A DNA stretch of 64,000 bases from Cytophagales bacterium (GTDB lineage: Bacteria > Bacteroidota > Bacteroidia > Cytophagales > 172606-1). Below, in pieces: positions 1 to 64,000 of this stretch. Under the pieces are notes generated by a model. That model had not been told where the DNA came from. It was given only the letters and a program-made list of their open reading frames with translations, and ran no database searches. A program made the translations under genes and the position numbers. How positions within the stretch are numbered: the first letter of the stretch is position 1; every line of letters begins with the position of its first letter. The stretch covers positions 26,418 through 90,417 of the forward strand of contig JAUJMU010000017.1 in NCBI GenBank assembly GCA_030446715.1. Direction: 5' to 3'.

Positions 1-268
1 AAGCCAGCGAAAGGGTAACCATGGTGATGGAAAAAGTAACCCCCAGCACCGTGATCATTGAACCGGCAATCGCCGAAAGCATACTGCGGGAACCTTCCTC
101 TTCGGCCCCGAAAAGGGCAGGCCAGGTTTTGAGTTGTTCGCTTTTGATGCGAATATCTAACTCAATACCGGCGAAGGCAAGCGCCACCAGGGCCAGCACA
201 ATCAGCGACGGCACAAACCAGAGGCTGGACAGCACATTCTGCAAAAGCAAGCTTAGTCTGCTGCGCAT
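1..268 (-). CDS. DUF2254-like membrane protein (N-terminal part, truncated by window edge)
   Basis: Reverse-strand reading from CAT at 266-268 gives MRSRLSLLLQNVLSSLWFVPSLIVLALVALAFAGIELDIRIKSEQLKTWPALFGAEEEGSRSMLSAIAGSMITVLGVTFSITMVTLSLA, typical of a DUF2254 N-terminus. The listed + ORF at 21-275 is its shadow. Confidence 0.75.
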   Translation of the reverse strand, partial: MRSRLSLLLQNVLSSLWFVPSLIVLALVALAFAGIELDIRIKSEQLKTWPALFGAEEEGSRSMLSAIAGSMITVLGVTFSITMVTLSLA

Positions 269-552
269 AAAGTGATAGTTGCCGGGCACGTGAGCAATGG
301 ATAGTTTCGCCCGGGTCTGTTTACTGCTGAAAAGCGGTTAAAACAGCACCTTTACAAATGCTACCAGGGGGATTTGATAAGGCTACTGCTCTTTAAGGTA
401 GATTACCGGGGGGTGAGCGATTAGATCAGTAGGACCAGTCAGCAACCCGTTACTGACACTAACCCATAAAAGGCAACTTAAGTGTTTAAAAACGCTACCT
501 TGCCTCCACTGGCGAAGCCACTTTTTTGATGTAACCAGACCTAAGATGTAGC

Positions 553-841
553 GTGCAACTTCAACTTTACCGAACCGATTACCAGACCCAACAGGAGGCT
601 TTCTACAGCTCACCCCACGCCCACCAGCACTACGAGTTGTTTTACTTTACCAAAGGAAATGCCACCCACTATATGGACTTTTCAAACGAAGAAACGACTG
701 CGCGCCGGAACGCTTCCGGGAGAAGGTGTCCGGAATCTACATGTGATAGACCTTTTTGAGCATTTCCCCACGGGTAGCAGGGCGATACTTTTGCACAAAG
801 ACGTTAAGCTCCTACGGCAGAAGCGTTTTTACGGCGCTTAG
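553..841 (+). pseudogene. AraC-type regulator N-terminal (cupin) fragment, frameshifted/truncated
   Basis: Translation HAHQHYELFYFTKGNATHYMDFSNEE resembles an AraC ligand-binding N-terminus; the frame breaks and no HTH follows. Confidence 0.4.
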
Positions 842-921
842 CCAGTTTCCTGCCGGGCTTCTCCCCAAAATGCATCCCCCTAAAGCCTAATTCAATGACA
901 GAGACGCAGGCAAAAAGACAA

Positions 922-1012
922 CTAGTGGTCAGTAATGATTAAAGTGAGGGGTAAACCAGCTGATACTATAGCGCCTTTTTCACCCCTCAAATAATTGCTT
1001 CCTGACCACTAG
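922..1012. mobile_element. MITE-like palindromic element (~83 bp) flanked by CTAG
   Basis: CTAG-TGGTCAG...GAGGGGTAAA / TTTCACCCCTC...CTGACCA-CTAG; the two halves are imperfect inverted repeats over ~35 nt. Confidence 0.5.
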
Positions 1013-1096
1013 ATCTACGTCTGCCGTCTTTGCCTTCACCAGTGAAAAGATGCTTGTCACCTAGTATAACACCTTCTATTCGAGGGAAAAAGACCT

Positions 1097-1618
1097 ATGG
1101 AAAACATTTTTTTTAACAGTTGGAGCAGTGTCTTCCGGATCGTACTCATTGGGGTAGTGGCGTATGGAAGCTTAATTTTACTACTGAGAGCCTCCGGGAA
1201 GCGGACGCTCTCTAAAATGAATGCCTTTGACTTTATCGTAACGGTTGTTTTAGGCTCTATATTGGCTACGGTCCTACTCTCTAAAGACGTTGCGCTTACC
1301 GATGGCCTTGTGGCGTTTGCCCTGCTGATTTTCCTGCAGTTTGCCATTACTTGGCTTTCGGTCCGTTTCAAGGCATTCAGCGGGCTCATCAAAGCGGAGC
1401 CCACCCTGCTCATGTACCGCGGACATTTTTTACGGCAGGCTATGAGGAGTGAGCGGGTAACGGAAGAAGAGGTATTGGCCGTGCTACAGCGCTGGTTGGG
1501 CCACTGGTGCTGGTTGGGCGGCAAACACACGCCCTGCTTTGGTTTCCTGCCAGCCCTGCTCAGCAGGCAGCACCGATCCATCTGCCATGCCGTAGACGGT
1601 CTGCTCCCGGGAAGATAA
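1097..1618 (+). CDS. DUF421 (YetF-like) membrane protein, C-terminal part frameshifted
   Basis: GSLILLLRASGKRTLSKMNAFDFIVTVVLGSILATVLLSKDVALTDGL is typical DUF421; the sequence after VTEEEVLAVL no longer matches the family. Confidence 0.75.
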   Translation: MENIFFNSWSSVFRIVLIGVVAYGSLILLLRASGKRTLSKMNAFDFIVTVVLGSILATVLLSKDVALTDGLVAFALLIFLQFAITWLSVRFKAFSGLIKAEPTLLMYRGHFLRQAMRSERVTEEEVLAVLQRWLGHWCWLGGKHTPCFGFLPALLSRQHRSICHAVDGLLPGR

Positions 1619-1667
1619 TTGCTCACAGAGGGGAGCCGAAGGCTCGTCGGGCACTGATTCATCAGCT

Positions 1668-1735
1668 AGCAAGCAGCTATAAGCACAACGGAGGTTGCAA
1701 AAGTAGCAGCACGAAGCAGAGCTTCGCGCCATCAG
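1668..1735. repeat. Partial copy (right half) of the TIR/hairpin repeat family
   Basis: AGCAAGCAGCTATAAGCACAACGGAGGTTGCAAAA...GCACGAAGCAGAGCTTCGCGCCATCAG matches the right half of the copies at 11830-11980 and 14906-15048. Confidence 0.75.
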
Positions 1736-1963
1736 AGGCCGTTGGTTTGTACCTTTCCGCATCCAGTATGGCTATTCAACAAAAGCGTATCAACCGCATC
1801 CCCATACCTGATGAAGTATGGACAGACGGCTGATACGCCTTTATTCCGCATTGAACCGCAGTGCGTTACCCGTTTGTATCCGAAGGCTTCGTACTGACTT
1901 AATCAGTTACCTCCTGCCTCCCGATCGGAGTATCGATACAAAGCGGGGCAACTGCCCTCCTGG

Positions 1964-4900
1964 TTAATGGGTAACTACCAGCTTTTTGGTAACGCGATGA
2001 CCTTCCGTATTCAACTCCAGAAAATACAATCCGCTCCTCCAGCTACTTACGCTAAGGGTCAGGATGTTCTTGCCGGCGTGTACCCGGTAGCGTTTGGTAG
2101 CCTGAAGCTGGGAGGTGGCATCTCTGACCAGAATGCTTGCCTCGCCTGCAGCGTCAGCGTAATGCACAACCTGCACTTGTTTACTGGCCGGGTTGGGTTG
2201 CAATAACACCTGGTCCGTTGCCGTGCTTTCTCTTGCCAGGTCAGTAATTTCCCGGCTGCTGGCAGAAAGCTGTTCCAGCTTCCACTGCTGGTTGGCCCCC
2301 CCACCGTACGCCCACTGAACGATACCGGCTCCGTCGTTGTAGGAGGCAGCAGCTACGTCCAACGCTTTTCCGCTGTTCTTGGATATAATTTTATAATACC
2401 CTTCTCCCGCGTCAACAATGCTCCACTTCTGGTTATCCGTATCATTCCAGTCATACTGCTGGATGATTCCTCCGTCGGCAAGGGAGTAATCCCGCACGTC
2501 CAATGCTTTTCCGGAGTGTACGGCCGTGATTTTATAGTAGCCGCCTTCCAGCGGTTCTATTCTCCACTGCTGGTTAGGTCCGCCCCCGTACGCCCACTGA
2601 ACGATACCGGCTCCGTTGTCGTAGGAAGCAGCGGGAACGTCCAATGATTTTCCGCTGTGGCGGGCCGTAATTTTGTAAGTACCGGCCAGGGTACCAGCCA
2701 CAGCCAGAGCCTGGGGTGTATCATCACTCCGGTAGACGCGGACAAAGTCCCAGGTAGCAGTAAAAGGAGCAGACCCAATTGAAGTGGAGATAATGCCGAC
2801 TGCCAGGGCCGGAGTGCTCTGAATTGCCGTTAACAACGCCCCGCTTACTTTGATGGGAGCGCCTATGTCCACCGGCTGACCGCCGTTCTTGGCGTACCTG
2901 GGCTGCACTACCCCCGTCGCCGGATTCACCGACAAGTACAGGTCGAGGGTTCCGGAAGGAAGCCCGCCCGGCAGGGAATAAATGTAGCTGTCCGGTACGC
3001 CGTTGTTTTCGTAGAGCACTTCAAGGCCGCCGCCTTGTCCGTCGGCGCCCAGTACTATCTTCAAATAATTATCCTGATCCCCAGTGCCGATGTATACGCC
3101 CTCCGATTGGTAAAATTGCGGGGTCTTGTTGTTGAAGAAAGGCCCCAGGAGCCGGGTTTGTACCGTAAAGGAACCCGTACCTGAAGTGACGTTGAGGCCG
3201 AACTGAAAAGCATTCTCCTGGTTATTGACCGTCCCGTAAGGGTCGCCCTCGCTGGCATTTACCACCGAAAACGCCCCGATTGCCCCACCCGCGATCAGGT
3301 TCTGGTCCTCATAAAGATCCTGGTAATTTATACCCGGCTGCTTGGGCAGCATCAGTCCCGTAAATCCCAGTCCGAACAGCCCGGTACCGGGATGGTTATT
3401 GAACAGTTCGTACCCGATTGGCAGGGTGGTGTTTAACCCGTTGGCGGCATCCAGCGGAAAGAAGTCGGCGTCGTCGGCAAGTTTGTCGTTGTCATCGTCG
3501 GGGTCGTTGTAGTTCGATACCAAATCCTTGTCGAAATCCAGGGGCTTGCTGGCGGAGGAACAAGGGTTGGTGCCGTTGTCGATCTCGTCCGCGTTGCTGT
3601 ACCCGTCCGCGTCGTCGTCGATGCCGGTGCTGTAGGTGCCGGTGCAATTCGTGGATTCCTCGGGTTCGAATACGTAAATAGAATTTTCCAGGTAACACAC
3701 CACCCAGATCGTACCCGGAAAAATATCATTGTCCCCCTGAGCCGTGATATCAAGCGGCTCGGCGCCGAAGTTGGAGGCGAAAGGCAGGTCCTGGTTCAGT
3801 CTCCTGGCTCCCCGGGCATTGGTTACGTCGGTACCGGTTTCGTTCAGCGAAACTTTGTAAATGTTCCCGTCGAATGACGCCGCCAGCAGTTGTCCCCGCA
3901 GGCCGTTTTTGAAATTGGAAGCGGTGTATTCTACCAATCCATTGGTTGAACTGACGAAGGTCAGCAGGGCGTTGTCCGTTTCTCCGGGGTTTTGGTAATC
4001 TCCTTCTACCGGGTTAGCCATACCAGCCGGCAGGGGCGGCCAGTCGGCGGGCAAGGGATTGGTGCCAGTGGTGCTGGTCCGCCATGCGCCGGTACCATTG
4101 TGGGTGTAGAGGCCGGCCCCTCTCGGGTTGGCCCTTACCGGATTGGGGTGTCCTCCGTAAAAGGTACCCGGCGTGTAATTGTTCAGATTGCCAACGTAAT
4201 GCAGATTATCCAGGTTGTTCACCTGCGCGTCATTGGTGCCTGGGCCCGTGGAACCGGGTTCACCGGGAACGTAGTTATTGGTCACGCTGCCGCCGCCTTC
4301 ATTGGCCGGGTACCCGCCCCAGCCTTGATTGCCCCCGTTATCCATTACGTACATGCGCCTTTCCTTGCCCGGAGTTTTGGTAATGACCAGATCATAGGCG
4401 TTGCGGAAACCCGTGGCAAACACCTGTACGGGTCCGCCTGACACAATCTTAGCCTGATTTAAGCCGTCGTTGCCGCCGAAGGGGTCGTTGGCATCGGGGT
4501 TGCCGGCCCGGGTCGGGTCATCAAGTGTAGGAAGATCGTACTTATACCGGTTGTCCCCGCTTCCCCGGATGGGCAAAGCATCAATTGCCGCCAGGTCAAT
4601 GGACAGAAAGGCGGCAGCAAGGGCGTATTCGGTGATATAAGCAAAGTTGATGGATGGGCTACCGGCATTGGTAAAACCACCAATCGCAACGTAAAGCCTG
4701 CTGCCTTCCAGTTGCATGCCGTTGGTGGAGTGGTTCTCCTCCGAACGGGGCAACCCCCGCACCAGGTCCATCTTCTCCCAGCCGCTTGCCGTCCTGGTAA
4801 GGCGGGAAATAATGCCCGAGTTGGTATCCAGATTCATGTCGCCGTCGGGCCCGCCGATGCGGCTGTCGCTGGAACTCACGTAAAGCACCGGGTTGGCGGC

Positions 4901-5485
4901 CGTACCGGTCACCACCAGGCTGGTTACCTGCCTCCAGGTTATGCCCGGAGCCGGAGAACCGTCGTCGTTGTGGTTGGGAATCCGGTTGATCAGGTCGATG
5001 ACCTCCTCCCCCGTGACGGAGTAGTCGTTCGGCCCGTTCCGCACGATGGTATATATTTTAATCAGACCATTCTGCTGGGCAACGTACATGCGGCCGTCCG
5101 GCCCGAACTGTAACGAGGTGGGATTGTCCAACGCTACTTCCAGACCATCGGTCCCCTGCACCGCGGCCACCCGGCCTCCGGCAAGGTTTTTTGGCTTGGG
5201 CGCCTTGCCTTTAATTCCTTTCAGGGCGCTGGCCTTGAAATTGAACTTAGCCTTGGCCAGTTGATCGGCCGACAAGTCCACTGGCGGTAATTTAGGCTGT
5301 TTCTTCTCAAACTTGTACTTGCCCATGTACTTCTCCCGTTCCGGGCCTTTGATCTGTTTACCTTGCCCATTACCTTGACTGTTCCCCTGCCCGTACAGGT
5401 CAGTAGTACCCGCGAAAAGGATCAATGCGCACAAAAGCATTGCTGTCCTGGCAAATTGATAGTAGTGTAGAATCGTTGTTTTCAT
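1964..5485 (-). CDS. Secreted PQQ-dependent sugar-dehydrogenase-like beta-propeller protein with TSP3-like Ca-binding repeats, RICIN-type lectin repeats and T9SS C-terminal sorting domain
   Basis: Signal peptide; NPTSLQFGPDGRMYVAQQNGLIKIYTI propeller; DDDADGYSNADEIDNGTNPC; repeated GxYKITAxHSGKALDV...NQQW (RICIN); terminal VLLQPNPASKQVQV...GLYFLELNTEGHRVTKKLVVTH. Confidence 0.85.
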   Translation of the reverse strand: MKTTILHYYQFARTAMLLCALILFAGTTDLYGQGNSQGNGQGKQIKGPEREKYMGKYKFEKKQPKLPPVDLSADQLAKAKFNFKASALKGIKGKAPKPKNLAGGRVAAVQGTDGLEVALDNPTSLQFGPDGRMYVAQQNGLIKIYTIVRNGPNDYSVTGEEVIDLINRIPNHNDDGSPAPGITWRQVTSLVVTGTAANPVLYVSSSDSRIGGPDGDMNLDTNSGIISRLTRTASGWEKMDLVRGLPRSEENHSTNGMQLEGSRLYVAIGGFTNAGSPSINFAYITEYALAAAFLSIDLAAIDALPIRGSGDNRYKYDLPTLDDPTRAGNPDANDPFGGNDGLNQAKIVSGGPVQVFATGFRNAYDLVITKTPGKERRMYVMDNGGNQGWGGYPANEGGGSVTNNYVPGEPGSTGPGTNDAQVNNLDNLHYVGNLNNYTPGTFYGGHPNPVRANPRGAGLYTHNGTGAWRTSTTGTNPLPADWPPLPAGMANPVEGDYQNPGETDNALLTFVSSTNGLVEYTASNFKNGLRGQLLAASFDGNIYKVSLNETGTDVTNARGARRLNQDLPFASNFGAEPLDITAQGDNDIFPGTIWVVCYLENSIYVFEPEESTNCTGTYSTGIDDDADGYSNADEIDNGTNPCSSASKPLDFDKDLVSNYNDPDDDNDKLADDADFFPLDAANGLNTTLPIGYELFNNHPGTGLFGLGFTGLMLPKQPGINYQDLYEDQNLIAGGAIGAFSVVNASEGDPYGTVNNQENAFQFGLNVTSGTGSFTVQTRLLGPFFNNKTPQFYQSEGVYIGTGDQDNYLKIVLGADGQGGGLEVLYENNGVPDSYIYSLPGGLPSGTLDLYLSVNPATGVVQPRYAKNGGQPVDIGAPIKVSGALLTAIQSTPALAVGIISTSIGSAPFTATWDFVRVYRSDDTPQALAVAGTLAGTYKITARHSGKSLDVPAASYDNGAGIVQWAYGGGPNQQWRIEPLEGGYYKITAVHSGKALDVRDYSLADGGIIQQYDWNDTDNQKWSIVDAGEGYYKIISKNSGKALDVAAASYNDGAGIVQWAYGGGANQQWKLEQLSASSREITDLARESTATDQVLLQPNPASKQVQVVHYADAAGEASILVRDATSQLQATKRYRVHAGKNILTLSVSSWRSGLYFLELNTEGHRVTKKLVVTH

Positions 5486-6074
5486 AGAGTTATAAATGGT
5501 TGAGTTGAAAAACGGGTTGGACAGAGTGATGACCGCCCGGAAACCGGGTAGCAGCGTTACTAGATTAAGACTAGACTAAGTTGGATTGTTTGCGGCCTCC
5601 TGCTCCGTGCGTCCAGCAGTACGCACGAGCCCGGCTCTCAGTCAGACAAACCATTTATCGCAGTCCTGATTGCCGCTCATGCCTGAGCAGGCTAGCAATT
5701 AAACTCTGCGCGAGAACATAAGGTTACGCCGGGTGAATCTGGTCTGAACTAAATCATAGCAAGTGAAAGAATGACAAAAACTTACCTGGGTGACAAAATT
5801 TAAAAAGTAGCTGGTTATATTTTAAAGATAAGCGCTTTTACAATAACAAAGAAGAACGTACAGATTATTATTATGTTATTTATTATGTTATTTTCAGAAC
5901 GATAGTCGCGTATCTGGCGGTGAAATTTTGTGAATTTGCTTAATAATCTGTTAATTAATGAATTGAGCAAATTCTTTAGTAAACAAGGCGAGATCTGCTT
6001 TTTTTATTCAGTGAACTACATTCACCAGACTTTTTACTTCATTTAGTCCGGGTATTGGTAGAAACAGGCTTGTA

Positions 6075-6129
6075 CAGGCTTGTACACGCTCTGTACGCCC
6101 GTTGGGAATACAGAGTGTGTACAAGCCTG
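6075..6129. terminator. Long hairpin downstream of the second propeller gene
   Basis: CAGGCTTGTACACGCTCTGTA-(13 nt)-TACAGAGTGTGTACAAGCCTG, 21-nt arms with one G/T mismatch. Confidence 0.55.
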
Positions 6130-6230
6130 GATAGGGTTTCCGAAAAAAAAGGTGCCGGCCCGGTCGGCGGACTACGGCAAGGCACGCACCGCAAGAACCC
6201 TTAGGCGAAACCGGGCAGATGCCTCATAGC

Positions 6231-9200
6231 GTTATAGCTTTAAAAACTTAACGCTGCTGCGGTAGCCTTCCTTTGCTTCTATTCTCAGCACGTAATACCC
6301 TGGCTTTAAACCGGAGGTGTCAATCTCAATTTGGTTTTCCCCCGTTACCCGGTGCCCATTCCTCCGCAGGAGCCTGCCATTGATGGCAACAAGAGAAGTT
6401 GCCGTAACACTGGCCGCCGGAACCGGGGAGGCTGGCCGTTAAATAGTCTTCAGCAGGGTTAGGAAAAATGAGTGCGGGCACGTCGGCATTACTCTTATCC
6501 CCGATCACTTCAATGGCCGATACTTTCGGTAAATCGGTTGCTCCTTTCAAGAACAGTACGTTTAGCACTCCGTCAGTAACCTTAACGGTAACTGTTTCCT
6601 GAATAGCCTTCATCGGGCCGCCTGTTTTGGCGTAAATGTTATAATCAGTAAGCATGCGCTGCCCCTCAATGTCTACACTAAACAACCGTTTGCCCGCGGC
6701 ACCGCAACGCCCCAGAAGGTTTCCGCAAAATGCAGAATTACCTTAAAGGTACCGTTGCCCGTCGGAAAGTGGTAGCCAAATTCCCCGAAACGCTCCGAAC
6801 GGTACAGTTCATCGTGGTCAGTTCCGGCAATATCATTGGTACCAACCGTTGTGTACGTTTCCCCCCCCATTGCGTACTGATCAGCGCTGAAAATGCTGCC
6901 GTCCATGGCAGTGTAAGCCTCCCCTCCCGCGTTGATTCTGAAGGTGCTGCCAATTTGAGACCCGGACGTAGCATTCCTTTCAGGAACTGCTAAGGAAAGT
7001 ACTTCCTGGGAGGACAATTCAGGCCCGCCACCCCGGTTTGCCGAACCGGCGGCAATGTAAAGGCTATCACCGCTGGCAATGGCCTGGGTTCCGTGGCGTC
7101 CCTGCTTAAGGTCAGCCAGTCGCCGCCAGACGTTGGTGGTTACGTTCAGGGCCTCCGTTTGCTGGTGGGCAGTTTCCTGAACGCCACTCTCCCCGCCGAT
7201 CACGATCAGCTCATTGCCTGCCGCTACTGCAGTAGAGCCCCCCCGTTGCGTGGGGATGGCAATGGGTAAAGTAGTCCACGAGCCCGTCGAAAAATCATAC
7301 GCATCCACTTCGGGTATCGTCAGTTCAAATATCTGGCCCGTACCGGCTGAGGTGCGCCGTCCGCCGGCAGCGTATAATTTGGTCCCGATTACGGCGGCGT
7401 GGAAGTGATCCCGGGCCCGCGGGGCGTCGGGCAAGGCACGCCAGACTCCGGTAGCCGGATCAAATTCGTCGAGCCAGGGCACAAAGCCACCGTTATGACC
7501 GTTTACAATTCCTCCGGCCAGATAAATCTTGTTGTTGTACACGGCAACGCCTGCCGCTCCGCGGCGTCTGGCTACCGGAATTGCCGGGCCGGTTGCCCAG
7601 GCATTGGTGGCCGGATTGTAGATGTATACATTGGGTACGGGCTGTTCGCCCGGGTATTCACCGGTGAAGGCCCCCAGTACGTAGATAAGCCCATTCAGGC
7701 TGACGGCCTGGAAATGGTGCATCTCGAAGGGGGGTGGGGCGGCGCTTGTCCAGGCCTGGGTTACCGGATCATATACCTGCACGGGGTGTAAGCCCCTGCC
7801 GCCCAACAGGTAAAACTTATCGCCGGCTTTCACATAGGCATTCTCGTGCCGCTCCGTCGGGGTGCCCGTTTTTGGCGGCAGGGGCTGCCAGGTCTCGTTG
7901 GCCACGGTAACAAAATCCCAGGACGCCGTAAAGGGGCCGGCCCCGCGGGAAGTAGCAATTATTCCTACCGCCAGGGCCGGCACCTCCTGAATGGCGGTCA
8001 ACAGGGCGCCGCGCACCACCACCGGAGAACCAACGGGGAATACCAGTCCGCCCTCCAGTGAGTATTTGGGCTGCACGATTCCCGTGGCCGGGTCCACCGT
8101 CAGATACAAATCCATGATTTTGTCGGGAACGCCGCCGGCAAGCGGATAAACCGTACTTCTGGCCACCCCATTCTGTTCATATACCACCTCAATGCCGCCT
8201 CTGCCGCCGTTGGCAATCAGCGCCACTTTCAGGTAGTTATCCTGATCTCCCGTTCCGATGTACACGCCCTGCGACTGGTGGTTCTGCGGTTTCTTGCCGT
8301 TAAAAAATGGACCCAGCATCCGGGCCTGTACGTCGAAGACGCCCGACAGGGCAGTGGTATTGATTCCGAACTGGAACGCATTTTCCTGGTTGTTGGCTCT
8401 ACCCAAGGCGTCGCCCGGGGTAACCTGCACCACTGAAAACGCCCCTACTGCTCCGCCCGCAATCAGATTCTGCTCGTCGTACAGGTCAACGAGGTTGTAC
8501 CCTGGATTTTTATTCACCATCAGGCCGGTGAAGCCTACTCCGTATAAGCCGGTGCCGGGGTCGCCGTTATATAAATCATACTTGAGGGGCAGTTTGGTGT
8601 CCAGCCCGTTTTTAGCGTCTACCGCAAAGGCATCCATGTAATCGGGAATCCCGTCGTTGTCGTTGTCGTTGTCGTTCAGGTCGGAGATCAGGTCAGAATC
8701 GCTGTCAACCGGCCGGCTGGCAGCCGAGCAAGGGTTGGATAAATTGTCAATTTCATCGGCGTTGCTGTACCCGTCGCCGTCATCGTCCACCGACCTGCTG
8801 TACGTGCCGGAACAACGGGAAGAAGGCTGGGGTTCAAAAACGGTAAGCTCCTTACCAAGGTAGGTAACTGCCCAAACGGTGCCCGGAAAAATATCGTTAT
8901 CCCCCTGCGCCGTCACGTCAATGGGCTCCTTGCCGAAACCCGACGCAAACGGAAAATCCTGAATGAGCCTCTCCTTGCCCTTCGGATTGGTGGCTTCCGT
9001 GCCCGATTCGTTCAGCGTAATCCGGTAAATATTTCCGTCAAAGCAGGCGGTCAGTAAATTGCCTTTGAGCCGGTTGTCGAAAGCAGAGGCAGTGTATTCG
9101 GCAATCCCGTTGGTAGAGATCGTAAAAGTCAGCATGGCGTTGTTGGCTTCACCCGGATTCCGGAAATCTCCTTCCACCGGATTGGCCAGTTCCAGGGGTA

Positions 9201-10578
9201 CGGGAGGCCAGTCTGCCGGCAGCGGATCAGGACCGGTTTTGCTGGTACGCCATACGCCCTTCCCGCTGCCGGCAGTGTATAAACCGGCTCCCGCCGGATT
9301 GGCCCGGATCGGATTGGGGTGTCCGGCGTACATGCTGCCGGGCTTGTACGTATCCAGGTTGCCGATGTAATGTAAATTATCCAGGTTATTGACCTGCGGG
9401 TCGTTTTTTCCCGGTCCGAACGAACCTGGCTCACCGGCCGGATAGTTATTGGTGACATCGCCGCCGCCTTCACTATCGGGGTGCCCACCCCACCCCTGGT
9501 TGGCCCCGTTGTCAATGGCATACATGCGGCGGGCTTTGCCCGGCGTCTGCGTGATTACCAGATCATAAGCGTTCCGGAAGCCGGGGGCATACACCTGTAC
9601 TGGTCCTCCGGGCACTATTTTCGTCTGGTTGAGGCCATCGTTGCCGCCGAAAGGGTCGCCCACGTCGGTTCCATTGGGCAGATTGGTACGGGTGGGGTCG
9701 TCCAGGGTAGGAATGTTGTATTTGTATTTGGTGTTGCCGGTCCCTGCGGTGGGCATGGCGTCGATCTTTTTCAGATCAATGGACAGAATAGCCGCCGCCA
9801 GGGCGAACTCGCTGGCAAGGGCGAAGCTGGCCGAGGGGGCACCAGCGTTGGTAAACCCGCCGATGGACGCGTACAGCACGTTGGTCTGCGCATCGAGTTG
9901 CAGGCCGTTCACGGAGTGGTTCTCCTCCGAACGGGGCAACCCCCGCACCAGGTCTACCTTGTCCCACCCGCCCGGGGTTTTGGTCAGCCGGGAGATGATT
10001 CCCGAGTTGCTGTCCAGGTTTACATCCTTGTTCGGATCGGCGCCGCCGGTGTCCCAGGGACCACCCATCCGGCTGTCACTGGAACCCACGTAAAGCACCG
10101 GGCTGGCTGCGGTACCGGTTACCAGCAGGCCCGTAACTTGCCGGACCGGGATGCCGGGAGCCGGCGACCCGTCGTCATTGTGATTGGGAATCTGGTTAAT
10201 CAGGTCAATTACTTCCTCACTGGTGGCCTGGTAATCGCCGGGTCCCCTGCGGATGATGGTCAATACTTTGATAATACCGTCCTGCTGAGCCACGTACAGC
10301 CGCCCGTCGGGCCCGAACTGCAGAGAGGTGGGGTTCAGCACGGAAGCGCCCTTCAAACTACTCACCGAGAAGCTGTAGCGGGCCCTTTCGAGCAGTTCAC
10401 CTTTCAGGTCCTTGGGTGGTAATTTGGCTTTTTTATTCGGCCTTGATCCGCTCATGTACTGTGCCGAAGCTCCGGTAATGGTAAACAAAACCGTATGGAG
10501 GAATAATAACAACGCCATTTTGCCAGCTGATAACGGCCGGGGAGTAACTATTTTACGCATGGGGTAAGGGGCAATCAT
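6231..10578 (-). pseudogene. Secreted propeller protein paralog with TSP3-like, Kelch and malectin domains and T9SS sorting domain; split by two frameshifts (~6685 and ~6425)
   Basis: Main ORF 6673-10578 is a close paralog of 1964-5485 (NPTSLQFGPDGRLYVAQQDGIIKVLTI), followed by Kelch repeats. Malectin continues in ORF 6326-6685 (GKRLFSVDIEGQRMLTDYNIYAKTGG) and the PNPAEDYLTASLP tail finishes in a third frame (VPAASVTATSLVAINGRLLRRNGHRVTGENQIEIDTSGLKPGYYVLRIEAKEGYRSSVKFLKL*). Confidence 0.8.
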
Positions 10579-10850
10579 TGAAGAAAAGATAAACTACTAT
10601 TTGTTATATGAATCACTTTTATAAGTCGTAAACGGACAAGTGAATAAATTGGTGCGCAGACGCGCCAGCCAGTATCTGATGACCAACTGATCGCTCCACT
10701 AAAAAATGAGACGGTGTACATCCCGGTTTGGCTTTGCCGGACCAACGCCTCTTTACGGACCAGGCCCCTTTTCTACTCTCGCTGTCATCCCGGAAAGGCC
10801 TGTCCGGGATAAAGATTGTTCTTTTACACCAGACTTCTTGCGAAAGTAAA

Positions 10851-11354
10851 TTAAGCTGCTTTTAAGTGTGCATTATAGATGCCAGCAATCAAAGTAAAGC
10901 GTAAAGCAAAACGGGAATGATTACGATAGCGGTACCCGAGAAGTTTGAATATTTTGAGTTTACCAATCACGTGTTCGTTTCCAATGCGTTCACGGGCCAG
11001 TTGGCGATTGTGTCTTTTCTGCTGTTTGGTGAGCTTTTTGAGTTTAGTGTTCTTTTGTGGCAATTCCGGGTTGGGGTGCAAACGCTTTACGCCTAAGTAG
11101 CCTGAATCGGTTTTGAGTTTGATTTGAGGATGAATCCTGAGCTTGCTTTGCTTGTAGAGTTTGAAGTCATGACAAGCCCCTGGAGCAAAATCAAGACAGA
11201 TTACCTCTTTGGTATGGGCATTGACGACTACTTGGGTTTTGTTGACAAATCGCTTCTTTTTGCCTGAGTAGCTGCGTTTGCGCTTGGCAGAGCCCTTAAT
11301 CTTTCGACCCTTTCGGACTTTTTTCGGGTCTTGCCGTCGGCGTTCCGGTAGCAT
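10851..11354 (-). CDS. IS5-family transposase, DDE part (ORF B)
   Basis: RSYSGKKKRFVNKTQVVVNAHTKEVICLDFAPGACHDFKLYK...RERIGNEHVIGKLKIFKLLGYRYRN; overlaps ORF A in another frame around an A6 run. Confidence 0.8.
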   Translation of the reverse strand: MLPERRRQDPKKVRKGRKIKGSAKRKRSYSGKKKRFVNKTQVVVNAHTKEVICLDFAPGACHDFKLYKQSKLRIHPQIKLKTDSGYLGVKRLHPNPELPQKNTKLKKLTKQQKRHNRQLARERIGNEHVIGKLKIFKLLGYRYRNHSRFALRFTLIAGIYNAHLKAA

Positions 11355-11718
11355 CAGTGAGAATGGTTTGAATCTTGTCAGCCGACAGGAGCACTTTTTT
11401 GCCCGGCAAGTTGAAGTAGCCCGACTGGATCAAAATGCTTTCGATCTTTGCTACGGTGCGTTGTACGTTTGATTCGTCCAAACCATAATCGGTGCCGATG
11501 TGAAACAGGGTACGGTACTCCCGATAGTACTCAGGCGCCATCAGAATCTGGTCCCCGATACTCAGATGAGCCGTGCGACCCTCTTTCTTCTTGCGTTTTT
11601 GCTCATGTTCGCTTACCAACTTGACCATTACCTGGAAAACATCCTTATTTACACCAGTGTAGCGTTTGAACTTGGTCTTCGGGAGTTTCGATAGAACAGC
11701 GTACTTCTTGATTTCCAT
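11296..11718 (-). CDS. IS5-family transposase, N-terminal HTH part (ORF A)
   Basis: MEIKKYAVLSKLPKTKFKRYTGVNKDVFQVMV...YREYRTLFHIGTDYGLDESNVQRTVAKIE...ILTDATGTPTARPEK. Confidence 0.8.
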   Translation of the reverse strand: MEIKKYAVLSKLPKTKFKRYTGVNKDVFQVMVKLVSEHEQKRKKKEGRTAHLSIGDQILMAPEYYREYRTLFHIGTDYGLDESNVQRTVAKIESILIQSGYFNLPGKKVLLSADKIQTILTDATGTPTARPEKSPKGSKD

Positions 11719-11829
11719 CCCATCAATTTACCCCTATTCTCCCTATCTTTTCACTTCCGCAAGAAGTATACCATAAAAATGCCTGGCGGAGCCATTCGGG
11801 TTGACTGCGTCAACTGCGTTCGGCTTCTT

Positions 11830-11980
11830 CTGATGGCGCGAAGCTGTGCTTCGTGCCTTTTTTATTCCTGCCGCCTCCGGCGGAACCGGCTACGGGTGAA
11901 CCTGTTGCCGGCAGCAAGCAGCTATAAGCACAACAGAGGTTGCAAAACAGGCGGCACGAAGCAAAGCTTCGCGCCATCAG
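11830..11980. repeat. TIR/hairpin repeat element, full copy (151 bp)
   Basis: CTGATGGCGCGAAGCTGTGCTTCGTGCC ... GGCACGAAGCAAAGCTTCGCGCCATCAG (27/28 inverted match) with internal hairpins CCGCC-TCC-GGCGG and CCGGC...GCCGG. Confidence 0.85.
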
Positions 11981-12138
11981 GGATTGGAGACGGGAGATTT
12001 TAGACTTTTTCGCTCAGCCGGATCGGGTAATCCATTAAGGCGTTAACATTTTTTAACACACTTGCCGGCATCACCTGAATGATTAGCCCTTATCTTGAGG
12101 AGCCGTCTGATCAATTTCTAAATTCAGGTGTGTATTTC

Positions 12139-14791
12139 ATGAAGCTAATCCCTCTCTTGCTCCTCCTGCTGGTGTTTCCTCCGGCTGACGCTCAGACCCA
12201 CATTACCTTGTCGGGCAAAGTCACCGACAAAACCACGGGTGCAGCCCTGCCTTACGCCCCGATCCGGCTAGCCGGTACCAGCATCGGCACCACAAGCAAC
12301 CAGACCGGCGGTTTTATTTTCCGGATTCCGGCTGGCACACCGGGCCGGGTAGTGTCCTTTTCCTATTTAGGCTACCAATCAGTCGAATTAAATTGGCAAA
12401 ACAGGGATCAGCACGGACTGGCCATTGCCCTGGAGCCAAAGCCGGTAGATTTGCAGGAGGTGACCGTCAGACCTCCGGATCCGTTGCAGATCGTGATCCG
12501 CAGTCTTGAAAAAGTGGCCCGGAATTACCCTTCTGAACCCTACAAAGCCGAGGGTTTTCAACGGGAATACGTAACCGCTGACCGCTCCGTTATTCAGTTA
12601 CTGGAAGTCGCTTTCCGGTCCGTCGGAGCGGGTCAGTCGCAGTCAACCACTATCCTTGACGCCCGTTACCTGGAAGACAAAAAGGTAAAAGCCCCGCTCT
12701 GGAGTCCCTCAAGAGGAGGCTTTTACACCTTTGGCTGGACAAACATTTCGGGAACAGAATTACCCGATCCGAAGATGTTTCTGGGCATCACGCCCAAAAA
12801 AAAAAGTGATCTGGCCCGGTATTACACCTTCGACTTCAGGCAAATGAGCATTCTGGATTCGAAAGAGGTGTACGTGATTGACTTTGATCAGAAAAAGCAG
12901 GTGAGAAAACCCCTGCTGAAGGGCACCATCTATATTGATGCTGAGTCAGATGCCATCGTCAGACTGGAGCACCAGGTGAGTCCGCGCGGTTTACGCTTTC
13001 TCAAGACCCACCAAAGCTGGGGAGGCCAGACGATCAGCCGGTCACCCAAGCGCCTTACGGTTGGGCAGGACCGGTGGGTTACTACCTACCGGCAGTTCGG
13101 TAAAAAGTGGTATCTGAGCAGTCTGGTGATTGATACCGACTTTTCGGCTGCCTTGGTTTTCATGGGTCTGGTCCAGGGCCGCATGGATTCGCTGAAGCTC
13201 CATTCCGAACGCATCGTTACCGCTATCGACACCACAACCACTGCCAGTACGGTAACCGCAGCGGATGGAGGTACTGGTATTGCCGACGTAGGCAATATTC
13301 CAACCCTGCAGAACTTCATCAAAAAGGAATACGAGAACAAGGAATCGGCCTGGGCCAATGTAAACTTCATCCGGTCGGATACCGCCCTAGCGGACGTGGC
13401 CCGCCGCCTCCGGATCAGCAACGGGCAGTGGGAGGCAGAACGGCGCAAGCACCTCACCGGCAAGGCCCTGGCCCGGCAGGTATACACGGCCCGCCAGTTA
13501 ACCGAAGACCTTGCTTACCTGCGGGAAAGCCTGGAAAAGATTCATCCGGGAATCAACTGGTACACCGACAAAAGCAGTCTGGACCGGGCCTTTGACCAGC
13601 TGCAGGGCAAACTGGCCAAGACGACTTCCGAAGCAGACTTTTTCAGGCAGCTCAGTCCCCTGATCGAACAGATTCACTGCAGTCATACCGTATTATACCC
13701 GTCCCTTGCAACGGAGGAATACAATGCCCTCTTCACAAGAGAGTTTCCGCTGGACCTCTGGATAGCGGGTGATACGGCCCTGGTCTGTAAGGATTTCGGA
13801 GGAATCACCCGGGGCTCTGAATTAGTATCCGTCAATGGCCATAACCTGCCGGAGGTCATCCGGCAGATCCGAGCCGCTGTTGCTTCGGACGGATACAACC
13901 AGACCTATAAATCGTTTCTCCTCCGGCAGAGATTTCCCGCACTGTTTGCCCGGTATGTGCAACCGGCGGACACTTTTGAGGTAAAAATCAGGGATCAGAG
14001 CAGGCAGATGCGCACAGTCCGGCTGGCGGGAAGGGAGCGTACTGACTCTGATAGCGGATACGCAACGGCCCGGATCCATGAGCCGCTGCAAACTATGATT
14101 CTGAAAATTCCCTCTCTGGCAACGGATCAGGACTTTCCGGGTTTTCTGGCCGAAACGTTTCGCCGGATTGCTGAGCGACAGATCAGGACTCTGGTGATTG
14201 ATCTGCGCGATAATCAGGGCGGCAGAGATGAATACGGAGCCTTGTTATACGCCTATTTGGCCAGTGAGCCCTTCCGGTACTACAGGCGTATTTCAGTTGC
14301 CACTACGGATACTGCCTTGTTAAACAGATTGTCGGTTGGGGATTTACCCCTGCTGAAGGCAGCCCCCGGTTACCTTGCCGGCATAAGGGAAGCAGATGGA
14401 GGGTATGTTTATACGAACCATTCCGGCCTAGACCTTCAGCAGCCCCGGCCGGATGGCTTCAGCGGGAACCGTATACATCCTCATCAACGGAGGAACCGGT
14501 TCAGCCGCGGCTGAATTTGCCGCTATCGTCCGGAGCAATAAGCGGGGAATCTTTATCGGCCGTGAAGCAGGCGGCGGTTACTACGGAAACTGTAGCCTTG
14601 CCACGCCTGTGCTGACACTGCCACACTCCGGCATCAGGCTGGCTGTTCCCCTGGGCAGGTACGAACTGGCAGTCTCCCCGGGGGAGGCAGCCGGACATGG
14701 TGTAATTCCGGAGCACCAGACGGAAGACCTCCTGCTGGACCGGGACAGGGAGCTTGAAACCTGTTTTGATCTGATCAGGAATACTAAGTAG
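12139..14791 (+). pseudogene. S41 family peptidase with N-terminal carboxypeptidase-regulatory-like domain, frameshift near 14,458
   Basis: Signal peptide, ITLSGKVTDKTTGAALPYAPIRLAGTSIGTTSNQTGGF; later TLVIDLRDNQGGRDEYGALLYAYL and, in the next frame, SAGTVYILINGGTGSAAAEFAAIVRSNKRG. Confidence 0.8.
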
Positions 14792-14895
14792 TTGTTGGTT
14801 ATTAGTTGCTCGTTGTTCGGCAAATAGACGTCTTACAATCAGATTGTTACCAAAAGACCAGTGCCGGATTACTTTTGCCCGGATACTTAAAATCA
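14789..14895 (+). repeat. Intergenic repeat family B, copy 1 (ends in a TAnnTTTG promoter-like box)
   Basis: TAGTTGTTGGTTATTAGTTGCTCGTTGTTCGGCAAATAGACGTCTTACAATC...TTACTTTTGCCCGGAT, alignable over ~100 bp to 37,284-37,385. Confidence 0.65.
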
Positions 14896-14905
14896 GGTAT
14901 AGTCT

Positions 14906-15048
14906 CTGATGGCGCGAAGCGCTAACCGTGCCTTTTTTATTCCTGCCGCCTCCGGCGGAACCGGCTACGGGTGAACTTGTTGCCGGCAGCGATAAGCAAC
15001 CAGAGGTTGCAAAACATGCGGCACGAAGCTAGCGCTTCGCGCCATCAG
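14906..15048. repeat. TIR/hairpin repeat element, full copy (143 bp)
   Basis: CTGATGGCGCGAAGCGCTA ... TAGCGCTTCGCGCCATCAG (19-bp perfect inverted ends); core GAACCGGCTACGGGTGAACTTGTTGCCGGCAG...GCAACCAGAGGTTGC shared with 11830-11980. Confidence 0.85.
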
Positions 15049-15049
15049 A

Positions 15050-15177
15050 CTACCCGGCCACAATGACATTAAGATCACCCTGCGTTATACCCACGTAAGC
15101 AACCGGCAACTCCGCAACGTAAAGCCCGACGGACAAGCTGACGGAGCAGGTGCGCAAAAACTTTCGTCACCTGTACT
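15050..15177 (+). pseudogene. Tyrosine recombinase C-terminal remnant
   Basis: Translation LPGHNDIKITLRYTHVSNRQLRNVKP matches the (L)GH...YTHV catalytic C-terminus of tyrosine recombinases; no upstream domain is present. Confidence 0.6.
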
Positions 15178-15397
15178 GACAATACGTTCTGCGAAGTACG
15201 CATGTTGTATTGCCAAGGCGGCAAGTGCAATTATTACTTCACGTTAATAACTGATTATCAGTGTATTGTATAATATATTATGAGGTCTTGAACAATACAC
15301 TCAAGTTTGTACATTTGCTTTGAACGAGCCAAAAGGTTCTTCTATTCGTGAGTTGTGCGTTATGCAAGGATGTATCGTAAAACAAAAAATCGTGATT

Positions 15398-15749
15398 ATG
15401 GAAAAGCAAACCCAAGACTCAATTACAAAAGCGTATGCTGCCTTCAATACAAGAGACATTGATATAGCGCTTTCAACAATGCATCCGGATGTTCAATGGC
15501 CGAAAGCATTTGAAGGGGTATGTAAGTGGACACAATGAAATAAGGGAATATTGGACAAGACAATGGACAGAAATAAATCCCAAGGTTGAGCCAACCGGGT
15601 TTAATGAAAGGCCGGATGGAACGTTAGAAATCAGTGTTCACCAAATAGTGAAGGATTTACAGGGTAATCTGATGTTTGATGGAACAGTAAAGCACATTTA
15701 CACTTTACAAGACAGTTTGTTACGAAGAATGGATATTGAACTTGTATAA
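15398..15749 (+). pseudogene. SnoaL/NTF2-like protein, frameshift at ~15,515
   Basis: MEKQTQDSITKAYAAFNTRDIDIALSTMHPDVQWPKAFEG joins YVSGHNEIREYWTRQWTEINPKVEP in the next frame at a GGGG run. Confidence 0.7.
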
Positions 15750-15902
15750 ACATCAAGACTGACATCTGTCTATTCAAACGAAGTTGCTAATCAGCATTAA
15801 AATACATCAATGAACATTATAACTTTAATCAGCATTTGTTCAGGGGCTGGACGAACAACAAATCCCCCACCGAATGCCAAGCCCTGATCCGTTATATAAG
15901 CC

Positions 15903-15936
15903 GGACTGGTCCAGGTGTGGACGCTTGGACCAGTCC
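15903..15936 (+). repeat. GTGGAC-tipped hairpin, copy 1
   Basis: GGACTGGTCCAGGTGT-GG-ACGCTTGGACCAGTCC; 16-bp stem with two G-T positions. Confidence 0.75.
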
Positions 15937-16025
15937 TGGCCTACTGCCCTCTCCATCCATCAGCCGGTAAACCACATCCGTATATCGCCGTGCAGCAAAA
16001 TATTTTCTGACAAAGCATAGCAACT

Positions 16026-16047
16026 TAAGATACCGATTGGTATCTTA
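16026..16047. promoter_or_regulatory. Candidate TetR operator 1
   Basis: TAAGATACC-GATT-GGTATCTTA palindrome (9-bp arms) ending 4 bp before the tetR ATG. Confidence 0.75.
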
Positions 16048-16051
16048 GCGC

Positions 16052-16642
16052 ATGCGCAATTCCGAAATCACCCGGGAAAAGATACTGTCCATTGCTGCTT
16101 CCCTCTTTAACACCCAGGGGTTTAAGGCTACTTCGCTGAGTGATATAACGGAAGCCACCGGCTTGACCAAGGGTGCCATTTACCGGCATTTTGCAGACAA
16201 AGAGGAGCTGGAGGAGAGTACGTATGACTTCATGGCCCGGCACATACAGGAAAAGCTGACTCAGGTAATCCGAAGCAATACCAATGCACCGGATAAGCTG
16301 AATGCGATTTGCGGCTTTTTCTTGTCCTACATTCAGAATCCGGTGATCATTGGAGGTTGCCCCATTCTGAATGCGGGGGTTGAATCGGATGACACCAAAC
16401 CCGGGCTGAATAAAAAAGTGTCCGGACTGCTGGATACCCTCCAGACTTCGCTGGAAAAGATCATCCGGAACGGGATCCGGTACGGTCAGCTGAAAGAGAA
16501 TACGGACCCCGTTCTGTTTGCCACCGTGTTCATTGCTTCTCTGGAAGGGGCCGTTCTGATGAGTAAAATCCGGAAGAGCAACAGAGATATCAAACTGGTG
16601 ATCAGCCATCTGCAATCCCGGATCGAACAGATTAAAGCTTAA
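16052..16642 (+). CDS. TetR/AcrR family transcriptional regulator
   Basis: REKILSIAASLFNTQGFKATSLSDITEATGLTKGAIYRHFADKEELEESTYDFM. Confidence 0.92.
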   Translation: MRNSEITREKILSIAASLFNTQGFKATSLSDITEATGLTKGAIYRHFADKEELEESTYDFMARHIQEKLTQVIRSNTNAPDKLNAICGFFLSYIQNPVIIGGCPILNAGVESDDTKPGLNKKVSGLLDTLQTSLEKIIRNGIRYGQLKENTDPVLFATVFIASLEGAVLMSKIRKSNRDIKLVISHLQSRIEQIKA

Positions 16643-16653
16643 AAATTTTATCC

Positions 16654-16676
16654 AGATTGGTACCGATCGGTATCTA
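16654..16676. promoter_or_regulatory. Candidate TetR operator 2
   Basis: AGATTGGTACCGATCGGTATCTA contains the same TACCGATYGGTA core as operator 1, located just before the hydrolase ATG. Confidence 0.7.
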
Positions 16677-16689
16677 AAACTTCCAGTCC

Positions 16690-17541
16690 ATGAAAACGCT
16701 GATGTATCGGTTCATTGGAATTTACCTCAACACTCTTACCCGGATTTCCCCCAAAAACGGCGGGAGAGCCGGCTTCCGGCTTTTTTGCAAGCCCCGCCGG
16801 AGCCCTTTAAAAAAGCATCACCTCGCATTTTTTCAAACCGCGCGGCAAACGGATTTTGACTTCAACGGCACCCCGGTCAGGCTTTACGAATGGGGCAACG
16901 GACCCAGAAAGGTGCTGTTTGTGCACGGCTGGCAAAGCCACTCTTTCCGCTGGCGAAAGTATGTAGAAAGCCTTCCGGCGGAGGAATACACGCTGGTTGC
17001 CTTTGATGCCCCCGGCCACGGACAAAGCGGCGGCGATCAGTTTACGGTGCCTCTGAACGCCTATCTGATCTGGTTGCTGATTGAGCGTTACCAAGGATTC
17101 GATGCGGTGGTAGCGCACTCAATTGGCAGTATTTCGGTATTCTACGCGATGGCCCATTACGATATCCAGACGGTCAGCAAGGTGGTAGCCATGGCCTCTC
17201 CGAGCCGGGCAGCGGAGTTTTTTGCTTTTTACACCGACGCGCTGAAACTCCGGGAGCACACGGTCAGGCAGATAAAACATGAATTTCAATCCCACGTCCG
17301 GCACCAGTTGGAAGGAATCAGTCTCCCGGCTTACGCCGGAAAAGTGACGGTTCCGGGCCTGATCATCCATGACGAAGCAGACCCGGAAACCCCGTACCAG
17401 AATGCGCTTGAACTGCTGGAAAACTGGAAAAACGCCACCCTGATCACCACCCGGGGGCTGGGGCATAATCTGAAATCACCGGCAGTGGCAGAGGTGGTGA
17501 AGGATTATATAGCGGGTGCAAAGACCGGGAAAAACAATTGA
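16690..17541 (+). CDS. Alpha/beta hydrolase
   Basis: VLFVHGWQSHSFRWRKYVESL...VAFDAPGHGQSGG...VVAHSIGSISV...LIIHDEADPETPY. Confidence 0.9.
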   Translation: MKTLMYRFIGIYLNTLTRISPKNGGRAGFRLFCKPRRSPLKKHHLAFFQTARQTDFDFNGTPVRLYEWGNGPRKVLFVHGWQSHSFRWRKYVESLPAEEYTLVAFDAPGHGQSGGDQFTVPLNAYLIWLLIERYQGFDAVVAHSIGSISVFYAMAHYDIQTVSKVVAMASPSRAAEFFAFYTDALKLREHTVRQIKHEFQSHVRHQLEGISLPAYAGKVTVPGLIIHDEADPETPYQNALELLENWKNATLITTRGLGHNLKSPAVAEVVKDYIAGAKTGKNN

Positions 17542-17620
17542 CGGGCACTTGAGAAAAACTCATTTGTGCTGGAAGAGAAAAACGAACCGGTTCCGGATAC
17601 CCGCTGATTCAGGCTCCTTC

Positions 17621-17648
17621 CTGATTGGAGTGTGGACACTCCAATCAG
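17621..17648. repeat. GTGGAC-tipped hairpin, copy 2
   Basis: CTGATTGGAGTGT-GG-ACACTCCAATCAG, perfect 13-bp arms. Confidence 0.8.
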
Positions 17649-17684
17649 AACCAGTGACAACAACTCTGTCTGATTCCTGCAAGG

Positions 17685-17726
17685 GTACCTACTGGGTCAA
17701 GCGTGGACGCTTGACCCAGTAGGTAC
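17685..17726. repeat. GTGGAC-tipped hairpin, copy 3
   Basis: GTACCTACTGGGTCAAGCGT-GG-ACGCTTGACCCAGTAGGTAC, perfect 20-bp arms. Confidence 0.85.
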
Positions 17727-17767
17727 AAACCCAAGCTAAGCCACGTCAGCCCCACGCAGCCCTTGCC

Positions 17768-20194
17768 TTAATCCCCCTTCAGGTTTTTGACCGGCTTCAT
17801 CAGGGCGGCGCGGATGGACTGGTAGCTGATTGTGAGCAGGGCGATGATCACCGCCGTCAGGCCGGCCAACAAGAATACTTCCGGACTCAGATCCGTCTTG
17901 TAGACGTAATCCTCCAGCCATTTTTTCATCAGGTACCAGCCGATGGGCACTGCAATCGCAAAGGAGATCAGCACCAGTTTGAGGAAGTTGAGCGACAGCA
18001 GGGCCAGAATGCTCTTTACCGATGCCCCCAGCACCAGCCGGATGCTGATTTCCTTGCCGCGCTGCTCCACCATAAACGCCGACAGGGCAAACAGACCAAG
18101 GCACGCCACCACTATCGCCAGTACCGCGAAGGTGGAGAAGACCCGTCCCATGCGCAGTACGTCCTTGTACATCACCGCAAACTTCTCGTCGAGGAAACTG
18201 TAGCGGATCGGCTGATCGGGAGAAAACGTTTTCCAAAGATCCGTCACCGAGGCCAGCAACCCGGGCGGGTCCGCCGTATTCACTTTCAGGGAGATGATGG
18301 ACGGGCTGTGTCCCAGGGTCAGGCAGAGCGGCCGGATTTCTTCCTTCATGGAAGAATAGTGAAAATCTTCCACCACGCCGATGATCGTGTAGGGCTGCCA
18401 GTTCTGGATGCGCTTGCCTACCGGATTGTCGAGCCCCAGTTCCTTTGCCATGGCCTGATTGATGATCACGGCGGCAGAGTCGGTTGGCATTTCGGGGGAA
18501 AAATTGCGGCCGGCCACCAGCTTTATGCCCAGGGTCCGGAGGTAGTCGTGATCTATTCTCCACATCTGGCCGCCAACGCCCTTCTCCTCCTGCGATTTAC
18601 CCTCAATGAAGAAAGTATTTCCGTTCCGTTTGGTGCCCTTTACCGGCAGATAATCACCGATACTGGCGTGTTTGATGCCCGACAACTGAACCAGCTCCTT
18701 TTTGAAGGAATGTACTTTGTCGCCCATGGTATTGGCACCGTGCAGCAGTATTATCCGGTCTTTGTCAAAGCCAACCTTTTTATTGAGAATATAGCCCATC
18801 TGCCGGTAAATGATAAATGTGCCAATGATCAGGACAATGGAAGTGGTAAACTGAAACACCACCAGGGCACTGCGCATGGACGATTTTTTGCTTCCTAGGG
18901 CGAGTCTTCCCTTCAGTACGTTGATTGGTTTGAAGGAAGAAAGATAAAATGCCGGGTACAGACCCGCCAGTAAGCCGGTCACCGCAGCCCCGGCCGTCAT
19001 CAGTGGCAACAGCCACCACTCATTCAGCGGGATCGTCAGCGATTTGGAGGCGAGGTCGTTGAAAAGCGGCAAAAACAGCCACGCCAGCAGCATACCCAGC
19101 GCAAAAGAAAGGAAGCTGAACAGCAGAGACTCAGCCAGAAACTGCGTGACAAGGCTCTGGCGGTCACAGCCAACGGCCTTGCGCAGGCCTACTTCCACGG
19201 CCCGGTTGGCCGATCTGGCCGTGGAAAGGTTTACGAAATTGATACAGGCCAGAATCATAATGAACGCCGCAATGCCGCCGAAAAGCCATACCAGCCGGAT
19301 GTCTCCGCGGGATAAGCCATCCTCAAAAATATCGTTTGATTTCAGGTAAATATCCTTTACCGGCTGCAGATCAAAGTGCAGTTTACTTACCATGTTACCC
19401 GCATCCACGTTGCCGGCCTGCCGCTCAGCGGGCACCAGGTATTTTTTGGTGATTTCGTCCAGCAGGTTGGAGAGCCGGCCGGCATCCGTGCCGGGCTTCA
19501 GCCGCACATACGTAAAATAATTCTGGGCCCGCCAGTAGGTCTGCTCCCCTTCCCAGAGCTCCCGGCCCCTCATGGTGATCAGAAAGTCGTAGTTCAGGTG
19601 CGAATTGGCGGGAAAATTTTCCATAACGCCTCCGATGGTGAGCGGCTGCTTCAGGTCGTTGTTCAGGTACATTACCTTGCCCACCGGGTTCTGGCCGGGA
19701 AAATATTTCTCCGCTTTGCGCTGCGAAATAACAATGGAATTGGGAGCATCCAGGGCATGCCGGGCGTCGCCGTACACCATCGGGGTACCCAGAATGTCGA
19801 GCACCTCCTGATCCGCGTAGGCAAAGCCCTCTTCGTAGGCACTCTCCTTCCGGTCAGCCGGTCTGATCTGATTGCTGCCGGCTCCGAACAATTCGCCGGC
19901 ATTGATGCGGCCCACCTTTTCCACCTCGGGGTATTCTTCCTTCAGCACCCCGGCAAACGGGGCGGGGAAGTAAACGCTTTTCAGCAGATCTCCATCCTCC
20001 TTATATTCTGCCACTACCCGGTAGATTTGGTCAGCGTCCGGGTAATGGCGGTCGTAACTCAGCTCGTCGCGGATAAACAGGGAAATCAGCAGGCAGGCGG
20101 CAATGCCCAGGGCAAAGCCTCCCATTTTGATCGAAGAACACATCGGTTGCTTGAGCAGTCTGCGCCAGGCGATGGTCAGGTAGTTACGAAGCAT
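17768..20194 (-). CDS. ABC transporter permease, MacB/FtsX type
   Basis: MLRNYLTIAWRRLLKQPMCSSIKMGGFALGIAACLLISLFIRDELSYDRHYPDADQIYRVV... repeated FtsX-type TM segments; start chosen at MLRNYLTIAW. Confidence 0.9.
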   Translation of the reverse strand: MLRNYLTIAWRRLLKQPMCSSIKMGGFALGIAACLLISLFIRDELSYDRHYPDADQIYRVVAEYKEDGDLLKSVYFPAPFAGVLKEEYPEVEKVGRINAGELFGAGSNQIRPADRKESAYEEGFAYADQEVLDILGTPMVYGDARHALDAPNSIVISQRKAEKYFPGQNPVGKVMYLNNDLKQPLTIGGVMENFPANSHLNYDFLITMRGRELWEGEQTYWRAQNYFTYVRLKPGTDAGRLSNLLDEITKKYLVPAERQAGNVDAGNMVSKLHFDLQPVKDIYLKSNDIFEDGLSRGDIRLVWLFGGIAAFIMILACINFVNLSTARSANRAVEVGLRKAVGCDRQSLVTQFLAESLLFSFLSFALGMLLAWLFLPLFNDLASKSLTIPLNEWWLLPLMTAGAAVTGLLAGLYPAFYLSSFKPINVLKGRLALGSKKSSMRSALVVFQFTTSIVLIIGTFIIYRQMGYILNKKVGFDKDRIILLHGANTMGDKVHSFKKELVQLSGIKHASIGDYLPVKGTKRNGNTFFIEGKSQEEKGVGGQMWRIDHDYLRTLGIKLVAGRNFSPEMPTDSAAVIINQAMAKELGLDNPVGKRIQNWQPYTIIGVVEDFHYSSMKEEIRPLCLTLGHSPSIISLKVNTADPPGLLASVTDLWKTFSPDQPIRYSFLDEKFAVMYKDVLRMGRVFSTFAVLAIVVACLGLFALSAFMVEQRGKEISIRLVLGASVKSILALLSLNFLKLVLISFAIAVPIGWYLMKKWLEDYVYKTDLSPEVFLLAGLTAVIIALLTISYQSIRAALMKPVKNLKGD

Positions 20195-20608
20195 GGGTTG
20201 AGTGTAAAAGGTTAAGGTGTTTTGTGTGTGCAAAAATGTGATTGCCAGCGGTGTAACCGCTACCGGCCGGCGCCGCGAATATTTTACCAATGCGCCTTTA
20301 CCGGAACTACAATACCGGTGCCAAACGGAATTAATGCCTCCTCAGGTGCAGAAGGACATATTTGCGTACAGCCATTGTCCGCAACCGGACAGCAGCCGGA
20401 CAGTAAGGAACTTCTGGTATATCCATCTTCAGGATACTTTTTCGGAGCGAGTGCTGATTGTTAAATAAAAACCAATCTGTTTACAATTTTTTATAAACAG
20501 GTGCAGTTCTTTTTGTAAATTCAGGCGCAGCTCTTCCGCGTTACGGACCAATCCGCGATTTTCTATACCGGAAATTCATCCCGGGGTAGGCAACCAGTAC
20601 CCGATTTA

Positions 20609-23134
20609 TTGCATTCTAAAGAGGAAAACATCCTTCTCTTGAACAGTTTTACCAAACTACTGATCAACGGTCTGCTGTTGTCACTGCTGGCAACGGGTGG
20701 CTTCGCGCAGAGCATCAGCGGACACGTGTACGATCAGGAAGGCAAACCCATTCCCTACGCCAATGTATTCATCCGGGAGCACGCCAACGGCACCGCGGCC
20801 GACGAAAGGGGGCGGTACTTCCTCACGCTTGACCCCGGGGTGTATCACTTAGTATACTCCTCCCTCGGCTACCAGTCCGTAACCGTAGAGGTGGTCGTAC
20901 GCGACGGGCCGCTGGTGAAAGACGTAAGGCTGGCACTTTCCACCACCGAACTTGACGAAATCGTGGTAAAGGCGACCAAAAAAGACCCGGCCTACGAAAT
21001 CATCCAGAACGTAATTGCCAATAAGGAGAAATACCTGAAAGGGGTGCAAAGCTACCGGGCTGATGTGTACGTGAAGGCCACGGAGGTGGTGGACCCGAAG
21101 AAAAAGAAGGAGAAGCCGGCCCCCGACGAAAGTGACGACCTCTCCCGGTCCGGTCCGCCACCCGACCCGTTTGCCGAAGAGCGGAAAAAGGAGCAGGCCC
21201 GCCTGCAAAATATCAATCTGGTGGAAATGCAGCTGGTACTCAACTACCAGTACCCCGATAAATACAAGGAGGAACGTACCGGCTACAAAGCTTACGGCAA
21301 TAAAGGGGGGCTTTATATTCCATTATTCAGTGAAATTGACTTTAATTTTTACCACAACCTGGTCAGCCTGAAGGGCATTGCCGAAGTGCCGGTCATTTCG
21401 CCGGTGAGCCGGTTTGCGATCCTGTCCTACAAATACAAGCTGGAGGAGACTACCCGCGAAAATGGTCTTTTTGTGTACAAAATAAAGGTGACGCCCCGCA
21501 AGACCGGCGACGCCACCTGCCACGGCTACGTGTACGTAAACGACAGCCTCTGGAACATCAACCGCCTCGAACTGACCATGGAAAAGGGCGGCTTGCGGTT
21601 CTACGATAGGTTTACCATCAAACAGACTTACGAGCAGATCGCTGAAGACCTCTGGTTACCCAACCGTCAGGAATTTACGTACGAAACCAAAGCGGGAGGC
21701 CGCGCCTTCCGGGGCAATACGGTGTTGTATTTTACCGGTTACCAGCGGGATTATGCGTTTCCTTCGCGTTTCTTCGGCAACGAAGTGGCCGTTACTACCA
21801 AAGAAGCCTACGGGCAGGATTCAACGTTCTGGAACCGAACCCGGCCGGAGGCGCTTTCTTCCGATCAGCAGAAGGTGATCCAATACCGCGACAGCGTGGA
21901 GGCGGCCCACAAGACGAAAGCCTATCTGGACTCCATGGAGGCAAAATTCAATAAAATCACGCCGGGGGAATTGATCTACCAGGGTATCGGCTTCCGGAGA
22001 GAGGCCAAGAAAAGCCAGCTTTACATTGCGCCGATCTTGGGCATGATCAACTTTGAAGTTATCGGCGGTTTCCGGCTGGGCACCAACGTGTGGTACTTCC
22101 GCCGGTTTGAGAACGGCCGGATGTTCAATACGCAAGCCACCTTCAACGTAGGTCTGAAGAATTCTGACTGGAACGGCAGCCTCAACTTCTGGACCCGCTA
22201 CAACCCCTACCGGCTGGGCGATTTTTCGGTCCGGGTGGGCCGCAATTTTCAATCCATCAACAGCTTCGACGCCTACCTCAGTCAGCTGCGCATTTCCAAC
22301 TTCATTCTGCACGAACACATTGACCTGTTTCACCGGATTGAGCTGTTCAATGGCTTCTACCTGGGTGCCGAACTGGGTTACCACAACCGGCATTCGGTGG
22401 ATAACTTCGACCGCACCTCCATCCTGAACCGGGTCATTAAGGAAGACGACCCGATTGAGTTCCAAAATTACCAGGCGCTGATCACCACACTGCGGTTATC
22501 CTACACACCGTGGCAGCGGTACATGCGCGAACCGAACCAGAAAGTAGTGCTGGGCAGCCGGTTCCCAACGTTCAGCATGGTCCACCGGCGGGGCTGGAAT
22601 GGCCTGGCAGGCAGCGACATCGACTTTGATTACCTTGAGTTTGCGGTGGACCAGAATCTGACCCTCAGCACCCTTGGCAACTCGCGGTACAACATCACCG
22701 CTGGAAAGTTTGTGAATAGCCGCGACCTGCGTTACGTGGACCTGAAGCGGTTCCGGCGGTCCGATCCGTTCCTGTATTCCGATCCGCTGCACTCCTTTCA
22801 GTTGCTGGATTCTGCCCTTTCGGCCACCGACCTGTTTTTTGAGGCGCACTACATCCACCACTTCAACGGGGCAATGATCAACAACATACCGCTGATCAAA
22901 AAGACCCGCATCCGCACCGTGGCTGGTGCCGGTACGATGTGGCTGGCTGAAAACGGGTACCGGTATTCGGAAGTATTCGGCGGCGTGGAACGCATCTTCA
23001 AGCTGGGAGCCCGGCGCCGCCTGCGTCTCGGCGTGTACGGCGTGGTGTCGCAAACGAACCGCCTCGCCCCGCAGACCGGCTACAAGGTTTCCTTCGACAT
23101 CATTGACACCTGGAAACGGGACTGGAGTTATTAG
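20609..23134 (+). CDS. DUF5686 and carboxypeptidase-like regulatory domain protein
   Basis: SISGHVYDQEGKPIPYANVFIREHANGTAADERGRYFLTLDPGVYHLVYSSLGYQ...YEIIQNVIANKEKYLKGVQSYRADVYVKATEV (DUF5686). Start codon uncertain (TTG in track). Confidence 0.88.
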   Translation: MHSKEENILLLNSFTKLLINGLLLSLLATGGFAQSISGHVYDQEGKPIPYANVFIREHANGTAADERGRYFLTLDPGVYHLVYSSLGYQSVTVEVVVRDGPLVKDVRLALSTTELDEIVVKATKKDPAYEIIQNVIANKEKYLKGVQSYRADVYVKATEVVDPKKKKEKPAPDESDDLSRSGPPPDPFAEERKKEQARLQNINLVEMQLVLNYQYPDKYKEERTGYKAYGNKGGLYIPLFSEIDFNFYHNLVSLKGIAEVPVISPVSRFAILSYKYKLEETTRENGLFVYKIKVTPRKTGDATCHGYVYVNDSLWNINRLELTMEKGGLRFYDRFTIKQTYEQIAEDLWLPNRQEFTYETKAGGRAFRGNTVLYFTGYQRDYAFPSRFFGNEVAVTTKEAYGQDSTFWNRTRPEALSSDQQKVIQYRDSVEAAHKTKAYLDSMEAKFNKITPGELIYQGIGFRREAKKSQLYIAPILGMINFEVIGGFRLGTNVWYFRRFENGRMFNTQATFNVGLKNSDWNGSLNFWTRYNPYRLGDFSVRVGRNFQSINSFDAYLSQLRISNFILHEHIDLFHRIELFNGFYLGAELGYHNRHSVDNFDRTSILNRVIKEDDPIEFQNYQALITTLRLSYTPWQRYMREPNQKVVLGSRFPTFSMVHRRGWNGLAGSDIDFDYLEFAVDQNLTLSTLGNSRYNITAGKFVNSRDLRYVDLKRFRRSDPFLYSDPLHSFQLLDSALSATDLFFEAHYIHHFNGAMINNIPLIKKTRIRTVAGAGTMWLAENGYRYSEVFGGVERIFKLGARRRLRLGVYGVVSQTNRLAPQTGYKVSFDIIDTWKRDWSY

Positions 23135-23534
23135 AAAGATGTTGGGATGATTGAATAGCTTTTTACCTCACTACTGGGTTTCCACCTGATAAGGCATAAA
23201 AGATTAACGTTTACCCACAAACCACTACGTTATTCAGTCCAGAGTGAGGGAGCCGTCGGCGAAACGGGTGCGGTGGGGGTGCAGCAACCGCGTGGCAGGT
23301 TCCCTGCCTGTGGGGTGGCCACAACCGAGCATGTGAATGCGAAGGGCACGGAGGCGGGAGCCGAATGTACCGAACATAGTTCTGCGAAGTCAAAAGTAAG
23401 ACTCACGGGTATTTTTCCTTCTTACAGATGTGGTGGAAATGTCACTCCTAAGATGAAGACGGAACAGAATTGGATCGGTGAGTAGTTAGCCTTATGATTA
23501 CAGGCCTACACAATTATGTATTCCCAAAGGAAAT

Positions 23535-24940
23535 TTACTGCCTGTCAGGTAATTGCTTACCCGAAGTTTCCCTGTCCCCAAAATCCTCTTCGTAAACCAC
23601 TTCGCCGTTCAGGCGGCTAAACCGGGTATAGTCTACGGAGCCGGTGCCTTCAAATTCGTAGCTGATGCCCACTACCTGTGCCGGTTTGTTCGGAAAAGTA
23701 GCCTCGTACGCCTTTTGCCCGTCTACGAACAGCTGCACCTGCCGGTCACGCACCTCGCACCGCACCGTTACCCACTGGTCTTGCCCGAAGCCGAAGGCCG
23801 AAAGATCCGTTTCGTTGCCGGGCACCCGGAGGCCCGCCATGTAAAGGCTCAGATTAGCAATGCAGCCCTTGGCACTCAGGGGAATGGCAAAAATGTCCTC
23901 CTGGCAGAGAATGATAATGTCCATATTCTGACAGGCGGCGGAGCCGCTGCTGTAATCACTTTTCAACCGGGTCTCAAAGATGAAGTTGTCGTTACGCAGG
24001 CCCTGCAGGTCGGGTACGTGCCGGTACCGGACCACCGGAGGCTTTGGCTGCATCGGGATGTTCTGCCGCTCAATGGCCGCCACCGGCAGGTGCAGCACGC
24101 CGTCTCTGACCGTTTCTTTCTGCTCAAAGTACACGGGTACAGGTTCCTGTTTTACAGCAACAACCCAGTCTTCGGAGGGAATGTATAAATCATGCTCCCG
24201 GACCACGTGGCCGCCAACCACCAGTTTGGCCCTGAAAAAGCCGGGGTAGTAATAGATTGAAGTATGATTTTGACCGTTTCTGGGCACCAACTGGCGGCGC
24301 CGGGCATCCCATGACTGCTGGATAAATACCGAGTCGGTGGGGGAAGCCGAGGCGTCGTAGCTGAATACGACTGAATTGGGTAATACCTCTGGTCACCGGC
24401 CGTCAGCTGAAGGAATAATCGGCCGGATCAGGTGGCAGGGTGCCGAATGGTTCTGGAAAAACACCAGCACGCCGGCCAGTGCCACGCCAATAGCAGCCCC
24501 GGGCCCACCAGCGACTCCGGGTTTGCCGCTGCCAGGCTGGTTCTTTCCTGACATTCCCCGCGACGCCGGTAACAGGGGAAGAAATTTCGGCAGAGACCTC
24601 CACCCTATCTTGAACAGCACACTTAAGTCCTGCCAGTTTTCGTAACCGGCAAATACGGCCAGTGCATTCAGCGTGGTTTCGGTCGGCGCGGGATTCGTAC
24701 TTCACCCGGCCCCACACCCGCTTCAGGGTGGTTACGCTCAGGGAAATTCCGGTTTCGGTGGGCAATGGCATCACTCAGCCGTTCAAAATCGCCGGTGGTC
24801 AGCTTGCCGCCTGCCCCCAACCCATCTTTGCTTCAATCGCCTTCAGGCATTGCTGCAGGATTTGTTCATCCGGCCCGAAATGGTTTTGCTGGTTATCATT
24901 GGTTTACTTTTTGGCTCCCGGCAGCCTTGCACGCACTTGA
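23535..24940 (-). pseudogene. N-terminal regulatory-type domain plus C-terminal LamG/concanavalin-like domain protein, multiple frameshifts
   Basis: C-terminal ORF 23535-24290 ...FIFETRLKSDYSSGSAACQNMDIIILCQEDIFAIPLSAKGCIANLSLYMAG; N-terminal pieces TGISLSVTTLKRVWGRVKYES are scattered over frames up to ~24,940. Confidence 0.55.
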
Positions 24941-25025
24941 ACAGAAGTTGAACGGGCTTGAATGGACATTCCGGCCTGCATTGTCCACTTTCGGTTCATC
25001 CTTTCACTTCAATCAAAGTACCGAA

Positions 25026-26131
25026 ATGAAAACGTTAAATCAAATGCTATGGGTATTAATTATTGCATTGCTGCTGTTGCCATCCGTGGGCAGCGCGCTC
25101 AGACGGTGGTGCCCTTTACGGAGGAACACTGGGACTTCAGCGCCGGAGAGTACACCCGGAAGAATATAAGGGTAAGCAGGCCATTCACCTCAGGAAAGGC
25201 CCTGCCGTCCTGAAAGAAGTGCAGTTCCGGAATGGAATCATTGAGTACGATGTGGCCTTTCCACAGGAACGGGCTTTCATCGGCGTATCCTTCCGGAAGC
25301 AGGATGACAAAAATCACGAGGAATTTTACATGCGGTCCCACCAGTCGGGCAATCCCGATGCTACGCAATACACATGCCCGTATACAATGGAAAGGAGTCG
25401 TGGCAGCTTTACCACGGGGAAGGCTTCAACGCCCCGGTAAAATACCTGTTTAATGAGTGGATGCACGTTAAGCTAGTATTGCAGGAGGGCCAGATGGAAG
25501 TGTACATCAATGACATGAACAAACCTGCCTTATTTGTGCCCGAATTGAAGCGGGCTATGCGGCCCGGTACCATTTCCCTCGGGGGCGGTGCCCGCCGCCA
25601 ATTTCAGCTATACCCTTTCCGAAAAGCCGCCGATGATCAGCGTAGCCAAAAAAGCCGCCCCGGCTCGGAAGGCACCATTGCTCCGCTGGCAGGTATCAGA
25701 CGCTTTTCCGGGAGAAGAATCTGGAAAATGTGCTGCAACTACCGGCCAGCCAGAAGAACGGATTGAAGTGGCAGACGCTGCCAGCCGAGTGACGGGAATG
25801 GTGAACCTTGCCACCGGACCAGAGATGTCGGAGACGCATAATACGTCCTTTGCCCGCGTGGTGATCCAGTCAGATAAGGCGCAGGTGAAAAGATTGCAAC
25901 TGGGCTTCAGTGACCGTGCCAAGGTATACCTCAACGATCAGATTCTCTACAGCGGCCACGATGAGTTTATGTCCCGCGACTACCGCTTTCTGGGCCTGGC
26001 GGGTTATTATGACGAAGTATACCTGCCTCTCAAAAGGGCGCAACGAGTTGTGGATTGCCATTTCGGAGACTTTCGGGGGCTGGGGCCTCAAGGGAGCCAT
26101 TGCCGACCAGACGGGCATCAAAATAGAATAA
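25026..26131 (+). pseudogene. Secreted family-16-like (LamG/3-keto-disaccharide hydrolase-like) protein, at least 4 frameshifts
   Basis: Pieces in alternating frames: VVPFTEEHWDFSAGEYTR / EVQFRNGIIEYDVAFPQERAFIGVSFRKQDDKNHEEFYMRSHQSGNPDATQYT / PVYNGKESWQLYHGEGFNAPVKYLFNEWMHVKLVLQEGQMEVYINDM. Confidence 0.6.
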
Positions 26132-26214
26132 CTCCGCTGATCACTTAATACTTGTCCCATTCCGGTTTTCCGGTGTAAATTGGACCTTCATCTTTTCTAT
26201 AAACCCACATTCAA

Positions 26215-26772
26215 ATGAAAGTTTCAAACATCACTGCAGCCCGAAAAGGAATTTTACCGGTTATCTGGATGGCGATGCTTTTTGTGTCCGTCTCCTGCCT
26301 CGGTCAGGACGACAAGTCGAAGCGGCCCAGCCCTCCCGCCAAAGTCACCGAAAAGGTGGGCAACACCACCGTTACCATCGACTACAGCCGTCCTTCGGTA
26401 AAAGGCCGGAAGATTTTCGGTGAAATGGAGCCCTACGGCAAAGTATGGCGCACCGGAGCCAACGAAGCCACTACTTTTGAAGTGAGCAACGCCGTCAACA
26501 TTGAAGGACAACCCCTGCCGGCCGGGAAATATGGTCTCTTTACCATTCCCGGGGAGAACGAATGGACGGTCATCTTCAACAAAGTACCCAATCAGTCGGG
26601 TGCCTTCAATTATGACGAGAAGCAGGACGCCCTGCGCGTAAAGGTGAAGCCGAAGAAAACGGCCAAGCCCACCGAGATGCTGACCTTCAACATCAACAAA
26701 AACGGTCAGGTAGCCATGCTGTGGGAAAACACCGAAGTGAACTTCAAAGTGTCTCCGGCCAAAGCCCAGTAA
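26215..26772 (+). CDS. DUF2911 domain-containing protein
   Basis: PPAKVTEKVGNTTVTIDYSRPSVKGRKIFGEMEPYGKVWRTGANEATTFEVSNAVNIEGQPLPAGKYGLFTIP. Confidence 0.92.
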   Translation: MKVSNITAARKGILPVIWMAMLFVSVSCLGQDDKSKRPSPPAKVTEKVGNTTVTIDYSRPSVKGRKIFGEMEPYGKVWRTGANEATTFEVSNAVNIEGQPLPAGKYGLFTIPGENEWTVIFNKVPNQSGAFNYDEKQDALRVKVKPKKTAKPTEMLTFNINKNGQVAMLWENTEVNFKVSPAKAQ

Positions 26773-26782
26773 TTGTCGCCCG

Positions 26783-26820
26783 CAAAAACCGGAAGGTTAT
26801 TGAAAACCCTCCGGTTTTTT
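26783..26820 (+). terminator. Rho-independent terminator
   Basis: AAAAACCGGAAGGTTATTGAAAACCCTCCGGTTTTTTG directly after the DUF2911 stop. Confidence 0.75.
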
Positions 26821-26978
26821 GTTTTGTGGCCGGTGCCCCAAACCGCACACCTGCTGTCCGGATCAGGACACCTCCTACCCCTTTCCCTCCCCGGAAAAGG
26901 CCTTTCCCGGGCTTCTGCGCGCTTTTTCATTTTCTGGCAGGCTATTTGTCCGGCAAAATCTTATAAAATAATCCATTT

Positions 26979-27317
26979 ATGAAAAGGGTGTACCTGGGGG
27001 AGTTTGAGGAGATCGTATTGCTTACAGTAGCCGTACTGTTCGGGCAGGCCTACGGCGTGACGGTTACCCAAGAAATTGAGCGGCAAACGGGCCGTTCGGT
27101 GACGTTCAGCACGGTGCACACCACCCTGCAACGACTGGAAGAAAAAGGTTTTCTGGCTTCCGGCATGGGCGGCGCCACGGCTGAAAGAGGAGGGCGGCGG
27201 AAACGCTTTTACTCGGTAACTGCCGCCGGCGCCCAGGCCCTGCAGGAGATTCACCAGGTGCGTGCCCGGCTCTGGAGCCAGGTGCATCCGCAGGCCCTGC
27301 GGCTGGGCGTAGTCTGA
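26979..27317 (+). CDS. PadR family transcriptional regulator
   Basis: MKRVYLGEFEEIVLLTVAVLFGQAYGVTVTQEIERQTGRSVTFSTVHTTLQRLEEKGFLAS. Confidence 0.92.
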   Translation: MKRVYLGEFEEIVLLTVAVLFGQAYGVTVTQEIERQTGRSVTFSTVHTTLQRLEEKGFLASGMGGATAERGGRRKRFYSVTAAGAQALQEIHQVRARLWSQVHPQALRLGVV

Positions 27318-27372
27318 ACCTTGATTTTGGGAATGAAAAGATTAACAGGACTCTATAGCTGTACCTATCCGT

Positions 27373-29976
27373 ATGCCTGATCAGAAGTATTCTTCCCGCC
27401 CGCCCCGCTGGGCCGTAAAGTTGCTGGAACGAACCTGTCCGCCCCGGGACCGGGAGGAGGTGCAGGGCGACTTGCTGGAACTGTACGGCTACTGGGCCGA
27501 ACTGTACGGGGAAGGAGTGGCCCGCCGCAAATATGTGCTCAACGTGCTGGGGCTGCTGCCATCTTTTGCCCGTAAAAACCGCTACTCCCTTTCCCCCAAA
27601 CCCCTCCACACCGATATGCTGCGAAACTACTTTACCGTTGCGGTCCGGAACCTGCTGCGCCGGAAAACCTATACGGCCATCAACGTGGGCGGCCTCGCCC
27701 TGGGAATGACCACTACCGTGCTGCTGCTGCTCTGGGTGCAGGACGAACTGAGCTTTGACCGGTTTCACCGCAACGGGGAGCACATTTACCTCGTGGTGAG
27801 AGAGATTGACGTCAGCGGCAATCAGGTTACTTACGGCTACGCACCGGGGCCGGTGGCCGTGGCTGCAAGGCAGCAGGTGCCCGGCGTGGTGCAGGCAGTG
27901 CGCACCATTGAAAACACCGAAGTGGGCGTATTGGCGTACGGTGACAAGACATTTACCGGGGAGCAGTGCGGCTACGTAGACCCGGCATTTTTTACGCTGT
28001 TTAATTTTCCCGTTGTGAAGGGAAACGACAAGAACCCGTTTCCCACCAGGCAGTCCATCGTCATTACGCAGTCGGTAGCTGCCAGGTATTTCGGTGCGGC
28101 CGAGCCGCTTGGTAAAAACGTACTCGTGAACGGGAAGGACTACTATACCGTGACCGGCGTGATCAACGACATTCCGGCCAACTCGGATCTGCGGTTCGAC
28201 GTGTTTTTTCCCTTCGAGATCCTGCACAAAACCCGCTGGAAGAGCCCTGACGAAGACTGGGGGAATTCCGGCTTCAAGACCTACCTGCGGTTGCAGCCCG
28301 GCACCTCCCCGCAGGCGGTGGGCCAGCGGCTGACGGCCATCAACCGGGCTAACCTGCCCGACGCGGTCATGGCCTCAAAAATTACCACCAAACTCCAGCC
28401 CCTGCACCAGGTGCACCTGTACCATCCCGACGGGACCGAAGCCGGCATGCAAATGGTGCGCATTTTCGGCATTGTAGCCGTAGTGGTGCTGCTTATCGCC
28501 TGCGTAAACTACGTGAATCTTTCCACGGCCCAGGCCACGCAACGGGCGCGGGAGGTGGGTATCCGCAAGGTGGTGGGGGCAGGGCGCGGGCAGGTGTTCG
28601 GTCAGTTCATCGGCGAGTCGGCCCTGGTGTTCACCCTGGCGTTTTTGCTGGCGTGCCTGCTCATCCGGCTGCTGCTGCCCATGTACAACGAGTTGTCAGG
28701 CAAGCAGCTCACGCTAAGCGTAGAGAATACGCAGTTGTTCGTCAGCCTGGGAGTGACCCTGCTGGTCACCTTGCTGGTAGCCGGCGTCTACCCGGCGCTT
28801 CTCCTCTCGTCCTTCCAGCCCCTGCACGTGCTGAAGGGGAAACTGGTGGCGGGCAGGGGCGGAAGTTCATTCCGCAAGCTATTGGTTACCGGCCAGTTTA
28901 CCGCTTCGGTGGTGCTGATTGTGAGTACCCTCATCATCGGCCGGCAACTGGAGTACATGCGGGAAAAGGAACTGGGGTATCAGAAAGAGAACGTGTTCAC
29001 CTTCTGGATGCGGGGCGACATGGGCAAACACTACGAGAGCATCCGGTCCGAATTGCAGGCGCAGCCGGGAATTACCGGCGTGACGGCCTCTAACAGCAAC
29101 ATGCTCGACTTGCGCAACGACACGGGCGACACCGATTGGGACGGCAAAGACCCGGAGCGGATGTTTTCGGTGTATACGGCCAACGTGGAGTCCGATTTTC
29201 TGCCGTTTTTCAACCTGCAACTGTTGTCGGGCCAAGGTTTCAAGGGTGCTCAGGGAGATTCTGCGCAGTTTATCCTCAACGAAACAGCAGTGCGCCGGGC
29301 GGGCATTACCAATCCGGTCGGCAAGCGTTTCAAGCTCTGGCGCACTGAAGGCATCATCATCGGCGTGGTGCGCGATTTTCACTTCAAATCTATGCACCAG
29401 GCCATTGAGCCCATGGTGTTTTACCGGCATAAAGGTTGGCGGGGAAAACTGTACATCAAGACCACCGGCCGGGATGCGGCCCGGGCCATTGCCGCCACCG
29501 AAAAGCTCTGGAAGCGGTACAGCCCGGCTCACCCGTTCCAGTACAGCTTCCTGGACGACGAATACGACAAGTACTACAAGGCCGAGCAGCGCACGGGGGT
29601 ACTGTTCCGGTACTTCGCGGGGATAGCCATTTTCATCTCCTGCCTGGGGCTTTACGGGCTGGCCACTTACACGGCCCAGAAGCGCACCCGGGAAATCAGT
29701 ATCCGCAAAATATTGGGAGCCAGCGTTTCGGTCATTGTGGTGCTGCTTTCCCGGGAGTTCATCAAGCCCGTAGTCATTGCCCTGGCAGTAGCCGTGCCGC
29801 TTGCCTGGTATGCCGCCGGGGAGTGGCTGAGCAATTTTGCGTACAGCATTGACATGGAATGGTGGGTGTTTGGATTGGCGGGTGCACTATCACTCATGGT
29901 TGTGCTGTTTTCGGTGAGCTTCCAGTCCATCAAAGCCGCGCTGGCCAACCCGGCAGACTCGCTGCGGTCGGCGTAA
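27373..29976 (+). CDS. ABC transporter permease with permease-prefix domain
   Basis: RPPRWAVKLLERTCPPRDREEVQGDLLELYGYWAE prefix, then MLRNYFTVAVRNLLRRKTYTAINVGGLALGMTTTVLLLLWVQDELSFDRFH. Confidence 0.92.
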   Translation: MPDQKYSSRPPRWAVKLLERTCPPRDREEVQGDLLELYGYWAELYGEGVARRKYVLNVLGLLPSFARKNRYSLSPKPLHTDMLRNYFTVAVRNLLRRKTYTAINVGGLALGMTTTVLLLLWVQDELSFDRFHRNGEHIYLVVREIDVSGNQVTYGYAPGPVAVAARQQVPGVVQAVRTIENTEVGVLAYGDKTFTGEQCGYVDPAFFTLFNFPVVKGNDKNPFPTRQSIVITQSVAARYFGAAEPLGKNVLVNGKDYYTVTGVINDIPANSDLRFDVFFPFEILHKTRWKSPDEDWGNSGFKTYLRLQPGTSPQAVGQRLTAINRANLPDAVMASKITTKLQPLHQVHLYHPDGTEAGMQMVRIFGIVAVVVLLIACVNYVNLSTAQATQRAREVGIRKVVGAGRGQVFGQFIGESALVFTLAFLLACLLIRLLLPMYNELSGKQLTLSVENTQLFVSLGVTLLVTLLVAGVYPALLLSSFQPLHVLKGKLVAGRGGSSFRKLLVTGQFTASVVLIVSTLIIGRQLEYMREKELGYQKENVFTFWMRGDMGKHYESIRSELQAQPGITGVTASNSNMLDLRNDTGDTDWDGKDPERMFSVYTANVESDFLPFFNLQLLSGQGFKGAQGDSAQFILNETAVRRAGITNPVGKRFKLWRTEGIIIGVVRDFHFKSMHQAIEPMVFYRHKGWRGKLYIKTTGRDAARAIAATEKLWKRYSPAHPFQYSFLDDEYDKYYKAEQRTGVLFRYFAGIAIFISCLGLYGLATYTAQKRTREISIRKILGASVSVIVVLLSREFIKPVVIALAVAVPLAWYAAGEWLSNFAYSIDMEWWVFGLAGALSLMVVLFSVSFQSIKAALANPADSLRSA

Positions 29977-30065
29977 GCCCCTGATGGCTTACGCCCGGGT
30001 ACTCAATGCAACTGAAATAAGCCGGCTTATTTGTTTTACATTTATGAAGTAAATAAATTAGCCGC

Positions 30066-30404
30066 ATGAAAGGAACCTACCTGGGGGAGTTTGAGGAAAT
30101 CGTGCTGCTGGCGGTTTGCGTGCTGCACGAAGATGCCTACGGCGTTTCCATCACCGACGAAATCAACATCCGGACCGGCCGGCCGGCTCACCTCAGTGCG
30201 GTGCATACGGCCCTGTACCGGCTGGAGGAGAAGGGGCTTGTCTCGTCGGAACTTGGCGGTGCCACGCAGGCGCGGGGCGGCCGGCGCAAGCGGCTGTTCC
30301 GGGTGACGGCCGCCGGCAAAACGGCCCTCCGCGAAGCCCGCGAACTGCGCAACCAGTTTTGGAACCGCATTCCGGCAGTAGTATGGGAAGGAGGGGCAAT
30401 ATAA
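30066..30404 (+). CDS. PadR family transcriptional regulator
   Basis: MKGTYLGEFEEIVLLAVCVLHEDAYGVSITDEINIRTGRPAHLSAVHTALYRLEEKGLVSSELGG. Confidence 0.92.
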   Translation: MKGTYLGEFEEIVLLAVCVLHEDAYGVSITDEINIRTGRPAHLSAVHTALYRLEEKGLVSSELGGATQARGGRRKRLFRVTAAGKTALREARELRNQFWNRIPAVVWEGGAI

Positions 30405-30468
30405 TGCCACGCGGTATTACAACGGCTCTCAAGCTTGTGATGACCAGAGAACTAAAATGCTTTAAAAT

Positions 30469-33162
30469 ATGGAGCAGCCAGAAAAAACACCTCATGACCG
30501 CCCCCCGCGCCTTGCCGATGCCCTGCTCGAGCTCCTCTTCAACACCTACGAAGTGGAAGAGATACAGGGCGACCTCGCTGAGCTTTTCGGGCGGAGAACA
30601 GAAGACTACGGCCTGAAGCAGGCACGGCGGCTGTACTGGCTGGACGTGCTCCGGTTCCTGAATCCATTCGCCCGGAAAAGAAGAATTATTCAGCCTTACC
30701 CAACCCCTCCCCCCCTGGCTATGCTGCACAATTATCTCCTTACCGCCTCCCGGGAGGCCAGGAGGAACAAACTTTTTACGGGTATCAACCTGACCGGGCT
30801 GGGCACCGGCCTTGCCGCCTTTTTAGTGATTGTGCAGTTTGTGCTGTTCGAGAAAAGCTACGATACTTTTCACCAGAATGCAGAGGACATTTACCGGGTG
30901 CCGTTCAGCTGGGAGCCGCTGTCAGGGGGCAACCCCGATGAACTGTACGCCTCCAATGTACCCGCTTTCGGACCTGCCCTGGCCAGTGACTTTCCGGAGG
31001 TGGCAGCGTACACCCGGGTATTTCACATCCAAACGCTAGTGCCCTATTGCGTGCTTACCTACGTAAATAAGTCAGGCAACAAGGTTTCTTTCAACGAATC
31101 GCGGGGCTACTACGTTGAACCTGCTTTTCTCTCCATGTTCTCCTTCCCGCTGACCGAGGGTGATAAAGCTACTGCCCTCCGGGAGCCAAAGACTATAGTG
31201 CTTACCAGATCCGCCGCCACCCGGTACTTTGGCAGCGAAAATCCGGTTGGCAAAACCGTTGATATTCAGAATGAAGGTCCGAGTGGTGCGTACACGGTTA
31301 CGGGTATCATGGAAGATGTGCTGCGCAACTCCCACCTCCAGTTTGATTTCCTGCTCTCCTACGCGTCGCTGGGCACGGGCAGCGTTCAGAAAAGCTGGGT
31401 CTGGAGCCAGTTTTATACGTACGTCCAGCTCCGGCCGGGCACCAATCCAAAGGCACTGGAAGCAAAGTTGCCCGCCTTTCTGAAAAAGTATAACGGGGAG
31501 AAATGCGAATACGAAGTATTTTTACAGCCCCTGAAAGCCATTCACCTGACGTCCCATCTCCGTTACGAAACCTCCGTGAACGGGTCGGAGCGGACGGTCA
31601 ATTTTCTCCTGATCATGGCCGGGCTGATTCTGGTCATTGCGTGGGTCAATTACGTAAATCTTTCGTCGGCCCGTGCACTGGAAAGAGCCCGCGAAACCGG
31701 CGTCCGGAAGGCAATCGGGGCGGGACGTCCGGCGCTATTCGCGCAGTTTCTGGTGCAGGCGTTTCTGACCAACGGAATGGCGCTGCTGCTGGCAATGGTG
31801 CTGATCGTACTAGCCATTCCGCTTTACGTCAGCCGCGTTACGGGTGGCGTGGTTGATTTTTCCCTGTTCACCCGGGCCTCTTTCTGGCTGCCGGCCCTCG
31901 GCGCGTGGATAGCTGGTTCGCTGCTGTCGGGCATTTACCCGGCCATACTGCTGTCGTCCTACAAGCCGGTAGAGGCGCTGAAGGGCAAAATCAGGCATAC
32001 GGCCGGGGGGCTGTACACCAGAAAGCTGCTGGCCACTACGCAGTTTGCGGCATCCGTTGCGCTGGCTATTTTCACGGGGGTAGTGCTGTCTCAGTTTTAC
32101 TTTATGCGCCACCAGGACCTGGGCATCCGGCTGGAACAGACGCTGGTGCTGAGAACGCCGGGCGCCGCCGGACCGGGATCAGGCGGCAACCTGGACCATT
32201 TCCGGCAGGAGGTTACCAAACCGGCGGCCGTTCAGGGAGTTGCTTTCTCAACGGCGATCCCCGGCCGGGAAATTACCACCACGCGCGGCATGAGGCGGCG
32301 GAACAGTGAACAAAAAGGCAATACCAACGTTTTTCTGGTGGGGGTAGATGAAAAATACATCCCCTACTTCGGGCTCCAGTTGCTGGCGGGCAGAGGCTTT
32401 TCGGAAAATTCTGCCGCCACCGACAAAGGGCGTTCCGTAGTGTTGAATGAGCAGGCGCTGCAGATGGTGGGGCTGGAAAGTCCGGAAGCCGCCATCGGCG
32501 AAAAGGTACTGCTCAACGGCCGGCCGCCGGAGCTCACCATCACCGGGGTGATCAAAGATTACCACAACAAGTCGCTGGAGCACCCGATTGAACCCATTGT
32601 CCTGTATCCCGATTCCTTGGGAGAAGGCTACCTTTCGGTGCGGATACAGGTAAAGGATAATCTGCCGGCTACCCTCTCCGCAGTGGAAAAAGCCTACGCG
32701 AAAGCCTTTCCCGGCCAGCCCCTCGATTACTTTTTCCTTGATGATTTCTTCAATCAGCAGTACCAGCAGGAGGCCCGTAACGTGGAAGTGTTCACCTTAT
32801 TTGCGGTTCTGGCCATTCTCATTGCCTGCCTCGGCCTCATCGGCCTGACCACGTACGCCATTGCCGGCCGCACAAAGGAAATCGGGGTGCGGAAAGTACA
32901 CGGAGCCGATACATTTGCCGTTGCGCGGCTCCTGCTGAAAGACCTGATGCTGACCGTGCTGCTGGCCAACCTGATGGCGTGGCCTCTTTCGTGGTGGGTG
33001 GTCCGTTTCTGGCTGGAGCATTACGCTTTCCGCCTGCCGCTGAGTCCGGTGTACTTTCTGGTGCCGGGTGCCGCCGTATCGGTCATTGCCCTGCTTTCGG
33101 TGCTTTACCAGACACTGAAAGCCGCCCGGACCAGACCGGCTGCGTTTTTGAAGGAGGTTTGA
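30469..33162 (+). CDS. ABC transporter permease with permease-prefix domain
   Basis: RLADALLELLFNTYEVEEIQGDLAELFGRRTEDYGLKQARRLYWLDVLRFLNPFARKR then a MacB/FtsX-like permease body. Confidence 0.92.
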   Translation: MEQPEKTPHDRPPRLADALLELLFNTYEVEEIQGDLAELFGRRTEDYGLKQARRLYWLDVLRFLNPFARKRRIIQPYPTPPPLAMLHNYLLTASREARRNKLFTGINLTGLGTGLAAFLVIVQFVLFEKSYDTFHQNAEDIYRVPFSWEPLSGGNPDELYASNVPAFGPALASDFPEVAAYTRVFHIQTLVPYCVLTYVNKSGNKVSFNESRGYYVEPAFLSMFSFPLTEGDKATALREPKTIVLTRSAATRYFGSENPVGKTVDIQNEGPSGAYTVTGIMEDVLRNSHLQFDFLLSYASLGTGSVQKSWVWSQFYTYVQLRPGTNPKALEAKLPAFLKKYNGEKCEYEVFLQPLKAIHLTSHLRYETSVNGSERTVNFLLIMAGLILVIAWVNYVNLSSARALERARETGVRKAIGAGRPALFAQFLVQAFLTNGMALLLAMVLIVLAIPLYVSRVTGGVVDFSLFTRASFWLPALGAWIAGSLLSGIYPAILLSSYKPVEALKGKIRHTAGGLYTRKLLATTQFAASVALAIFTGVVLSQFYFMRHQDLGIRLEQTLVLRTPGAAGPGSGGNLDHFRQEVTKPAAVQGVAFSTAIPGREITTTRGMRRRNSEQKGNTNVFLVGVDEKYIPYFGLQLLAGRGFSENSAATDKGRSVVLNEQALQMVGLESPEAAIGEKVLLNGRPPELTITGVIKDYHNKSLEHPIEPIVLYPDSLGEGYLSVRIQVKDNLPATLSAVEKAYAKAFPGQPLDYFFLDDFFNQQYQQEARNVEVFTLFAVLAILIACLGLIGLTTYAIAGRTKEIGVRKVHGADTFAVARLLLKDLMLTVLLANLMAWPLSWWVVRFWLEHYAFRLPLSPVYFLVPGAAVSVIALLSVLYQTLKAARTRPAAFLKEV

Positions 33163-33594
33163 GAGGAAGGTTTGGCGGAAATGCAAGGGAGTGGGACTTA
33201 CGCAAAAAACCTTTGAAGCCGTTTGTGAGACACAAACGATGGTGTCTGTACCGTTATCAGTGTCTGGATGTCAGGCGAGAGCAAAAGAAACAAAAAGCAG
33301 TAACTTCTCCTGAAATCACAGGATTGCGCTGGCGCTATTGAATAGGAATGACAACAGGGCAATAGCGGCTTAAACACTTTACTTATCTTGTCACTGCTTC
33401 AGCGATAAGCTCATCAACTTAATGGTACTTAAAAGTCCTTCCCCAAATCTGGGCTGGAATGTATACGGCCTTTGTTCACTGCAGAGGCATTTGTTGAATT
33501 GACTGGTGATCTCCTTTGAGAATCCCGAATAGAAAAAATCTTATTCATCCATACATTCCCTGAAGCTATTTCATCGCTATAATCTTCAAACAGT

Positions 33595-35008
33595 ATGAGA
33601 AAGCAAGCCCCCGCCCTTCCAGTCGTTAATCCTCATGCCGCCGGCATTGATGTGGGCTCCCGCAGCCATGTGGTAGCGGTAGATCAAAACAAGGAAAATG
33701 TCCGGTCCTTTGGCGTGTACACCCAGGATCATGAGCAGCTTATTGTGCATCTGCGTGAGTATGGGATTACTTCCGTGGCTATGGAAAGCACCGGTAGCTA
33801 TGGAGCGAAAATGCTCCATTCGGCAAACGCTCTTCAATGCCTTGCAAGAAGCTGGATTTGAAATGCTATTGGCCGGCGGTAGCCAGACCAGGAATGTGCA
33901 AGGACGTAAAACCGATGTCATTGATTGTATGTGGATTCAAAAACTCCATGATAGACCGATGATGCGCAGCATCAGGTCTACTGGGCTTATTGTCAGGTAG
34001 TTTTCTGCTGAGCGATACCCTGCAGGAGTTTCGTACCTACTACTATCATCGCCAACACTTGATTGAACAGCTGGCTACCTATACGCATAAGATGCAGAAG
34101 TCGCTTCGGCTAATGAACATCAGGCTCGATGCAGCCATCCGTGACATTACCGGCAAATCCGGGCTTGCCATTATAGACGCAATTCTAGCGGGAAACCGGG
34201 ATCCGCATTACTTAGCCTCTTTGGTGGACGTACGAATGAAAAAATCAAAGAGGAAATCGCCCAATCCCTGCACGGCTGGTGGAGGCAGGAGTTGTTATTT
34301 GAATTGCAGGCAGCCCTGGATTTTTACAAGCTCTGCCAGAAAGCCCTGTTGGAGTGTGATAAGGTGATTGAACAGGCTTTACTAAGAGGTGCTCCAGAAG
34401 AGCCCGTTGCCGAACCAGCCCAGAAGCAAGAAAAGAAAATAAGAAAAAGAGCAGCAAGCATACCCCTGCTTTTAACGTTTCCGATTTTGCCTGGCAGTAC
34501 TTCCAAACCGATCTTTTTGCCATAGCAGGCATCAGTCACAGTACCGTTCTTTGCCTGTTGACTACCCTGGGAAAGGATATCCATAAGTTCGCATCCGCTA
34601 AAAGTTTTGCCAGCTGGCTGCGGTTGGTTCCCAACAATAAAATCAGTGGCGGGCGCATCATCAGTCATCGCACTCCCTCGGGTAAATCCTATATAGCTAC
34701 TGCCTTAAGGCAGGCAGCTAACTCGATTGGCAATCAAAAGAATCATGAGCGTACTCCTTTCTTTTAAAAGAATTGCCTGTAAAAAGGGCAGAGTGGCCGC
34801 CATAACTGCCACTGCCCGAAAGCTGGCCGTCATTATCTGGAATATGATTACGAAAGCCGAGCCCTATAAGAAAAGTCAGATTAAAGAAAATAACCAAAAA
34901 ACCAGGGAAGCCGGATTACGGCAAGTGCAAAGACGCATGGAGGCCTTGAACTTAAATCAGGATGAATTAACCAGATTGTTTTCAAAAGCTTCGTTGTCAA
35001 TTACTTAG
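33595..35008 (+). pseudogene. IS110-family transposase, split by ~5-6 frameshifts
   Basis: HAAGIDVGSRSHVVAVDQ...SFGVYTQDHEQLIVHLREYGITSVAMESTGSYG (DEDD-type N-terminus); FAIAGISHSTVLCLLTTLGKDIHKFASAKSFASWLRLVPNNKISGGRIISHRTPSGKS (C-terminal domain) in other frames. Confidence 0.85.
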
Positions 35009-35012
35009 CTGC

Positions 35013-35608
35013 TTGTTGTATAGAAAAACGGATACTTCACTGGCCGACGGCTACGACAAGATACTCAAGGAGAACATAACCTCTTTGCTGCTTCCGCTGA
35101 CAGAGAAATATCTCAACATCAAAATCATTGATAGCCGCGAACTGAAGGACAAACTGCAAACCACCATTGAGAAGGAACCCGATTTCATCCGGATTGTGAG
35201 AACAGATACGGATGAAGAGTTCATCCTGCACCTGGAGTTTCAGACCCAGGATGAGGAAGGGATGATCTACCGCATGCAGGAATACTACGGCTTGCTGCGC
35301 CGCAAACATCAGTTAGTACGTTTAGTACGTTGCGCAAGTACATCAGGCAATTAGCTGTACTTGCCAGATTACGAAACTTAACCAAAGAAACACAAAAACA
35401 GATACAGGATATGGGACTTACCTACAATATTACTGAAGATTACCTCTATCAGGAAGGTTTGGCTAAAGGGGAGCAAAAAGGCCGGGAAGAAAAAAGGGTG
35501 CTGATTATGGAAATGCTGTTAGACAGAACACTAACAATTGAAAAAATTGCTGCATTAGCAAAAGTGTCAGCAGAATACGTCAGACAAATAGAAGAATTGA
35601 AAAAGTAA
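35013..35608 (+). pseudogene. Rpn-family recombination-promoting nuclease/putative transposase, internally deleted
   Basis: TDTSLADGYDKILKENITSLLLPLTEKYLNIKI...DEEFILHLEFQTQDEEGMIYRMQEYYGLLRRKHQL joins a C-terminal EDYLYQEGLAKGEQKGREEKR segment without the middle. Confidence 0.7.
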
Positions 35609-35802
35609 AAAGCCCTCGCCTGACACCGTCCACGCCGGCTACCGGGCCGCGAACCAGTATAGCTGATGCGAGAGGCCACGGCGTCGGCTGCTCATGTTCC
35701 GGCAACTTTTGCGTATGTCCTGATACACCATTGTAGTTGCCCATTACTTTTTGAAAGCATCATCGTTGCAGGATTTACTTTAAACTTTCCGGGTCAACCT
35801 TT

Positions 35803-36984
35803 ATGATAAAGCCTGTCCTTGTATCTGCCTTCCTCCTGCCGGTGGTCCTGAGCCTTTCCCTGCCCGCCCTGGCGCACAGTGACATTCAGGTCGGGGCCGC
35901 CCGGATGGGAGAATACCTGCCGGCTCTCCGCAACCGGAAAGTGGGTATGGTGGTAAACCAGACCTCCCTGGTAAACGGCGTGCATCTGGTGGATACACTG
36001 TTGCGCAGCGGCATTTCCATCAAAGGCATTTTTGCGCCGGAGCACGGCTACCGCGGCGATGTGGAGCGGGGCAAGAAAATAACCACTGTCAAGGACGACG
36101 CCACCGGTATTCCGGTTTACTCCATTTACGGTTCCCGCAAGAAACCTTCAAAAGAAGACCTGCGCGGCGTAGAGGTGATGATTTTCGACATTCAGGACGT
36201 GGGCGTACGCTTTTTCACCTACATCTCGACCCTTCACTATGTGATGGAGGCCTGCGCCGAGAACGATATTCCCCTCCTGGTGCTCGACCGGCCCAATCCC
36301 ATCGGCTACTACGTGGATGGTCCGGTGCTCGACACCACCTTCCGGTCTTTTATCGGCATGCACCCGATTCCAGTGGTGCACGGCATGACCGTCGGTGAAT
36401 ACGCCCGGATGATCAACGGGGAGAAGTGGCTGGCCAACGGGGTGCAGTGTACGCTTTCAGTCGTTCAAGCCGCCGGGTACAGCCATTCAGCAAAGTATCA
36501 GGTGCCGGTGCCACCCTCGCCGAACCTGCCGGACATGAAGTCGGTTTATCTGTATCCTTCCATCTGCCTGTTTGAAGGGACCAATGTCAGCGAAGGGCGG
36601 GGCACGTTGAAGCCATTCCAGCAATTTGGCACACCCTTTTTCAAGGGTGGAAACGCTAAATTCGTTCCTAAATCCATACCCGCCATGAGCCAGAAGCCGG
36701 AGTACGAAGGGCAGGTTTGCCGGGGCTACGACCTGTCGGATACACCTGTGGAGGCACTACAGGCCATCCGTCAGTTGGAACTCAGGTATTTGCTGGAATT
36801 CTACCGCAAGGCTCCGGACAAGAGCCGCTACTTCGGAAAAACGTTCGACTTGCTGGCTGGTACGGATTTGCTCCGCAAACAGATCATCGCCGGCAAGACG
36901 GAGAGCCAGATCCGCACCAGCTGGCAGCCGGGACTGGGGAAGTTCCGGAAGGTAAGGGCGAAATACTTGCTGTATGGTGAGTAG
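35803..36984 (+). CDS. DUF1343 / NamZ-like exo-beta-N-acetylmuramidase family protein
   Basis: IQVGAARMGEYLPALRNRKVGMVVNQTSLVNGVHLVDTLLRSGISIKGIFAPEHGYRGDVERG. Confidence 0.9.
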   Translation: MIKPVLVSAFLLPVVLSLSLPALAHSDIQVGAARMGEYLPALRNRKVGMVVNQTSLVNGVHLVDTLLRSGISIKGIFAPEHGYRGDVERGKKITTVKDDATGIPVYSIYGSRKKPSKEDLRGVEVMIFDIQDVGVRFFTYISTLHYVMEACAENDIPLLVLDRPNPIGYYVDGPVLDTTFRSFIGMHPIPVVHGMTVGEYARMINGEKWLANGVQCTLSVVQAAGYSHSAKYQVPVPPSPNLPDMKSVYLYPSICLFEGTNVSEGRGTLKPFQQFGTPFFKGGNAKFVPKSIPAMSQKPEYEGQVCRGYDLSDTPVEALQAIRQLELRYLLEFYRKAPDKSRYFGKTFDLLAGTDLLRKQIIAGKTESQIRTSWQPGLGKFRKVRAKYLLYGE

Positions 36985-37040
36985 ATGCGCAAAGAGGGAT
37001 TTCCTTTTGTCACCTGTAATGCGGGGAAGAAACCAGCACC

Positions 37041-37230
37041 TTATAAGCTCCTGGACTTTTTCAAAAAGATCCTGCCCGCTTTCAGTTGGAATCCCTCCTG
37101 CCCTTCCAGAGTAGCCCCTATCTCATCTGCATTTACAAAATAATAGTCGTTCTCTTTTAGAAATCTTTCGCAAAAGTGGTTTTGCCTGAACCATTGGCAC
37201 CTGCCACTATGATTACTTCTTTCACTGAAA
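37041..37230 (-). pseudogene. Zeta-toxin-like P-loop ATPase remnant
   Basis: In two frames: GANGSGKTTF + CERFLKENDYYFVNADEIGATLEGQEGFQLKAGRIFLKK; no C-terminal domain. Confidence 0.5.
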
Positions 37231-37283
37231 GGTGGTTGACACGTTTGTGTTACATCCGGCCGGATCAAACAACGCCCCGCTTA

Positions 37284-37385
37284 AGTAGTTGTTGGTTGTC
37301 AGTTGCTCGTTATTTAACAAATAACCGTCTTATAATCAAATCATTACGAAAAGACAAATGCCCTATACTTTTGCACGGATCCTCA
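37284..37385 (+). repeat. Intergenic repeat family B, copy 2
   Basis: TAGTTGTTGGTTGTCAGTTGCTCGTTATTTAACAAATAACCGTCTTATAATC...TATACTTTTGCACGGAT; parallels 14,789-14,895. Confidence 0.65.
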
Positions 37386-38642
37386 AAGCAATAGCTCCGC
37401 CTGCCCCACAACGGGACCTGAGGCAACCTCCGGAAGGTAAGGTCTATTCTCCCGGATGCCCAGCGTCCGGAGGATTTCCTCACCCACGGCCTGCATGAGC
37501 GGCACCACCACGGAGTTACCGAACTGCCTGTATGCCTGCGTGTTGGAAACCACAATCCGGAAGTCATCAGGGTAGCCCTGCAGCCGGGCGCACTCCCGGG
37601 GCGTCAGCCGGCGCGGATTGGCACCGTGCTGGGGAATCAGAATCTCGCTGCCGTCCTTGTGGTAGCGGGCACTGAGGGTACGGGTAATGCAGCCGGGGGC
37701 GGCCAGGCCGAAGCCGTTGCCCTTCAGGCGGTGCTTTTCGGCGTAGTCGCGCAGGTACCTCCAGAGTTCATCCGAAAGGGTAAAGTTCCGGGTAAAGGTT
37801 TCGTCATCGTCCAGAATATCGGCGAGGCAACTGCTCACCGGCGGCAGGGCCGGAAAACGGAAGTCTGCCTTTCCGTCGAAAAGCTGATTGTCAAAACCGA
37901 CGATGACGATCCGCTCCCGGTGCTGGGGCACGTAATGCCTGCCGTCGAGCACCCGGTAGTGCACGTGGTAATCCAGTTCCCGCAGGGTCTGGAGAATGAT
38001 CGGGAAGGTTTTGTGGCGGTCGTGGCTGACGAGGTTCTTGACGTTTTCGAGCAGAAAAGCCTTGGGGCGCTTTTCTTTGATAATCCGGGCCACGTCAAAA
38101 AACAAGGTTCCCTGCGTCTGGTCCAGAAAGCCGTGTTCCCGGCCCAGGCTGTTTTTTTTTGAGACGCCAGCCAGCGAAAAAGGCTGGCAGGGAAAGCCCG
38201 CGGTCAGAATGTCGTGGCCGGGAATCTGCGTTTCGTCAATAGTGGTAATGTCGCCGAAGGGCACCTCGCCGAAGTTTACCTCGTAGGTCTGTTTGGCGTA
38301 CTTGTTCCACTCGGAGGTAAATACGCACTTGCCGTTCAGGTTCTGCAGCGCCACCCGGAAGCCGCCGATGCCGGCAAACAAATCAATAAAAGTAAAATCA
38401 GGATTGACATTTGGGGGAAAAGCAACGTCCCACCGGTCGGGCAGCAGGGACTCCAGAGCCGGAACGTATCCCAGCTTCAGTTCGGCAGACCGCTGACGGA
38501 CGTACTGGCCGGCAGCTTCCCGGAAAAATTCCCCGGCAGGGGTGTGGTAATTCTGGAGGTAATGGGTAAAGGCCGCCAGGCGCAAATCGTCCTTTTTGCC
38601 CGGCTCAATTCCCAGCAGACTTCTGACCTTGCTGTATTTCAT
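37383..38642 (-). CDS. DNA (cytosine-5) methyltransferase, Dcm-like
   Basis: FIDLFAGIGGFRVALQ...GHDILTAGFPCQPFSLAGVSKKNSLGREHGF...FLLENVKNL...TRTLSARYHKDGSEILIP...RQFGNSVVVPLM. Confidence 0.93.
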   Translation of the reverse strand: MKYSKVRSLLGIEPGKKDDLRLAAFTHYLQNYHTPAGEFFREAAGQYVRQRSAELKLGYVPALESLLPDRWDVAFPPNVNPDFTFIDLFAGIGGFRVALQNLNGKCVFTSEWNKYAKQTYEVNFGEVPFGDITTIDETQIPGHDILTAGFPCQPFSLAGVSKKNSLGREHGFLDQTQGTLFFDVARIIKEKRPKAFLLENVKNLVSHDRHKTFPIILQTLRELDYHVHYRVLDGRHYVPQHRERIVIVGFDNQLFDGKADFRFPALPPVSSCLADILDDDETFTRNFTLSDELWRYLRDYAEKHRLKGNGFGLAAPGCITRTLSARYHKDGSEILIPQHGANPRRLTPRECARLQGYPDDFRIVVSNTQAYRQFGNSVVVPLMQAVGEEILRTLGIRENRPYLPEVASGPVVGQAELLL

Positions 38643-39072
38643 CTTTTTGGTTGTTCGGTCCCGTAATGGTATCAGTCAGCCGGTTCAGGGTCTGTTCCCT
38701 CAGGGCCGGTTTCAACTCACATTCCCACACCGTAATCACCCGCCAGCCGGCTGCGGTCAGTTCATGGGCTGCTTTCTGGTCGCGTACCTGGTTGGAACCG
38801 ATCTTTTCGGTCCAGAACTCCGTCCGGGATTTAGGCACCACAAAGTACCGGCAACCGGTATGCCCGTGCCAGAAGCAGCCGTGAACAAATATAACCGTTT
38901 TATGCTTCGGTAAAACCACGTCCGGTTTGCCGGGCATGCCCGCCGGATGCAGCCGGAATCTCAATCCTTTGCCATGCAGAAACTTACGGACCAGAATCTC
39001 GGGCCTGGTGTTTTTTGCCTTGATTCTGGACATATTGTAACTCCTCACCTTCTCTGAATGCACGTCGGCCAT
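38605..39072 (-). CDS. vsr: Very short patch repair endonuclease
   Basis: MSRIKAKNTRPEILVRKFLHGKGLRFRLHPAGMPGKPDVVLPKHKTVIFVHGCFWHGHTGCRYFVVPKSRTEFW. Confidence 0.93.
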   Translation of the reverse strand: MADVHSEKVRSYNMSRIKAKNTRPEILVRKFLHGKGLRFRLHPAGMPGKPDVVLPKHKTVIFVHGCFWHGHTGCRYFVVPKSRTEFWTEKIGSNQVRDQKAAHELTAAGWRVITVWECELKPALREQTLNRLTDTITGPNNQKDEIQQGQKSAGN

Positions 39073-39305
39073 CGGTACTGCCTTTTAGGATATTTTATCT
39101 ACCCTATAACACCAAAAGGGTCAAAATACTCCTCTTTCTGTAAATGAAATGAAAGATGGGAGACGCAGGACAGAAGATAAAAAACCAAGGGGAACCCGCT
39201 TTATCAACCGACGGGGGCAGAAACAAAAATGCCGGCTGCGTTTCCGCCTCCGGCTTAAAAAAATAACAAAAAATAAAATCAGGATTTATTTTTCAGGACC
39301 CGCCC

Positions 39306-39674
39306 TTAGGCCGCCATGGTGCGGCAAAGAGAAAAGGCCATCTCCTTGTTCCAGCGGATTTCGATGCCCAGCGACAGGCAGTCGCCTATAAAGTCGAGCA
39401 GCACCACCGGACGACGGAAGGTCCGGCCATTGATATAATAGTTAGTTCTCTCAAACCAGACCAGGTTACACTCTTCAGACTTATCAAAGTAGCGGTTACA
39501 GGGTGAGTAGTATTGCCAGTTCTGAAAACAAAGGACAAGCTGCTCAGGATCAAAGGGCATTGTATACAGAGCCTGCATGGACTCCGTAGGTTGTTCCACT
39601 GAATCAGCAGGACCGGCGTGAGGAAACAGACCAGAAATTGTTTCAGAGAGTAAAGCTTTCATCGGAGTTGTCAT
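39306..39674 (-). CDS. Hypothetical protein
   Basis: Open frame of 122 aa with no recognised motif. Confidence 0.4.
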   Translation of the reverse strand: MTTPMKALLSETISGLFPHAGPADSVEQPTESMQALYTMPFDPEQLVLCFQNWQYYSPCNRYFDKSEECNLVWFERTNYYINGRTFRRPVVLLDFIGDCLSLGIEIRWNKEMAFSLCRTMAA

Positions 39675-39792
39675 TTGGATTAGTATTTTGCTCCTACAAC
39701 CGTAGATACCTGTAAGGGAAAGCAGGTATCCGCGCTATTCCGCAAAACACGCCGCGGCTTCGGTGAAGCCGGGGAAAAATTCGATGAGGACT

Positions 39793-40681
39793 TTAAACAG
39801 TCACTTTCTTCTCTGCCGGCCTGAACTTATCCCGCTGCGCCAGGTACAGGCCACCCAGCACCAGCGCCGTACCCAGATATGTCAACCTGGTAACCGGCTC
39901 ACCCAAAAGCACATACGCGTATAAAAAACCGAAGATGGGGCAAAGGAAAAGCCACAGGGACGCTCTTACTGCATCCTGCTTTACCAGATAAAACCACAAC
40001 TGCAGCGCCGCCACTGACACCGGAAATACCAGCCAGAGTACGCCTCCCCAAAATTGCGCATCCAGACGTGTAGCCCCGAAGTCGTCCCAGATCAGTGTAA
40101 CCGGCAGCAGCGTCAGTCCGCCCAGCAGCACCTGCCAGCCGTTGATCACTATTGCCGGAAGCCGCCATTGAATGGACGCATAGTACACGGTTGCCAGTGA
40201 TACCGACACCATACCGCCCAGCAGAATGAGCAGGCCGCTGACCGTGGCATAACTGCGTTCCAGCAGCGGCCACGTCGCCAGTCCTACACCGGCCAGACTC
40301 CAGGACGATGCCGGCCGCTTCGTACCACCGTAACTTTCGCTTCAGCCAGATGGCCGAAAAAAAGGTAATGAACAGCGGATTGGTGGCCGTAGAAAGGCTG
40401 CCGATCCCGGCGGAAACTTCCCGCATGGCCAGCACAAACGCCCCCAGGTAGATAGTGGTATTGAGCACCGAAAAGATCAGCAATTGCCGCCATTCGTTTC
40501 CCTGCGGCAAGGGATGCCGGTGGCGGCGCAGATAGGCGTACCCCAGCATAACGGTGCCCCCGATCAGGAAGCGTACGCTAGCCAGCACCAGCGGGTCAGC
40601 GGACCGGATGCCAAACTTGGTAGCAACGGAGGCCGAGGCCCAAAGGGCGGCGAAGAGGAGTCCGGGCAGAAACTGGCGCAT
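39793..40681 (-). pseudogene. EamA/DMT-family transporter, frameshift at ~40,300
   Basis: MRQFLPGLLFAALWASASVATKFGIRSADPLVLASVRFLIGG...TNPLFITFFSAIWLKRKLRWYEAAGIVL continues in another frame as VSLATVYYASIQWRLPAIVINGWQVLLGGLTLLP...GEPVTRLTYLGTALVLGGLYL. Confidence 0.85.
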
Positions 40682-40758
40682 GCAGATGGGGGTGGTGCTG
40701 CAATTATAGCATTAAAAGCTACTTGTATCACCAAAACACTTCTCCGGAGTCGTACCAG

Positions 40759-41463
40759 CTATGCACCCGCCGCCCTGCCTTCTTCAACCGGTTCAATGAT
40801 ATCTCCCACGCAGGTAATCAGGTCGGGCCCGTTGTTGGTGGCCTTGTTTACTTGGCGGCTCACCTCCACGGCCCGCATCCGGGAGGCGGGGTAAGGCTGT
40901 AAAAGCGCAAATGCTTCTTCGAATGAAGCTTTGGAATCAATCCAGCGGTGAGCCGTATCAGCCGGCAGCACGGCAGGCATCCGGTCATGCAACCGTTGCA
41001 TAAAAGGATTGGCCTCCATCGTGATAATGGCAAAAGTGGGGATTTCTTCGCCGGTTTCGCGGTTTACCCATCGGTTCCAGATGCCTGCAAACGCAAACAG
41101 TTCCTGGTCCGTCGGCCGGATGCTGTAGGGTGTCTTGACTTTCCCCGCAGCCCGCCACTCGTAGAAACTGTTGGCCAGCACCAGGCACCGCTGCTGCCGC
41201 ACCGCTTTCCGGAAAGAGGCTTTTTCAGTGATTCCTTCCATGCGGGCATTGATCATCTTGTAACCGGCGTTCTCCTCCTTTGCCCAGTCCGGGATAAGTC
41301 CCCACCGGAAAAACTGCACCCGTCCGGGGCTCTCATTGGTGATAACGGGCAGGTTCCGGGCCGGGGCCGCGTTGAAGTTGGCGGGGAAGTTTCCTTCCAC
41401 CTGGGCCGCAAACTGGCTTTCCACCTGCGCTGCGTCCAGTAAAATGGCATATCTTCCGCACAT
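40759..41463 (-). CDS. SOS response-associated peptidase (SRAP/YedK/HMCES family)
   Basis: MCGRYAILL...ANFNAAPARNLPVI...RWGLIPDWAKEENAGYKMINARMEGITEKASFRKAVRQQRCLVLANSFYEW. Confidence 0.93.
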   Translation of the reverse strand: MCGRYAILLDAAQVESQFAAQVEGNFPANFNAAPARNLPVITNESPGRVQFFRWGLIPDWAKEENAGYKMINARMEGITEKASFRKAVRQQRCLVLANSFYEWRAAGKVKTPYSIRPTDQELFAFAGIWNRWVNRETGEEIPTFAIITMEANPFMQRLHDRMPAVLPADTAHRWIDSKASFEEAFALLQPYPASRMRAVEVSRQVNKATNNGPDLITCVGDIIEPVEEGRAAGA

Positions 41464-41573
41464 AATTAGTTACTGGTTATTAGTTGTTCGATGTTAGTAA
41501 GATAAAACGATTAAAATCAGTTCATTACATTCATTCATGAAAAAACGGGACTTGTCCGGGACAAGTACCATTG

Positions 41574-42095
41574 TCAATTGTCAATTGAATCAAACCACTC
41601 TTTGTACATCACGTAATTGTTAGCGGTACGGAGAAAGAGTTCTTTTTGTTCGGGGCTGACTTTTTTGATGAATTTTGCCGGGTTACCGGCCCAGATACTG
41701 CCCGTTTCCACGACTGTGTGCTGCAATACAATGGCCCCGGCGGCAATGATTGCCCCCTTCTGCACGGTGGCGCCATCCATCACAATCGCCCCCATGCCGA
41801 TCAGCACTTCGTCTTCCAGCGTACAGCCGTGGACGACGGCATTGTGGGCAATCGAAACGTGGTTGCCGATCACGGTTTTAAACTTCTGGTACGTGCAGTG
41901 GATCACGGCACCGTCCTGAATGTTGGTGCGGTCGCCGATGGTAATGGAGTTTACGTCGCCCCGCACCACGGCGTTGAACCATACGCTGCACTCCCCGCCC
42001 ATGACTACTTCTCCGACTACGGTGGCATTGGGCGCCAGAAAACAATTCCTGCCAAAAACGGGCTCAATGCCCCGGACGGGTATTATAAAAGCCAT
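41574..42095 (-). CDS. Gamma carbonic anhydrase family protein (left-handed beta-helix)
   Basis: GRNCFLAPNATVVGEVVMGGECSVWFNAVVRGDVNSITIGDRTNIQDGAVIHCTYQK...VHGCTLEDEVLIGMGAIVMDGA. Confidence 0.93.
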   Translation of the reverse strand: MAFIIPVRGIEPVFGRNCFLAPNATVVGEVVMGGECSVWFNAVVRGDVNSITIGDRTNIQDGAVIHCTYQKFKTVIGNHVSIAHNAVVHGCTLEDEVLIGMGAIVMDGATVQKGAIIAAGAIVLQHTVVETGSIWAGNPAKFIKKVSPEQKELFLRTANNYVMYKEWFDSIDN

Positions 42096-42174
42096 AGGTT
42101 GTGAAATTGGGTGTTAGGTATTGGGTATTGTAGTAAAAATGACATTTACCATCGGATATAATGACGATCTTTAT

Positions 42175-42205
42175 TTGGACTGATTACAAATAAGGTGTAC
42201 TTTTG
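42175..42205 (+). promoter_or_regulatory. Bacteroidota-type promoter (TTG-N20-TACTTTTG)
   Basis: TTG at 42175 and TACTTTTG at 42198-42205, just upstream of the 42,230 ORF. Confidence 0.6.
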
Positions 42206-42229
42206 TGTTGCTTAACGTCAGCAGCCGAA

Positions 42230-42601
42230 ATGAAAATCGAATTGCCCCTTGCCAACGGACTTCAGGAAGTTTTCCGCACCGACGCTGGTTGTGTCTACCA
42301 GTCTGACACGCAAAACTGCCTTTACGTTGAATTTTCCGGCAAAACGATCCGGTACAAAGTAAAATGCTTTTTCCGGCTGAAAGCCATTGTGGACCGGATT
42401 GATCTGGCAAAGATGGCCTCTGATCCCGGCCGGGCCTGCGACCTTGAAATCATCACCATGTGCGCCTGCGAAAATTGCTACGTGCTTACCCTGCCGCAGA
42501 TCGTTGCATTCAAAGAGCTGCTGGCCGGGGCAAAGGTAATGCTTGAACTCAACAGTATCCTCCACGACCGGCTACGGCGCGTGGCAGTAAAGGCCGTCTG
42601 A
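42230..42601 (+). CDS. Hypothetical protein, possibly DUF6686-like
   Basis: MKIELPLANGLQEVFRTDAGCVYQSDTQNCLYVEFSGKTIRYKVKCFFRLKAIVDRIDL; cysteine-containing small protein. Confidence 0.6.
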   Translation: MKIELPLANGLQEVFRTDAGCVYQSDTQNCLYVEFSGKTIRYKVKCFFRLKAIVDRIDLAKMASDPGRACDLEIITMCACENCYVLTLPQIVAFKELLAGAKVMLELNSILHDRLRRVAVKAV

Positions 42602-42836
42602 AAGCAGGCCTGTCCCATCAGAATACGGCGCAAGAAACAAGTTCTGCCTTGCACATAAACGTCAGATTGCAAGTACATTACAGCGCATTCTATCATTTCT
42701 GCACAGTCTGATTTCCGTAATTTGGAATCAGTATGGTTATAAATTTCTCCCGTCCGGGTCAAATTGCTGCCATTTCATTTGGGGCTTAGAACCTCTCCTG
42801 CTTAAATTACGTTATCCAAAGAAAATATCCCTTAAG

Positions 42837-43376
42837 ATGAAAGATTTACTGCGCCTGAAAAGCTCACTGACGGCTGAAATCGAAGCTCTGCTGAATGAGC
42901 AGATACAGAAAGAAGCCCATTCCTCCTCCTTATATCTGGCAATGGCGTCCTGGTGCGACCGGAACGGCTTTGACAACAGCGCCGGCTATTTTTACAAGCA
43001 GTCGGATGAGGAGCGGGAGCACATGCTCCGTATCTTCAAGTACGTAAGCGACCTGGGTGGCACTGCCCTCTCTCCCACCATTGACAACATCAAGCTGGAA
43101 TTCAACTCATTCCGTGAGGTGTTTGAAGATGCCCTGGAGCAGGAGATCGCCATCACGCAATCATTCAACAACATTGCCGACAAGTGTCTGCGGCTGAAGG
43201 ACTTCATGACCATGCAGTTTCTCGACTGGTTCCTGCGCGAGCAGCGTGAAGAAGAATACGTGGCCCGCCGTGCCGTCGAATTGTTTGACGTGATCGGTGA
43301 AGAAGGAACCGGCCGCTGGGAAATTGACCGCCACGTGAGCAAGATCAAATACGACAGCGAACCATCCGGCGCCTAG
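42837..43376 (+). CDS. Ferritin
   Basis: ALLNEQIQKEAHSSSLYLAMASWCDRNGFDNSAGYFYKQSDEEREHMLRIFKYVSDLGG...FLDWFLREQREEEYV. Confidence 0.95.
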   Translation: MKDLLRLKSSLTAEIEALLNEQIQKEAHSSSLYLAMASWCDRNGFDNSAGYFYKQSDEEREHMLRIFKYVSDLGGTALSPTIDNIKLEFNSFREVFEDALEQEIAITQSFNNIADKCLRLKDFMTMQFLDWFLREQREEEYVARRAVELFDVIGEEGTGRWEIDRHVSKIKYDSEPSGA

Positions 43377-43413
43377 TTTCTGCCGGCACACAACCGCACT
43401 TTATGAAAAGCAC

Positions 43414-43446
43414 AAAAGCCCCTGACTTCAACGGCAGGGGCTTTTT
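43414..43446. terminator. Bidirectional terminator between convergent genes
   Basis: AAAAGCCCCTG-acttcaacgg-CAGGGGCTTTTT. Confidence 0.85.
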
Positions 43447-43449
43447 GAT

Positions 43450-43728
43450 TCAATCTTCGGTAGCGATCCGCAGGATGCGGGGTGCATCCCGTTCGTCGTA
43501 TTCCTTCAGCCATACATTGGCCGGCTGCACCGACAGTACGGGGGCAAACTTGCAGCGGTCCGTGCATTCCGTCTTCACGATCCCGACGGTGTCTTTCAGG
43601 CCGCTGTCCCTGATCAGGTGCTTCAGTTCCCTGCACATTTCCTTGCTGCCACGCTTGCCGCATTTGCTGCCCACGCATACGTATATAACCTTTTCGGGCT
43701 GACTGAATTTACTCATTGTTTTTTGCAT
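43450..43728 (-). CDS. (2Fe-2S) thioredoxin-like ferredoxin domain protein
   Basis: VIYVCVGSKCGKRGSKEMCRELKHLIRDSGLKDTVGIVKTECTDRCKFAPVLSVQP. Confidence 0.88.
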   Translation of the reverse strand: MQKTMSKFSQPEKVIYVCVGSKCGKRGSKEMCRELKHLIRDSGLKDTVGIVKTECTDRCKFAPVLSVQPANVWLKEYDERDAPRILRIATED

Positions 43729-43861
43729 GATTCCGCCGGGGCGGCCCGTATACAGGATTCAGTTTCAGTTTACTTTACAAAAATACGCCATTCCGTTCTA
43801 ACTTTGCCTTCTCCGGAAGATGCTGATAAACAATTGCTGATATTCAAGTAATGCTGCTGTT

Positions 43862-45022
43862 ATGGATGAAACCCCCAACAACCAGTTAGAAGACTTCATT
43901 CTCACCTTTCAGGAAAGGTGGGGCCTGATTGGCGCGGCGGTCATCATACTGCTGGCCGCCCTGGCCGGATACTTCGTCCACCGCTCCGTGTTCGGCGTAC
44001 TCAAGCGCTGGAGCCTGCGGTCCAGGTTCCCGCCGATCGTACACCTGCTGGATGTTTATCTGGAGAAGCCGCTCAAGTACGTGATCATCCTGCTGGCGGT
44101 GATCTTTACCAGTTACGAGCTGGCTTTTCCGCTGAAGGAGCCCATTCTCCACATTCTGACCATTGGTCTGGTGGCCTCCGGTGCCTTTCTGGCGATCCGG
44201 GTGGTGGCTACGGCCAGGGAGGCAATCGTGGGACACTATGACGTATCGGCCGTAGATAACCTGCGGGCCCGCAAGGTGTTCACTCAGTTTAAAATTCTGG
44301 AGCGGATAATGGTATTTATTATCGTGCTTTTTGCCATTGCCATTGCCCTGCTCACTTTTGACCGGGTCAGGCAGGTGGGAGTCAGTCTGCTGGCATCGGC
44401 GGGGGTAGTTGGTATCATCATCGGTTTTGCGGCCCAGAAAACCCTGGGTAATCTCCTGTCGGGCATTCAGATCGCGGTAGCCCAGCCCATCCGCATCGAC
44501 GACGCCGTGATTGTGGAAGGAGAATTTGGCCGGGTGGAAGAAATCAACCTTACCTACGTGGTGGTAAAGATCTGGGATGAACGGCGGCTGATCGTACCGA
44601 TCAACTACTTTCTGGACAAACCTTTCCAGAACTGGACCCGCGTTTCCACGGACCTGCTGGGGACGGTTTTTCTGTACCTCAACTACAATGCCCCCCTTGA
44701 GGCCATGCGGCAGGAACTGGATCGCATCCTCAGCGAAAGTCCGCTCTGGGACCAGAAGGCAAAAGAACTGCAGGTAACCGACGTAAAGGAAAAAACCATC
44801 GAGGTACGGCTACTGGTCAGCTCTACCAACAGCGGGAATACCTTCTCGCTGCGGGCTGAGGTGCGCGAAAAAATGATCACTTTCCTGCAGAAAAACCATC
44901 CCGACGCCCTGCCGCGTACCCGCGTAGAGGTAGTGGCTCTGCCGCAGACCAACGGTCACGCCGGACCGGACGATCAGGCTGCGGTTATAAATACGAATCC
45001 GAACGGCGGTAAGAAAGTATAG
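43862..45022 (+). CDS. MscS-family mechanosensitive ion channel
   Basis: VSLLASAGVVGIIIGFAAQKTLGNLLSGIQIAVAQPIRIDDAVIVEGEFGRVEEINLTYVVVKIWDERRLIVPINYFLDKPFQNWTR. Confidence 0.95.
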   Translation: MDETPNNQLEDFILTFQERWGLIGAAVIILLAALAGYFVHRSVFGVLKRWSLRSRFPPIVHLLDVYLEKPLKYVIILLAVIFTSYELAFPLKEPILHILTIGLVASGAFLAIRVVATAREAIVGHYDVSAVDNLRARKVFTQFKILERIMVFIIVLFAIAIALLTFDRVRQVGVSLLASAGVVGIIIGFAAQKTLGNLLSGIQIAVAQPIRIDDAVIVEGEFGRVEEINLTYVVVKIWDERRLIVPINYFLDKPFQNWTRVSTDLLGTVFLYLNYNAPLEAMRQELDRILSESPLWDQKAKELQVTDVKEKTIEVRLLVSSTNSGNTFSLRAEVREKMITFLQKNHPDALPRTRVEVVALPQTNGHAGPDDQAAVINTNPNGGKKV

Positions 45023-45160
45023 ACAAATGGCTCACTTTGTGGCACTAAAAGACTATTTAAAGCCGTTTTTGTACCGTTTTCCGGAGCTTTCCCGTATATT
45101 GGAGGAACAAAACAGCGCATCAGTCTGAGCAGCCCGTACCCTTAAAACCACACTTCTCCT

Positions 45161-47368
45161 ATGCCACGACTCATCACCATATCCAACCGGCTGCCCATTT
45201 CCGTAAAAGTCAAAGATGGCAACTACATTTACGAACAGAGTGTAGGTGGTCTGGCTACGGGGCTGAGTTCGACCAGTACCAACGAAAATTACTGGGTGGG
45301 CTGGCCGGGCATGACCATCAAAACTGAAGATGAGGAAGCGCTGAAAGAGCGCATGAACAAGGATAACCTGCAGCCGGTTTTCCTCAGTGACCGCGACTAC
45401 GAAAACTTCTACGAAGGATTCAGCAACAAAACCGTCTGGCCGCTTTTTCACTACTTCAAGCAGTACACCGTTTATAAAAAAACCTATTGGGAAGCTTATA
45501 AAAAAGTAAACCAGTGCTTCCGGGATGAAATTGTAAAGATTGCCCAGCCCGACGATATTTTCTGGGTGCATGACTACCAGCTGATGCTGCTGCCGGAAAT
45601 GCTCCGCGAGGCTTTTCCCGATGCGACCATCGGCTTTTTCCTGCACATTCCGTTCCCGTCCTATGAACTGTTCCGTTCCTGCCCGTGGCGCAAGGAAATC
45701 TTGTCGGGCATTCTGGGGGCCGATCTGGTGGGCTTCCACACGTACGACTACGTGCGGCATTTTCTCAGCGCCGCTTCCCGCATTCTGGGGCACGACAATT
45801 ACCTCGGCCGCATCACGCTGCCTGGCCGCGTAGCCGAGGTGGATTCTTTCCCGATGGGGATTGACTACAATAAGTTTGCCAAGGCCGTATTTGAGAAGGA
45901 AACCATCCGCGAAATCATCGAACTGCGGCAGCAACTGGGCAAGGATAAAATTATCCTTTCCGTGGACCGGCTCGATTATTCAAAGGGAATCCTGCAGCGG
46001 ATTCAGGCCTTCGAGCGTTTTCTGGAGCGGTTCCCCGAATACCAGGGTCAGGTGACGCTGCTGGCGATTGTGGTGCCATCCCGCGCCACCGTGGATCAGT
46101 ACAACCAGCTGAAGCAGCATATCGACGAAGCCGTGGGCCGCATCAACGGCAAGTACAACACCCTGCGCTGGACTCCCATTCACTACTTCTACCGGGCCCT
46201 GCCCTTCCATACGCTGGCAGCAGTGTACTATATGTCCGACATTGCCCTGATCACACCTTTCCGCGACGGCATGAACCTGATTGCCAAGGAGTACATTGCT
46301 TCCAAAACTGACCAGACCGGCGTACTGATCCTGAGCGAAATGGCCGGTGCCGCCAAGGAACTGATGGAAGCCGTACTGGTGAACCCCGATGACGTTCACG
46401 ACATTGTGCGGGCCATTCATAAAGCCCTGACCATGCCGGCGCAGGAACAGATTTCGCGCAACGCGGCCATGCAGCAGACCCTGAAGCGCTACAACGTACA
46501 CCGGTGGTCGGAGGTGTTCATGACGCGTCTGAAGGAAGCAAGGCAGGCCACCGAGAAAATCAAGCGCAAAAAATTCAGCGAAGAGATTCTGGAAGAAATC
46601 GTGCAGGCCTACAACGAAGCCGACAAGCGGCTGCTGCTGCTCGACTACGACGGCACCCTGGTTGACTTTCAGGACGACCCGCAGAAAGTGGCTCCGGATG
46701 AATACCTGCTCAACCTGCTGGGCCGGCTGAGCAGCCACCCCGACAACCAGGTGGTGGTGATCAGCGGCCGCGATAAGAATACTCTCGAAAAATGGCTGGG
46801 ACACCTCAACATCGGGATTGTGGCCGAACACGGCGTCTGGTCCCGCGAACCCGGCGAGGAATGGACGCAGGCCGACTTTATTGACCAGGACTGGAAAGAA
46901 GAACTGATGCCCATTTTCGAATTCTTTGTGGACCGTACCCCGGGATCGTTTATCGAAATAAAGGATTTTTCACTGGTGTGGCATTACCGCAAAGCGGATC
47001 AGGGCCTCGCCGAAATGCGGGTACACGAACTGATCGACACCCTGGCGCAGTATACCACCAGCATGCGCCTGCAGATTATGGAAGGCAACAAAGTGATCGA
47101 ACTCAAGAATGCAGGCATCAACAAAGGGCACGCCTCCACCCGGATCATTGAAAAGCTGCCGGGTTGCTTTGCCCTTGCGGCCGGTGATGATTTTACCGAC
47201 GAAGATATCTTCAAGGCACTGGCGCCGTACCCCAACGCCTATACCCTGAAGGTGGGCAACAACGTAACGGCGGCCCGGTACAATCTGAATTCCAACCGCG
47301 AAGTGCTCCGTACCCTGCATGTACTCAGCGAACAGCAACGCGTAGCCTCCAATTATCAAAGCGCCTGA
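45161..47368 (+). CDS. Bifunctional trehalose-6-phosphate synthase / trehalose-phosphatase
   Basis: GT20 body ([15 protein letters not shown]...VGWPG...[14 protein letters not shown]...DRLDYSKGI) fused to a HAD phosphatase ([17 protein letters not shown]...[17 protein letters not shown]). Confidence 0.95.
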
Positions 47369-47371
47369 AAG

Positions 47372-47459
47372 AGTGGTAAGTGGCCAGTTGTAAGTGATAA
47401 GTTAAATCCGGAAACTTATCTACCCCGACTTACCACTAATCACTTGCCACTTACCACTA
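47372..47459. repeat. Heptad-type inverted repeat (AGTGGTA/AAGTGAT units)
   Basis: AGTGGTAAGTGGCCAGTTGTAAGTGATAAGTT...AACTTATC...TTACCACTAATCACTTGCCACTTACCACT. Confidence 0.7.
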
Positions 47460-47461
47460 TT

Positions 47462-47992
47462 ATGGTTTCCACCCAGATCATTAAAGGTGACATTACCAAA
47501 GTAGCGGTGGATGCAGTGGTAAACGCGGCGAACTCCTCTTTGCTGGGCGGCGGCGGCGTGGATGGTGCCATTCACCGGGCCGGCGGACCCGAAATTCTGG
47601 AAGCCTGCCGGCAGATACGGGCCCGGCAGGGTGGATGCGCCACCGGCGAGGCGGTGATCACTACGGCCGGAAAGCTGCCGGCAAAATACGTGATCCACAC
47701 CGTAGGCCCCGTGTGGCGTGGCGGCGGGCAGGGAGAGGAAAATCTGCTCGCCAATGCGTACCGCAACAGCCTGCGGCTTGCGGTCGAAAACAATTGCCGG
47801 TCGGTGGCCTTCCCCAATATCAGTACCGGTGTGTACGGCTATCCGCTCCGGCAGGCCGCCCAGGTGGTACACCAGACAGTGGGCAGATTTCTGGAGGAAC
47901 ACCCGGATGCTTTCCAGACAATTATTTTTGTCTGCTTCGATGAGGAGAATTATGGCCTTTATAATCAGCTATGGTCTGCTTCCATCCGTTGA
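47462..47992 (+). CDS. O-acetyl-ADP-ribose deacetylase (macro domain)
   Basis: [46 protein letters not shown]...[22 protein letters not shown]. Confidence 0.94.
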
Positions 47993-48385
47993 TCTGTTTT
48001 TATTAGCCATTCCTCCCCCACCGGCTTGGATCTTTGCGCTTAAATACCATACTTTGCCCCTTAAGCGGCACCCGTGCGTTCCGCTTTTTTGAGCCAACCT
48101 GAACCAAACCCTGATCCCATTATGCCCACCATCGCTGCCAATCTCGTCTGTATCAACGAGTCTGGCAAAAATTCACCACCTGATCCGTGAGAACCCGGAC
48201 GAAGCGCAATGTTTGCTCAACGAACAGCCCGAGATGGTTTCGCGGATTCAGGAAATTGTTACGCTGCTGCGGGAATTTGAGGGAGAAACCTCACGCGCCG
48301 AAGCTGAAAAATCAGTGGTCACTTGTCAGTAAGCAGCAGGCAATAATTACTGCTTAATGCTGATAATGCCGCAAAAGTTGCAGTA

Positions 48386-49729
48386 GTGAAAAGAAGTCAC
48401 TTTCTTTCGGGCTTATCTACCTGCCCAGCCCGATTCATGTACCGCATTACCCTCCTCTGGCTGATTTCAGCCGCTCTTCTCTCTGCCTGCGGCCCGACAG
48501 CCAAAGTCCGCCGGACGCTGAAAAAATCCACCGTCCTCAACCGGCACTTTACCGGCTTCGCTCTCTTTGACCCGGCTACCGGCCGGATGCTGGTGCAACA
48601 GAACGCCGGCAAGTATTTTACTCCCGCCTCCAACACCAAGCTTTTTACTTTCTATACCTCCCTGCGCGTACTGGGCGACTCGGTGCCGGCGCTGAAATAC
48701 GCGGTTCTGAACGATACCCTTTTTTTCCGGGGCACCGGCGACCCATCCCTGCTACACCCCGATTTCCAGAATCCGGCGGTGTACAATTTACTGAAGGACC
48801 GGCCGGAAAGGCTTGTTTTTGTGCAGGAGCGGCAGCCGGTACCCCACTACGGCGCGGGCTGGAGTTGGGATGATTACAACGATTCTTATTCGCCGGAAAA
48901 GGCGGCCCTGCCCATTTATGGTAATATTGTGCGGTTTTCGGGAGAAGCAACTGGCCTGCTGCGGGCACAGCCGGATTATTTCCGTACCGGCGTTACCACC
49001 GGAGAGCCGGGCCGGCGGGCAAATTCAATTTTTATCCGTGATCTGGAGAGCAACCGGTTTATCTATCACACCGGCACGGTAACCCGGCCATTCACGCAGG
49101 ATGTTCCCTTCCGCTATTCCGTGCCGCTGGCCATGCAACTGCTGGCCGATACCCTCAGGCGGGAGGTAAGCTGGACCAGTTACCGGCCGCTGCCCGGCAC
49201 TCAGGTACTGTATGGCATCCCCGCCGATACCCTGTACCGCAAGCTGATGCAGGACAGCGACAATTTCATTGCCGAGCAACTGCTGCTGATGGGCTCCTCG
49301 CTGCTGTTTGATTCGCTGAGTACGGAGGGCATGATCAGCTATGCCAGGCAAAATCTATTGGCTGACCTGCCCGACCCGCCGGTGTGGGTGGATGGTTCGG
49401 GCTTGTCGCGGTACAATCTGTTTACACCCCGTACCATGATTTCCCTCTTGCAGAAAATTCAGCGGCAGATTCCGCAGGAAAGACTCTTCAGCATTTTGCC
49501 GGCTGGCGGCCGCAGCGGCACCCTGCGCAACTGGTACGGCGACGATAAGCCGTTTGTATTTGCCAAAACCGGCACCCTGAGCAACGTACACTGTCTGAGC
49601 GGCTACGTGGTGACCACGAAAGGAAAGATTCTGATTTTCAGTTTTATGCACAATAACTTTACCACCCCCACCAACGACATCCGGCGGGAAATGGACAAGG
49701 TACTGAGGATTGCAGCGGGGAGAAAGTGA
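48386..49729 (+). CDS. dacB: D-alanyl-D-alanine carboxypeptidase/endopeptidase (PBP4 type, peptidase S13)
   Basis: FTPASNTKLFTFYTSLRVLGDSVPALKYAV (SxxK); DSDNFIAEQLLL; WVDGSGLSRYNLFTPRTMI; FAKTGTLSNVHCLSGY (KTG). Confidence 0.9.
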   Translation: MKRSHFLSGLSTCPARFMYRITLLWLISAALLSACGPTAKVRRTLKKSTVLNRHFTGFALFDPATGRMLVQQNAGKYFTPASNTKLFTFYTSLRVLGDSVPALKYAVLNDTLFFRGTGDPSLLHPDFQNPAVYNLLKDRPERLVFVQERQPVPHYGAGWSWDDYNDSYSPEKAALPIYGNIVRFSGEATGLLRAQPDYFRTGVTTGEPGRRANSIFIRDLESNRFIYHTGTVTRPFTQDVPFRYSVPLAMQLLADTLRREVSWTSYRPLPGTQVLYGIPADTLYRKLMQDSDNFIAEQLLLMGSSLLFDSLSTEGMISYARQNLLADLPDPPVWVDGSGLSRYNLFTPRTMISLLQKIQRQIPQERLFSILPAGGRSGTLRNWYGDDKPFVFAKTGTLSNVHCLSGYVVTTKGKILIFSFMHNNFTTPTNDIRREMDKVLRIAAGRK

Positions 49730-49730
49730 G

Positions 49731-49823
49731 TAGTTGTTGGTTATTGGTTATTCGGTGCTCAGGGAGTCGAATATCAGTGTCTGCTTCCGGAAAAATCGAA
49801 CAACGAACAACCAATAACTACTT
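49731..49823. repeat. Family-B-like sequence arranged as an inverted repeat between convergent genes
   Basis: TAGTTGTTGGTTATTGGTTATTCGG ... CGAACAACGAACAACCAATAACTA. Confidence 0.65.
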
Positions 49824-49837
49824 GATTAGCTTCTGGC

Positions 49838-51025
49838 TCAGAAAAGTTTGGCACTGCTCAGTTTGATGATGTCGTCTTTGCTGGTGTTGAGCATGCGTTT
49901 GGCCCGCAGGAAACGCTTCATGTTAAACTCATCGAAGTTGGGCGCACTCCGGTCAAAGGAAGATACGGTCACCCTGCCGGAGGCGTGAATAAACTGGTTG
50001 TTGCCGATCCACATGCCTACGTGCGTCACCCGTTCCGTCGCAGTCGGGGTAGCTGCCCGGCCGAAGAAGAGAAGGTCGCCGGGCCGGAGCAAATCAAATC
50101 CACCGGAAGTGTCAACCAGGTCGCCCACGTGTACCTGCTGGGAAGCATCCCGTGGCAGCACAAGGCCATTCATGAAATAAACCGATTTGGTAAACCCGCT
50201 GCAATCAACCCCTTTGGTAGAAGTGCCGCCCCAGAGGTAGGGAACACCCATAAATTTCATGGCCGATTTTACCACCGACTCCTCATTTACACGGAGCGAA
50301 GAAATCCATTCCTGGTACGGTTTGGCTTCTGATTTTGGCACGAAGCCTTCCCGTCCATCCGGAAACCTGACTTTGTAGAAGTCCTGCTGTTCTCCGGTTA
50401 ACTGGAGGACGTTGCCCGCGGTGAGGTCTGACACCGTCTGCGCGTTCCGGTCAGGGTGCGCGAATGAAAATCCGTACACGGAGAGGTAAATCAGTTTATC
50501 AGCATTCTGCCACGCATCGAAGGCAGCTTTGTCCATGAACTGCACGCCGGCGTCGGTCCAGGCAATGTAGCCGTCGGGCGTCTGCACCAGGTACCAGTTG
50601 CCCTTTTTGTTCAGAATTTTAATGGGCGTGCCCAGTGTCATCTGCGAAGCCAGTTCAGAAGCGTCGCGGGGCTCACTGCGCAGGTTGGCAACCGAGAGGG
50701 ATACAACACCGTAAATTTTCCCGCCCAGCTCCTGAGCAGGCAGCAGTTGAATGCTGTCGGTGACGGCTACGTTGCGGCTGCTCAGTTGGGAGAGCAGGTG
50801 CGTTTTGGCTTCGGGCAGATTGGTTTCGCCTTTGAGCAGCACGCCTCCCTTTTTGGGCATATCCGATGCTTCCACTTTAAACAGCGCAACCCTTTTGTCG
50901 GGGGCGTACGTCTGCTGGGTAGCCGTAATCAGGCCTTTCGTATCAACCAGGCCGGCAGACTCACGGGCGGTACGGCACGAGGCCATCAGGGATAAGAGCA
51001 GGCCGGCAAAGAGGACTTTTTTCAT
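49838..51025 (-). CDS. NlpC/P60 (C40) peptidase with SH3-like region, lipoprotein signal
   Basis: MKKVLFAGLLLSLMASC; AMKFMGVPYLWGGTSTKGVDCSGFTKSVYFMNGLVLPRDASQQ...THVGMWIGNNQFIHASG. Confidence 0.92.
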   Translation of the reverse strand: MKKVLFAGLLLSLMASCRTARESAGLVDTKGLITATQQTYAPDKRVALFKVEASDMPKKGGVLLKGETNLPEAKTHLLSQLSSRNVAVTDSIQLLPAQELGGKIYGVVSLSVANLRSEPRDASELASQMTLGTPIKILNKKGNWYLVQTPDGYIAWTDAGVQFMDKAAFDAWQNADKLIYLSVYGFSFAHPDRNAQTVSDLTAGNVLQLTGEQQDFYKVRFPDGREGFVPKSEAKPYQEWISSLRVNEESVVKSAMKFMGVPYLWGGTSTKGVDCSGFTKSVYFMNGLVLPRDASQQVHVGDLVDTSGGFDLLRPGDLLFFGRAATPTATERVTHVGMWIGNNQFIHASGRVTVSSFDRSAPNFDEFNMKRFLRAKRMLNTSKDDIIKLSSAKLF

Positions 51026-51306
51026 AAACAGAATCCTGAAAAGAAGAAATTGGATGATCAGTGCAAGCAACAACAGTACAAGTTTGCTGCCGAAAAAGTT
51101 TATTCCGCCAACCAGTTGGTCTCAGCTGCGGAAGAATCGCTAAATATAGCAAAAGCCTGTTTTGCGAAAGGAATGGCCCCTTTGTCCCGCCGTAAGAAAT
51201 AACCTTTTTGTTGGGTGGCAAAAGCAGATTTTCCTGCCGTTTATAATAAATGATTTAAAAACAGGTTTTATTGATATATCTTCAAACCAGCAATTCTTTT
51301 CAATTA

Positions 51307-51960
51307 ATGCGTACCCGAAAGATTACCTGCTTCCTGACGGCATTCTTCGCATTAACAATCTCCTTTACCGCCTGTCAAAGTTCAAAATCCGGCGGGCGAA
51401 AAAAGCTTTCGGTCCTCACCTACGAGAAAAAGCGGGGCAGCCGGAGTGGCTCTGCCTCTCAGGGGCAGTACTCCGCCCGGCGAAAAGAGCGGGGCCGGCC
51501 AAGCAGCGGCGCAAAAACCAGCTCAGCGGGCAAAAGTCCGGCAGCCAGCCGGGGACGCAGTGCCGATGCTACCGCCGATGCCACGAAAGTGATTGAAGCA
51601 GCCCGTTCTTACATCGGCACTCCCTATCGGTACGGCGGCACCACCCGCCGCGGCATGGATTGTTCGGGATTGCTGTGCACTTCCTTCCAGGTGGTAAACA
51701 TCTCGCTGCCCCGCCCTTCCTACGAACAGGCGGAGTACGGCCGGGAGGTGCGTCTGCGCGATGTCCAGCCCGGCGATCTGGTGTTTTTCAGCGATAAGAA
51801 GATTGGCAATAAAGTTACACACGTTGGCATGGTTACCGTTGTGAATGGCCGCGGGGAGGTTACGTTTATCCACGCCAGCACGAGCCGCGGGGTAACCGAG
51901 GACAATCTGTATAAGGAGTATTACCAAAAGATTTTTGTGAAGGCAGTCCGTCCTTTTTGA
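51307..51960 (+). CDS. NlpC/P60 (C40) peptidase
   Basis: ARSYIGTPYRYGGTTRRGMDCSGLLCTSFQVVNISLPRPSYEQAEYGREV...THVGMVTVVNGRGEVTFIHAS. Confidence 0.92.
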   Translation: MRTRKITCFLTAFFALTISFTACQSSKSGGRKKLSVLTYEKKRGSRSGSASQGQYSARRKERGRPSSGAKTSSAGKSPAASRGRSADATADATKVIEAARSYIGTPYRYGGTTRRGMDCSGLLCTSFQVVNISLPRPSYEQAEYGREVRLRDVQPGDLVFFSDKKIGNKVTHVGMVTVVNGRGEVTFIHASTSRGVTEDNLYKEYYQKIFVKAVRPF

Positions 51961-51985
51961 AATACGGGCATTCCGCGTATATTTG
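51957..51985 (+). promoter_or_regulatory. Bacteroidota-type promoter for tRNA-Ala
   Basis: TTG (51957-51959) - 18 nt - TATATTTG (51978-51985), 13 bp before the tRNA start; overlaps the upstream stop codon. Confidence 0.7.
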
Positions 51986-51998
51986 CACGCAATCAGCC

Positions 51999-52072
<74 letters not shown>

Positions 52073-52075
52073 CTA

Positions 52076-52107
52076 AACCCCCAAATCTGTGAAATTTGGG
52101 GGTTTTT
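52076..52107 (+). terminator. tRNA terminator
   Basis: AACCCCCAAAT-ctgtga-AATTTGGGGGTTTTT. Confidence 0.85.
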
Positions 52108-52238
52108 AATAAAAGTGAGACAATAAGGACAGACATTGCAAAAGTTGTTTCCGTGCGCCGGGGAGGGCCACAACTCAACTAGGCAATGACCTTAAGAAAA
52201 AAGCCATTACTGCTAAGCTCCATATCCCGAAGGAGCCA

Positions 52239-53390
52239 ATGAATGGACGCTGGTTTGTGTTTTTCTCTTTCCGTAATCCACAGACGGATAAGATGCAGCG
52301 GTTTAAAGTTTATGACGGCTTTCACCAGCTCCCAACAATTTCACAAAGAACGGAGCACGGAAAAAGAATAGCTGCCAATCTTAATCGCAGGCTGAGGCGT
52401 GGCTGGTCGCCCTTTACGGATAGTTCTTCGGCTATATATGAGGATGTTATAGGCTATGCCAAGGATAAGGCTTTGTGTCCCGTTAAGGAAGCTGATCAGT
52501 CCATCAGTCATTTTTGCAATCAGGTTCTTTCCTCTCAGAAAGCTCATCTAAGGCCTGATAGCATCCGAACCTATACCAATCATTCAAGAACTTTTCTTCG
52601 CTGGCTGCACGAAAAGGGCTTAGATAATCAGGACATTTCGGACCTAACCAGCGATTCGGTGAAACCGTTTTTTGAGGAAATGACTGCGAATGGTCGGAGC
52701 AATACTACCCGAAACCACTTTCTGAGTACTATGCAGACCATTTTCAATCACCTACAGGAGGGAAACATAATTAAGACAAATCCATTCAGCGCCATTAAAA
52801 AGCTGAAAATGGACAAACAGGGGAGCTTATACTTTAAAAAGACGCAGCAGCAAGTATTAAAGGAAGAAATACCAGCCCGTGATCCGCAGCTCTGGCTCTT
52901 TGTGCAGTTTATGTATTACTGTTTTATCCGGCCCAAGGAGTTAAGGTTACTTAAAGTCGGGGATATAGACATCTGGGAAGAAAAAATCTTGATAAGAGGC
53001 GACATATCAAAAAACAGGAAATCTGAATTTGTGCTCATACCGCCTCCCCTTGTAAAGGCAATCAAGAACACTGAACTTCTTAAATACCCTGACAAATACT
53101 TTGTATTTGGTTCGCAGGGAGTGCCGGCTCTGACACACGTATCAACTAATCACTTTACCCGCCACCACCTGAACATTCTGCGGGAATTGCGCATGTCCCG
53201 CAGCCATACACTTTATAGCTGGAAGCACACGGGAGTTTGTATGGCAGTCAGGGAAGGTATAAATCTGCGGTTTTTGCAACAACAGTTGCGCCACCACTCG
53301 ATGGATCAGATGCTGGCGTACATGAAAGGAATGGGAATTTTAGAGAACGAAGACTTCAAAAAGGGTGTGATTCAAAATTACGCACCTTGA
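52239..53390 (+). CDS. Tyrosine-type recombinase/integrase
   Basis: SAM-like core region; LWLFVQFMYYCFIRPKELRLLKVGDIDI (R), HTLYSWKHTGVCMAVREGINLRFLQQQLRHHSMDQMLAYMKGMG; adjacent to the tRNA 3' end. Confidence 0.9.
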   Translation: MNGRWFVFFSFRNPQTDKMQRFKVYDGFHQLPTISQRTEHGKRIAANLNRRLRRGWSPFTDSSSAIYEDVIGYAKDKALCPVKEADQSISHFCNQVLSSQKAHLRPDSIRTYTNHSRTFLRWLHEKGLDNQDISDLTSDSVKPFFEEMTANGRSNTTRNHFLSTMQTIFNHLQEGNIIKTNPFSAIKKLKMDKQGSLYFKKTQQQVLKEEIPARDPQLWLFVQFMYYCFIRPKELRLLKVGDIDIWEEKILIRGDISKNRKSEFVLIPPPLVKAIKNTELLKYPDKYFVFGSQGVPALTHVSTNHFTRHHLNILRELRMSRSHTLYSWKHTGVCMAVREGINLRFLQQQLRHHSMDQMLAYMKGMGILENEDFKKGVIQNYAP

Positions 53391-53610
53391 AATAGTGCAA
53401 GAATATTATTTGGCCGCTGAGGAATCTCAACCGTGATTGCGGTAAAATCGGACCTTAAACTGGGTAGTATACGTGCCCTTTCGGCATGTTCCACCACACT
53501 TTCCCGAAGGATATTCGGCCTCGATTTTTGGCCGCGTAATTTTGAAACGCACCCTTCAAAAATCAGTTTCCGGAACTTTAAAAACGTTGATTATTGGTAG
53601 AAATCTTAAA

Positions 53611-53710
53611 AATAAGTAGTGAAGTAGTGAGTTTGTTCGTTTCTGCGCAATAGGGGCAGTTTTTAGTAATTTCCAACGAGGTAAACTCACTACTTGATAT
53701 AGTGAGTCTG
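53611..53710. repeat. AGTAGTGAG-type direct/inverted repeat cluster
   Basis: aAGTAGTGAAGTAGTGAGTTT ... AAACTCACTACTTgataTAGTGAG; AAGTAGTGAGTTT (53622-53634) is a perfect inverted repeat of 53683-53695. Confidence 0.65.
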
Positions 53711-54091
53711 GTTACATCCTGTTAGTTTGTTGTTGCCACCCGGATATAGTACCTTTTATTAAATGGCATCAGTGTTAATCTTTATAGATAATGCGTCATC
53801 AGCTACGTTTTTGATTTTACTACGATGTTGAACATAGTTTTGCCTAAAATTTTCGCCCTGTTCTTGCGTTTTAGATTTGACTGGTTAGATTTGGGTGCTT
53901 GCCTGTTATGTATGGACACGCAGAAACACCGAATCGGCCAAATGGCGATCGAGGATATAAGAGAGGTTTCCTTTGAATATTAGGCTGATAACTTTGCATA
54001 CTACCGGCTGTAATAACTTAAAAGAAACCGCCAAAAAAGAAAAAACAAAAAGTAGGGTTGAATCCTTGACCCAACCCCTACTAGACCGTTA

Positions 54092-54226
54092 CTAACGGCG
54101 TTTTAAGCGCTCTAGTGGAATGCGAAATACTCCACCTTTCGGATGATAAATCCGCTTACCTTTTATGGTAATATAGGGGGTGTAAATGAACTCATCACCG
54201 TCGCGCTCTTTCCGTCTGGCAGACAT
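54092..54226 (-). CDS. Small hypothetical protein (44 aa), not in the ORF track
   Basis: MSARRKERDGDEFIYTPYITIKGKRIYHPKGGVFRIPLERLKRR*. Confidence 0.55.
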   Translation of the reverse strand: MSARRKERDGDEFIYTPYITIKGKRIYHPKGGVFRIPLERLKRR

Positions 54227-54441
54227 GATTTAGCGTAGTTAGTGGTGAATAGATGGTGTCCCGAACGTCACGGTGTGGGCGTTATCACCGATTAGCCCCG
54301 TCAGATGGCAGTCTGAACGGGGCGTTTTTTTACAAACTATTCCTCATCAATAGTCAGTGCAAGCTGATCAATTTGCATTGATAGTATTTTGATATCTTTT
54401 GCCCTGATTGATTCAGGATAGGTTAAGAAAGCTGTTTTTTG

Positions 54442-55170
54442 TTACTCAAAGGGATTGTTATTTTTGATATACCCCTTCAGGTCATCTGGCAAAAAAGGCT
54501 GCTTAGATTCCCCCCCCTTGGTGTTTGACTCTGAAATATTGCTTGGAGCGTGTTCTGCATGACGGGTCATACTAGTGTCAGAAACATATGAGTTGGGTTC
54601 CGTCACTTTGCCAGAATCTACTGGATCTGTTTTACTCCTAACAACTAACTCAGTCGAAACCGTAGGCATTAGCACACGTTGTTGATTCAGTAGACCAACG
54701 TAAAGAGCGTTTTCAAGAAAAATTTCTATTGCTTGCGGGGGCTGCTGCGCTGGTTATACCATGCTGACGTGAAAGAATTACACGTAACTGCTCATCAGCA
54801 GGTAACGTATGACCTTTATATTTCTCTATCAGTTCTCCGTACAGTTTAGGTTTTTTAAAGCATTCTGCACAATTGTCTATTTTTTCTTCTGGAGAAATAG
54901 GTTCAAATATGTGCTCAGCTAATTGGGTTATCCTATACCCCTCACCCGCTAATTTCTCTAAAAGCCCATACTGTACAGCCGTTGATACCTCTCGCTTAAC
55001 GTCAGATTTACCAAACACGGCCGAAATTTCCTCACGGGGGACAACAGCTTTTAAAAAAGCTTTTTGACTTGACAGGAAAATTCTACCGATTGCTCAATAG
55101 TAAAACTTGGGTAAGCGGCACTTCGCTCTATCTTCTTTCTTTCATTTTCTTGCGTTTGGTTGTCTTGGTT
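54442..55170 (-). pseudogene. Hypothetical possible winged-helix-like protein, two frameshifts
   Basis: MNQDNQTQENERKKIERSAAYPSFTIEQSVEFSCQVKK / AFLKAVVPREEISAVFGKSDVKREVSTAVQYGLLEKLAGEGYRITQLAEHIFEPISPEEK / LENALYVGLLNQQRVLMPTVSTELVVRSK. Confidence 0.5.
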
Positions 55171-55462
55171 CATGTTTTTGTTTTTTTTTTATGGTACAAT
55201 AATACGCTTCCAAAACTAAAAATGCAACCAAATTCAAACCAAAATATTATCAAAGCAATTATAATTTTATAAACAACTGTTTATCAGCATATTATATACA
55301 TGTTTTTAAATATGATTTAATAATATTTTGGCGTGTATCCCTTTGGGTGTGGTGGTATGGGTGTATTTTTTCTGCCAAAAATTGGCAGTTGCAGAGATGG
55401 ATTGCATCTTTTTTATTGTCAAAAACGACAGTATGTTTACCAAAATCTTCAGTATACGGATA

Positions 55463-56101
55463 ATGATACCGCAATATCCTTTGCAATGGCCTGTCTTACG
55501 CGAGCGCACGAAATCACCGAGGCCGAATCAATACGCCATGACACTTGACACCGCCTACTCGTACGCGGTAAAGCAACTTACACTGTTAGGGGCGAAGAAG
55601 ATAGTTATATCTTCAAATGCTGTCTTAAAAAAAGACGGGTTACCTTCCGCTAAACAACCTAAGATCACTGATACTGGAGTGGCTATATGGTTTCAGTTGA
55701 CGGGGAGCCAATCAATGTGGTATGCTATTAGTTGCGATACCTATAACTCAATAGCGAGCAACCTAAGAACTATTGGCTTATCTGTAATAAGCATCCGCAA
55801 GATGACACAAAATTTAAACATGCCATTCATGCGAATGTTTCAAGCCACACCACCACAATCAGAGCAACAAAAGCCACCACCAAGACAAGAACCACCTCCC
55901 AGGCAGGAATATAAAAATGAAACACCCCAATTTTGGCGTATTGTATTGAGTGTTTCAGCTAACGCTAGCTGGTCAGAAACTAAGCGAGCATACTATCAAT
56001 TAGCGAAACAGTGGCATCCCGATATGGGAGGGAGTGCTACTCAATTTCAGGAATTGGGTAGAGCATATACAGAAGCCAAAAGGTATTTTGGAATGAGTTA
56101 G
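55463..56101 (+). CDS. J-domain (DnaJ-like) protein
   Basis: N-terminal MIPQYPLQWP...LGAKKIVISSNAVLKKDGLPSAKQPKITDTGVAIWFQL; C-terminal ASWSETKRAYYQLAKQWHPDMGGSATQFQELGRAYTEAKRYF (HPD motif). Confidence 0.85.
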   Translation: MIPQYPLQWPVLRERTKSPRPNQYAMTLDTAYSYAVKQLTLLGAKKIVISSNAVLKKDGLPSAKQPKITDTGVAIWFQLTGSQSMWYAISCDTYNSIASNLRTIGLSVISIRKMTQNLNMPFMRMFQATPPQSEQQKPPPRQEPPPRQEYKNETPQFWRIVLSVSANASWSETKRAYYQLAKQWHPDMGGSATQFQELGRAYTEAKRYFGMS

Positions 56102-56108
56102 AACAAGA

Positions 56109-56139
56109 AAAAGGACTAGCAATCGCTAGTCCTTTTTCT
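56109..56139. terminator. Terminator after the J-domain gene
   Basis: AAAAAGGACTAGC-AAT-CGCTAGTCCTTTTTC. Confidence 0.9.
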
Positions 56140-56280
56140 TCCAGCGTTTTTCAGCCGCTTTCTTAGTAATCTCTTTCCACTTTTCAGGTGTAATACTGTT
56201 TGCCCTTACTTTCCCTCCCTTTAATTCTCCCAGCCTGCCTAACGCAACCGCAGCCGAATTCTTAGCCGATTCAGTCGGTT
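56136..56280 (-). pseudogene. Small basic repeat-type protein remnant
   Basis: TESAKNSAAVALGRLGELKGGKVRANSITPEKWKEITKKAAEKRWKKKD*; upstream in-frame stop and no start. Confidence 0.4.
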
Positions 56281-56503
56281 AGTCGATTCCCTGTTCACCC
56301 GTAGCTAACAATATCAGCAATGAGCTTTGTCAGCAGGGGCTTTAGGTCTGTTCGTTTTAGCCCTACACCAAAGATACAAAGCCCTTGCTTAGTTTGTAAA
56401 GCATTAATTTTCTAACTGAGACATCTGGCAGGTATGGGTGAAGAGCAGTTTGAAACTATACATCTTGAGAGTTTAATTAAAGGAATGACGTACACCAATA
56501 CAA

Positions 56504-56707
56504 TTATAATATTTCTTTCAGGGTAGGCCTGCCAGCTTTGATATGGTTAATTAGCTCCCGGTCAGTCTCGGTCAGCAGCAGTTCCTCTTTGCCAGCCCTT
56601 TTTTTCTTAATGGCAATTATGTTATCGAAAGACACGCCTATGATAGCATGTTTCCAGCTTGTGTTTGTCCTGGGATCTGTCCCGTCAGCAGAACGCGTTT
56701 TTGACAT
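56504..56707 (-). CDS. Small hypothetical protein
   Basis: 67-aa ORF directly after the truncated PIN start; no recognised motif. Confidence 0.3.
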   Translation of the reverse strand: MSKTRSADGTDPRTNTSWKHAIIGVSFDNIIAIKKKRAGKEELLLTETDRELINHIKAGRPTLKEIL

Positions 56708-56724
56708 AAATGTGAAAAATAAAC

Positions 56725-56806
56725 TGAAACGAAAGAAATACCTGATGCTAAACTTGAATCACGGATGATGTAAACCAGAATGTTGGTGTCGTAGAGTACA
56801 GCCATG
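56725..56806 (-). pseudogene. Truncated VapC-like PIN toxin N-terminus
   Basis: MAVLYDTNILVYIIRDSSLASGI right after the antitoxin stop; same start as the PIN protein at 60,660, then unrelated sequence. Confidence 0.65.
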
Positions 56807-56812
56807 GGAAAA

Positions 56813-57007
56813 CTACTTCTGATTAAGAATCTTAATGGCTTTTTTCATATCCCGTTCACTGATCCGGATCTTGCCGGCTATTTTTTCGGTGACCGGCTGG
56901 TGTCCGATCTTTCGGGCATATGCTTCCACACCCCCGGCCCGCATAACCGCATTAGCAGAATGCACGACCAGTTTTTTCTTGGGCTCAGACTTGGTTTTAG
57001 TATTCAT
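56813..57007 (-). CDS. Putative antitoxin (copy 1)
   Basis: MNTKTKSEPKKKLVVHSANAVMRAGGVEAYARKIGHQPVTEKIAGKIRISERDMKKAIKILNQK; near-identical to 60,456 copy; strong AAGGAGGTG SD. Confidence 0.6.
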   Translation of the reverse strand: MNTKTKSEPKKKLVVHSANAVMRAGGVEAYARKIGHQPVTEKIAGKIRISERDMKKAIKILNQK

Positions 57008-57207
57008 GGTGCACCTCCTTACAGTTTATAATACTACAACAAATAAAACGTGATCTAAGAATGATTTAGGTTTACTTAGCTAAAGGTACGGGTTTTGCAA
57101 TTGCAAATTCAGAATTAACAGGGTTATAATAAGCACCAGCCAGAATGATGCCGTTGACTTGCATGTATAAATTTACTAGCTTTTAACCACCTAAATTTAT
57201 ACACGCC

Positions 57208-57528
57208 ATGACCCAATACAAGCAACAAAAGTCTTTGCACACTGAGAAAATCAAGTGTAACGCCAGACAGGCAGTAACAGGTGACAGCCTGCATCAGGTT
57301 CCGGAGCCGGTATTGCTGCCTGAGTTACCGGCTACCTCTGATTTCGGGCCAGCCGATCAGATCAGGAGGAAGAAAGTCAATTTTTATCTGGCAGAAGACT
57401 GTGACGAGTACGTCCGGAGAATGGCCTACTGGGAGCGAAAACATATGAGCAAAGTAAATGCGTCATTGGAAAGTATTATCCGGAAGGCGATGAAGGAACA
57501 GCCCTACGAGCCGATCCCCGAGCATTAA
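57208..57528 (+). CDS. Hypothetical protein, RHH-like C-terminus
   Basis: RKKVNFYLAEDCDEYVRRMAYWERKHMSKVNASLESIIRKAMKE. Confidence 0.45.
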   Translation: MTQYKQQKSLHTEKIKCNARQAVTGDSLHQVPEPVLLPELPATSDFGPADQIRRKKVNFYLAEDCDEYVRRMAYWERKHMSKVNASLESIIRKAMKEQPYEPIPEH

Positions 57529-57608
57529 CTTTAAACTGCAATCAGGAACGAAGAGAACGAATTGAAAATGTTTGGATTGAGTTATACCTTTATAAGAACA
57601 CTTGAATA

Positions 57609-57790
57609 TGGCGATAAAGACTGTAAAGACACCTACCCCAATGGCTGAAATAGCCCGGATTGAGCACAAGCTGATGGCTGCTACTCCGAAAATGAGCCGT
57701 GAAGAACTGGAAGAGCGAGCTGATGCTGCTCTGCAACCCCAAAGGAAGAAGGGCCGGGCAAAAGCTAAAAAAGACGCTGATATAAAATAA
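57609..57790 (+). CDS. Small hypothetical protein
   Basis: MAIKTVKTPTPMAEIARIEHKLMAATPKMSREELEERADAALQPQRKKGRAKAKKDADIK; followed by a terminator. Confidence 0.4.
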
Positions 57791-57791
57791 A

Positions 57792-57818
57792 GAAAGGGTA
57801 CCCACAAGGTACCCTTTC
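57792..57818. terminator. Terminator hairpin
   Basis: GAAAGGGTACC-CACAA-GGTACCCTTTC. Confidence 0.75.
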
Positions 57819-57905
57819 AGTCGTAATATGCCAGTAGGGCAATATATTTTCTGAGACTGTCTGACGCGTCCCGTATCAAATATGAGACATAAACAGTAGC
57901 CTTAT

Positions 57906-58972
57906 TTATCGTCTCTTTCCTGTCTTTTCCCTCTGTTTTCTAACTGATCCGTGTCTTTTTCCCAAGGCTTGTTTGTCCCTGGACAGCAGAAGGCCGGAAA
58001 TTTCCGGTCTGGGGGCAGGTTGCCTCTTAACTGCAAAAGCAACAACGCCTGATACGGCTACTGCACCGGCCCCAATCAGTACGGCATTCGATGCATACCA
58101 TTTTTTCTCCGGAGGGGGTAGCGGTGCCGGTGCAGGGTTCAGATTTTGAGACGATGGGAGTATCATATTTGATACACTGGGGGCCGGTGGCATAGCGTAA
58201 ACCGGCTGTACAGGGGTAGGATAAACAGGAGCTGCGGCCTGAGTAACTGGCTTTGACGGAGCAAAGCTTGAAACACTCGTTTTTACCTCTGCTACTGCCT
58301 GCTTACCCTGCGTAAGAGCATCCAGGATGGGCTTAAGCTTAGCAGCTACTCCGGCCACTGCCGATGAGACTGCGGCCAGTGATGCGGAAGCCGGTTCTAG
58401 GCCCAAGGCTCCAAGCCTTCCAGACTGTCTGCATCGGCTTCCAGCAGGCGCAGCTCCTCCTGATCATTGGCTGAAGTTACCGGGAGTTGACGGTTGGCAC
58501 TAGGCGATCCCGGTTGCCTTTCCCGTTCAGGATACCCCTTTTCAGATTATCCCTCTCTCTCCCCTACCTGCCAGTATATAATTTCAAGATCGTGGGCCGT
58601 TTTTTTGATCTTGTTGTAATGATCCTGACTCATACCGGTTTTTGCCTTGGCAGTGGCATAATCTGTATAAGCCCACCTTAGAAGTTTCGCAACGTTGAAG
58701 AGGTTTACCTTCATTGCCACGAGCCAGCCGTTGCGGATAAGAATGGTAGCCGGATTGATATTCCGGTTTACAAACCGAACTCCCTTGCCAATGGTGTCGC
58801 CAACCTTTTTAACAACTTTTTTGATACCCTTTGCCAACTGCCACTTGCCCAGGCTCCCAAGGCCGTTGATCTCCAGAGGGTCGTACACGTACATATTGCC
58901 TTCGCTATCCCACCCGACTTTGTTGCCGGTAAGGTGGTCATAAGTTGTCAGGATGATAACTGGCTCCTCCAT
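57906..58972 (-). pseudogene. Single hypothetical membrane-anchored protein split by 2-3 frameshifts
   Basis: MEEPVIILTTYDHLTGNKVGWD...INPATILIRNGWLVAMKVNLFNVAKLLRWAY...IIYWQVGERE + DNLKRGILNGKGNRDRLVP + ...ASLAAVSSAVAGVAAKLKPILDAL... + C-terminal TM AVLIGAGAVAVSGVVAFAV. Confidence 0.6.
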
Positions 58973-59020
58973 ATTTGTCCGGTTTAAGATAAAAAAGCGA
59001 CACTGATAAGCAGGAATCCG

Positions 59021-59868
59021 TTAATAATCATCGTCTTCGTCCATGTCTTCGTCATCATCTTCATCTTCGCTGTCTTCCTCGTCTTCTTCGTCATCATCAT
59101 CCGGCACAGGGGTATGGAAGTCTTCCAACTCAGCAGCCGATTCTAACTCTTCCATCAAATCATCGTCAAGATCGAAAGAAATAACCCGTGCTCTTAAAAT
59201 GCGGGAAGACCATTCTTTGTACAAATCACTAACCTCTTCCCTGATCAATTCCAGAATGTCCCAAATGAGCAAATCTTCGTAATCGATGAATAATTTTTCG
59301 TCACAAAAGTCTTCGATTGACTCCTGCAAAGCAGCGGATTTTTTGAGCAGGGCTTCCACGTCTTTTATTTCCCATTCAAAATCTTGACCGTACTCTACCA
59401 GTTCCTCAACTAACTTCCGGAACCGCCGCACGAATGTCTGCTTGCGCTGGGCCAGTCTTTCCTGCTGCTGCTTGCGTTTTTCATCCCTAAGGCGATCTGT
59501 CTTTTCCGCTTTCTGGGCTACCAACTGGTGTTTCTTCTCTTCTAGCTCTAGCTCCTTTGCCAGCAGCTCCTTGTCCGCCATATTTTCTTTGTGGCTCAGT
59601 TCCAGTTGGAGCCGTCCTAGCGACAGTTTTTCGCTGTCTTTTACCTTTAGTTGAGGTAAAGCATCCTGATTACGGGACATTACAGACGTGTTCTCCATAT
59701 CATCGTGATCCGGATCGTCTTCATTTTCGATCTCTTTTAAAATCCTTCCGACAGATGATTTGTCAATTCCTACTTGAGCGGCAATTTCTCTAAAAGACAG
59801 GCCTTCCGCACAGAAGCTCCAGTACCTGATTTTTTTGCTGACGTGTAATAGCCATAAATTATTTGTAT
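59021..59868 (-). CDS. HTH protein with coiled coil and extremely acidic C-terminus (frameshift near start)
   Basis: MAITRQQKNQVLELL... (frame 2) / AEGLSFREIAAQVGIDKSSVGRILKEIENED HTH; KEL/EEKK coiled coil; ...PDDDDEEDEEDSEDEDDDEDMDEDDDY. Confidence 0.65.
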
Positions 59869-60455
59869 TTGTTTGAAAGGACGGAAAAATGGTAGAGGTA
59901 CCAGGCACGTGTGGCAAGGACAATGTGATGAGCTTCGCGCCTTGAAAAAATGTCTGATCATCATCGTATCCAATTTCTCTGATGATGCTTTTGAAATTAT
60001 GCAGTGGAATTGCTGTTTGTTTTGCGAGTGTCTCCCAAAAATACTTCGTGATTCTTCGGTTAACGCTCTCGCTTTTTCAAGGTGTGAAGGTGAAAAAGAG
60101 GCCCATATTTCTGCCATTTGGAGCAATATACGGGGCCGGAACAAGCGGTTAGCAGGTTATTGTATGTAAGCGCAGGTGGTGGAGAAATAAAGAAGAAAAA
60201 TTATATTTATTAGCTTTAGCTGTCCTGCCGTAACAGACAAACCGGAAAAAAGCTGTTCCGTGGTTTACTACAGACATGCTCAATCTGATCCTTATAAGTT
60301 GTTTCTTAATACCACTTTACTGCAACTGGCTACGGGTCTGGGGATAAGCAGTTGACCGGGCACCACGTGAGGTTGCTTTTCTACCTGATTGGCAGTGTGC
60401 AACTTTCTGTTTTCAATTTTTTGTTGTAGCATTAAGATATGAAAGGAGGCGCTTC

Positions 60456-60650
60456 ATGAATACTAAAACCAAGTCTGAGCCACAAAAAAAATTGGTCGTG
60501 CACTCAGCAAATGCGGTTATGAGGGCTGGCGGCCTGGCAGCCTATGCTCGTAAAATCGGACACCAGCCGGTTACCGAAAAGATAGCCGGCACAATCCGGA
60601 TCAGTGACCGGGACATGAAAAAGTCGAAAAAATCCTTAACCAGAAGTAGT
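60456..60650 (+). CDS. Putative antitoxin (copy 2); reads into toxin through a 1-nt frame change
   Basis: MNTKTKSEPQKKLVVHSANAVMRAGGLAAYARKIGHQPVTEKIAGTIRISDRDMKK; alternate frame restores VEKILNQK*; AAAGGAGGCG SD. Confidence 0.6.
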
Positions 60651-60659
60651 AGTTTTCCC

Positions 60660-61117
60660 GTGGCCGTTCTCTACGACACCAACATTCTGGTGTACATTAT
60701 CCGGGACACCAGCCTTGGAGCGAAAAAATCCGGAATCTGGTGAATCCCGGCAATGAAGACGAAGCCATTTCCCTTGTAACCGTGGGTGAAATCCGTTCGC
60801 TAGCCCTGCAATTAGGATGGGGGCCGCTGCGCGTTTCTAAAATGGAAGAAGTACTGGCAGAATTGATTGTGCTTGATATAAATAATGAGGTGATTCTCGA
60901 CCGGTACGTGGCCATCGATGCCTACAGCCAGCGTAAACACCCCACAATCCAGTATCTGGGTACCCCGCGCAACATGGGAAAAAACGATTTGTGGATAGCG
61001 GCGACAGCCAGTGCATTTGAACTAACGCTGAAAGGAACTGACAGCGATTTTGAACACTTAAATCAAGTTTTCTCTCCTTTCACATCATCAGTCCTGAACG
61101 ATTCAGGTAAAATTTGA
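60660..61117 (+). pseudogene. VapC-like PIN-domain toxin, frameshift at A6 run (~60,726)
   Basis: VAVLYDTNILVYIIRDTSL / IRNLVNPGNEDEAISLVTVGEIRSLALQLGWG...PRNMGKNDLWIAATASAFELTLKGTDSDFEHLNQVF. Confidence 0.75.
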
Positions 61118-61268
61118 AGAGGTCCGTATCGCGGATTTGTGCATGGCGTGTTTCATGGATCTTTATCCTTTTTTGGAGGGTAAACGCCTGCAAAATATTA
61201 ACTGAATGCGAGGCATATTAATTGTTGCTGACAAAATATAGGAAGGGCAAGCAGCGTGTTTCCCGTTG

Positions 61269-61601
61269 TTATTTTGTTCTACGATTTAAATCAATTTTTA
61301 GCTTCATCCTTTCCAGTTCGTACTTGGCCCGGTCCCGCCGGATCAGTTCGATTTCCTTTATCTTATCCGCCAGAGCCAGCTTCTGATTCATTGTTTCTAC
61401 TTTGCCAAGAATCTGGATAATTTCCTGTTTTTCCCGGTTCAACTGCATCAAATCTACCTTTATCTGGTGCAATTCCGCCTTTTTGCGTTCAAATTCAGTT
61501 TTATCTGCTTCTGACATAAATGCTGCAATAGTTTTTCCAGTGTTAAATATGTTAATTTTTTTGGAGTGCAGCGAAAGGCTTGACCTCATAAAATAATTCA
61601 T
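61269..61601 (-). CDS. Coiled-coil hypothetical protein
   Basis: MSEADKTEFERKKAELHQIKVDLMQLNREKQEIIQILGKVETMNQKLALADKIKEIELIRRDRAKYELERMKLKI. Confidence 0.5.
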   Translation of the reverse strand: MNYFMRSSLSLHSKKINIFNTGKTIAAFMSEADKTEFERKKAELHQIKVDLMQLNREKQEIIQILGKVETMNQKLALADKIKEIELIRRDRAKYELERMKLKIDLNRRTK

Positions 61602-61798
61602 TTTATGGGATGGCCCAGAATTTCACAGACTCGACGCCACCGGTTTGGGGTAATCACATTAGAGTTAAGAGGGATGGAGAGCCCGTTTTCCTTAAGGATT
61701 TTGTATACGGTACGCCAATCCATCCCATACGCGGCAGCAATGGAAGACTTGGTACTAGGATACTTGTGGCGAATGTCGGTTTTGGGAAACTTAGCCAT
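61598..61798 (-). CDS. Small HTH-like protein
   Basis: MAKFPKTDIRHKYPSTKSSIAAAYGMDWRTVYKILKENGLSIPLNSNVITPNRWRRVCEILGHPIK. Confidence 0.5.
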   Translation of the reverse strand: MAKFPKTDIRHKYPSTKSSIAAAYGMDWRTVYKILKENGLSIPLNSNVITPNRWRRVCEILGHPIK

Positions 61799-61826
61799 AG
61801 CATCTATTTTAAAAGTGGTAAGTCAT

Positions 61827-62696
61827 TTATCTGCCAGTAATTCGGTGAGCACTGGCCAGTAGTAAGGCTATGTATCTTTCTCCCCTCTCTTTGGCTTTTT
61901 CGCTGCAATTGCGAAGAAAGCTTGCTATCTCTTCTTCCGACTTGCCCTGATGTAGCATTGCGCAGCATAGTTTAAAGTCACGAAGACTGCGGTCTTGCAA
62001 GGGTTCCCTAATGTTAGAAGGCGGATTGGGGTGTTGGAAGGTTTTAGCACACGCACCCCCAAGGGGTAAAAATGGAGAAACGCGGTTCATATGTTTATGC
62101 AAAATAACATAAGGGAAATACCCATTTGGTTGCCGGTGTTTTGGCTTGCGGTTTGTGAAGCCCGGAAGCCTCCCCACATGGTCTGGTTCGGCTGATCCCC
62201 TGTCAGCGTTGAACATTTCGGCTATCTGTAAACAGATATTCCTTGCATACTCCCGATCAGGTGGTACTTCCGCCAGTTTGAGAAAGGCTTGGTAGTTAAG
62301 AGGGCTGGTTTCAATCAGCACCGCTGGCTTTAGCACCGCTAGGTCAGCAAGTACTTCTTTTTTTAAATCATCCAGTAATATATATCTATAACCTAAAGGC
62401 CTGGCATAGATGTTATAGCCCCTTCTATTCCGTTCCCGTAAAAAGCCCACAGCATTTAAAAGTTGGTCTGGAGTATAAGAGAGCCGGAGGGGAGGATGTA
62501 AGGTGCGATCTTCGTGCGCTAGCTGCACAATAAAAGATTCTGCATCAAACGCTTTTATGTAATTCTCGACAGCCTTAGAAGTCGTGTGTTTCACAGTTTC
62601 GTGGTAAGGATTTTTACCCCTTGGGGGGGCTGTGCTAATAGTTACTCTTAAAGTAGTTAACCGATCTCTTAACTCTTCAGAATCGCCTTTTATCAC
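61827..62696 (-). CDS. RepB-like DNA primase domain protein
   Basis: AVLIETSPLNYQAFLKLAEVPPDREYARNICLQIAEMFNADRGSAEPDHVGRLPGFTNRKPKHRQPNGYFPYVIL, typical of RSF1010 RepB'-type primases. Confidence 0.75.
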   Translation of the reverse strand: MIKGDSEELRDRLTTLRVTISTAPPRGKNPYHETVKHTTSKAVENYIKAFDAESFIVQLAHEDRTLHPPLRLSYTPDQLLNAVGFLRERNRRGYNIYARPLGYRYILLDDLKKEVLADLAVLKPAVLIETSPLNYQAFLKLAEVPPDREYARNICLQIAEMFNADRGSAEPDHVGRLPGFTNRKPKHRQPNGYFPYVILHKHMNRVSPFLPLGGACAKTFQHPNPPSNIREPLQDRSLRDFKLCCAMLHQGKSEEEIASFLRNCSEKAKERGERYIALLLASAHRITGR

Positions 62697-62809
62697 TAAT
62701 AGTAACTACTTCTCTATAAAGAGAAACAGATATAAAAACTGCGTTATTTTGATTTCAGCCAATAAAGTAACTAGATAACTACTTGCTTTTCAGAAAAGGG
62801 TAAAGTAAA

Positions 62810-63991
62810 TTAAAAAGGAGTGGTCTCAGAATTTTCAATTTCGTTTGGTAATCGCTCGCGCAATGACCACTTCCTGATTTTCACACCGGCAATGGTTTGC
62901 TGCCATTTCTCAAATTTTATTTGGCTTAATGCATTTCCGATTTTTCTGCTGCTAAGTTTTAGACCAGTCAGCGTTTGCAAACGCGCGTGAATTTCGGCTG
63001 GCGTTAAATAATGCGTTGCTGAAGCTCTGGTGCAGGGTGCATAATACTTTAATAGTACATCCAGCTCAATATCGTTTGCTTCAAAATTCGTATTGTTTTC
63101 CGCTAAAATTTCTTGTTCATGGCTGTTAAACCAGTATTCAAAACCACTTTTAAATAAGTTTAGCGCTTCCGCCCAGACTTGGTTAATGTTCAGCTCTTTT
63201 GCTTTATTTATATTTATTTCCTTAACCTCGAATGGGAGAAACCTTCTGGATCCCGTTGTATCGTGCAAAAATTCGTTTCCATTTATTGACGCCATTAACG
63301 ACGCTCGACGTGGAAGATTAGAATACCCTTTTTCGTATAGCATGCGCATCCTAACATAGGGTAATGTAATTAGAGATTTAAGTGCATTTTGGTCCTGCTT
63401 GTTCAAGTCGTGCATCTGGTCATCTACGTTTACAAACAGGTACGAGGTAAGAAGCAGCAGAGAGTCTTTATTTCGCGGGTCTATCTGGCCGGTGAACAGA
63501 TAATGTTCCCGAAGCGATGGGGGGCATAAATTTTCGAGCCACGTCGTTTTGAATTTGCCCTGACTGCCTGTAAGGACAAAACAAGTGTGGTTCTGGCAGC
63601 CTATAGGCGTTAATGCATTCGCTACTACAGCAACCAACCATTTCGTAATGCATTCTTTAAAAAATTTTGGGTCATCTACTGAGACTGTTAAGGCCAGTTT
63701 GTTTATCGCGTCTGTTCCGGGCGCTGATGGTAGAGAGTTAAAATATGTAGCTATCGGATCAACTGTCGGCACAAAGTCCGATTGTAGAATTATTTCAAGT
63801 TTGTCGCGCGATATTCCAAGCTTCGCGTATTCCAGTTCCCTTATAATGCTATTTTTTTTGTACTGAGTTAACTGGCAAAAATGCTGATCTTTTTCATGGG
63901 AGGACTTCAGCCAGACTTCGTGTTTTACTAGATTAAAAATAAAAGGGTAGTGGTTAAGTAGAGGCTGATTTACTGAGGTTGTAGCGGACAA
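62810..63991 (-). CDS. VapE (virulence-associated E)-type ATPase/helicase
   Basis: TCFVLTGSQGKFKTTWLENLCPPSLREHYLFTGQIDPRNKDSLLLLTSYLFVNVDDQMHDLNKQDQNALKSLITLPYVRMRMLYEKGYSNLPRRASLMASINGNEFLHDTTGSRRFLPFEV. Confidence 0.85.
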   Translation of the reverse strand: MSATTSVNQPLLNHYPFIFNLVKHEVWLKSSHEKDQHFCQLTQYKKNSIIRELEYAKLGISRDKLEIILQSDFVPTVDPIATYFNSLPSAPGTDAINKLALTVSVDDPKFFKECITKWLVAVVANALTPIGCQNHTCFVLTGSQGKFKTTWLENLCPPSLREHYLFTGQIDPRNKDSLLLLTSYLFVNVDDQMHDLNKQDQNALKSLITLPYVRMRMLYEKGYSNLPRRASLMASINGNEFLHDTTGSRRFLPFEVKEININKAKELNINQVWAEALNLFKSGFEYWFNSHEQEILAENNTNFEANDIELDVLLKYYAPCTRASATHYLTPAEIHARLQTLTGLKLSSRKIGNALSQIKFEKWQQTIAGVKIRKWSLRERLPNEIENSETTPF

Positions 63992-64000
63992 TGAAAAGGC

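Follow-up and report, generated by a model that had tools for sequence, protein, structure and literature searches.

Dispersed inverted repeats in a Cytophagales genome are very probably REPINs of a Bacteroidota RAYT lineage associated with a 10-3-10 hairpin

Two full copies and a half copy of a repeat with inverted arms lie within a 64,000-nucleotide stretch of a Cytophagales genome (hereafter the window), which is part of a draft genome of 6.43 Mb that is about 98% complete (contig C11). What kind of element might they be? A first-pass annotation, made from the letters alone, placed the three copies correctly (Table 1) and read them as either a structured element of the MITE or REP type or a structured RNA. 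We asked which of these readings the repeats fit, and in particular whether they could be REPINs, in which two inverted REPs would form one small non-autonomous mobile unit.

Table 1. Features of the probable REPINs in the window (copies numbered by position)
Feature	Position	Strand	Remark
REP singlet (half REPIN)	1668..1735	-	right arm with inner hairpin
Singlet, REP 23-mer	about 1708-1730	-	foot ATC at 1731-1733
Copy 2, REPIN	11830..11980	.	two inverted REPs and inner hairpins
Copy 2, left REP foot	11832-11834		GAT
Copy 2, left REP hairpin	11835..11857	+	GGCGCGAAGC-TGT-GCTTCGTGCC; G.T at stem pair 4
Copy 2, inner hairpin	11871..11883	+	CCGCC-TCC-GGCGG
Copy 2, right REP hairpin	11953..11975	-	GGCGCGAAGC-TTT-GCTTCGTGCC, read on the reverse strand
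Copy 3, REPIN	14906..15048	.	left REP partly decayed
Copy 3, decayed left REP	14911..14932	+	GGCGCGAAGCGCTAACCGTGCC
Copy 3, inner hairpin	14946..14958	+	CCGCC-TCC-GGCGG
Copy 3, inner hairpin	14996..15010	+	GCAACC-AGA-GGTTGC; adjoins the right arm
Copy 3, right REP	15020..15043	-	GGCGCGAAGC-GCTA-GCTTCGTGCC, read on the reverse strand; 4-nt loop

The pairing reported for the arms was reproduced: those of copy 2 (11830-11857 and 11953-11980) pair at 27 of 28 positions, and those of copy 3 pair perfectly over 19 nt and for a few further bases outward (tagtCTGATGG.../...CCATCAGacta). The half copy shares 91% identity with 11913-11980. Both full copies sit between long ORFs, and on either strand their predicted folding is far stronger than that of dinucleotide shuffles (z from -8.1 to -9.3), none of which folded as well. 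Because part of the hairpin is gone from its left arm (GCGCGAAGCGCTAACCGTGC), copy 3 is probably a relic.

Other features of the window were observed alongside. A likely carboxypeptidase-regulatory plus S41-type peptidase gene at 12079-14791 is divided between two frames that overlap (12079-14514 and 14453-14791), suggestive of a frameshift. Another dispersed repeat (AGTAGTTGTTGGTTATTAGTTGCTCGTTGTTC) is found at 14785-14865, 37282-37362, 41463-41543 and 49729-49760, in one case beginning directly behind the stop codon of the gene that precedes copy 3. A pair of long inverted repeats (56759-57046 and 60417-60706, about 3.4 kb apart) is complementary at 84% over 206 nt and at 89% over another 62 nt.

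Each arm of the element is a REP by itself, made of a foot and a 23-nt imperfect palindrome of the form GGCGCGAAGC-NNN-GCTTCGTGCC. When the copies of the window's own genome were compared, an arm read as the foot GAT, followed by [GA]GCGCGAAGC, three loop bases and GCTTCGTGC[CT]; the corresponding foot in the genome of a sister species of the same genus (G001) is GCT. The canonical 5' GT[AG]G foot is absent, the arms carrying GATA or GATG in the own genome and GCTG in the sister genome. Among 60 arms from two genomes, the fourth stem pair is G.T in 58, and pairs 2, 3 and 5 to 10 are Watson-Crick in 93-100%. A second set of hairpins lies inside the arms, with CCGCC-TCC-GGCGG beside one arm and AAACC-AGA-GGTTT or GCAACC-AGA-GGTTGC beside the other; the CCGCC hairpin is retained in most copies, and it also occurs in sister-genome arms. 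The centre of the element is variable, several copies (for example L042 and L044) contain further palindromic repeats, and the length ranges from 140 to 850 bp, with other repeats and even genes enclosed. The unit is therefore a pair of hairpin arms in inverted orientation around a variable middle. At one own-genome locus (C8:318815-319658; L041:2816-3659), a REPIN encloses an intact pair of small genes, the second of which matches the PemK/MazF toxin (Pfam PF02452). This REPIN adjoins another of 233 bp, and since their right flanks are nearly identical, a partial duplication of the region is probable.

The arms were counted with a pattern search that allowed up to two mismatches and misses decayed arms. 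It returned 36 arms in the own genome (17+19) and 105 in the sister genome (55+50), compared with zero for the reversed control pattern, which bears out the proposal of a dispersed family. The own-genome number is modest for REPs; the other relatives searched gave no arm matches, or one to two scattered ones. In the sister genome, 72 of the 100 listed arms make up 36 inward-facing doublets of 212-695 bp, and neighbouring listed arms within 1 kb were arranged as '+-' 36 times versus '-+' once. Homology between the two genomes extends over about 57 bp and takes in the REP together with the CCGCC inner hairpin. A search of the sister genome for empty sites matched the arms only and not the flanks, no excision product was seen, and plasmid and phage collections gave no match at distant sensitivity. 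Around the sister-genome doublets (flanks of L093-L108), the palindrome extends beyond the REP (GGGCTGGCGCGgtatagcg...), and the doublet middles contain a further palindromic family (GGCGCAGGCGTCCGCCTGTGCC).

It had been suggested that a RAYT (REP-associated tyrosine transposase) with the same ends be sought. Such a gene is present in the sister genome (contig C285, L108:883-1410), between the REPINs at L108:491-737 and L108:1490-1720, and matches the NCBIfam model NF047646 REP_Tyr_transpos with 101 bits (cut-off 80). It is the one among seven Y1-transposase matches of that genome that stands between two doublets of the family; none of these arms was found near the other six, and those of the other genes that were read out adjoin different palindromes. 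RAYTs are marked by the motifs NH[LIV]H, WQ and YIH[QN]NP, and their subclass 2.6 has been described (PMC6006769). The sister-genome protein has SHLH (with N replaced by S in NH[LIV]H), FWQ and YIHQNP, and retains the catalytic HLH ... Y, with H59, H61 and Y144 invariant in the alignment. TnpA-REP (4er8) is its sole solved relative by sequence. Judged by sequence, its spacing and motifs fit subclass 2.6, or RAYT group 5, of the Bacteroidetes TnpA-REP proteins (PMC6006769): the HLH, WQ and YIHQNP motifs are shared, 83 residues separate HuH from Tyr where the published median is 82, and the flanking REPs likewise have no GT[AG]G.

At the completeness of this draft, the window's own genome yielded no cognate RAYT. 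Three RAYT-like genes and a frameshifted one are present, and none looks like the cognate: the nearest to the sister-genome RAYT has 48% identity and sits among GGTTCAAGCGTGGACGCTTGAACC repeats, the frameshifted gene has a singlet arm about 0.6 kb off but its own, different GTTGTTGGTG hairpins nearer, and the remaining ones have none of these arms nearby. In keeping with one RAYT per REP family, the other RAYTs of both genomes are mostly accompanied by visibly different hairpins. The own-genome RAYT-like genes (L059-L062 and L160) each stand beside their own palindrome (GGTTCAAGCGTGGACGCTTGAACC; GGGCAGACACAGGGGTCTGCCC; CCCACGGTT-type; GTTGTTGGTG-type), and an IS200/IS605 TnpA accompanied by a disrupted TnpB frame was also observed. 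Given the apparent absence of the cognate RAYT, we infer that the own-genome copies are no longer mobile, unless the gene sits in an assembly gap; they are probably an orphan, decaying population.

The hairpin of the arms, with two 10-nt stem halves and a 3-nt loop (10-3-10), recurs beside related enzymes. It occurs within about 300 bp of 58 of 99 related Bacteroidota RAYT genes, compared with 2.0 in shuffles that preserve base composition only and not dinucleotides, and in 30 of the 99 it bears G.T at pair 4 (0.1 in the same shuffles). The G.T-bearing hairpin stands on both sides of the gene in 17 of these 30, its loop starts with T in 29, and its commonest foot is GCT (17). Among a further 20 RAYT genes, which come partly from genomes sampled already and are not wholly independent, 16 have the 10-3-10 hairpin (0.5 expected) and 7 have G.T at pair 4 (0.0 expected). 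The plan is common in subclass 2.6 RAYTs; it is not universal, because the remaining genes either lack such a hairpin or have one with a perfect stem or a different wobble. REP type and RAYT lineage are inherited together, REP types being clustered on the RAYT tree with 10 changes where label shuffling gave 19.6 (none of 500 shuffles was as low). The closest RAYTs to the sister-genome protein on this tree are from two Dyadobacter genomes, each of which holds only three near matches to the arms, and the RAYT of Dyadobacter sp. CY323 adjoins GGCGCGAAGG-TCC-CCTTCGTGCC, almost the same hairpin.

Because the arms form inverted doublets, a RAYT lies between two copies in the sister genome and its Dyadobacter relative lies beside nearly the same hairpin, we are highly confident that the repeats are REPINs of the type tied to Bacteroidota RAYTs of subclass 2.6 (group 5); a RAYT would have moved them. 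The REP part of the original reading thus stands, carried by the RAYT that the family flanks on both sides in the sister genome. The cognate enzyme, a RAYT or TnpA-REP, would act as a single-strand HUH endonuclease that binds the REP as a hairpin folded in single-stranded DNA. The right strand might be identified by the foot and by the G.T at stem pair 4, the enzyme would cut beside the foot, and the doublet would then be moved or copied into other intergenic sites. The movement by the RAYT and the details of cutting are deduced from sequence comparison.

A dispersed element of about 150 bp with terminal inverted repeats might instead be a MITE of a DDE insertion sequence, its arms being double-stranded transposon ends, and an IS5-family transposase (two ORFs, 10851-11718) does adjoin copy 2. 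However, the inverted repeats of this IS5-like element (10822-11778), located at 10822-10850 and 11750-11778 (TTTTACACC...), are unrelated to CTGATGGCGCGAAGC, which rules out a MITE of this particular neighbour. The window copies show no visible target duplication, the arms are each self-complementary and form a hairpin with a fixed G.T, and members of the family stand on both sides of the sister-genome RAYT, so that we give a DDE origin hardly any credence. The REPINs could also be kept for a role in the host, such as ending transcription, stabilising mRNA or binding nucleoid proteins, rather than as mobile units. Known REPs fill such roles (PMC6006769), and the copies persist in the own genome after the apparent loss of their RAYT. 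Their positions differ, however, with copy 2 placed between divergent genes and not at a 3' end, and the own-genome copies are diverging, one arm of copy 3 having decayed. We consider retention for a host role unlikely, but it is compatible with the REPIN explanation.

The strong predicted folds might also suggest a family of structured non-coding RNAs, in which base pairs are kept by compensatory change. In 12 own-genome copies, 90% of the arm-arm pairs are standard, double changes occur at four pairs and the covariation score exceeds all 500 shuffles. Yet two outer subfamily positions near the ends account for most of the double changes, pairs in the loop are broken in 2 to 6 of the 12 copies, the variable length and the enclosed repeats and genes do not suit an RNA, and the sole Rfam match in the window is a tRNA. 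The first-pass annotation had stated that both arms changed together; this is true of copy 3 (GCTA/TAGC) and of L113 (GCGG/CCGC) and fails for most own-genome copies, where the two loops agree fully in 4 of 12 doublets and agreement within a doublet is at the level of random partners (p=0.26). In the sister genome, loops are identical in 24 of 36 doublets compared with 15.9 expected (p=0.0009), and over the 14 nt outside the REP the arms agree in 402 of 518 comparisons against 329 when permuted (p=0.0002), a concordance stronger than that within the REP. Strict arm-arm co-variation was therefore rejected, being at chance level in one genome and not confined to the hairpin in the other. Since agreement is stronger outside the REP, inheritance or homogenisation of whole palindromes explains it without selection on an RNA, and the co-variation mostly reflects subfamily descent or the homogenisation of whole doublets. 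Compensatory changes have also been reported for REPINs (Bertels and Rainey 2011, PMC3116915). We consider a structured RNA very unlikely.

The REPINs described here resemble those of Pseudomonas fluorescens SBW25 (PMC3116915) in forming one long hairpin from inverted REP doublets, in their variable spacer, in singlets as decayed remnants, in the cognate RAYT beside copies and in hairpins that are often altered on both sides. They differ in the foot (GAT/GCT versus GTAG/GTGG-type), in doublet length (140-850 bp versus about 71-110 bp), in their second, inner hairpins and in a RAYT of another group. The REPs of Escherichia coli (PMC8266576) are likewise imperfect palindromes with a conserved stem irregularity and strand-specific recognition, which we propose here, but they combine a GTAG foot with an AA/GC bulge, whereas the stems here have one G.T wobble and the foot lacks GTAG. 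For subclass 2.6, manual inspection had described 'atypical', weaker structures (PMC6006769), in contrast to the 10-3-10 hairpins reported here, which often have an invariant G.T at pair 4.

An unexplained repeat can now be assigned to a known mobile system and tied to its cognate RAYT. The main new point is that many subclass 2.6 RAYTs share the 10-3-10 plan, often with G.T at pair 4. We hypothesise from the sequences that the wobble may serve as a recognition code; it is possible, if somewhat short of probable, that subclass 2.6 RAYTs read a non-GTAG code consisting of a [CA]T foot, a three-base loop starting with T and a fixed G.T pair 4 by which the correct strand is recognised. If so, the wobble would perform the strand discrimination that is done in Proteobacteria by GTAG and the bulge. 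For many members of group 5 / subclass 2.6, the vague entry of 'atypical secondary structures' gives way to a testable plan, a hairpin of about 23 nt whose 10-bp stem closes on a 3-nt loop, with G.T at pair 4 and a [CA]T foot as frequent features, which makes DNA recognition by these RAYTs directly testable.
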